DNA from: Thermoplasmata archaeon
GTDB taxonomy: Archaea; Thermoplasmatota; Thermoplasmata; Halarchaeoplasmatales; Halarchaeoplasmataceae
Direction of reading: 5' to 3'
NCBI GenBank assembly: GCA_003553085.1
Contig: PUPH01000088.1
Location: 1-38,933, forward strand
DNA: 38,933 bases
The notes beneath the pieces were generated by a model, which saw nothing but the letters and a program-made list of their open reading frames with translations, searched no databases and was not told where the DNA came from. Each line of letters starts with the position of its first letter. Positions within the stretch are counted from its first letter, which is position 1. The position numbers and the translations under genes were made by a program. Of the stretch, positions 1 to 38,933 are shown in pieces.

Positions 1-28
1 GGTGATATCACCGCTCTCGACCGTTACA

Positions 29-37
29 TTTAAATAA
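29..37 (+). promoter_or_regulatory. Probable TATA box of the ribosomal superoperon (TTTAAATAA), giving a long L3 leader
   Basis: AT-rich TATA-like element about 200 nt upstream of the L3 ATG in otherwise GC-mixed sequence; no TATA-like element closer to the ATG. Confidence 0.5.
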
Positions 38-232
38 CCCACCCCTTTAATGAGGTTCTACATCGCATCTCGACCAGACGTGATGGGCAATCCCGATGAG
101 GAACCCAGTAGAAAAAAGACGTCACGGTTGGGAGAAGGAACGAGCATCTGATTTGGCATCTGATACGTGCCTGTGACGAGTTAGCTCATCCATTAGCGGT
201 AACGCAACTCAATAGATGATAGAGGTATTATT

Positions 233-1231
233 ATGCCAGAAAAACATCACCCGCGCAGAGGTTCGATGGGGTATTCTCCCCGAAAAAGAGCGGCAGCAAT
301 GACTCCAAAGATCAGGTCCTGGCCCGAGATAGAGGATGGACCGAAGTTACAGGGATTTCCAGGGTTCAAAGCAGGTATGACACATGCATTCGTAGTGGAT
401 TATCGCCCGACCAGCACGACCTCGGGTCAAGAGGTCAGAGTGCCGGTAACGGTCGTCGAAACACCCCCTGTGACCGTATGTGGTATCAGATTCTACAGTG
501 AAACTCACGAAGGGCTGAAGACCATGGGAGAGGTTTGGGGTAAGAATGTCGATAAGAACGTTAGAAGGCGCTTCCCCATCCCGAAGAACTTCAACACAGA
601 TGACATGTGGAAGAAGATCGATACACCTGAAGTCGATGACATCCGTGCGATAATTCAGACCCACCCCGAGAAGGTTTCCGGTGTACCTAGGAAGACTCCG
701 GACATACTCGAATTGAGGATCGGAGGGGGGACTATCGATGAAAGGATAGATTTCGCTAAGAAGGTCCTGGGTAAGGAGGTCGATTACCATGAATTCGCAA
801 AGACCGGAGCCATGGTGGACATATCCGCTATAACCAAAGGGAAGGGTACTCAGGGTCATGTTAAGAGATGGGGTGTGAAGCTTTTATCCCACAAGAACAG
901 TAAATCAAGAAGAAATGTGGGTACCACCGGTGTTTTCATACCTGGTTATATAAGACCCACCGTTCCTCAAGCCGGTCAGACGGGCTTCCACCAGCGGACC
1001 GAATTCAACAAGCGTGTTCTCAAGGTCGGCGACAACGGCGAAGAGGTAACTCCGAGTGGGGGATTTGTTAACTACGGAGAGATACGCAACCCCTATGTCT
1101 TGATACACGGTTCAGTACCCGGACCTTCAAAACGTGTTGTGGTCATGAGGGATCCCGTACGATTGAAGGGTGTCAAAGTCAGTGAGCCACAGATTACTTA
1201 CATATCAACAGAATCCAAACAGGGGGCCTGA
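233..1231 (+). CDS. rpl3: 50S ribosomal protein L3 (uL3)
   Basis: Protein MPEKHHPRRGSMGYSPRKRA...GTTGVFIPGYIRPTVPQAGQTGFHQRTEFNKRVL typical of archaeal L3; first gene of S10-type cluster. Confidence 0.97.
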   Translation: MPEKHHPRRGSMGYSPRKRAAAMTPKIRSWPEIEDGPKLQGFPGFKAGMTHAFVVDYRPTSTTSGQEVRVPVTVVETPPVTVCGIRFYSETHEGLKTMGEVWGKNVDKNVRRRFPIPKNFNTDDMWKKIDTPEVDDIRAIIQTHPEKVSGVPRKTPDILELRIGGGTIDERIDFAKKVLGKEVDYHEFAKTGAMVDISAITKGKGTQGHVKRWGVKLLSHKNSKSRRNVGTTGVFIPGYIRPTVPQAGQTGFHQRTEFNKRVLKVGDNGEEVTPSGGFVNYGEIRNPYVLIHGSVPGPSKRVVVMRDPVRLKGVKVSEPQITYISTESKQGA

Positions 1232-1234
1232 TCT

Positions 1235-1999
1235 ATGAAAGTCAATATATTCAACTTGAAGGGCGAGAAAAAAGGTGACACGGAACTCCCCCGGGCTTTC
1301 TCAGAAGAGATACGCCCGGACATCGTTCATCGAGCAGTGGTATCAATGCGATCGAATATGCGCCAGCCCTATGGACCTTCACCCAATGCAGGTATGCGTC
1401 ATGCTGTGTCGAATCCTGGGAAAGGTAGAGGTATAGCCAGGGTTCAGCGTTTGACCCAATATGGCAACAGGGCTGCGGAATCACCGAACAACGTTGGTGG
1501 TCGAAGGGCCCACCCGCCCAAGGTCGAGAAGGACTTGGGAAAGAAGATGAACGCCAAGGAGCGTGCCAAGGCAAGAAGATCGGCTTTAGCGGCGACTGCA
1601 AAGAAGCAGTTCGTCATCAAAAGAGGTCATCGCATAGAAGATAACGGATTGACCTTCCCTATCGTGTTGGAAAAATCAGTTGAGAATATTAAAACGACAA
1701 AAGAAGCCATCGAATTGCTGAAGACTTTAGGGATTTGGGAGGATGTAGAGAGGGCCAAAACCGGCAAAAAAGTGCGTGCTGGAAAGGGTAAGATGCGAAA
1801 TCGAAAATACAAGAAACCCCGCAGTTTACTGGTAGTACTGCCCGAGGAGACAGACGGGATCCGAGCATTCTCTAACCTTCCCGGTGTGGATGTCCGTACC
1901 CCGGACGAAGTCACCATCGATGATCTTGCACCGGGCGGTCAGATAGGGCGATTGACACTTTTCAGCGTACGTGCATTGAATGAAGTAGGAGGTTGGTAA
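1235..1999 (+). CDS. rpl4: 50S ribosomal protein L4 (uL4/L1e)
   Basis: QPYGPSPNAGMRHAVSNPGKGRGIARVQRL and synteny. Confidence 0.97.
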   Translation: MKVNIFNLKGEKKGDTELPRAFSEEIRPDIVHRAVVSMRSNMRQPYGPSPNAGMRHAVSNPGKGRGIARVQRLTQYGNRAAESPNNVGGRRAHPPKVEKDLGKKMNAKERAKARRSALAATAKKQFVIKRGHRIEDNGLTFPIVLEKSVENIKTTKEAIELLKTLGIWEDVERAKTGKKVRAGKGKMRNRKYKKPRSLLVVLPEETDGIRAFSNLPGVDVRTPDEVTIDDLAPGGQIGRLTLFSVRALNEVGGW

Positions 2000-2001
2000 C
2001 C

Positions 2002-2271
2002 ATGGTAAAATATGATACACCTCACAAAGTTGTTCTTCATCCGTATGTGACGGAAAAAACTATGATCTTGATGGAAGAAGAAAACAAACTGGAGTTCGTA
2101 GTTGATCTAAAAGCCAACAAATTGCAGATAAAAGAGGCGATAGAGGAACTCCTCGAAGCAAATGTGGTCAAGGTAAATACACGTATAGACAGGCGTGGTA
2201 AGAAAGCCACCGTGACGTTCTCTGAGGACGAATCTGCAGAGGAGATCGGTATGAGGATAGGGGTGTTCTAG
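2002..2271 (+). CDS. rpl23: 50S ribosomal protein L23 (uL23)
   Basis: HPYVTEKTMILMEEENKLEFVVDLKANKLQIKEAIE; start chosen at ATG 2002 rather than the track start 1993. Confidence 0.96.
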   Translation: MVKYDTPHKVVLHPYVTEKTMILMEEENKLEFVVDLKANKLQIKEAIEELLEANVVKVNTRIDRRGKKATVTFSEDESAEEIGMRIGVF

Positions 2272-3006
2272 ATGGGTAAAAGGATCATACCCCAAAGGAG
2301 AGGACGTGGTTCCTCTACTTATCGTTCGCCCAGTCACCGACATCTTGCTCAACCGGGTTATCCCAAATCGCAGGAGACCAAGGGAGAAGTGATCGGATTA
2401 CATCACTCCCCTGGAAGGACCACACCACTGGCGGAGATAGAGTTCGACAATGGTGAAACTTGTTTCATGCTGGCCAATTATGGACTCAGAGAGGGTCAGG
2501 AGATACGGATCGGTCCGGAAGCACCTCCAAAACGAGGCAACGTACTGCCTTTGAAGCGGATACCCGTAGGGACCTATGTGCACAATGTTGAGATAGAGCC
2601 CCTTGACGGAGGTAGTTTAGTTCGGGCTCCGGGCACTTATGCAGTGGTTGTTTCGCATGGAAAGAAGATCACTACGTTACGATTACCCTCCAACCATTTC
2701 AAAAAGGTGGACTCGCGATCTAGAGCCACCATCGGCATAGTCGCCGGTGGAGGTCACAAGGATAAACCGTTCGCTAAAGCGGGCAACAAGGTTCATGCTT
2801 GTAAATCCAAAGCGAAGAAACCATACAAGGTACGAGGTATAGCGATGAATGCGGTGAGCCATCCCCATGGGGGCGGTGATCATCAGCATGTTGGCGTACC
2901 CTCAACAGTTTCATCTAATGCACCTCCTGGAAGAAAGGTAGGACGTATATCTTCCAAGAAGACTCGCAAGAAGAAAAAGAAGGAAGCTAAGGAGAAAAAG
3001 AGGTAG
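2272..3006 (+). CDS. rpl2: 50S ribosomal protein L2 (uL2)
   Basis: MGKRIIPQRRGRGSSTYRSPSHRH...GVAMNAVSHPHGGG-type C-terminal signature (GIAMNAVSHPHGGGDHQH). Confidence 0.98.
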   Translation: MGKRIIPQRRGRGSSTYRSPSHRHLAQPGYPKSQETKGEVIGLHHSPGRTTPLAEIEFDNGETCFMLANYGLREGQEIRIGPEAPPKRGNVLPLKRIPVGTYVHNVEIEPLDGGSLVRAPGTYAVVVSHGKKITTLRLPSNHFKKVDSRSRATIGIVAGGGHKDKPFAKAGNKVHACKSKAKKPYKVRGIAMNAVSHPHGGGDHQHVGVPSTVSSNAPPGRKVGRISSKKTRKKKKKEAKEKKR

Positions 3007-3012
3007 ATCTTT

Positions 3013-3429
3013 ATGGCTAAGAAAAAAAGGCGGATGAGGACTCGCAGGAAGAAGGAGTTCAAGTACAGAGGTCATACTCTCGAGGAACTCAAATCGATGT
3101 CCTTGAAAGAGTTGAAGAAAGTCCTGCCCGCCAGGGCAAGGAGGTCTTTGAATCGAGGTCTGAACCAAGAAGAAAAGACTTTCCTAGAGACTATTCAAAC
3201 TAAAGAGAAGGACGTTTACAGGACCCATAGGCGAGAGATGATAATACTCCCTCAATTCGTCGGTAAAACTATAGCAGTTTACGATGGAAAGGAGTTCAAG
3301 GAAGTGAGGATAGAACCGGAGATGATAGGCCACTATCTGGGAGAATTCGCTCTGACCCGCAGAAGGGTACAGCATTCTGGTCCCGGTGTCGGTGCTACTC
3401 GATCGTCCAAATATATACCATTGAAGTGA
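3013..3429 (+). CDS. rps19: 30S ribosomal protein S19 (uS19)
   Basis: [24 protein letters not shown]...[29 protein letters not shown]. Confidence 0.97.
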
Positions 3430-3439
3430 GGTAGAAAAT

Positions 3440-3886
3440 ATGGGATATACTATGCAAACGGATCCGGAAACAACCGCCAAGGCCTTGGGCAAGGAGATGC
3501 ACATCTCGCCGAAAAAGTCTGTGGAAGTTTGTAACATGCTAAGGGGTAAAGATGTAGAAGCCGCCCTGAACATCCTTGAAGATGTGATAGAAAAGAAACG
3601 AGCGGTACCTTACAGGAGGCACAAAAAACAGGTAGCACACAACAAGGGTGTTGGACCTGGAGGGTATCCTGTCAAAGTCGCTAAGAAGATCAAGCACATC
3701 ATAGAGGAGGCTCAAAGTAACGCGGAGGATAAAGGTCTAGACGGAGATGAGATGAGGATATTGTCCATAAGTGCTCACAGAGGGCAGGTGATCAAAGGTT
3801 ACCGTTCTCGTGCATTCGGCCGGAGTTCTCCGTTCAATAGAAATACGACTAATGTTGAAGTGATCTTAGAAAAGAAGGAGGATTGA
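3440..3886 (+). CDS. rpl22: 50S ribosomal protein L22 (uL22)
   Basis: AKALGKEMHISPKKSVEVCNMLRGKDVEAAL...; synteny. Confidence 0.96.
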   Translation: MGYTMQTDPETTAKALGKEMHISPKKSVEVCNMLRGKDVEAALNILEDVIEKKRAVPYRRHKKQVAHNKGVGPGGYPVKVAKKIKHIIEEAQSNAEDKGLDGDEMRILSISAHRGQVIKGYRSRAFGRSSPFNRNTTNVEVILEKKED

Positions 3887-3888
3887 TT

Positions 3889-4794
3889 TTGGCTAGCGAA
3901 AGAAAATTTATAGAAGAAAAGATGGAACGAGTCCTTCTCAAAGAATTTTTAAAAGATAAGTCTGAAAGGGCGGGATTCGGAGGTTGTGAAGTATCCCGAA
4001 CACCCATGGGGACTCGGATCACATTACACATCGAGCGTCCTGCATTGGTCATAGGACGAAAAGGTAGAAATATTCGAAAGCTTACTAGTCAGGTCAAAGA
4101 GAAATTCAGTTTTGACAATCCACAGATCGAGGTACAGGAGGTTCAGGTCCCTGAACTCAATCCTCAGATCATGGCCGCTAAACTAGCAAACTCCTTGGAG
4201 CGTGGATGGCATTTCAGAAGAGCTGGACACTCCACTGTTAGAAGGATAATGCAGTCCGGTGCCCGAGGATGTCAGATAATACTTTCAGGAAAGATAACCG
4301 GTCCCAGACATAGGGTTGAGAAGTTCGTGGATGGACACATCAAGCATTGTGGTGAGGAGGAGAAGAAATGGATGCATGAAGGGTTCTCCACTGCCAAGGT
4401 AAAACTCGGTGTCATCGGTGTTACGGTTCAGATAATGGATCCCAAAGCAAGATTACCTGACGAAATAGATGTGATCAAGGTTCCAGAGAAGGAACCCAAA
4501 GTAGAGGTCACAGAGGATGAGTCCGAAGAAGAAGTGGTCGAGGAAGCAGAGGTCACAGAAGATGAGTCAGAGGAAGACGTGGTCGAGGAAGTAGAGGTCA
4601 CAGAGGATGAGTCCGAAGAAGAAGTGGTCGAGGAAGCAGAGGTCACAGAAGATGAGTCCGCGGAAGACGTGGCTGATGAGGAAACCTCATCGGACGATGA
4701 AGATCACACGGAAGGATCTGAAGATGAGGTTGAAGATGATGATGGATCTGAAAGTGACGATAAGGAGGAGGTGAAAGAAGATGCCTCTGCTTAA
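3889..4794 (+). CDS. rps3: 30S ribosomal protein S3 (uS3) with long acidic repeat tail
   Basis: KH-domain region ALVIGRKGRNIRKLTSQVKEKF; likely TTG start at 3889 (TTGGCTAGC) after AAGGAGGA; C-terminal ~100 aa Glu/Asp-rich repeats. Confidence 0.96.
   Translation: MASERKFIEEKMERVLLKEFLKDKSERAGFGGCEVSRTPMGTRITLHIERPALVIGRKGRNIRKLTSQVKEKFSFDNPQIEVQEVQVPELNPQIMAAKLANSLERGWHFRRAGHSTVRRIMQSGARGCQIILSGKITGPRHRVEKFVDGHIKHCGEEEKKWMHEGFSTAKVKLGVIGVTVQIMDPKARLPDEIDVIKVPEKEPKVEVTEDESEEEVVEEAEVTEDESEEDVVEEVEVTEDESEEEVVEEAEVTEDESAEDVADEETSSDDEDHTEGSEDEVEDDDGSESDDKEEVKEDASA
4501..4680 (+). repeat. 4 x 45-bp tandem repeat (ABAB, 90-bp superperiod) within rps3
   Basis: 4501-4560 is identical to 4591-4650; each 45-bp unit encodes (V/A)EVTEDESEE(E/D)VVEE-like sequence. 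Confidence 0.95.
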
Positions 4795-4996
4795 ACCGGA
4801 AGAGATCAGAGCTATGAGTGACCAAGAGCGAGAAGATAAGCTGAAAGAGATGAGAGACGAACTCTTTCACGAACGAGGTCAAGCCGCCATGGGCGGTGCA
4901 CCCGAGAGTCCGGGGCGTATAAAAGCTCTGAGAAAGAATATCGCTAGGATATTGACAGTCATGAATGAAGAAAAGAAAACAAAAGGAGGAAATTGA
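4781..4996 (+). CDS. rpl29: 50S ribosomal protein L29 (uL29)
   Basis: LKPEEIRAMSDQEREDKLKEMRDELFHERGQAAMGGAPESPGRIKALRKNIARILTVM; overlaps S3 end. Confidence 0.95.
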   Translation: MPLLKPEEIRAMSDQEREDKLKEMRDELFHERGQAAMGGAPESPGRIKALRKNIARILTVMNEEKKTKGGN

Positions 4997-5298
4997 TGCC
5001 TGAAAGTGTGTGTACTACCTGTGGTTTGCCCAAAGAAATATGCATCTGTGAAGATATCGCCAGAGAGCAACAAGAGATAATCTTATACACCGATACAAGA
5101 AGATACGGAAAGAAGGTTACGATCGTTGATGGGATAGATGAGAGCGATATCGACATAGACGAACTGGCCAGCGAGTTAAAAGGAAAATGCGCGGCCGGTG
5201 GAACTGCAAAACATGGTCGTATAGAACTTCAAGGCAACCATATCGATAAGGTCAAGAGCTACCTTGAATCAAAAGGCTTTCCAGTGGAGATCAGATAA
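4996..5298 (+). CDS. Translation initiation factor 1 (SUI1/eIF1-like)
   Basis: CTTCGLPKEICICEDIAREQQEIILYTDTRRYGKKVTIVDGID...LKGKCAAGGTAKHGRIELQGNH. Confidence 0.95.
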   Translation: MPESVCTTCGLPKEICICEDIAREQQEIILYTDTRRYGKKVTIVDGIDESDIDIDELASELKGKCAAGGTAKHGRIELQGNHIDKVKSYLESKGFPVEIR

Positions 5299-5299
5299 C

Positions 5300-5569
5300 A
5301 TGAAAAGTGTAAAGGCCAACAGATATCAGAACGAGTTGATCGGTAACCATGTTTCGGTGGTCGAAAGCTCACATCCCCAGATTCTCGATATAGATGGAGA
5401 TATCGTGGATGAGACGCTTAACACTATCCAAGTAAGCTGTGATGATGGCCTGAAAGTGATCCCCAAAAAGGGAAATGTCTTTGAAATAAATGATCAGGGT
5501 GAGCTCAATAGGCTCGTCGGTGAACGGTTGAGATATAGACCGGAAGATAGGATCAAAAGGTTAGGTTGA
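5300..5569 (+). CDS. rnp1: Ribonuclease P protein component 1 (Rpp29/Pop4)
   Basis: ELIGNHVSVVESSHPQILDIDGDIVDETLNTIQV and conserved position before S17; start at ATG 5300. Confidence 0.9.
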   Translation: MKSVKANRYQNELIGNHVSVVESSHPQILDIDGDIVDETLNTIQVSCDDGLKVIPKKGNVFEINDQGELNRLVGERLRYRPEDRIKRLG

Positions 5570-5576
5570 TGATATC

Positions 5577-5918
5577 ATGTCAGATAATGAAGTGAGAGAT
5601 ATTGGGGTGGACGTAGCACCCCCAAAACGAAAGTGCGAGGATAAAAACTGTCCTTTCCATGGGACGTTACCAGTGAGAGGACAGATAATATCCGGTGTAC
5701 TGGAGTCGAAGAAGATGGATGGATCTGCGGTGGTAAAGAAAGATTACCTTCAAATGATCAATAAATATGAGAGATATGAAAAAAGGCGAAGTCATTATTC
5801 AGCCCATCTACCTCCATGTTTGGATGTGGAAGTAGGAGATAAGGTAAGGATAATGGAGTGCAGGCCTTTGAGTAAGAGTATCTCATACGTTGTTGTGGAG
5901 CGGGGTGGCCAGGAATGA
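5577..5918 (+). CDS. rps17: 30S ribosomal protein S17 (uS17)
   Basis: CPFHGTLPVRGQIISGVLESKKMDGSAVVKKDYLQMINKYERYEKRRSHYSAHLPPCLDVEVGDKVRIMECRPLSKS. Confidence 0.97.
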   Translation: MSDNEVRDIGVDVAPPKRKCEDKNCPFHGTLPVRGQIISGVLESKKMDGSAVVKKDYLQMINKYERYEKRRSHYSAHLPPCLDVEVGDKVRIMECRPLSKSISYVVVERGGQE

Positions 5919-6313
5919 AGGGAATAGCTGGTAAACAGATGAGAGGATTACCAGTCGGCAGCAAATTGAAGTGCATAGATAATACAGGAGCGAAGATCGT
6001 GAGAACCGTTTCTGTTATAAATTATCATGGAGTTCACCGTAGATACCCCAAAGCGGGTGTAGGTGACCAGATAGTGGTTTCAGTTATAAAGGGTACTCCA
6101 GAGATGAAAAGAGAATTGACGAGAGCTGTTATCGTGAGGCAAAAACAGCCCTTTAGACGTTCTGATGGTACGATGATCCAGTTCGAAGATAATGCAGTGG
6201 TACTTACCCACGAGAATGGAGATACTAAAGGCTCTGAGATCAAAGGTCCTGTGGCCCGTGAAGCTGCAGAGAGATGGCCTAGGATAGGCTCAACAGCATC
6301 GATGATAGTATAG
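5915..6313 (+). CDS. rpl14: 50S ribosomal protein L14 (uL14)
   Basis: VGSKLKCIDNTGAKIVRTVSVINYHGVHRRYPKAGVGDQIVVSVIKGTPEM. Confidence 0.97.
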   Translation: MKGIAGKQMRGLPVGSKLKCIDNTGAKIVRTVSVINYHGVHRRYPKAGVGDQIVVSVIKGTPEMKRELTRAVIVRQKQPFRRSDGTMIQFEDNAVVLTHENGDTKGSEIKGPVAREAAERWPRIGSTASMIV

Positions 6314-6325
6314 GGTTGATCAATC

Positions 6326-6694
6326 ATGAGTGAAAAGGCTAGAAAACAGAGAAAAAGGCTCGAAAACGCCCCCCATCACAAAAGAAGGAAGGTTATGTCC
6401 TCCCTCTTGAGTGATAAACTCAGGGAAAGGTATGGTACTAGAAGTCTTCCGGTAAAAAAAGGAGACGAGGTCGAGATCATGAGAGGTGCCTTCAAAGGCC
6501 ATGTCGATAAAGTTGCAGAGGTCGATCGTCGACATTACAAAGTTTATATCGAAGATGTAACCGTTCAGAAGGCTGATGAAGCTAAGGTACCTTACGGTGT
6601 ACATCCTTCGAACTTAAGGATCAGGAAGTTGGACCTTTCAGATCCATGGCGCAAAGAAAAGATTCAGAGTTATCAAAAGGAGGCTAACGAATGA
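6326..6694 (+). CDS. rpl24: 50S ribosomal protein L24 (uL24)
   Basis: KOW motif VKKGDEVEIMRGAFKGHVDKVAEVDRRHYKVYIEDVTVQKADEAKVPYGVHPSNLRI. Confidence 0.96.
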   Translation: MSEKARKQRKRLENAPHHKRRKVMSSLLSDKLRERYGTRSLPVKKGDEVEIMRGAFKGHVDKVAEVDRRHYKVYIEDVTVQKADEAKVPYGVHPSNLRIRKLDLSDPWRKEKIQSYQKEANE

Positions 6695-7407
6695 GCAAGC
6701 ACAATAAAAGGTATGGAGCACCTACCAAAAGATGGGGCATCCCTACCAAAAAGTATTTTTGGGCACCAAAGGTACGTGCCGGTGCACACCCTAAAGATCG
6801 AAGTGTGCCTATGTTAGTCCTGATCAGAGATATCCTTGGATACGCCGATAATGCAAGGGAAGCCAGGAGGATAATCGGTGATCGCAGGATTCTTGTAGAT
6901 GGGAGTGAAGTTACGGATCACAAGGCCCCTGTAGGTCTTATGGATGTAATATCCATACCTGATCTGGGTGAGCATTATCGATTCGTGTTCGATCAGTATG
7001 GACGTGTCAGACTAGTCCCAGTGGCTAAAGGTCAGGAGACTTGGAAGCTGTGTAAGGTTGAGGATAAGACCGTATTGAAGGACGGTATGACTCAATATAA
7101 TCTTCATGACGGCAGGAATCTACGTTCTGACGATGCCAACTTGTACAAGACAAAAGATGTTCTCAAGATAGAGGTACCAGGACAGCTTGTAGCCGAAAGT
7201 TATCCCTTTGAGGTCGGAAGCATGGCCATGATAACCGGGGGTAAACATATCGGAGAACTAGGTGTGATAAAAGAATATGAAGTTGTACGCAGTTCAACCC
7301 AGAACCTGGTACATTTCGAGGAAGGGTTCACCACTGTGCAGGAATACGTGTTCGTCGTAGGTAAGGACAAACCAGTCATAGAGATACCGGAGGTCGGGAT
7401 AGTATGA
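6691..7407 (+). CDS. rps4e: 30S ribosomal protein S4e (eS4)
   Basis: RYGAPTKRWGIPTKKYFWAPKVRAGAHPKDRSVPMLVLIRDILGYADNAREARRII. Confidence 0.96.
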   Translation: MSKHNKRYGAPTKRWGIPTKKYFWAPKVRAGAHPKDRSVPMLVLIRDILGYADNAREARRIIGDRRILVDGSEVTDHKAPVGLMDVISIPDLGEHYRFVFDQYGRVRLVPVAKGQETWKLCKVEDKTVLKDGMTQYNLHDGRNLRSDDANLYKTKDVLKIEVPGQLVAESYPFEVGSMAMITGGKHIGELGVIKEYEVVRSSTQNLVHFEEGFTTVQEYVFVVGKDKPVIEIPEVGIV

Positions 7408-7922
7408 GTATGAAAAATCCCATGAGAAATCCTCGGATCGTAAAATGTGTCGTAAGTATCGGTGTCGGCGACGGAGGCGAAAGGTTGGTCAGGGCAAAAA
7501 AGGTTTTGACCATGCTAACGGCTCAAGAACCGGTTGAAACGATCTCCCGCACAACAAATGCCGACCTCGGTATAAGGAAGGGACAAACTATCGGTTGCAA
7601 AGTTACATTGAGGGGAAAGAACGCCTATGATTTCTTGAAAAAAGCCTTCTGGGTCAAGGAGAATTTCATCTGGGAGGACAGTTTTGACGATTACGGTAAC
7701 TTCGCTTTTGGTATAGAGGATTACACCGACTTCGAGGGTATGAGTTATGACCCTAAGATAGGAGTCTTTGGGATGGACATATCTGTCCAACTAGAACGAA
7801 AGGGTAATAGGATAAAGTTAAGACGAAAGGAGAAGAAAAGGGTTCCAGAAAGACATAAACTTACGCGTGAAGAAGGCCAAAATTTTGTTGAAAAGGCCTT
7901 CGGCGTGGAGGTAATAGAATGA
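7404..7922 (+). CDS. rpl5: 50S ribosomal protein L5 (uL5)
   Basis: [47 protein letters not shown]...[31 protein letters not shown]. Confidence 0.97.
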
Positions 7923-8065
7923 AGCCAGAGAAGGATTTCGGTCGAAAGAAAGGTTGCGAACGCTGCGGACGTAAAAGAGGGATCATCCGAAGGTACGGTC
8001 TGCATGTTTGCCGACAGTGCTTCAGAGAGATCGCTGAGGACCTAGGTTTTAAAAAGTATTCATGA
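7919..8065 (+). CDS. rps14: 30S ribosomal protein S14 (uS14), zinc-binding, 48 aa (not in supplied ORF track)
   Basis: ATG overlaps L5 stop; translation [48 protein letters not shown] with CxxC...CxxC zinc motif; expected between L5 and S8. Confidence 0.96.
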
Positions 8066-8075
8066 GGTGTGAAAG

Positions 8076-8465
8076 ATGAAACATGATCCATTGAATGATG
8101 CCCTCTCGATAATCAACAACGCCGAGTTAAGTGGTAAGCTGAAGTGTGAGATAAGCCCAGCTTCCAAACTGATCGGCCATGTGTTGAACGTGATGCAGAA
8201 GAACGGGTATCTAGAAAGCTTTGAGTACGTAGAAAACGGTCGTGGAGGGGTCTATAAAGTATCCCTTACGGGCAGGATAAATCGTTGTCATGTGATAAAG
8301 CCGCGTTGGTCGCTGAAGGTATCAGAAATTGAAGAGTATGAATCGAGATACTTGCCAGCCCAGGATTTCGGCGTACTCGTATTGACTACGAACGAAGGAG
8401 TTGTTTCCCACAACGAAGCAAAGGAGTTAGGTGTGGGAGGCAAGTTGTTAGCTTATGTTTACTGA
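8076..8465 (+). CDS. rps8: 30S ribosomal protein S8 (uS8)
   Basis: DPLNDALSIINNAELSGKLKCEISPASKLIGHVLNVMQKNGYL...GFGVLVLTTNEGVVSHNEAKELGVGGKLLAYVY-like end. Confidence 0.97.
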   Translation: MKHDPLNDALSIINNAELSGKLKCEISPASKLIGHVLNVMQKNGYLESFEYVENGRGGVYKVSLTGRINRCHVIKPRWSLKVSEIEEYESRYLPAQDFGVLVLTTNEGVVSHNEAKELGVGGKLLAYVY

Positions 8466-8474
8466 GGTCTTGAT

Positions 8475-9026
8475 ATGCCGATAGCAGGAAAGTTAGAAGA
8501 AATAGTCGCGATCCCCGACGGTGTGAACGTCACACGAGATGGAACTGACTTCAAGGTTTCCGGACCGAACGGGGTTGTAATGAAAACGTTAGAGGACAGT
8601 AGGATAGATATTGATGTAGGAAGTGACGAGATACATCTGTCCACGAGATTACCATCCAAGAGAGAAAAAGCCCTTTTAGGGACATATACATCACATCTGC
8701 GTAACATGATAGAAGGTGTGCAGGATGGTTTTACATATAAGTTAAAGATAGTCTACTCTCATTTTCCCATGAAAGTGAGAGCGGATGGTCAGCACGTGGT
8801 CATCGAAAACTTTGTCGGAGAAGAGAAACCGAGGAAAGCGAGGATCGCTGGAGATACGAAAGTAAATATCAAGAGTGATCTCGTGACCGTGGAGGGACCG
8901 AACAAGGAACACGTTGGACAGACAGCTGCGAACATAGAGCGAGCTACCAAGATAAAAGGCAGAGATCCCAGGGTTTTCCAGGACGGAATCTATCTGATCG
9001 AAAAATCAGGAAATCCAATAAGATGA
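8475..9026 (+). CDS. rpl6: 50S ribosomal protein L6 (uL6)
   Basis: [23 protein letters not shown]...[29 protein letters not shown]. Confidence 0.96.
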
Positions 9027-9039
9027 AGGAGGAACTTTG

Positions 9040-9471
9040 ATGACAGAAGAAGACAATAACGATAACGGATATGAAGTCAAGAAGAAACCCGCTCTGAACG
9101 AAGAGTTCAAGAAAGGTCTAGATCGTACTAAAAAACACAAAAAACCACAATTTTCCAGACAGGAGTGGTTCCGATATAAAAAGTTGAAGAAGGGTCAGTG
9201 GAGACGTCCCAAAGGTACCCACTCTAAGGCGAGGAAAAATCTTAAGTACAGAGCTCCAAAAGTATCAATAGGTTACAGGAGTAAGAAGGAATACAGAGGA
9301 CTCCATCCTTCTGGTTTCAATGAAGTTTTAGTACATAACGTTAAAGATCTTGAAGGTCTGGATCCTAAAAAGGACGCGGTACGTATAGCCCATGGAGTTG
9401 GGATGAGAAAGCGTATCGATATAGAGCAAGAAGCGGAAGAAAGAGAACTCCGGGTACTCAATAACATATGA
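9040..9471 (+). CDS. rpl32e: 50S ribosomal protein L32e (eL32)
   Basis: [63 protein letters not shown]. Confidence 0.95.
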
Positions 9472-9481
9472 GGTGTTATGG

Positions 9482-9955
9482 ATGGATATCAAATATCAAA
9501 AAAGACTCGCCGCGGAAATACTAAAATGCGGCGTGAATCGGGTTTGGGTAGACGATACCATGCTCGACGAAGTTATAGAAGCGATCACCCGCGAGGACGT
9601 TAGGAAGCTCATCAGCACTGGAGCCATCAAAAAGAAGCCGGTCAAGGGTAATTCTAAGGGCAGACATAGATATCTGAAAGAACAAAGGCGAAAAGGTCGT
9701 CGTAAGGGGCCCGGTAAACGTAGAGGCCACAAGTATGCCAGAACACCCAAGAAAAAGGACTGGATGAAGAGGATACGTGCCATACGAGACGAACTGAAGC
9801 ATCTACGCGAAGAAGGGCATATAGATCCTACGGTATACAGAAAATTTTACCTCCGCGCTAAAGGTGGAACTTTCGAGGACCGTTCGGATCTCATACTCCA
9901 CCTGAAGATGGCAGGGCATATAGACGAAGATTATGAATCAAAAGGTAGGTTATAA
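9482..9955 (+). CDS. rpl19e: 50S ribosomal protein L19e (eL19)
   Basis: YQKRLAAEILKCGVNRVWVDDTMLDEVIEAITREDVRKLISTGAIKKKPVKGNSKGRHR; ATG at 9482 preferred over GTG 9473. Confidence 0.96.
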   Translation: MDIKYQKRLAAEILKCGVNRVWVDDTMLDEVIEAITREDVRKLISTGAIKKKPVKGNSKGRHRYLKEQRRKGRRKGPGKRRGHKYARTPKKKDWMKRIRAIRDELKHLREEGHIDPTVYRKFYLRAKGGTFEDRSDLILHLKMAGHIDEDYESKGRL

Positions 9956-9956
9956 C

Positions 9957-10460
9957 ATGGGAGAAGGACCACGATACAGGATGAATCTAAGACGGCGTCG
10001 AGAAGGTAAAACAGATTATAGGCAGCGTCTTAGGATGCTGAAATCAGGTAAACCCCGAGCTTGTGTGAGGATCTCGAACAAACATGTAAGAATACAATTT
10101 ATCAAGTATGTGCCTGAAGGCGATGAAGTTCTATCAGCGACGAGCTCGTTGGAGTTGGATGATTTCGGATGGGATGGATACAGCAACAACATCCCGGCAT
10201 CGTATCTTGTTGGTTATCTTGCCGGAAAAAAGGCTCTCAAAGATGGCATAGGTGAGGCTGTACTCGATATAGGTCTTAATCATCCTCATCCCGGTGGACG
10301 TTTCTTTTCAGTACTAAAGGGTATGGTGGATGCAGGGGTGGATATACCCCACGGGTCTGAAGTTCTTCCCGACGGCTCTCGCCTCAAAGGAGAGCACATA
10401 AGTGACGAAGTCTCAAAGAACTTTGAAGAAGTTAAAACTAAATTGGAGGATTATTCATGA
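9957..10460 (+). CDS. rpl18: 50S ribosomal protein L18 (uL18)
   Basis: [56 protein letters not shown]. Confidence 0.96.
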
Positions 10461-11161
10461 ATGGCTGGGAGCCCAGAACTAGGTTGGGCCGTATGGTAAA
10501 GCGTGGTGAGATAACCACGATGGAGGATGCACTCGCCACCCGATACCCGATCAGAGAGCCAGAAATAGTCGATGTACTCTTCTCTGAATTGGATGATGAG
10601 GTTCTCGACGTAAACATGGTTCAAAGGATGACCGATTCTGGACGCAGAGTAAAGTTCACCGTGACCACCGTTGTCGGTAACAAAGATGGATATGTTGGTG
10701 TAGGTACGAGTAAAGGAAAGGAAGTAGGACCTACCATCCGGAAAAGTATCGACAATGCCAAGTTGAATATCGTGCGCATCAGGAGAGGCTGTGGATCATG
10801 GGAATGCGGCTGTGGGTCACCACATACCATTCCTTTCGAGATCACAGGAAAATCTGGTTCGGTCGAGATCACTTTGAAACCTGCACCACGTGGTATAGGA
10901 CTCGCGGCTGGAGATACGGCTAAATCTATACTCGAAGCCGCAGGTATAGAGGATATTTGGGGATTTTCCGCGGGTCAAACCCGAACCACTATAAATTATG
11001 CTAAAGCGGTTTTCAACGCATTGGAAAAAACCGCACGAATGAAGGTCAGCCAGGAGAAGGCTGAAGAACTAGGTATCGTCGCTGGTATCCCTGAGAAAAA
11101 ACAGGAGGGTACGACGCAGCAGAAAGACATGATCGACTTGGATGAAGGTGGTGAAGAATGA
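10457..11161 (+). CDS. rps5: 30S ribosomal protein S5 (uS5)
   Basis: [65 protein letters not shown]. Confidence 0.97.
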
Positions 11162-11640
11162 TGTATGCTGTTCTGAGGGTAAGAAGTTCATTCGAAAAAT
11201 CCCAAGGTCAGAGGAAAACATTAGAACAACTTCACATTACACGGGTCAATCACTGTTCGATACTACCAATAAACGGCTCTGTAGACGGTATGATAAAAAA
11301 AGTTAAACATCTAGTCACCTGGGGTGAGATCGAACCTCAAACTTTATCTACACTATTGAAGAACAGATCTTCCATAGATGGAGGCTTAGATGACGATCTC
11401 GTTTCGGAGCATACGGAGTACGGGACGGTTGACGAGTTCGCAGAGGCATTGATCTCAGGTGATGCTGATTTCTCCGATATGCCCGATCTAAAGAACCTAT
11501 TTAGACTTCATCCGCCACGGGGTGGATACAAAGGTGTCAAAAAACCCTATAAAAACGGTGGTACACTGGGTTACCGAGGAAAAGATATAAATACCATCCT
11601 CGAGAAAATGTTAGGACCAGAAGCAAACAAAGGTGAATAG
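11161..11640 (+). CDS. rpl30: 50S ribosomal protein L30 (uL30)
   Basis: [57 protein letters not shown]...RLHPPRGGYKGVKKPY. Confidence 0.95.
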   Translation: MYAVLRVRSSFEKSQGQRKTLEQLHITRVNHCSILPINGSVDGMIKKVKHLVTWGEIEPQTLSTLLKNRSSIDGGLDDDLVSEHTEYGTVDEFAEALISGDADFSDMPDLKNLFRLHPPRGGYKGVKKPYKNGGTLGYRGKDINTILEKMLGPEANKGE

Positions 11641-11641
11641 T

Positions 11642-12070
11642 ATGGGAAAGAAAAAGACAAAAAAACACAGAGGATCTCGCTCCCACGGTCGTGGAATAAA
11701 GGGCGGCCGGGGTGCTGGTGAACGCGGTGGTAGAGGCAAAGCCGGTTTACAGAAGCACAAGTGGATTTCAACAGTGAAAGAGGATCCCAATTATTTTGGA
11801 CCTAAAGGCTTTACAAGACCTCAGGGACTGGTCGAAGAAACAAAGACCATAAACATCCATGAAGTAGAGGAAAAGATGGAATACATGATCGAATCTGGCT
11901 TCGCAAAAAAAGAAGGGTCTATCTACCATGTTGACCTCTCAGAAGCAGGTTTTGATAAACTTTTAGGCGGCGGAAAAGCCAGATATCAAATGAAGATAAC
12001 GGTGCCAACCTCCAGTGATCGAGCTGTAGTCAAGGTTCAAGAAGCTGGAGGCGAGGTGGTAACCGATTGA
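11642..12070 (+). CDS. rpl15: 50S ribosomal protein L15 (uL15)
   Basis: KKTKKHRGSRSHGRGIKGGRGAGERGGRGKAGLQKHKW. Confidence 0.95.
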   Translation: MGKKKTKKHRGSRSHGRGIKGGRGAGERGGRGKAGLQKHKWISTVKEDPNYFGPKGFTRPQGLVEETKTINIHEVEEKMEYMIESGFAKKEGSIYHVDLSEAGFDKLLGGGKARYQMKITVPTSSDRAVVKVQEAGGEVVTD

Positions 12071-12092
12071 ATGAGTAAAGGAGCGAATAGAG

Positions 12093-13661
12093 ATGGCCAA
12101 GGATGAAAAGAGCCTGTTGTACAAGCTGAAACCCCTTGTAGATCGTATGCCCATGGTAAAAAAACCGGATGGGCATGTGCACTTCAAGCATAAGATAATG
12201 TACACGATACTGATCTTGCTGATCTACTTCGTCATGACCAATATAGTCATATATGGTCTTGACGCGGAAAGGACCCTCGATCTTTTTGAACAGTTCCGTG
12301 CAATATTTGCTGGGGAATCCGGCTCTTTCGTCCATTTAGGTATCACTCCCATAGTCAACGCTTCTATCATGATGCAGCTCTTTCAAGGAGCTGAGATAAT
12401 AAACCTCGACATGAAAGATGATGAGGATAAAGCACTTTATCAAAACACACAGAAATTCTTAGTCATAATCATGATCCTGGTACAGGCCATACCTCAGGCC
12501 TTCGGATATCTACATCCCAGTACTACTCTAGTTTCCAATATAGATGGTGTATTCGCTGGCCAGGGGATGATGCTCGCCCGGGTTATAATCGTATCTCAGA
12601 TCGCCATAGGCGGCTACTTCCTGTTCCTCATGGATGAGGTAGTGACCAAATGGGGTATCGGAAGCGGTATAAGTCTTTTCATCGTAGCCGGTGTGGCACA
12701 GGGGATCTTTACAGGTACCTTCAATTGGATGCCAGCACCAGGTGCCGAACAGGCAATCCCTTCAGGCGCCATACCCAAGACCATCCACATACTTCAAAAC
12801 AGCACATCAGCCGAGATCGCTAGAGGGGGCTTTGAAAGGATTCTCCTGGAACCTCCTAATCCATTGTTCGGTTTGATAACTACGATATTGATATTTTTGA
12901 TCATCGCATACGTAGAGTCTTCTAGGATAGAGCTTCCTCTATCTCATGGAAGGGCAAGAGGTGCAAGAGGTCGTTATCCCATCAAGCTGATATATACCTC
13001 AGTTATGCCCGTGATCTTGGTAGCGGCGTTGATGGCCAATATCAATCTGTTCGCAATGTTGTTCTACACAAATCCAACATTCCAGAGCTTCCCATTGCTA
13101 GGTGGACAGTGGTGGCTAGGTGTGTTCCCACCCGGCACCACCGAGCCTGTGGCCGGTGGGGCGTGGTATCTATCTAATATCAATGGTTTACATGAGTGGT
13201 TGCTTCCACTTATGTCGGATTCTTATGCTGCACAGTTTTCACAGCATGTACCATGGACATACACCAACGCTCAGATCATCGCACGTGTTGTCGTTCATTT
13301 CACTTTCATGACCGTAGCTTGTCTTCTTTTCGCTAACTTCTGGGTAAAAACTACCAATATGGACGCAGAATCAGTAGCGGAACAGATACAGGACAGCGGC
13401 ATGCAGATACCCGGTTTCAGAAGAGATCCAAGGGTTTTAAAACGTGTACTGGAAAGGTATATCCCCACCATCACTAGTTTCAGTGGGATATTTATGGGTG
13501 CATTAGCTGCAGGCTCGAACATGTTGGGCTCTGTCGGTAATGCAACCGGTACCAGTATATTCCTAGCAGTCAGCATACTTGTGCAGTTATATGAGCAGAT
13601 AGGCAAGGAACAGATGATGGAGATGCATCCTGTGCTGAGGGATTTCTTCGGTAGTCAGTAG
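12093..13661 (+). CDS. secY: Preprotein translocase subunit SecY (Sec61 alpha)
   Basis: 10-TM-like protein with LGITPIVNASIMMQLFQGAEIINLDM, ESSRIELPLSHGRARGARGRYPIKLIYTSVMPVILVAAL. Confidence 0.97.
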   Translation: MAKDEKSLLYKLKPLVDRMPMVKKPDGHVHFKHKIMYTILILLIYFVMTNIVIYGLDAERTLDLFEQFRAIFAGESGSFVHLGITPIVNASIMMQLFQGAEIINLDMKDDEDKALYQNTQKFLVIIMILVQAIPQAFGYLHPSTTLVSNIDGVFAGQGMMLARVIIVSQIAIGGYFLFLMDEVVTKWGIGSGISLFIVAGVAQGIFTGTFNWMPAPGAEQAIPSGAIPKTIHILQNSTSAEIARGGFERILLEPPNPLFGLITTILIFLIIAYVESSRIELPLSHGRARGARGRYPIKLIYTSVMPVILVAALMANINLFAMLFYTNPTFQSFPLLGGQWWLGVFPPGTTEPVAGGAWYLSNINGLHEWLLPLMSDSYAAQFSQHVPWTYTNAQIIARVVVHFTFMTVACLLFANFWVKTTNMDAESVAEQIQDSGMQIPGFRRDPRVLKRVLERYIPTITSFSGIFMGALAAGSNMLGSVGNATGTSIFLAVSILVQLYEQIGKEQMMEMHPVLRDFFGSQ

Positions 13662-13681
13662 TACCTTCGAGGTGTAGATCT

Positions 13682-14389
13682 ATGACCGACGAAGAAAATG
13701 AAACGGCTGAAGGGGAGGACGAAACCTCCCCCCAAGAACCTGTAACTTTGTTCAACTGGAAACGATTTGGGTACATGTTCTTGGCCATACTCACACTGAT
13801 GGTTTTCATCGATCAGGAATTGAGAACGGCCCTTGGTGAGGCGATAGGCCGCCCCATATTCGCCATAGCTGGTTTCGATGGACAGTACCCTCTGATAACT
13901 CTCATCGTTGCCGGTACAATCATGATCGTCTTCTCTACCATAGTAAGAGATCTTATGGTTGACTGGGTCGAGATGGCTGAGATACAGAAGAAAACATCTG
14001 CATTCAATAAAGAGAGGATGGAAGCTAAGATGGCGAATAAAACGTCTAAGGTGAAGAAACTAGAAAAGTTACAGCCTCAAATATCTCAGATGCAGATGAA
14101 GACCATGAAGCCACAATTTAAATCCATGATATTGACCATGATCGTTTTTATCACGGTCTTCTCAGCGATATGGACATTTCTAGAAGGTCTCCCGAATCAC
14201 ACATATGCGGTACCATGGGCTCTGAATGCGAATCTTTTGACCTATCTGGGACCCATAGCGATCTTCCCTCAATGGATATTAGTTTACATCTTGATATCCG
14301 CTCCGGTGGGTCAAGCTATAAGACTTGGATTGCAGATGGTTACATATAAAAAACGTCTGCATGAGATCGAAGAAGCGGGAGTCGCATGA
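13682..14389 (+). CDS. EMC3/TMCO1 family (DUF106) membrane insertase-like protein
   Basis: 3-TM protein with cytosolic coiled-coil region downstream of secY; sequence KPQFKSMILTMIVFITVFSAIWTFL; conserved synteny. Confidence 0.85.
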   Translation: MTDEENETAEGEDETSPQEPVTLFNWKRFGYMFLAILTLMVFIDQELRTALGEAIGRPIFAIAGFDGQYPLITLIVAGTIMIVFSTIVRDLMVDWVEMAEIQKKTSAFNKERMEAKMANKTSKVKKLEKLQPQISQMQMKTMKPQFKSMILTMIVFITVFSAIWTFLEGLPNHTYAVPWALNANLLTYLGPIAIFPQWILVYILISAPVGQAIRLGLQMVTYKKRLHEIEEAGVA

Positions 14390-14931
14390 ACGAGATGATA
14401 GTGACCATAAGTGGGTTGCCTGGTAGCGGCACCTCAACGGCGGCAAATCTACTCAAGGAGTCTACGGGGATGGAAGTGATAAATAGTGGAGATGTTTTCC
14501 GAAAGATGGCCAAGGAGCGAGGGGTTTCTTTGACTGAATTCGGACGTATAGCGGAAAAGGACCCTTCCATAGATAACGAATTAGATGACAGAATGCTAGA
14601 ACAGGTGGAACCTGGGATAATACTTGAAGGTAGGCTGACTGGACAGCTTCTCCATAAAGAGGATGTGCCGGCCTTTAAAGTTTGGTTGGAAGCTCCTTTG
14701 GATGTTAGGGTAGAGCGAATCGCTGATAGAGAAGGTTCGAAACCGGAAGATATACGCGAGTTCGTCATCGACAGGGAAAGAAGTGAGTTCAAACGGTACC
14801 GTGAATATTACGGTATCGACATGGCTGATAAAGATATATATGATCTAGTGATAGATTCAGACAAGAATGATCCCGATGAGATCGTTGAAAAGATAATTGA
14901 GGTGGGTGGGATTGAAGTACGTGATAGATGA
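14386..14931 (+). CDS. cmk: Cytidylate kinase
   Basis: MIVTISGLPGSGTSTAANLLKESTGMEVINSGDVFRKMAKERGVSLTEFGR; P-loop GLPGSGTS. Confidence 0.93.
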   Translation: MNEMIVTISGLPGSGTSTAANLLKESTGMEVINSGDVFRKMAKERGVSLTEFGRIAEKDPSIDNELDDRMLEQVEPGIILEGRLTGQLLHKEDVPAFKVWLEAPLDVRVERIADREGSKPEDIREFVIDRERSEFKRYREYYGIDMADKDIYDLVIDSDKNDPDEIVEKIIEVGGIEVRDR

Positions 14932-15868
14932 AGTCAATACGGTTTCTCCATACGGAATATTTCCCAAAGAAAGAAATCTTGAGGACCTGATACCAAGATC
15001 ATTGGTTATATTAGATAAGCCATCCGGACCCACAAGTCACCAGGTTTCATCCTGGGTTCAGGATATTTGTGGTATGAAAGCTGGTCACAGTGGAACTTTA
15101 GATCCCAATGTGACCGGAGTTTTGCCCATGGGCCTAGGTAGTTCTGTAAGGGTCATCGATCTGCTTCACGCGGCCTCCAAGGAGTACATCGCGGCTGTAA
15201 GGTTTCACAGTTCTATCTCCAATGACGAAGTTTCATCCATCGTAGAAGATTTCACCGGGGAGATCTATCAGATGCCTCCCGTTCGTTCTGGAGTCAAAAG
15301 ACGGATGAGATCGAGGGTGATACACGGTTTGGAGATACTTGATCACCATGGACAGGAGTATCTACTTAGGGTAAGGTGTCAATCCGGTACCTATGTAAGG
15401 ACTCTATGTAAAGACATGGGAAAGGTGGCTGGAACAGGAGCACATATGATGGAGCTGAGGAGAACAGAGGCCGGTGGTTTTACTGAAGAACAGAGCTGTT
15501 CGCTACATGATCTACGAGATGCGTTTGAGTTTTACAAAGAAGATGATGGATCCTGGTTAAGCGATCTGTTGTTGCCTTATGAGAGTGCGCTCGAAATATA
15601 TCCCAAGATGATCATCAAAGATACTGCAGCCGGCAGTGTTTTGAACGGTGCTGATCTCGCCGTTCCGGGTATATTAAAGATGGACGGATTTTATCGTGAT
15701 GATAAAGTTGTGATCTTTTCTGCTAAAGGCGAAGGTTTGGCTTTTGGTCAAGCTCTCTTCGATGCCCAGGATATCGTAGATAAGCAGGAAGGACTGGTGG
15801 TTAGAACTGAAAGAGTCTTCAATCCTGTTGGAGAATATCCAAGAAGATGGAAAGAACATAAATATTAG
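14912..15868 (+). CDS. cbf5: tRNA/rRNA pseudouridine synthase Cbf5/TruB (start uncertain within overlap with cmk)
   Basis: VILDKPSGPTSHQVSSWVQDICGMKAGHSGTLDPNVTGVLPMGLG plus PUA-like C-terminus. Confidence 0.93.
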   Translation: MKYVIDEVNTVSPYGIFPKERNLEDLIPRSLVILDKPSGPTSHQVSSWVQDICGMKAGHSGTLDPNVTGVLPMGLGSSVRVIDLLHAASKEYIAAVRFHSSISNDEVSSIVEDFTGEIYQMPPVRSGVKRRMRSRVIHGLEILDHHGQEYLLRVRCQSGTYVRTLCKDMGKVAGTGAHMMELRRTEAGGFTEEQSCSLHDLRDAFEFYKEDDGSWLSDLLLPYESALEIYPKMIIKDTAAGSVLNGADLAVPGILKMDGFYRDDKVVIFSAKGEGLAFGQALFDAQDIVDKQEGLVVRTERVFNPVGEYPRRWKEHKY

Positions 15869-15901
15869 TGAATTATCTAGGTCCTTTCGGAAACACCAAA
15901 T

Positions 15902-16005
15902 GCCGAGATAGCCCAGTCTGGTAAGGCGCGAGCTTGGAGACCTAGAGATGGGCCGATCAGCTCGTGGTGCCCTGCACCTCGGGGGTTCGAATCCCTCTCT
16001 CGGCG
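15902..16005 (+). tRNA. tRNA-Ser (anticodon GGA) with 19-nt intron at 15940-15958
   Basis: Acceptor GCCGAGA/TCTCGGC, T arm GGGGGTTCGAATCCCTC, type II variable arm GGTGC-CCT-GCACC, anticodon loop TT-GGA-GA interrupted after position 37; CCA not encoded. Confidence 0.95.
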
Positions 16006-16219
16006 TTCTTTCCTTATACTTTTTAAAAAACTTCAGTTAGGGATCCGTGGGAGCATCTCGACGGTGATTTGAGAAAGCCACCAACTTTGATTATAGGAAA
16101 TGATTACAAAGTAGTGGGTAAAGAAATATCAGAACCGACTAAGGGATAAAGGACCTCTAGAAGATGATATATTTGATAGAAAAAGCCTTCCTGTGAACGT
16201 ACTACATGAACTCATCACT

Positions 16220-16231
16220 CTTATATATAAG
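16220..16231 (+). promoter_or_regulatory. Palindromic TATA box CTTATATATAAG upstream of flavoprotein gene
   Basis: TATA about 38 nt upstream of ATG 16263; supports start at 16263 rather than track start 16206. Confidence 0.6.
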
Positions 16232-16262
16232 TGAGTGTCATGCAATCCAAGGAGAAATCAAG

Positions 16263-17636
16263 ATGGATCTAGTAGTACTCAATGGAAGCCCGAAAAGTGA
16301 TGATAGCATAACACTTCACTATGTGAAGTACTTGGAGAAAAAATATCCGCAACATAATTTTATCAAGCATCATGTTGGTAATAAGATAAAGTCCATACTG
16401 AAGGACAAAAAGAAGTTTGAATCGATCTTAAATGACGTAAGCAGGTCCGACGGGGTCATCTGGTCTGTTCCCGTTTACACATGTACCGTTCCCTCTCAGC
16501 TCATATTTTTTATAGACCGTATATTTGATGAAGGTTATGAGGACGTTTTTGAAGGGAAATACTGTACGGCGATAACTACTTCAGCAAAATTTTATGATCA
16601 TACAGCCCACAATTATTTGAAAGCTAGTTCGGAAGACATGGGTATGAAATACGTGGATGGTTTTTCTGCGATGATGTATGATCTTTTGGAAGATGACAAA
16701 AGGAAGGACTTCAGAAAATTTTCAGAGATCTTTTTTAGATACATCAAGGATCGAGCTAAACCACCAAAAGAGTTCTTCTCTGTCCAAGATAGTGATTTTT
16801 CTTATGAACCGAGAGACGTGAGAAATGTTTCCAAGAAAAAAAAGGATTACGATATAATCTTGATCTCTGACCATACAGATGAAGATGAGAATCTAAAACG
16901 TATGATAGGTGTTTTTGTCAAATCAATGAAATATAAGGTAAAGGTATTCAATCTCCATGACATAGAGGTCAAAGGAGGATGTCTAGGATGTGTCAGATGC
17001 GTGAACACCGCTTCCTGCGTCTACAAAGACCAGCACGAGGATTTTTACGAGAAAAATATCAAACCGGCAGATGCGGTGGTGTACGCTACGAAGATAAAAA
17101 ATAGGAGTTTATCTGCTCGATGGGAGCAGTTTTACGACCGAAGTTTCTACAACGGTCACTGTCCACGAACCATGGGGCAGCAATTAGGGTATATCATCTC
17201 TGGTCCTTTGAAACAGAACCCCAATATCAAAGAGATACTCAAATCTAGAAACGAGATGGGGCTGACGAATCTAGTGGGTATCGTAACCGACGAGGCAGAA
17301 GATTCCCATCTGATCACCGACCTGATACAGCAGTTCTCACGCGACTTCTCCTGGTCCTTAGAGAATGATTTCATGCGACCCTATACTTGCCGCAGAGAAG
17401 GTGGTCACAAAATATTTCGTGATCTGATATATGAGATGAAATTTGTCTTCACCCAGGACCACAAATTCTACAAAAAACATGACCTATATGACTTTCCCCA
17501 GAACAAGTATAAAACCAGGATCAAAAATTTCTTCTTGAAGATACTGCTCAATACGCCGGGGATAAAAGAAAAAGCACAAGAAAAGATGACTGAATATATG
17601 ATCATGCCTTTGGAAGAAGTGATAGATAATGCCTGA
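16263..17636 (+). CDS. Two-domain flavodoxin-like / iron-sulfur flavoprotein-like NAD(P)H-dependent oxidoreductase
   Basis: N-terminal MDLVVLNGSPKSDDS flavodoxin-like loop and VPVYTCTVPSQLIFFIDR; second half DYDIILISDHTDED...GGCLGCVRCVNTASC, with CX2CX2CX5C cysteine motif; RBS AAGGAGA. Confidence 0.75.
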   Translation: MDLVVLNGSPKSDDSITLHYVKYLEKKYPQHNFIKHHVGNKIKSILKDKKKFESILNDVSRSDGVIWSVPVYTCTVPSQLIFFIDRIFDEGYEDVFEGKYCTAITTSAKFYDHTAHNYLKASSEDMGMKYVDGFSAMMYDLLEDDKRKDFRKFSEIFFRYIKDRAKPPKEFFSVQDSDFSYEPRDVRNVSKKKKDYDIILISDHTDEDENLKRMIGVFVKSMKYKVKVFNLHDIEVKGGCLGCVRCVNTASCVYKDQHEDFYEKNIKPADAVVYATKIKNRSLSARWEQFYDRSFYNGHCPRTMGQQLGYIISGPLKQNPNIKEILKSRNEMGLTNLVGIVTDEAEDSHLITDLIQQFSRDFSWSLENDFMRPYTCRREGGHKIFRDLIYEMKFVFTQDHKFYKKHDLYDFPQNKYKTRIKNFFLKILLNTPGIKEKAQEKMTEYMIMPLEEVIDNA

Positions 17637-17804
17637 TTCTGAGATCCCTTGGCGAACAATCCTTCGATCTAATCGATCAAAAAATAACATCTTTTCTATC
17701 GAATATATTTTACACAATCGAGTAGAAATTATGAAAAACTTAAATAATACCATATAGTGCACCTGTTGGAGAGTTCGAGAGGATTCTTTAGGAGAAAGGA
17801 TAAG

Positions 17805-18386
17805 ATGGTGAAACGAAAAAAACCAAGAAAGAAAGAGATAAAGGGAACCACTATGGTTACCGGATTTGCGTTCATCGCAATTGGGATCATAGTTTTAGTA
17901 GCTATGTTCATGGCACCTTGGATAACAGAGGTTATTGATGGTGAAAGTGAAAGTTTTTACTATAGTGATACCGCATCAGGTAGCGTTGTAAGAACACAGG
18001 GAAGGCTGTTAATAGCCTCATCTATAGGGATAATTGCTCTAGGTGCGGTAATAATATTTTCATTATTCTTAAGAGAAACTGAAGTTATCACAAAAAACAC
18101 ATCTAAGTGGATCAACTATACATCTCAGAACTTTTTGCTGGTACCTGCATTAGGGCTGATATACGTAGGCGCTTCAAATAAGGCTTATATGGTCAATGTG
18201 ATCAGGACTATGTTGGATACTAGTGGTGAATACAGTGCGTGGTTTCCATCGCCCTTGATAGTTCTTGCTTTCGGTATTGCATGCTTTATGATGGGTATCC
18301 GTGGATCCAAAAAGGAACTAAAATCGATCAAGTTCGATGAGTTAAACGAAAAGAAGATTAGCAAAAAGTACAGAGGGGGTGAGTAG
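17805..18386 (+). CDS. Hypothetical 4-TM membrane protein
   Basis: Four hydrophobic segments; RBS AGGAGAAAGG before ATG 17805. Confidence 0.7.
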   Translation: MVKRKKPRKKEIKGTTMVTGFAFIAIGIIVLVAMFMAPWITEVIDGESESFYYSDTASGSVVRTQGRLLIASSIGIIALGAVIIFSLFLRETEVITKNTSKWINYTSQNFLLVPALGLIYVGASNKAYMVNVIRTMLDTSGEYSAWFPSPLIVLAFGIACFMMGIRGSKKELKSIKFDELNEKKISKKYRGGE

Positions 18387-19217
18387 ATGAAAGTCACTCC
18401 AAAACTGCTTCAGAATATGTCTATATCTCTTATATACATATCACTGATCGGCTTGTTATTATCATGGGTATTACCATGGATGGTAAGACCTTATCCTGAA
18501 TATGATTATTGGTTTATCCGCTTTAATATGTCTGAGCTTGAAAATCAATCATTCTATTATATCTTCGACTATGTGGTATACACGGAATTAGCATTTTTCG
18601 GTGCCTTGATCTGTGGGTTGTTTGTAAAGGTCGGAGTGGCCATGAAAAACAAGAGTAAAAAGCTTTCAAATTACTTGATGTTGGGTATCATCCCTAATCT
18701 GGCCTTTTCCATAATCGCAGTGGCTTTTTCAGTATGGACTATCTTTAGACTTACCGGGATAAACGATTCGTCATACGAGATGGGGTTCAATTATGGACCT
18801 CTTATGATGTCCGTCGTCTTGCTGATAGTATCTGCTATAATGACCGTTATGGTGGTACCGAGATCACTAAAATCTCTAAAGCGTGAAAAAGAGAAGGCGA
18901 TGGATCATGGTCCGATGTATCCAAATGGTCAGATGATGAACCAGCCCATGAATCAGCCGGTCGATCAACAAACGAACCAACCGATGACCCAGCCTTACGA
19001 CGATCAACAGGTGCCCGAACAGCCATCTAACTTGCGCTGTCCTCAGTGTGGTGATGAACATGATGAAGAAGTGTTAGTTTGTAGTTCTTGCGATGCAAAC
19101 CTGAGCAAAAAGTGTCCCAGCTGTGAGATGTTGGTAAACATAAATGTACAGGAATGCCCTCAGTGCGGGTTCGATGGCAGCGATACAGTCGGTATGGACG
19201 ATGTAAAAGATTATTAA
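18387..19217 (+). CDS. 4-TM membrane protein with Q/N/P-rich linker and C-terminal double zinc ribbon
   Basis: Hydrophobic N-terminal half; MMNQPMNQPVDQQTNQPMTQP linker; CPQCG...CSSCD...CPSCE...CPQCG. Confidence 0.8.
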   Translation: MKVTPKLLQNMSISLIYISLIGLLLSWVLPWMVRPYPEYDYWFIRFNMSELENQSFYYIFDYVVYTELAFFGALICGLFVKVGVAMKNKSKKLSNYLMLGIIPNLAFSIIAVAFSVWTIFRLTGINDSSYEMGFNYGPLMMSVVLLIVSAIMTVMVVPRSLKSLKREKEKAMDHGPMYPNGQMMNQPMNQPVDQQTNQPMTQPYDDQQVPEQPSNLRCPQCGDEHDEEVLVCSSCDANLSKKCPSCEMLVNINVQECPQCGFDGSDTVGMDDVKDY

Positions 19218-19239
19218 TGAGATACCCGATTTGGTAACC

Positions 19240-20337
19240 ATGAGAACTTACTCCGGTCCCTTTCTTACCCAGGAGGGGTTCATACAAGCACAGATACACA
19301 TAGAAGGTGGTTCAGAGGAATCTGATATCTGGGGCGATGAAGGAACAGGAACCATCGTTGATTTCGAAGAGGGTGCTGATGAGGGTACTCCCTCGGTCAT
19401 CATCCCCACATTTTACAATGCACATACCCACTCCGCGGACTCGGTTGTTAAAGAGGTTCCCAAGGGGACCTTATCTGAGATTGTTGGTCCAGGGGGGTTC
19501 AAACACAAGGCCCTGTCAGAAGCGGATGAAGAGGATCTGGTAAACTCCCTGAGAAGATATATCCAACGTGCCATAGATATGGGTGTTAGCGATATCATCG
19601 ATTTTCGTGAGGGTGGTATAGATGGACTTCACGTGATCAAGTCTGCATTCGAAGGCTTCGAAGAAAGATTAAGATTGCGGATAATGACAAGACCCTCTGA
19701 GATGAAGTATGATGAATGGGAACTCAACAAGATAATGTCACTTTCAGACGGTATTGGTTTGAGCTCCTATCGTGACTGGGACGAAACTCTCATCAATAGG
19801 ATCGCACAAGCCGCAAACAAGATGGGAAAACCTCTGGCATTGCATTGTAGTGAAGATGAAAGGGAGCCCATAGACGAAGTATTGTCTTTGGGAGTTCATC
19901 ACTTGGTACATATGGTGGAAGGGACAACAGATGACTTTCTTGCGTGCGTACTGGAGGATGTACCTATAGTCGTATGTCCTCGTTCAAACATGTTCTTCGG
20001 TAAACACCCGGACATACCAGCTATGTTAGATGCGGGTGTAAAACTATGCTTGGGTACCGATAACGCCATGATATCCACTTCAAACATGTTCAGAGAGATG
20101 GAGCTGGCTTACAGAGTTTCTAGGTTGACGGGAGATGTAGATCCTATGGAAATATTGATGATGGCTACATGGAATCCTAGAAAAGCTTTAAATTTACCTT
20201 ACTGCATTGGACCTTCTGAATCAGGTGATGATTCAAAGGAGCAGTACATGATATTGTCTGAAGCCTGGGGTGACCCGGCTTACGACGTTGTCACTAGAAA
20301 AGGTTTGGACGATATCATGGATATAGTAGAGTGGTAA
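19240..20337 (+). CDS. Amidohydrolase / adenosine-deaminase-like metal-dependent hydrolase
   Basis: NAHTHSAD metal motif, LALHCSEDE, VVCPRSNMFFG, CLGTDNAMIS signature; ATG 19240 (track start TTG 19231). Confidence 0.8.
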   Translation: MRTYSGPFLTQEGFIQAQIHIEGGSEESDIWGDEGTGTIVDFEEGADEGTPSVIIPTFYNAHTHSADSVVKEVPKGTLSEIVGPGGFKHKALSEADEEDLVNSLRRYIQRAIDMGVSDIIDFREGGIDGLHVIKSAFEGFEERLRLRIMTRPSEMKYDEWELNKIMSLSDGIGLSSYRDWDETLINRIAQAANKMGKPLALHCSEDEREPIDEVLSLGVHHLVHMVEGTTDDFLACVLEDVPIVVCPRSNMFFGKHPDIPAMLDAGVKLCLGTDNAMISTSNMFREMELAYRVSRLTGDVDPMEILMMATWNPRKALNLPYCIGPSESGDDSKEQYMILSEAWGDPAYDVVTRKGLDDIMDIVEW

Positions 20338-20338
20338 G

Positions 20339-20776
20339 ATGGAAGATTTCAAAAGAATACTTATACCCACAGATGGCTCAGAAACCAGCGAGATAGCAGT
20401 CGACAAAGGCCTTGCATTAGCCAGGATGCTTGGTGCAAGTATTAAAGTTCTTTTCGTTGTTGACACGACAACTTTCAGAGATATCCCTCCGGATGAACTC
20501 ATAACAAACCTCAGAGGACACATGGAGTCTAAAGGAGACGATATCCTATCTGAAATCGAAGAAAGGGCGGATGAATTGGGTGTAGAGATGGAGAAAAGCC
20601 TTGTTCATGGGCATCCGGATGACCTCATCGTTGAAGAGTCTGAAAATTTCGACCTGATCGTTATAGGCACCCATGCACGCTCAGGTCTGTCCAGGCTGTT
20701 GATAGGTAGTATAACCGAAAGAGTGGTAAGACACGCAAAGTGTCCAGTTATGGTAATCAAAACTATGGAGGAATGA
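20339..20776 (+). CDS. Universal stress protein, UspA family
   Basis: RILIPTDGSETSEIAVDKGLALARMLGASIKVLFVVD...LIVIGTHARSGLSRLLIGSITERVVRHAKCPVMVIK (GxHxxxG...GS motif). Confidence 0.93.
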   Translation: MEDFKRILIPTDGSETSEIAVDKGLALARMLGASIKVLFVVDTTTFRDIPPDELITNLRGHMESKGDDILSEIEERADELGVEMEKSLVHGHPDDLIVEESENFDLIVIGTHARSGLSRLLIGSITERVVRHAKCPVMVIKTMEE

Positions 20777-20782
20777 AAACAC

Positions 20783-21622
20783 ATGAAAACAGTATCTGAT
20801 TTGATGACGAAAGATCCCGTTGTAGCGGAATTACCTGGAAACAGGAGAGACGTGATCAACTCGATGGTGAAAAACAAACTCACCGGGATGCCAGTGGTAA
20901 AAGATGGCATACTTCGAGGATTGATAACTCGTCACGACTTTTTTGACCATCCTTATGAAGATCAATTGGCGATGCTGTACAATAAGCAGCACCCAAGGAT
21001 ATTCGCGAATGAACCTCTTGACGATGCCGCCAAGATATTTTTACAAGAGGATATCCATTATCTACCTGTTACAGATGAGGAAGGATATTGTGTAGGTATT
21101 TTGACCACTGCAGATATGTTGGATTACGTGGTAGAGAAAGAAATCGAGACTCCAGTTGGAGACACCGCGACCCGACCTTGTATCCCACTTTACGAGGGCA
21201 CTCCGATCAAGGTCGCCCTACAGATAATGAAATTGACAAAGTTGTACGCATTCCCAGTTGTGGACAAGGATGCGGTATTGATAGGTATCATCACCGACAG
21301 AGATCTGTTCAACCTTTCTGAGATAAGCGGAGAGATCGTGATATCCGAACTAGGTCTGGGTGAGGACGAAGAGATGTGGTCTTGGGAAGGTGTGCGTAAC
21401 ATAATGAAGTTGTACTATGAGGAATCCAAGATCGACATGCCGGATATAGTGGTCAGAGATGCAATGGTCAGTGATCCGACCTCGATATTCTCAAAAACAT
21501 CCGTTTCCGAGGCCGCGAAGCTGATGAAGCGAAATGACTTCGGACAGCTCCCCATCGTTGACGAGATGGACCATCTACAGACCATGGTCTATGAATTGGA
21601 CCTTATAGCCACGATAGTATGA
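20783..21622 (+). CDS. Multi-CBS-domain protein (about four CBS motifs)
   Basis: VSDLMTKDPVVAELPG..., LPVTDEEGYCVGILTTADML, FPVVDKDAVLIGIITDRDLF, VRDAMVSDPTSIFSKTSVSEAAKLMKRNDFGQLPIVD. Confidence 0.9.
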   Translation: MKTVSDLMTKDPVVAELPGNRRDVINSMVKNKLTGMPVVKDGILRGLITRHDFFDHPYEDQLAMLYNKQHPRIFANEPLDDAAKIFLQEDIHYLPVTDEEGYCVGILTTADMLDYVVEKEIETPVGDTATRPCIPLYEGTPIKVALQIMKLTKLYAFPVVDKDAVLIGIITDRDLFNLSEISGEIVISELGLGEDEEMWSWEGVRNIMKLYYEESKIDMPDIVVRDAMVSDPTSIFSKTSVSEAAKLMKRNDFGQLPIVDEMDHLQTMVYELDLIATIV

Positions 21623-21631
21623 GGTGATCCT

Positions 21632-23107
21632 TTGGCGGATAGGGAAGAACTCGAGTCAGTATGTAAGCGGCGCGGGTTCGTATGGCAGAGTTCGGAGATC
21701 TACGGCGGTGAAGCAGGCTTCTATGACTATGGACACTTAGGTGCGAAGTTAAAAGACAATTGGGAGCGATCATGGAAGGAATACTTCCTCTCATTGGGTG
21801 ACCATTATCATATGATATATACACCTAACATACTCCCTTATAGAGTTCTTGAATCCTCCGGGCATGTGGATCACTTTTCCGACATACTCATAACCTGTAA
21901 AAGATGTGGAAACAGTCATCGAGGTGACCATCTCCTGGAAGATATAACCGGTGAATCTGCAGAATGGATGAACAAAGATGAGTTGTCCGACCACATTCTA
22001 GAACATGATGTTAAATGCCCGGACTGTGGTGGTGATCTGGATGAACCAGAAGACTTCAACATGATGTTCGAAGTCGATGTGGGACCGAAGGGTGATCGTA
22101 AAGGATTTCTACGCCCAGAAACCGCCCAAGGAAGCTATATGAACTTTCCTAGAGAATATAGAGCTTTACGTAAGAAGATGCCCATGGGGCTAGCGACCAT
22201 AGGCAGCGCGTTCCGCAACGAGATATCTCCCAGACAAGGAGTTTACAGGCTTAGAGAGTTCAGGCAGGCTGAGCTACAGATATTCTTTGTACCCGGTAAG
22301 CATGATAGTGTATTTGAAGCCAGGTACCAGGAGTTAGAGAAAAAAAATATCAAGCTGCTCCGTAGTGATTGGGAAGAGCAGAAGGAAGTATCTTTGGATG
22401 AACTGGACGATCTACCTGTATTCTACCGATACCATCTGGCAAAGATATACGAGTTCTATTCCGAGGTCATGGAGTTACCACACGACGAATTTAGACTAAG
22501 AGAGCTGTCTGAAGAGGAGAAGGCCTTCTACAATCGTATCCACTTCGATGTGGAAGTTCATATGGAATCACTTGGAGGTTGGAAAGAGGTCGCGGGATTG
22601 CACTACCGCGGAGATCACGACCTAGGCCAGCACCAAAAAGGCTCCGGTCAAAAAATGAGCATACCTATAGATGGTGAAAGGCTGATACCACACGTCATCG
22701 AGCTCAGTTTCGGTGTTGATCGTAACATCTGGTCCATATTGGATAAAGGATATAGGACAGGGGATCGAGATTGCATGAAGATATCTGGAAGCTTAGCACC
22801 TTATAAGGTCGCAGTTTTCCCATTGGTCCGAAAAGATGGTATATTGGACAGATCGATCGAGGTTTACGAAGCTCTTAAATCTAAATTCAGTACATTCTGG
22901 GATAAGAGTGGGTCCATAGGGAAACGCTATGCACGACAGGACGAGATAGGTACACCTTATTGCATAACCGTAGATTATGATACTTTAGAAGATGATACGG
23001 TCACAGTTCGTGAGATCGAATCTACAGAACAGATAAGGATACCTATATCTGAGCTCAGTGAAACCATCGAAAGTTTGATTAAAAAGGAAAAAGGGTTTTC
23101 AAGTTAG
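21632..23107 (+). CDS. glyS: Glycyl-tRNA synthetase
   Basis: VCKRRGFVWQSSEIYGGEAGFYDYGHLGAKLKDNWERSWKEYF; FLRPETAQGSYMNFPREYRALRKKMPMGLATIGSAFRNEISPRQGVYRLREFRQAE. Confidence 0.96.
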   Translation: MADREELESVCKRRGFVWQSSEIYGGEAGFYDYGHLGAKLKDNWERSWKEYFLSLGDHYHMIYTPNILPYRVLESSGHVDHFSDILITCKRCGNSHRGDHLLEDITGESAEWMNKDELSDHILEHDVKCPDCGGDLDEPEDFNMMFEVDVGPKGDRKGFLRPETAQGSYMNFPREYRALRKKMPMGLATIGSAFRNEISPRQGVYRLREFRQAELQIFFVPGKHDSVFEARYQELEKKNIKLLRSDWEEQKEVSLDELDDLPVFYRYHLAKIYEFYSEVMELPHDEFRLRELSEEEKAFYNRIHFDVEVHMESLGGWKEVAGLHYRGDHDLGQHQKGSGQKMSIPIDGERLIPHVIELSFGVDRNIWSILDKGYRTGDRDCMKISGSLAPYKVAVFPLVRKDGILDRSIEVYEALKSKFSTFWDKSGSIGKRYARQDEIGTPYCITVDYDTLEDDTVTVREIESTEQIRIPISELSETIESLIKKEKGFSS

Positions 23108-23110
23108 ATC

Positions 23111-23377
23111 TTACTGGTTCTCTTCCTTGATAGATTCCAAACGGCTGATTATATTCCAGATCATCGTCCGACCGTGCAGTGGTATATTTGGATCATCGGC
23201 CATCTCTTCTAGTTTGAATATCGAAGATGCAATTCTAACATCCATGTCATCGTCGGATTCCAGCAATAACTTCTCACACTGATCGGCCCCATTTCGAATA
23301 TTTCTGGGGATAGATGTGTCCTCGGTTATCTGGTCCAGCATGTTACAAACCTGTCTTATCTCCTTTGTAGAGCTCAT
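23111..23377 (-). CDS. UPF0147 family protein
   Basis: IRQVCNMLDQITEDTSIPRNIRNGADQCEKLLL...DDPNIPLHGRTMIWNIISRLESIKE. Confidence 0.9.
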   Translation of the reverse strand: MSSTKEIRQVCNMLDQITEDTSIPRNIRNGADQCEKLLLESDDDMDVRIASSIFKLEEMADDPNIPLHGRTMIWNIISRLESIKEENQ

Positions 23378-23482
23378 CGTTATCACCTCAAAAGGGTTGA
23401 TTTATCGTTGAAACTTAACGACCCTGTGGTAAGGATTCTTCCGGCTATTCTACTTCTTATTATTAAAGGTTATGGTGGATTA

Positions 23483-23580
23483 GAAGATAGGGGGGAGAGG
23501 CCTATCTTCGAACCGAACAGAATCGAAGGACAACGTTTCCCCAAAGCGTCAGTCCTCGGTTAGGGTCCGGAACGGACCTA
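23483..23580. other. Candidate structured RNA: three stem-loops with complementary loops (strand unresolved)
   Basis: 9-bp GAAGATAGG(23483-23491)/CCTATCTTC(23501-23509); AACCGA(23511-23516)/TCGGTT(23556-23561) enclosing GGACaACGTTT-CCCC-AAAgCGTcaGTCC; TAGG(g)TCCG-GAA-CGGACCTA(23561-23580). Confidence 0.5.
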
Positions 23581-23664
23581 TTCATCGTCATATCTCGGAT
23601 CGCATCCTAGATTTATGTAAACTTCCTGCCAACTATAGTGTGCGTCTTCTTCTTTCATTTGCAT
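23578..23664 (-). CDS. Putative near-leaderless small ORF, 28 aa: MQMKEEDAHYSWQEVYINLGCDPRYDDE
   Basis: ATG 23664 lies about 31 nt from centre of a TTTATATA box at 23691-23698; acidic composition; too short for the ORF track. Confidence 0.35.
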   Translation of the reverse strand: MQMKEEDAHYSWQEVYINLGCDPRYDDE

Positions 23665-23690
23665 CACAGTAGTGACTAACCCATGGATCC

Positions 23691-23698
23691 TATATAAA
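23691..23698 (-). promoter_or_regulatory. TATA box (TTTATATA on minus strand) between tRNA-Asn and the sORF
   Basis: Canonical archaeal TATA; predicted TSS near 23668. Confidence 0.5.
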
Positions 23699-23743
23699 GC
23701 TGAACAAGAGGGGGGTGAGTGAAAGTGGTGAAAGTAAAAAATA

Positions 23744-23815
23744 CGCCGTCGACCGGATTCGAACCGGCGACCGCTCGGTTAACAGCCGAGTGCTCTACCA
23801 CTGAGCTACGACGGC
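23744..23815 (-). tRNA. tRNA-Asn (anticodon GTT), no intron
   Basis: Reverse complement GCCGTCGTAGCTCAGTGGTAGAGCACTCGGCTGTTAACCGAGCGGTCGCCGGTTCGAATCCGGTCGACGGCG folds as cloverleaf; followed by T6. Confidence 0.97.
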
Positions 23816-23918
23816 AATATGGGGTCCGTTTTTCAATATAAACAGATCCACTGCCTGTTCAGCACACTGTAAACAGAGGATATATTAAAACCTTTTAGTC
23901 GGTTCCCATGATATGTAT

Positions 23919-24746
23919 TCATTTTGCATCTTTTCCTTGGACTTCTAGATCGTTTAGGAACCAAACTTCTTGTTGGTTGAACGGGACCTTGATGTCATTT
24001 TCCTCTAAGGTCTTCTTTATCTTCCAAAGCAACTCCATTCGGACTCTGAACCATTGAGTGGATGGAGCCCATATCCTAACCGTGATGTCCACCGAACTAC
24101 TGCCCAAGTTTTGTACAAATATCTGGGGCGGGGGTTCTTTCAATGCCAGGGGATGGTCTTCTATCAGACCTTTGATGATCTCTAATGCCTTATCCGCATC
24201 GTCGCTGTACCTGATCCCAACCACATACTCAAAACGTCTGGCTACGTTCTCCATGAAATTCGTTATACTGTTGGTGAAAACTTTTTCGTTGGGTATCCGC
24301 ACATAAACACCGTCGAAGGTCCTGATGGTGGTAGAGATGATCCGGATTTCCTCTACCATCCCCATGGATCCCTCACCACCTCCGATGCTGACAACGTCCT
24401 CGACCTTTACTGGTTTTTCTATGCTCAAAAATATTCCGGAGATCAAATTGGTGACTATACTCTGACTGGCAAAACCGATGACGATGGCCATAAGTCCACC
24501 GGCTACCAGAAGACCGGTAAGGTTGACTTCTAATATCGGTAGTGCTATCAAAACACCCACTATGACGAAGGTATAGTAGATGATTTTAGAGATCGTAGCG
24601 ATCCTATCCTTGGACATGTCTTTAAAGATCCTTTTCAAATTTAGGGCAATGGTCTTACCGATCATGGCTGCGATCAGCATTATCATCAATGCCAGCAGCA
24701 GATCGGAAACTGTGACCGTACTGTATAGTTCTCTATCCAAGATCAT
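23919..24746 (-). CDS. Small-conductance mechanosensitive channel (MscS family)
   Basis: GLLVAGGLMAIVIGFASQSIVTNLISGIFLSIEKPVKVEDVVSIGG...IPNEKVFTNSITNF. Confidence 0.94.
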   Translation of the reverse strand: MILDRELYSTVTVSDLLLALMIMLIAAMIGKTIALNLKRIFKDMSKDRIATISKIIYYTFVIVGVLIALPILEVNLTGLLVAGGLMAIVIGFASQSIVTNLISGIFLSIEKPVKVEDVVSIGGGEGSMGMVEEIRIISTTIRTFDGVYVRIPNEKVFTNSITNFMENVARRFEYVVGIRYSDDADKALEIIKGLIEDHPLALKEPPPQIFVQNLGSSSVDITVRIWAPSTQWFRVRMELLWKIKKTLEENDIKVPFNQQEVWFLNDLEVQGKDAK

Positions 24747-25450
24747 AGTCCACCCTCCATTATGAACCGTGTTCCTTTCAAGGGCTGTTTTTCTTTGATA
24801 TACAGTTCCAGAGCTTTTTTCATGCCCTTCTTCAGGGGTTTGTTTATGAAGTCGGTGACGGAAGTGTCCTCCTTCTTTATTGCCATCCTAGCCCGCATAG
24901 CCACGAGATCTTCATCATAAAAGATCTTCATCCCGTATGCGTTGAATACTACCTTATGTATCTCTATCCAATCGATACTGTTGTTCTTTATACTGAGTTC
25001 GATCACACCTTCATGTAGAATATTTGTCTCAGGTATATCTGGGAAAACGGTGCTCTTCCAATACTTACAGATCGTCCCTGTACTGACGTCTCCATATAGG
25101 GTGTATTTTGGTTTTTTTAGAGAAAATATGTCTATTGATTTCTGGCTCCTTTCTGCGTACAGAAACACACCGAGCTCCACAGGGAAGGTCAAGTATACCT
25201 TTCTCTTGGACTGTGGTTTTATGACTATCGCATTTTCCAGCTCTATCTGCAATGCCGAGGTCAACTTCATCGGTAGATTCAACGGCTCTATAGGCGAGAT
25301 ATTTAGTTTCGCTGTGTCGGTCAATATCTGCTTGGAAACGATATCTTCTCCTACCGTTCTGGTATATGTAAAACCGTCTCCTGAAGTTTCGGTCATCAGG
25401 GTGAATTCGTCGGTGGACAGCTGAAATGGTAATTCGTAATCACCGTACAT
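24743..25450 (-). CDS. DUF432-like archaeal protein of unknown function
   Basis: MYGDYELPFQLSTDEF...FPVELGVFLYAERSQKSIDIFSLKKPKYTLYGDVSTGTICKYWKS; overlaps MscS start by 4 bp. Confidence 0.7.
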   Translation of the reverse strand: MYGDYELPFQLSTDEFTLMTETSGDGFTYTRTVGEDIVSKQILTDTAKLNISPIEPLNLPMKLTSALQIELENAIVIKPQSKRKVYLTFPVELGVFLYAERSQKSIDIFSLKKPKYTLYGDVSTGTICKYWKSTVFPDIPETNILHEGVIELSIKNNSIDWIEIHKVVFNAYGMKIFYDEDLVAMRARMAIKKEDTSVTDFINKPLKKGMKKALELYIKEKQPLKGTRFIMEGGL

Positions 25451-25494
25451 CGTATCTTGAACAACTTAGAATTATTTTAATGTTGGGTGCATAT

Positions 25495-25809
25495 TCACAG
25501 ATCACTTTCAAGGACATTTCGGATGCGTTTCATAGTGGAATCTAGTTCGATCAATATCTCTTTCAGGTGAGCTATAAAGTTTTCATGGTTCGATGAGATG
25601 GTCGCACCCCCTGGTGTTGGCTCGATCACCCCTTCTTTCTGAAGCATCCTCAAAGAATACCTAACTTTATGTTCGGGTAAGTTGAGCATGGAACTGAGTT
25701 TTGTTATACCGACGGGTTGCTCTTCTTCAACAATGTTTAAAATATCCACAGTTCGTTCCATCACCTCTAGCTCTTCAACAAGTTTTGTAGTGAGAGGACT
25801 TTTTTTCAT
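25495..25809 (-). CDS. Winged-helix (MarR/ArsR-like) transcriptional regulator
   Basis: MERTVDILNIVEEEQPVGITKLSSMLNLPEHKVRYSLRMLQKEGVIEPTPGGATIS. Confidence 0.75.
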   Translation of the reverse strand: MKKSPLTTKLVEELEVMERTVDILNIVEEEQPVGITKLSSMLNLPEHKVRYSLRMLQKEGVIEPTPGGATISSNHENFIAHLKEILIELDSTMKRIRNVLESDL

Positions 25810-25824
25810 ATCGATAGGCCATCA

Positions 25825-25852
25825 ACATCGGATTATATAAAACAACCGATGT
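25825..25852. promoter_or_regulatory. Inverted repeat ACATCGG-N14-CCGATGT flanking the TATA box of the HTH gene (candidate operator)
   Basis: Perfect 7-bp arms at 25825-25831 and 25846-25852; TTATATAAA at 25833-25841 in the spacer. Confidence 0.55.
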
Positions 25853-25870
25853 ACATCTTTTCCAGCAAAA

Positions 25871-25879
25871 TTATATATT
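25871..25879 (+). promoter_or_regulatory. TATA box TTATATATT of the DUF835 protein gene
   Basis: About 32 nt from ATG 25907; short or absent leader predicted. Confidence 0.5.
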
Positions 25880-25906
25880 GGGAGTATACTACTCTAATCG
25901 GATATT

Positions 25907-27943
25907 ATGTTGAGGAAAGCAAAGCAGATCATCGCAATCCTGATCACTGTAGCACTTTTTTCACCTTTGATAACAGCCTTAGGAGGCACCGAAACCGCTG
26001 ATGACCAAGGCGGAGAGTTGGTATGCAATACCAATTTACAACTGATCCCTCAAGCCGGAGAAGTTGGTGGTGGAAACGTTAGATGGAGGATCCGAGGTGA
26101 AGCCGCTCGAGATCTGAGAAGAGCGTTGATACATAGTGTGGGAGATGGAGAGGGTGAACTCAGGGAAGAACATCTACAAAAGTACCTGCAGACCTCTCGG
26201 ATGTTGGAATCTTATCTACAGCGAGGACCAACTCTCAGTAGCTATAGAGACAGCCACGCTTATACCTTTCAAGCAGCAGATTTCACACCACAGAGAGATA
26301 TAGAACCCGATGATTACATAGATTATCATGGTGTAGAGATCCGAAGATCCTCGTTAACATCAAGCAGCATCCTTGATGATACGGTGGGTCTTGTTGGTAG
26401 TACAGCTGATGACACATCGTCGATAGAGATTAAATTCACCATCAGCTTCCATGAAACACCCGGGACGGATGAGTTCGAGCTGAACCTTGCTGATCACAGG
26501 GTGATGACAGCAATATTCGATTCCATCATCATACCTAGGTACGATGTATTGATAGCGAGGAACGCTACTATCCCCGACACCATGGAATTTCAATTAGAGC
26601 ACTCAAACCTGTTGGTAAACGATGGTGAGGTTCAAGCTAGAGCGGTCATATTCCATCCCGATGGTAACCGAACGGTGATGCATCCAGATGACAACATAGT
26701 TATCACTTCGGATGGTTCTGTAGATGCTAGCGGTGTAGCGTTGGAGGAAGGCGACGAATTGATAGTATATTATGGACATGGAGTAGAATGGACCGGTAGA
26801 TCAAAACTGTCCCATTGGACTTACGTGGTCGGGACACACAGCTATTATCAGCCCGATTACGATGATGGCACCCTGTACGTGATCAGAACCCCTGCGGGCA
26901 ACCTTCTTCATTACTCGGTAGAGTATGACGGTTACGACGAACCGAATGCAACTATAATGTGGAAGCAGTTCAATATCATCGAAAACCCCCAGCTGTTGTT
27001 TGTGATAGCTGCGGTCTCTGCATATTTTACGGTAAAATTCCCAAAAAATCAGTTCAAAAAGTATCGAGACATATATCATCCATCAAAAAGATCGAGAGCT
27101 GAGAAACACGGCTTGACCCACATATCCGCGAGGATCATGTCAATCCTTATACTCGTTTTCTATTTTATACCTGCCATGGGACCACTGTTCATCGGTGGAT
27201 TATATCTCATCATCATCTCAGCCGGATTATTGGTGGCCAGCATATTCATATCAAAATTCTTCTACTCAAGAAAGGCGGAAGATATCCCTGAAGAATATAT
27301 CAAACCTCCTAAGAAAAAGTCTAGGATAACTCCGGTAAAAACAGTGAAGAGAAAAAAACCTTCGGTTAAAAAACACACATGTAAATTTTGTGAAGAAACC
27401 TTCACCATACCTCTGGAGAAGAATCTTGTTGTGGTCAAATGTCCCTCTTGCGGTCAAAGACAGAGGAAGCTCAAAGAAGGATATAATTATCTTATACTGG
27501 AAGATAAAGGGAACCATGTATTTTCCATATTTACCGATTTCCTAGAGGAGGGGTTACCTGGTCTGATCGTTACCACCAAGATCCCTAACAAGGTTCGTGA
27601 AAAATTCAATCTGACCGATGTCGAAATACAATGGCTTACCGACCATGATTCCTCTGAACACGATGTATTAGATCCTACCAGGCTAGAATTTGACCTTACA
27701 AGATCTATAGCGAATTTTGCTAACGACTTCGAGAGGGGTGTTCTTCTACTCGATGGATTGGAATATCTCATAGTGGAGAACGGTTTTGAAAACGTGTCCA
27801 AGTTCCTAAAAAAGTCAACCGACACCTGTTCGGTCAATTCCACTACTTATCTTGTTCATCTCGATCCCTCATCACTTTCAGAGGCTGAGTTAAGCATAAT
27901 CTCGAAGGAGTTCGATCACGTCGAAGATCTAAGGGAAAATTGA
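25907..27943 (+). CDS. Membrane protein: signal sequence + ~340-aa ectodomain + TM segments + zinc ribbon + C-terminal DUF835-like domain
   Basis: Hydrophobic N-terminus IIAILITVALFSPLITAL, TMs around residues 340-450, CKFCEETF...VKCPSCGQRQRKL, then YNYLILEDKGNHVFSIFTDFLEEGLPGLIVTTKIP...GVLLLDGLEYLIVENGFENVSKFL. Confidence 0.75.
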   Translation: MLRKAKQIIAILITVALFSPLITALGGTETADDQGGELVCNTNLQLIPQAGEVGGGNVRWRIRGEAARDLRRALIHSVGDGEGELREEHLQKYLQTSRMLESYLQRGPTLSSYRDSHAYTFQAADFTPQRDIEPDDYIDYHGVEIRRSSLTSSSILDDTVGLVGSTADDTSSIEIKFTISFHETPGTDEFELNLADHRVMTAIFDSIIIPRYDVLIARNATIPDTMEFQLEHSNLLVNDGEVQARAVIFHPDGNRTVMHPDDNIVITSDGSVDASGVALEEGDELIVYYGHGVEWTGRSKLSHWTYVVGTHSYYQPDYDDGTLYVIRTPAGNLLHYSVEYDGYDEPNATIMWKQFNIIENPQLLFVIAAVSAYFTVKFPKNQFKKYRDIYHPSKRSRAEKHGLTHISARIMSILILVFYFIPAMGPLFIGGLYLIIISAGLLVASIFISKFFYSRKAEDIPEEYIKPPKKKSRITPVKTVKRKKPSVKKHTCKFCEETFTIPLEKNLVVVKCPSCGQRQRKLKEGYNYLILEDKGNHVFSIFTDFLEEGLPGLIVTTKIPNKVREKFNLTDVEIQWLTDHDSSEHDVLDPTRLEFDLTRSIANFANDFERGVLLLDGLEYLIVENGFENVSKFLKKSTDTCSVNSTTYLVHLDPSSLSEAELSIISKEFDHVEDLREN

Positions 27944-28498
27944 TCAATCCCAACGTTTGTAAACTCCATGCTCTAATCCGAGACAGTCAAGTAGTTTACC
28001 TACTACAAAATCTACCAGATCCATGATATCTTGAGGATCTCCATAGAAAGCGGGACACGCCGGCAGGACTATACCTCCCGCTTCACTTATAGCCACCATA
28101 TTCTCCAGATGTATCTTGGACAGAGGAGTTTCCCTGGGTACTAGTATCAGTTTTCTTCCTTCTTTTAAAGCTACTGCTGAGGAACGGGTTATCAGATTGT
28201 CCGCCACTCCAGTAGCTATCTTTGAAAGGGTAGATACAGAGCAGGGGATGACTATCACCCCATCGTAAAGAGAACTGCCCGATGCCGGGGGAGCGTCCAT
28301 CTCGTCAGGCTTAAATTCGTTGTGGGCTAAAGATGACAACTCTTCCTTGTCAACATCCAACTCTAACTCTATCATCTGTTCTGCAGCATTGGATATGACA
28401 AGATCCACTACAACATCTTCCATCTCAGAGAGTACACGAAGCAGCCTTTCACCGTAAACAACTCCCGACGCACCGCTTATGCATAGAAGTAACTTCAT
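27944..28498 (-). CDS. ubiX: UbiX family flavin prenyltransferase
   Basis: LLLCISGASGVVYGERLL...VIPCSVSTLSKIATGVADNLITRSSAVALKEGRKLILVPRETPLSKIHLENM. Confidence 0.94.
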   Translation of the reverse strand: MKLLLCISGASGVVYGERLLRVLSEMEDVVVDLVISNAAEQMIELELDVDKEELSSLAHNEFKPDEMDAPPASGSSLYDGVIVIPCSVSTLSKIATGVADNLITRSSAVALKEGRKLILVPRETPLSKIHLENMVAISEAGGIVLPACPAFYGDPQDIMDLVDFVVGKLLDCLGLEHGVYKRWD

Positions 28499-28541
28499 AC
28501 ATCATAGTAGTGATAGTGCGCTATAATATGATTTTGTATGC

Positions 28542-29999
28542 TCACATACTAACTTCCATATCGCTGTACCTCTTTCCAGTCATCTTGAAAAGGATCACCA
28601 TCACCAATGCTGCCATATCTGCAAAGAAGATGCAGGTCAAAAGGCCAAGGATACGATCCATCTGGAAGACAGCAGTCGGTATCCCTAAGAAAAAGGTACC
28701 AGTTATAAGACAGAACATTAAACTTGAGTACATCGTCATGACATCGGGCGCTCCTCTATTGCTTTCGTCGAAATTGGGGAAGACCACCCCCATCAGTACA
28801 CCGATACCGGTGAACAGAAAGTACATGCAGAACGAAGCGGCCAGAGCGAATAAAATGAATATAGGTGGATACTCTAGCACCATCGTGATCGGCAACACCA
28901 GTACCAAGCTGTTCAAAGGAGAGAATAAGAGGGATGAACTGGCCTTGCCCCATACCAAACTCCGACTGTCTAAAGGTGCTGTACGAAATCCCCATAACCT
29001 GTTCCCATCCCTACTGAATAAGGTGAGCGAAGGTATCACGCTGTGGACGACGATCCCCGTGTATATCGTGATACCGATCAATGCGGGATAAAAGTACTTG
29101 CCTAGATCCAGTCCGATATCCGGATCAGGACCGAGCTGCCTATAGATGAACAGTAAACCGATGCTCAAGATCAGGTTGACGCCTATTGTCGCGGGTATCT
29201 GACGGTTTCTCCATCTTCTCAGTATCTCTCCCTGAGCTACTTTTCTTATCCCTGGTGGTATGATGGATGGTAAAAAGTCCTTCCGACGATGGAATCGAAG
29301 TACATTGTGATTTTTACCTTTGATCCCTGAGATCCATGCGTTTTTGAACATGGGGGTGGTGATGAGTGTGATAAAAACAGAGTATAGTAGTAATATTGCT
29401 ATGAGCACCAATTGAGTTGATGGACTCAACGACGGGTGCAGTATCGTCCAGACAAACGTAAGGACCTGTCCATAAACGGATACGAGTATGATCTTATCTT
29501 TCAACGATGCTTGATGTGAAAAAACCGCTAGATTAAAACCTACGCAGGGTGCAAGGATGATCAATGCATATAGTTTAACGAAGAACATACTGTCCGCAGG
29601 TAGAGTGATGCCCTGAACATGTATAAGGAGTGTTACTAAGGACATCACAAAAGCTATCAACGCGAGGTTATACCAGAACACCTTCAACAAGCGGGAAAGA
29701 GCGATCTTCACCGTTCGTATCGGTGTAACAAAATAGTACTTTAGAGAATGGTTTCTCAAACTGTCCTCTGAAGTTTCTGCAGAGGCCTTAGCCATCAGAA
29801 TGAAAAACAGGGAGAAAAGTATGTCTCTTCGTGTAGGGTTGATGAAAGGTTCATCCATCTCCGCTATCAGAACGATGACAATGAGTGTCATCCATATACC
29901 GGCTATAAGGAGGATCAGGAACCATAGTGTCATGAAAGGATGTTCACTTATCTTCGATCTACTGACCCTGTACGATCTTATGATCTCTGTGGAAAACAT
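28542..29999 (-). CDS. ABC transporter permease (ABC-2-like, ~12 hydrophobic segments)
   Basis: Multi-TM protein immediately downstream of ABC ATPase. Confidence 0.8.
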   Translation of the reverse strand: MFSTEIIRSYRVSRSKISEHPFMTLWFLILLIAGIWMTLIVIVLIAEMDEPFINPTRRDILFSLFFILMAKASAETSEDSLRNHSLKYYFVTPIRTVKIALSRLLKVFWYNLALIAFVMSLVTLLIHVQGITLPADSMFFVKLYALIILAPCVGFNLAVFSHQASLKDKIILVSVYGQVLTFVWTILHPSLSPSTQLVLIAILLLYSVFITLITTPMFKNAWISGIKGKNHNVLRFHRRKDFLPSIIPPGIRKVAQGEILRRWRNRQIPATIGVNLILSIGLLFIYRQLGPDPDIGLDLGKYFYPALIGITIYTGIVVHSVIPSLTLFSRDGNRLWGFRTAPLDSRSLVWGKASSSLLFSPLNSLVLVLPITMVLEYPPIFILFALAASFCMYFLFTGIGVLMGVVFPNFDESNRGAPDVMTMYSSLMFCLITGTFFLGIPTAVFQMDRILGLLTCIFFADMAALVMVILFKMTGKRYSDMEVSM

Positions 30000-30000
30000 C

Positions 30001-30729
30001 TCAATTATTTGACCTGACGTGATTGACCACCTCTACAAAAACCTCCTCTATAGTGTCACAATCGTATTTATTATAAAGCTCTCCAACGCCACCATGAGCG
30101 ACTATACGCCCCTCTTCGATTATAGCGACCTTATCGGCGATATCCTCGGTGATGGAAGTGATATGTGTACTCATAAGGATGGCTTTACCTTCGGCAGCTT
30201 CTCCTCTTATTCGCCTCTTGATATACCTTGTGAACCTGGGATCCAATCCGCTTGTTGGTTCGTCCAGTATCAGGTTTGGAGGATCATTTATCAAAGAGTT
30301 GGCGAAAAGCACCTTCTGTTTCATCCCTTTGGAATAACTGCTGATCTCGCTGTCGATAACTCTATCGAGCTCTAGTTGTTCGGACAGTATTTGGATCCTT
30401 TGGCTTAACTTCGTTTCCTCTACTCCCCTCAGAGATCCCATCACATCCAGGAATTCTCTACCTGTCAATCTATCGTATAGGTGGGGATGCTCGGGCATAT
30501 ACCCAAAGCGCTCTCTTCCTTCAACGTTATCCCACACGGAGAACCCATCGATGAGTGCTACACCACCGCTGGAACGGAGTAAACCGGTGAGTATTTTGAT
30601 CAGTGTAGTCTTCCCTGCTCCATTGGAGCCCAGCAGTACAAAGACTGAGCCGGGATGAACTTCGAGTGAGACACCTTTGAGTGCCTGGTAGTTCCCGTAA
30701 TTCTTCTTGAGTTCCTTGACTTCTATCAT
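30001..30729 (-). CDS. ABC transporter ATP-binding protein
   Basis: Walker A LLGSNGAGKTTL, signature SYSKGMKQKVLFANSL, Walker B LILDEPTSGLDP. Confidence 0.96.
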   Translation of the reverse strand: MIEVKELKKNYGNYQALKGVSLEVHPGSVFVLLGSNGAGKTTLIKILTGLLRSSGGVALIDGFSVWDNVEGRERFGYMPEHPHLYDRLTGREFLDVMGSLRGVEETKLSQRIQILSEQLELDRVIDSEISSYSKGMKQKVLFANSLINDPPNLILDEPTSGLDPRFTRYIKRRIRGEAAEGKAILMSTHITSITEDIADKVAIIEEGRIVAHGGVGELYNKYDCDTIEEVFVEVVNHVRSNN

Positions 30730-31682
30730 TTGTTACGTGAATGTCTGATGAACCCGCTGCATGGAATTATCTCGACTCCCTTCTTTTCCAGTTCATCCAG
30801 GAACAGGTTCAGCCCTACGGAGTCGCTGGCCATGTGACCGGCGATCACGTAATTAAGATGATGTTTTTCAGCTTCCTTTCTGTGCTCTTCGCTGAGGTGC
30901 ATACCTATCACGGTTCCTACTCCTGATTGTGCCATCTTTTCATAAGATTTTTTTGACCCCTCGGTTCCACCGGTCATCTCGATGACCACCTTTCCAGCTT
31001 TTCGGTCCTCGCTTCCTATCAACACGAATGGTCCGCTGCCGTATTTCCTTGCCTCATGGTATTCGGGAACGTCTTTGAGCATATCTATAACATCTTTGAC
31101 GGTATCTAATTCATTCTCCTCTATCAATCCCTTCAGGTGGTCGTTGACCAGGTTGTCAGCTGGAGTGTGTACGCACATAAAAGGTATGTCCATGAGTTTA
31201 GCGGCGTCTAATGTTTTATTATAATTACGACCTTTGATCCTTCTTTCCACTTCTCTTATCCTCTCATTCATCAACGATTCAGCTATGTTGATGGGGATCC
31301 CCCATTCGTAAAGCACATCTTTTTGAAGATGCATCACTTCGTGCAGTCCAGCTATACCCAGACCACTCGGGTGGTGACTGATCATCAGGTCTACTTTTTT
31401 CCCTTTCTCGTTCATCCTATCGGCGAGTACAACTTCTCCCGTTGTGAAGTCGACACCTACCATAACGGATCGTATCTCTTGATCCATGTCTCCATATAGG
31501 ACCCTGGTGTCCTGAAATGGATTTTCCAGGCGCTGCTTGTCGAAAACCTCTTTATCCTTCCCCTCAAGATCTTCATACTTCTCTTTTTCGTCTTCTATGA
31601 TCTTGTTAACAGTTTCTTCACCCCGTGGATCGACCTGCTTTCCCATCTCGATCGCTAGTTCGTAAATCTCCTTCAATTTCAT
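30726..31682 (-). CDS. NIF3-like (NGG1p-interacting factor 3 / DUF34) protein
   Basis: VGVDFTTGEVVLADRM...DLMISHHPSGLGIAGLHEVMHLQ; VVIEMTGGTEGSKKSYEKMAQSGVGTVIGMHLSEEHRKEAEKHHLNYVIAGHMASD. Confidence 0.85.
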   Translation of the reverse strand: MKLKEIYELAIEMGKQVDPRGEETVNKIIEDEKEKYEDLEGKDKEVFDKQRLENPFQDTRVLYGDMDQEIRSVMVGVDFTTGEVVLADRMNEKGKKVDLMISHHPSGLGIAGLHEVMHLQKDVLYEWGIPINIAESLMNERIREVERRIKGRNYNKTLDAAKLMDIPFMCVHTPADNLVNDHLKGLIEENELDTVKDVIDMLKDVPEYHEARKYGSGPFVLIGSEDRKAGKVVIEMTGGTEGSKKSYEKMAQSGVGTVIGMHLSEEHRKEAEKHHLNYVIAGHMASDSVGLNLFLDELEKKGVEIIPCSGFIRHSRNK

Positions 31683-31730
31683 GGTTACCGACTACTGCAA
31701 CAACAGGGGTTAAATAATCTTTTCCTACTC

Positions 31731-32564
31731 TTACTTAAGTACGTAGTGGTTCATAGCCCATGAGAAGCCACTTTTTAGACATGAAGGTGCTATATCGTCT
31801 GCCCTTTTTTTGACCTCCTCCGGTGAATCTTCCATAGCTATGCCCATACCGGCGATCTCGATCATCGGTAGATCTACATGATCATTGCCTATGGCCAGCA
31901 CGGTCTCCAAGTCCAAGATATCCAGGTCGGACAATATCTCCAATGCAGAACCTTTGTTTATCTCAGAAGGGTAAACCGTTATAGCAACCCATTCTCCCAG
32001 CCGATGATGTCTGTGGATGGTCGTACGGTCAGAGAAACTTTTCTGAACGAAATCTTCCATATCCTTCAAACCTACCCGGCCGTTGATCTCAGAGTGCATC
32101 ATGAAGCTGATGGGAGGTTCGTTTTCGATAGCTTGGCTGTTACGATCTACAAGAACCGCCACTTTATCTTCCTCTAAGAGGTCCGCACCTCTATCCCGTC
32201 TTTTTTTCCAGTACTTTTTTTCCTTGAATATGGTGGTGATCTCGTAATCCTTCTCATCTGCGTAGTCTGCAATGGATGTGGCCACGTTCATATCCAACTC
32301 TTTACCGTATAACTCCTTACAATCACTCGACTCCCAGCCAGGGCCCAATATATGCGCCCCGTTCAGACATACTCCAGGATGATCCGCCACACCCGTTCCT
32401 TTGAGTATACTCGAAGCAGAACACCTCATCCTGGTGGTCACCGTGATCACCGGTATACCGGCAGATAGAACTCGATCCAAAGCCAGCCTATCTTCATCTG
32501 TTATCTTATGATCATGGGCCAATGTCCCATCTAGGTCCGTGACTACCGTTTCTATCTCTTTCAA
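31731..32564 (-). CDS. HAD superfamily (Cof/phosphoglycolate-phosphatase-like, IIB) hydrolase
   Basis: VVTDLDGTLAHDHKITDEDRLAL ... KGSALEIL ... AIGNDHVDLPMIEIAGMGIAMEDSPEEVKKRADDI. Confidence 0.9.
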   Translation of the reverse strand: MKEIETVVTDLDGTLAHDHKITDEDRLALDRVLSAGIPVITVTTRMRCSASSILKGTGVADHPGVCLNGAHILGPGWESSDCKELYGKELDMNVATSIADYADEKDYEITTIFKEKKYWKKRRDRGADLLEEDKVAVLVDRNSQAIENEPPISFMMHSEINGRVGLKDMEDFVQKSFSDRTTIHRHHRLGEWVAITVYPSEINKGSALEILSDLDILDLETVLAIGNDHVDLPMIEIAGMGIAMEDSPEEVKKRADDIAPSCLKSGFSWAMNHYVLK

Positions 32565-33469
32565 TCTCCTCTACCCACTTCGATCATCCTTTCAAGAGGT
32601 ATGCGAGCTTTTTCTATGAGGTCCTCATCCACGGTTACCACCGGTTCGAGGTCCTGCATAGACCTGATCACTTTTTCCTTGGTGATCATTTTCATGTTAC
32701 TGCAAAATGGGTTACCCGGGAAGTAGAATTCTTTGTCAGGAGATTCCTTTTTCAACCGGTGCCCCATCTCGACCTCGGTTCCTATGATGAACCTTTTTGA
32801 GCTCGACTCTATAGTCCTTTTCAAGATCCCAGCTGTTGAGCCTACATGATCTGCAATATCCACCACATCCGGACGACATTCGGGATGGACTATAACTTCT
32901 GCGTCAGGATATAGTTCTTTCAGATCCGTGATATCTTTTGGTGTTATGTTGTCATGGGTTCCACAATACCCTTCCCACACCTCGATCTCCTTGTCCTTTA
33001 CGAATCTTGTGATGTAATTACCTAGGTTCTTATCCGGTAGGAACAGGACCTTCTCTTCCTCCAAACTCCGGACAACCTTCATCGCATTAGATGATGTACA
33101 GCATATATCCGAATATGCTTTAGTTTCGACGTTAGTGTTAACGTAGGAAACTACAGCTGCCTCGGGGTTCTCTTCACGGTATCGTTTCAACCTGTCTATG
33201 TCAACCATGGCTGCCATTGGACATCTTGCCATGGGTTCTGGATGGATTATTTTCTTCTCTGGGTTGAGTATGACCGCGGACTCGGCCATGAAATCAACAC
33301 CACAAAATACGACGTTGGGGACGTCCATCTCAGCGACCTTACGTGCAAGGCCGAAGGAGTCGCCAACATAGTCCGCAGCATCCTGGATCTCCCCTCTTTG
33401 ATAATTGTGGGCTATCAGGAGAACCTCATTCTCTTCTTTCAGCCTGTTAACAATCTGTTGAAACGACAT
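32561..33469 (-). CDS. nadA: Quinolinate synthase
   Basis: IAHNYQRGEIQDAADYVGDSFGLAR, VVFCGVDFMAESAVILNPEKKI, SYVNTNVETKAYSDICCTSSNA, IIGTEVEMGHRL, NPFCSNMKMIT. Confidence 0.96.
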   Translation of the reverse strand: MSFQQIVNRLKEENEVLLIAHNYQRGEIQDAADYVGDSFGLARKVAEMDVPNVVFCGVDFMAESAVILNPEKKIIHPEPMARCPMAAMVDIDRLKRYREENPEAAVVSYVNTNVETKAYSDICCTSSNAMKVVRSLEEEKVLFLPDKNLGNYITRFVKDKEIEVWEGYCGTHDNITPKDITDLKELYPDAEVIVHPECRPDVVDIADHVGSTAGILKRTIESSSKRFIIGTEVEMGHRLKKESPDKEFYFPGNPFCSNMKMITKEKVIRSMQDLEPVVTVDEDLIEKARIPLERMIEVGRGD

Positions 33470-33538
33470 ATTCGCAAGGAATACAGCATTTAATATAAAC
33501 TTTTTACCTCTCTGTGATACCGAGAACGATCGATGGGG

Positions 33539-34516
33539 TCACTTCTTATAGGCTACGTAGATATCGGCTTCGATCATAACGCCGTCTTCGAAAAAATGGT
33601 GGACGAAGTAGAGATTGCCCGCATCGTCCAGGGTCGGTTCTCCAGCGAACTTGGTTACTATCATCTCCGGTTCCTGCCATTCTCCATCTACCTTCAGCGA
33701 ACGGAAGATCCCAGGGGTCCCTAGGTGAGTTCTTGTGAACCAGAGTTCTTCACCATCGGAAGATACGAAGGGTAAATTTTCATCCGCAGCGGTATTGACT
33801 GCTTCGATATTCACTGGCTCGGACCATTCCCCGTTACTCCTGGTAGTCATCCAGATGTCTCTACCTCCTTTACCGCCGGGGCGATCGGAGTGAAAGTAGA
33901 GGTCGTCACCATGGAGATGTACCTCACCTATCTGTAATTCCTTCATCAAACGATCACCTGAATAAGTCCAATCCACCCAGCGTTCACCATCCCATCGAGC
34001 AGTGAACATGTTTACACCGGTGTAACCTTCTCTTGCCGAGCAAAACCACATCTCGTCATCCTGTATAGCAACCGCACCGTCAAGGGCCAGTTTTCCCGGT
34101 TCCTGGAGCCACACCCTTTCGGGTTTACTCCATGTGTCTCCGGTCTTATGGGTCACCCAGACTCCACTGACATCGTCCAATATCTGTTCTTCGGGAGGTA
34201 CCCTCACGTCTGGCGTGAAAAAGAAGTACAGTGTATTACCGTCAGGTGTTATGAACGGTGAGTCTTCAGCACCGGCGGTGTTGACTGGATACGGCAGAGG
34301 TACCGGTTCTTCGAATTCGTCCGAATGTAGGATCGGAGGATGATGGTCGGTTTCGGGGCCTCGCTTGGATATATCTAAGGGTAATTTATCCTCGCGACAG
34401 ACATCCGGGTATTCATAAACGATATCGTCATCATCCTCATCGAAGCAGCCTGAAAGGAAAACGGACATGAGAAGTAATAATACGATGGAAAAGACCTTGA
34501 TCTCTTGGTACATCAT
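33539..34516 (-). CDS. Secreted lipoprotein with PD40/WD40-like beta-propeller repeats
   Basis: Signal peptide with lipobox VFLSGC; repeats NTAGAEDSPFITPDGNTLYF, NTAADENLPFVSSDGEELWF. Confidence 0.8.
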   Translation of the reverse strand: MMYQEIKVFSIVLLLLMSVFLSGCFDEDDDDIVYEYPDVCREDKLPLDISKRGPETDHHPPILHSDEFEEPVPLPYPVNTAGAEDSPFITPDGNTLYFFFTPDVRVPPEEQILDDVSGVWVTHKTGDTWSKPERVWLQEPGKLALDGAVAIQDDEMWFCSAREGYTGVNMFTARWDGERWVDWTYSGDRLMKELQIGEVHLHGDDLYFHSDRPGGKGGRDIWMTTRSNGEWSEPVNIEAVNTAADENLPFVSSDGEELWFTRTHLGTPGIFRSLKVDGEWQEPEMIVTKFAGEPTLDDAGNLYFVHHFFEDGVMIEADIYVAYKK

Positions 34517-34671
34517 CAGTAATACGTTGTCAGTCTTATTTATAATTTTCTAATAATACTCACCGATTTATTTATCATCCTATTAAATCCGCATACTCGA
34601 CGCAGACTTTGATGTAATTAGATCCGATACCGTGAAAAATCTTATTTCCTTTCGATCTATCTATTTAAAAT

Positions 34672-35235
34672 ATGACTGAAGAGACCATCACTTTAGAGGA
34701 GGCTGCAAAAGAGGTAGAGCTGGTTAGTCAAAGACTGGCACTACTCCACCTATCCTATGCAAAGATGCTAGTCGGTGAGTTCGGGGAAGAACGTGGGAAG
34801 GAATTGATCCTAAAAGCCATCGAAGATTATGGTAGAAATATAGGTGAGAAGAGGAGGGAGGAGATCGAACAGAAGGGGATGGAACCGACACCAGAGAATT
34901 TCAGCAAGGGCGATGCATTCAGGATACCGAAGTTCGGGATGCATTCATCCCTCAAAGAAACTGAAGACAGCATGGAACTCTACGGCTGTGCCATGGGTAA
35001 ATTGTGGCGCCGCTATGGTGAGGAGGATCTAGGTAAACTATATTGTTATGTGGATCCCGTCAAATACATGGCATTCAACGATGAACATATCCAGGTACAC
35101 AGGAAAGCCATGCCGGCCGGGGATGATCGTTGTGAGTTCGTCGTTAGACCATCAACGGAAGATGAAAAAGAGCTTTTTAGATCTAAACAAAAAGACATCT
35201 CCGAGATCGATAAGCACCTGAAAGAGAGATTTTGA
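34672..35235 (+). CDS. L-2-amino-thiazoline-4-carboxylic acid hydrolase-like protein
   Basis: MELYGCAMGKLWRRYGEEDLGKLYCYVDPVKYMAFNDEHIQVHRKAMPAGDDRCEFVVRP resembles the ATC_hydrolase family. Confidence 0.65.
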   Translation: MTEETITLEEAAKEVELVSQRLALLHLSYAKMLVGEFGEERGKELILKAIEDYGRNIGEKRREEIEQKGMEPTPENFSKGDAFRIPKFGMHSSLKETEDSMELYGCAMGKLWRRYGEEDLGKLYCYVDPVKYMAFNDEHIQVHRKAMPAGDDRCEFVVRPSTEDEKELFRSKQKDISEIDKHLKERF

Positions 35236-35302
35236 TCTCCCATGTTCGGAACCCGGAAACAACGGGATCACACCACTCGAAGCGATTGATGTCATATAGA
35301 AA

Positions 35303-35312
35303 GTTATATATA
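35303..35312 (+). promoter_or_regulatory. TATA box (TTATATATAG) of the HTH regulator gene, flanked by ACTCGAA/TTCGAGT inverted repeat
   Basis: TATA ~40 nt upstream of ATG 35348; arms at 35275-35281 and 35327-35333. Confidence 0.5.
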
Positions 35313-35347
35313 GTAAATGCGGATAATTCGAGTATAGGTGTTATCAA

Positions 35348-35713
35348 ATGGCAAAAGAAGGCCTGGCGGACGAATTGGTCGAGAGACTGATAAAAACAGG
35401 ATTACACAAAGATGTAGCTAGAACACTGGTGTTCATAGCGGAGCACGAGGAAACACAGAGCAGGACAATTGAGGACAATACCAGACTAAGGCAGCCCGAG
35501 GTTTCCATCGCTACCAACCAATTGGAAGAGATGGGTTGGATCAAAAAGCGGGACATACCAACTGAAGGCAGAGGCAGACCGGTACACGGTTACAGTCTGA
35601 AAAAACCCATAGATGAAATAATAGAGGAGATCGAAGAGCAAGAAAAGGAAAAGATCAATGAAATCGACACCAACATAAAACAGATCAAAGAGATAAAGAA
35701 CAAGATGTTCTGA
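35348..35713 (+). CDS. Winged-helix transcriptional regulator with C-terminal coiled coil
   Basis: KDVARTLVFIAEHEETQSRTIEDNTRLRQPEVSIATNQLEEMGWIKKRDIPTEGRGRPVHGYSLKKP followed by EIIEEIEEQEKEKINEIDTNIKQIKEIK. Confidence 0.8.
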   Translation: MAKEGLADELVERLIKTGLHKDVARTLVFIAEHEETQSRTIEDNTRLRQPEVSIATNQLEEMGWIKKRDIPTEGRGRPVHGYSLKKPIDEIIEEIEEQEKEKINEIDTNIKQIKEIKNKMF

Positions 35714-35717
35714 TATC

Positions 35718-35752
35718 GATAAATCCATATGATCCTATAGATGGGATTTATC
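35718..35752. terminator. Inverted repeat GATAAATCC...GGATTTATC just after the HTH gene
   Basis: Perfect 9-bp arms at 35718-35726 and 35744-35752, 5 nt after the stop codon. Confidence 0.4.
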
Positions 35753-35881
35753 ACGGTTCAGAAGATATTCTTTTATCATCCTGATCTGGACACTTTTATC
35801 TATAGGTGCTGCAGCTTTTACAGTGCCAAGCTTCTTATCGGCACGAAAAGTATATATACCCCAATTAGGTAACTTTGCCAA

Positions 35882-35974
35882 ATGAATGGCTCCCTATATA
35901 TGGGTAAAGCTGATGACCTCTGGCAAGGTTGGAAGGCAGATGTATTTTGTAAACCGATGGGGTGTGTTTTTTGA
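35882..35974 (+). CDS. Putative leaderless upstream ORF, 30 aa: MNGSLYMGKADDLWQGWKADVFCKPMGCVF
   Basis: ATG ~27 nt from the centre of TATATATAC box (35851-35859); TGA stop overlaps the TTG (35971) start of the ClC gene. Confidence 0.35.
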   Translation: MNGSLYMGKADDLWQGWKADVFCKPMGCVF

Positions 35975-37755
35975 AGATAGATTTACCGGATAGTTCGGAT
36001 ATCAAAAGTTTCAGATGGTGGGAAGAATTTTTCAGAGATCCTTGTATCACTCGTTTGACCATACTAGGTACCCTGATAGGTATAATAGGTGGTCTAGGAG
36101 CGGTATTTTTTCATTATCTTATCCTTGGGATCAAGTATCTGTTTTACGGCGCAACATCTACCGATACTTTCCTAGATTCCGTCCTCGCTCTTCCTTGGTA
36201 TTATCGACTTGCGATACCAGCCATAGGTGGGCTTATCATAGGGCCTATCATCACATACCTCGTTCCTGAAGCAAAGGGACACGGAGTGCCGGAAGTCATG
36301 GAGGGTGTCGCTTTGAAGGGGGGAAATATACGAGGCAGGGTCGCCCCCTTGAAAGCTTTTATGTCGGCCATCTGTATAGGGTCTGGGGGATCGGCAGGAA
36401 GAGAAGGTCCCATAGTACAGATCGGAGCATCCTTCGGATCCTCACTGGGACAGTTCCTTAATTTTACACCTGAAGATAAAAAAGCTTTACTAGCCGCAGG
36501 TGCAGCTGCAGGTATAGCAGGTACTTTCAATGCACCTTTAGCGGGTATAATCTTTGCCTTAGAGGTGATCCTGCGGAAGATACGACTTCACAATTTTGCC
36601 CCCATCATCATAGCATCCATCGTGGGAAATGCCATAGCCAATCTGTTTTTCCCCGAGAGGGGTTATATCTTCGATATACCCACACTCCAACTCGTCAGCT
36701 ATTGGGAGGTCTTTACCTATCTGGGATTAGGGTTAGTCGCCGGTTTGGTCGCTCTATTCTATGGAAATCTCCTTTACAAATCTGAAGATTTCTTCGAGAT
36801 GATACCTTTCCCTGAATTCATAAAGCCCGCCCTAGGTGGTTTAGCACTAGGATTATTAGCACTCTATGTACATCAAGTTCTAGCCACAGGTTATCCCGTC
36901 ATGACTGCAGCGCTGTACGATAATCTTCCTTTTTATACCGTATTGACCTTATGTTTTGCCAAGATCTTCGCCACCAGTTTAACATTGGGTAGCGGTGGTT
37001 CTGGAGGTATTTTCGCTCCAGGTCTATTCATAGGTGCAATGCTTGGTAGCACTTATGGAAAAATTGTGCACACACTCTTTCCAAACTCCACTGGATATCC
37101 GAGTTCCTACGCCATAATCGGGATGGGAGCTATATTCGCAGGTGCCACCCATGCACCCCTGACGGCCATAATAATCTTATTCGAGATGACCGGTGATGTG
37201 AAGATATTCTTACCACTTATCTTCGCATGTATCGTGAGTACGGTTGTAACCAACCATATACAGAAGCGCAACATCTACACAACCAAACTTTTGAGAAGGG
37301 GAGTGGACATCGATTCGATCCAGGATACCATCGTGTTAGAAGAGGTAAAGGTCGGCGATCACATGACCACTGACGTGATCACGGTGAACGAGAACGATAC
37401 ACTTCTAGAAGCCAGGGACATCGCTCAGAAACACGACTTCACCTATCTACCGGTCATCCGTAAATCTTCCAAGGAGATGGTGGGGATGGTACGTTATCAC
37501 AAGATAATGGACGGTATAACCGACACCTACGAAGAGATACATGTACGAGCAGTGATGGATCCAGTGGAGATCAAGGTCACGGAAAATCAAAACATGTTCG
37601 ATGCTTTAAAGATCATACTGGAACACGATGCCAACATAGTACCGGTGGTTTCTGAAAGAGACCCTGATAAATTGGTGGGTATCATATCACGTAACGATAT
37701 CATCGATGCATACCACAAAAAAGTTAACACAGGATTACCGAGCAAGTCAGACTGA
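35971..37755 (+). CDS. ClC family chloride channel/transporter with C-terminal CBS pair
   Basis: KGHGVPEVMEGVAL, GSGGSAGREGPIVQIGASFGSSLGQF, GSGGSGGIFAPGLFIGAMLG; CBS motifs VGDHMTTDVITVNENDTLLEA and VRAVMDPVEIKVTENQNMFDAL; start GTG 35962 or TTG 35971. Confidence 0.94.
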   Translation: MKIDLPDSSDIKSFRWWEEFFRDPCITRLTILGTLIGIIGGLGAVFFHYLILGIKYLFYGATSTDTFLDSVLALPWYYRLAIPAIGGLIIGPIITYLVPEAKGHGVPEVMEGVALKGGNIRGRVAPLKAFMSAICIGSGGSAGREGPIVQIGASFGSSLGQFLNFTPEDKKALLAAGAAAGIAGTFNAPLAGIIFALEVILRKIRLHNFAPIIIASIVGNAIANLFFPERGYIFDIPTLQLVSYWEVFTYLGLGLVAGLVALFYGNLLYKSEDFFEMIPFPEFIKPALGGLALGLLALYVHQVLATGYPVMTAALYDNLPFYTVLTLCFAKIFATSLTLGSGGSGGIFAPGLFIGAMLGSTYGKIVHTLFPNSTGYPSSYAIIGMGAIFAGATHAPLTAIIILFEMTGDVKIFLPLIFACIVSTVVTNHIQKRNIYTTKLLRRGVDIDSIQDTIVLEEVKVGDHMTTDVITVNENDTLLEARDIAQKHDFTYLPVIRKSSKEMVGMVRYHKIMDGITDTYEEIHVRAVMDPVEIKVTENQNMFDALKIILEHDANIVPVVSERDPDKLVGIISRNDIIDAYHKKVNTGLPSKSD

Positions 37756-37804
37756 TATCTTTCAACAGCAAAAATCATAATTACCCCATCACTATCTTAC
37801 CGGT

Positions 37805-38933
37805 ATGCGCCTGGTGATCAGAGGTACCGTACAGGGTGTGGGTTTTCGACCCACGGTATTCCGAGTGGCAAGAAAATTGGGAGCTAAAGGGTACGTCAAA
37901 AACCTGGGAAGCGAGGTGGAGGTTCTCATAGATAAAAACGAAGAACTCTTTTTAGAGGAATTGGAGAGAGAACTCCCTCCCCTGGCGAAGATAGAGGAGG
38001 TGATCGTTGAGGATTCGGATGTCGTAGAGAACGACTTCCGTATCATACCGAGTTCAGAAGGGTCCCGTACATCTACCATACCCGTAGATACGGCGCTATG
38101 TGATGATTGCCTAGATGAGTTGAGGGATCCGCAGGACCGACGTTACCATTACAGCTTCATCAACTGTACGAACTGCGGCGCACGTTATTCAGCCATAGAA
38201 GGACTCCCATATGACCGGAAAAAAACCACCATGTCACCCTTCAAGATGTGTGACGCATGTAAAAGAGAATATGAACATCCTGGGGACCGGAGGTTCCACG
38301 CACAGACCACTTCCTGTACCGACTGTGGACCGGGTTATACACTCTACAACAAGGATAAGGAGATAGTCGGTGGTGTGGCGGAATTCGCCGGATTGATGGA
38401 GGAAGGTGAGATAGCCGTGGCCAAGAGCTGGGGCGGGATGCATATCGCATGCAGACTACAGAGTACACCTGAATTGAGGGAACGGTATGGTCGTCCGGAA
38501 AAACCCTTTGCCATCATGGTCAAAGACGTTGAAACCGCCAAGAGATATGTAAAGGTCAGTAGAAAGGATGTGTTCGCCGGATCGAGACGTCCCATAATGA
38601 TATACGAGAAAAATAACGTAGATGACGACCTGATGGAACTGGTGGCTCCCGGTCTCCCGACAGTAGGTGTCATGCTCCCTTATACCCCCTTACACCATCT
38701 GATCTTCGAATTGACCGATCTAAATGCCCTGGTGATGACCAGCGCCAACATCCCTGGAGAACCGATGATCATCGAAAACGAAGATGCCTTCTCATTGGAG
38801 CTTGATCACTTCCTGCTGCATGATAGAAAGATAGCTAACCGTATCGACGATTCACTTATACGAGTCCATGGGGATGACATAGCACCCATACGTCGATCTC
38901 GAGGATACGTCCCTGAACATCTTCCCTTTCCAA
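37805..38933 (+). CDS. hypF: Carbamoyltransferase HypF, 5' part (truncated by window end; absent from ORF track)
   Basis: MRLVIRGTVQGVGFRPTVFRVARKLGAKGYVKNLG (acylphosphatase domain), CDDCLDELRDPQDRRYHYSFINCTNCGARYSAIEGLPYDRKKTTM...CTDCGPGY zinc fingers, then YrdC-like KPFAIMVKD...RRPIMIYEK...TSANIPGEPM. Confidence 0.95.
   Translation, partial: MRLVIRGTVQGVGFRPTVFRVARKLGAKGYVKNLGSEVEVLIDKNEELFLEELERELPPLAKIEEVIVEDSDVVENDFRIIPSSEGSRTSTIPVDTALCDDCLDELRDPQDRRYHYSFINCTNCGARYSAIEGLPYDRKKTTMSPFKMCDACKREYEHPGDRRFHAQTTSCTDCGPGYTLYNKDKEIVGGVAEFAGLMEEGEIAVAKSWGGMHIACRLQSTPELRERYGRPEKPFAIMVKDVETAKRYVKVSRKDVFAGSRRPIMIYEKNNVDDDLMELVAPGLPTVGVMLPYTPLHHLIFELTDLNALVMTSANIPGEPMIIENEDAFSLELDHFLLHDRKIANRIDDSLIRVHGDDIAPIRRSRGYVPEHLPFP

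Follow-up and report, generated by a model that had tools for sequence, protein, structure and literature searches.

A conserved microprotein gene with a probable structured 3' UTR, apparently part of a DNA-repair regulon in Thermoplasmatota

The window, that is, the whole 38,933-nt stretch of a Thermoplasmata archaeon contig that we analysed, carries a row of hairpins at 23483-23580 that we interpret, with a probability of about 0.72, as the structured 3' UTR of a minus-strand microprotein mRNA in a DNA-repair regulon. Comparison among relatives shows that the peptide gene is under selection, that a conserved 3' structure with covariation is linked to it, and that its promoter element also stands before repair genes. 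What could have been an orphan RNA becomes a testable gene, whose microprotein family is absent from the libraries searched and conserved across an archaeal phylum. The gene appears to be new and is apparently wired into a DNA-repair regulon; the genes behind the promoter motif can be listed as candidate members of it, and the peptide may act as a damage effector. The features on which this reading is based are listed in Table 1.

The first-pass annotation had described three consecutive stem-loops at 23483-23580, and inspection of the sequence finds them there as described. Read on the plus strand, the first is GAAGATAGG-GGGGAGAGG-CCTATCTTC (23483-23509), the middle one has a GGAC..GTCC stem with a CCCC loop inside AACCGA/TCGGTT, and the third is GGTCCG-GAA-CGGACC, a stem of six Watson-Crick pairs plus one G-U rather than the 8 bp that had been counted. 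The complementarity of the loops, GGGGA with UCCCC, is likewise present in the window, and recurs in five window-like loci. A comparison with Rfam had been suggested, and a covariance-model search of the stretch against Rfam 15 matched no families (0) at gathering or permissive thresholds. Hence the proposal of a novel structured RNA holds as far as a conserved structure without an Rfam match is concerned, but not as a free-standing RNA gene, as the hairpins stay with a small gene on the minus strand. This 29-codon gene, previously unannotated and bordering the stretch, had been missed; its stop codon (23578-23580) forms the exact edge of the stretch, and the hairpins occupy exactly the gap between that stop codon and the minus-strand promoter of the UPF0147 gene.

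Table 1. Features of the small-gene locus, in minus-strand order (positions in the window)
Feature	Position	Strand	Basis or remark
tRNA-Asn (GTT), upstream	23743..23816	-	
Promoter element ACTTTCACTCACCCCC, motif ACTTTC-N4-ACCCC	23711..23726	-	same element before DNA-repair genes
TATA box CTTTATATAG of the small gene	23690..23699	-	about 24-32 nt upstream of GTG; same layout in relatives
Leaderless microprotein ORF, GTG start, 29 aa, VMQMKEEDAHYSWQEVYINLGCDPRYDDE	23578..23667	-	conservation, pN/pS
Hairpin 3, GGUCCG-UUC-CGGACC	23564..23578	-	begins at last base of stop codon
Hairpin 2, variable stem, invariant GGGGA in loop (23538-23542)	23528..23555	-	five-locus pair counts
Small conserved hairpin UCGA-UUCUGU-UCGG; CCGAUUCUGUUCGG in relatives	23513..23526	-	conserved in genus
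Hairpin 1, GAAGAUAGG-CCUCUCCCC-CCUAUCUUC, 3' hairpin of transcript; C-rich loop 23492-23500	23483..23509	-	position, folding
UPF0147 promoter CCTTTAATAATAAG	23456..23469	-	kept upstream of UPF0147 in relative G003 without hairpins
UPF0147-like gene, 88 aa, downstream (family name as in the first-pass annotation)	23111..23377	-	

A DNA search of 61 genomes returned matches in 13 of them, and their conserved core (about 23580-23668) adjoins the hairpin stretch but lies mainly outside it. Since differences within the ORF are concentrated at third codon positions (0.44 versus 0.10 and 0.06) and pN/pS is low (0.10 in the window's own family, f1, and 0.06 in f3), we consider the ORF a real gene; these values argue strongly for purifying selection, and translation is predicted. 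A profile search found the peptide in 88 of 300 Thermoplasmata genomes; with a broader profile it also turned up in other classes of Thermoplasmatota, with the same promoter element. Named matches come from hypersaline and soda-lake Thermoplasmata MAGs, for instance Candidatus Saliniplasma and Candidatus Haladaptatiplasma; viral contigs gave none. The peptide is acidic, has a conserved HYSW-EVY-GC pattern and shows no obvious sign of being a membrane protein, and profile and sequence searches of Pfam, NCBIfam and PDB returned no match to it.

The TATA box is as far from the GTG as it should be if a leaderless transcript began at the GTG itself. A minus-strand TATA-like element at 23691-23698 had already been pointed out as a possible promoter of the RNA; a TATA box does exist there (23690-23699), and it would drive the small gene rather than an RNA alone. 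We infer a minus-strand mRNA of about 185 nt that would be leaderless and encode a 29-aa microprotein belonging to a family conserved in Thermoplasmatota. The most likely role of the hairpins at its 3' end is to set or protect that end and to keep the transcript apart from the UPF0147 promoter, which follows immediately downstream. Elsewhere in the window, Rfam, though not ARAGORN, detected a 104-bp tRNA gene at 15902-16005 (+), which probably contains an intron.

After the small gene's stop codon, many families have CCAUCCC, then a covarying hairpin of 9-13 bp, then a U tract. CCAUCCC follows the stop codon in f3, f8, f14, f18, f21 and f23, and a U tract comes directly after the hairpin in relatives of f8, f14, f18 and f23. 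Compensatory changes occur in two separate alignments, with covariation scores, computed from pair counts, above those of all shuffles and slid controls. A covariance model built from f3, f18 and f21 (R1) recovers one clear locus per genome in these families, at the small gene. That most families have a hairpin and a U tract here would also be expected of a plain terminator or 3'-end stabiliser behind an ordinary small gene, whose upstream motif would then be a general promoter feature and no DNA-damage element. We regard this reading as unlikely, though deserving of some weight: in the 587 kb retrieved, the CCAUCCC-hairpin-U element occurs 23 times, each time behind the small gene and never at another gene, a tally over DNA mostly fetched around the small gene or the promoter motif and hence not genome-wide, and one that includes a locus (L080) where an extended ORF has its stop about 10 nt upstream of the element.

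The genus of the window is divergent with respect to this class-wide element. The window does have a hairpin behind the ORF and on its strand, and the genus keeps the hairpins, with two further ones beyond hairpin 1; against our preferred reading, there is no CCAUCCC after the stop codon in this genus and no U tract adjoining hairpin 1, after which the window has UCUAAUCC instead of the directly adjoining U tract of an intrinsic-type terminator. Hairpin 1 sits where the 3' hairpin stands across the class, and position, strand and the GATAGG stem suggest that the two may be homologous; R1, which we tried as a link between them, does not score hairpin 1. The GATAGG hairpin was also considered as a genomic repeat family, and this returned only unrelated chance matches. 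At the position of hairpin 3, one relative (G001, locus L007) has a different GC-rich hairpin.

Hairpin 2 offers pairing data from the five window-like loci. In a hand-made alignment of its stem, with bulges removed, there are 38 Watson-Crick, 4 G-U and 0 A-C pairs, with two-sided changes at several pairs, so that the stem is fully variable yet always paired while the loop GGGGA is invariant. The stem is thus maintained by compensatory change, as the first-pass annotation had anticipated for a genuine structure. The stem sequence of hairpin 1 is constant across the same loci, and both complementary loop motifs are nearly invariant there; a kissing interaction between the GGGGA and UCCCC loops is possible. 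The C-rich loop reads CCUCUCCCC in the window and CUCC in many relatives, and in several families CUCC and the 7-nt CCAUCCC are more conserved than the stems.

Such conservation, together with the invariance of GGGGA beside a changing stem, would suit a dual-function RNA that encodes the peptide and, as the whole transcript or a processed 3' part, also acts in trans. The C-rich loop and the single-stranded CCAUCCC would then pair with start regions or Shine-Dalgarno sequences, and a kissing contact with GGGGA of hairpin 2 would keep the C-rich loop inactive. We find this reading quite improbable, considering that f14, f18 and f21 lack the loop motif, that the genus of the window lacks CCAUCCC, and that the loop pairing exhibits no covariation. 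Its boldest form, a phylum-wide DNA-damage-inducible archaeal RNA whose leaderless message would encode a 25-30 aa checkpoint-like peptide and whose 3' part would be a trans-acting C-rich RNA restrained by loop-loop contact, is if anything a shade less probable. The evidence for both the dual-function and the kissing-loop ideas is the conservation of the loops.

The strand had been left undecided in the first-pass annotation. We favour the minus strand because of the U tracts, the wobble pairs, the linkage of the hairpins to the small gene in one relative, and the identity of the UPF0147 promoter. Read on the strand of the small gene, the U tracts come 3' to the hairpin. G-U pairs outnumber A-C pairs when counted in minus-strand RNA, both class-wide (29 versus 11) and in hairpin 2 (4 versus 0); the automatic count over f1 as a whole is closer (44 versus 35), because it includes chance hairpins. 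The U-G closing pair of the small hairpin at 23513..23526 is possible only in minus-strand RNA. In the relative G003, the UPF0147 promoter and the hairpins are on separate contigs: the hairpins remain behind the small gene, and the promoter remains at UPF0147 without them. The plus-strand TATA-like element that had been proposed at about 23458-23468 thus turns out to be the minus-strand UPF0147 promoter. An independent structured RNA on the plus strand would be favoured by its better fold in the window, -39.4 kcal/mol (z = -3.2, 1/200 shuffles, hence better than shuffled sequence) versus -32.6 kcal/mol (z = -1.3) on the minus strand. However, its supposed promoter is that of UPF0147, the wobble pairs favour the minus strand, no U tract follows on the plus strand, and the hairpins stay linked to the gene on the minus strand, making this reading highly unlikely. 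Folding energy, tried as a strand test, was ambiguous; it slightly favours the plus strand in the window and in f3, which counts against the minus-strand 3' UTR that we prefer.

The case for a regulon is based on the element ACTTTC-N4-ACCYC, which sits upstream of the TATA box of the small gene. The strict form occurs in 30 of 61 small-gene loci versus 0.01 expected from shuffles; about half of the 61 promoters are without it, which speaks against the 3' UTR reading in its regulon part, and small-gene relatives in other classes also carry the element. Across 11 family genomes, ACTTTC-N4-ACCCC has 63 copies versus 12 in backward controls, with 23 of the 63 coming from the single genome G015, many of them repeats; a relaxed form has 46 versus 8 in 11 other genomes of the class. 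G015 contains many near-identical motif-bearing sequences without clear ORFs (e.g., L149-L162), probably a mobile or repeat family.

The genes behind the motif include RadA, Rad51-like proteins, OB-fold RPA/Ssb-like proteins, NurA, calcineurin-like (Mre11-like) nucleases, an XPD-type helicase, exonuclease VII, Topo VI-B, PolB and HARP proteins. They span Thermoplasmatota (loci L106-L222), and several recur in more than one family: the motif precedes RPA in f1, f3, f18 and f23, and RadA in f1, f15 and f18. This recurrence of the same repair orthologues in separate families argues against a general promoter feature behind a plain terminator, whereas the matches before TnpB, YdjM-like and small zinc-peptide genes argue for it. 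Because matches also occur before TnpB and other mobile genes, small zinc-peptide and YdjM-like genes, or within coding sequence, the motif is not a clean predictor, and these intragenic and mobile-gene matches weaken our preferred reading as well. TnpB-like transposon genes, judged by eye, have an ACTTTC motif promoter at L120, L125, L137, L154, L156 and L220, which suggests that mobile genes are tied to the same control. A second tiny gene family under the motif (L107, L125, L130, L131, L178, L180 and L221) encodes zinc peptides of 30-50 aa with CPxCG...CxxCG-S-C, a pattern resembling the ribonucleotide reductase C-terminal tail.

Taken as a candidate, ACTTTC-N4-ACCYC before repair and replication genes across Thermoplasmatota may mark a damage regulon. 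As genes for recombination, repair and replication have this promoter element too, the microprotein gene is probably induced along with them, DNA damage being one possible trigger, and its peptide is probably a small effector in that response. Our literature search found no description of a repair motif or DNA-repair regulon for Thermoplasmata or Thermoplasmatota. A search with AAA_22 (PF13401) for an Orc1-like regulator was too generic to single one out.

To our knowledge, Archaea are without LexA-type SOS control, and we know of little understanding of the archaeal damage response outside Sulfolobus. The DNA-damage element in Sulfolobus is ANTTTC, bound by Orc1-2 (PMC9738581). The small-gene promoter at 23711-23726 contains this core, its ACTTTC fitting ANTTTC, and repair and recombination genes lie downstream here too, and the two systems may share an origin; on the other hand, the phylum is different, the element here carries in addition a C-rich half (ACCYC) at a constant distance, and the candidate regulon is known from sequence. 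In bacteria, SOS-induced microproteins include SidA, TisB and YneA. Our peptide is similar to these in being a very small protein with a promoter common to repair genes, but it is archaeal, acidic, of the HYSW-EVY-GC type and not obviously membrane-bound, the likeness being one of description with no sequence relation seen. The staphylococcal Rsa RNAs are sRNAs that mask Shine-Dalgarno sites with C-rich loops; a C-rich hairpin loop is also found here, but in the 3' UTR of an ORF. Finally, SR1 of Bacillus subtilis is described as a dual-function sRNA (PMC8501984). As presented there, it resembles the transcript proposed here in combining a small ORF and a structured RNA on one short transcript, with base-pairing being putative in our case.
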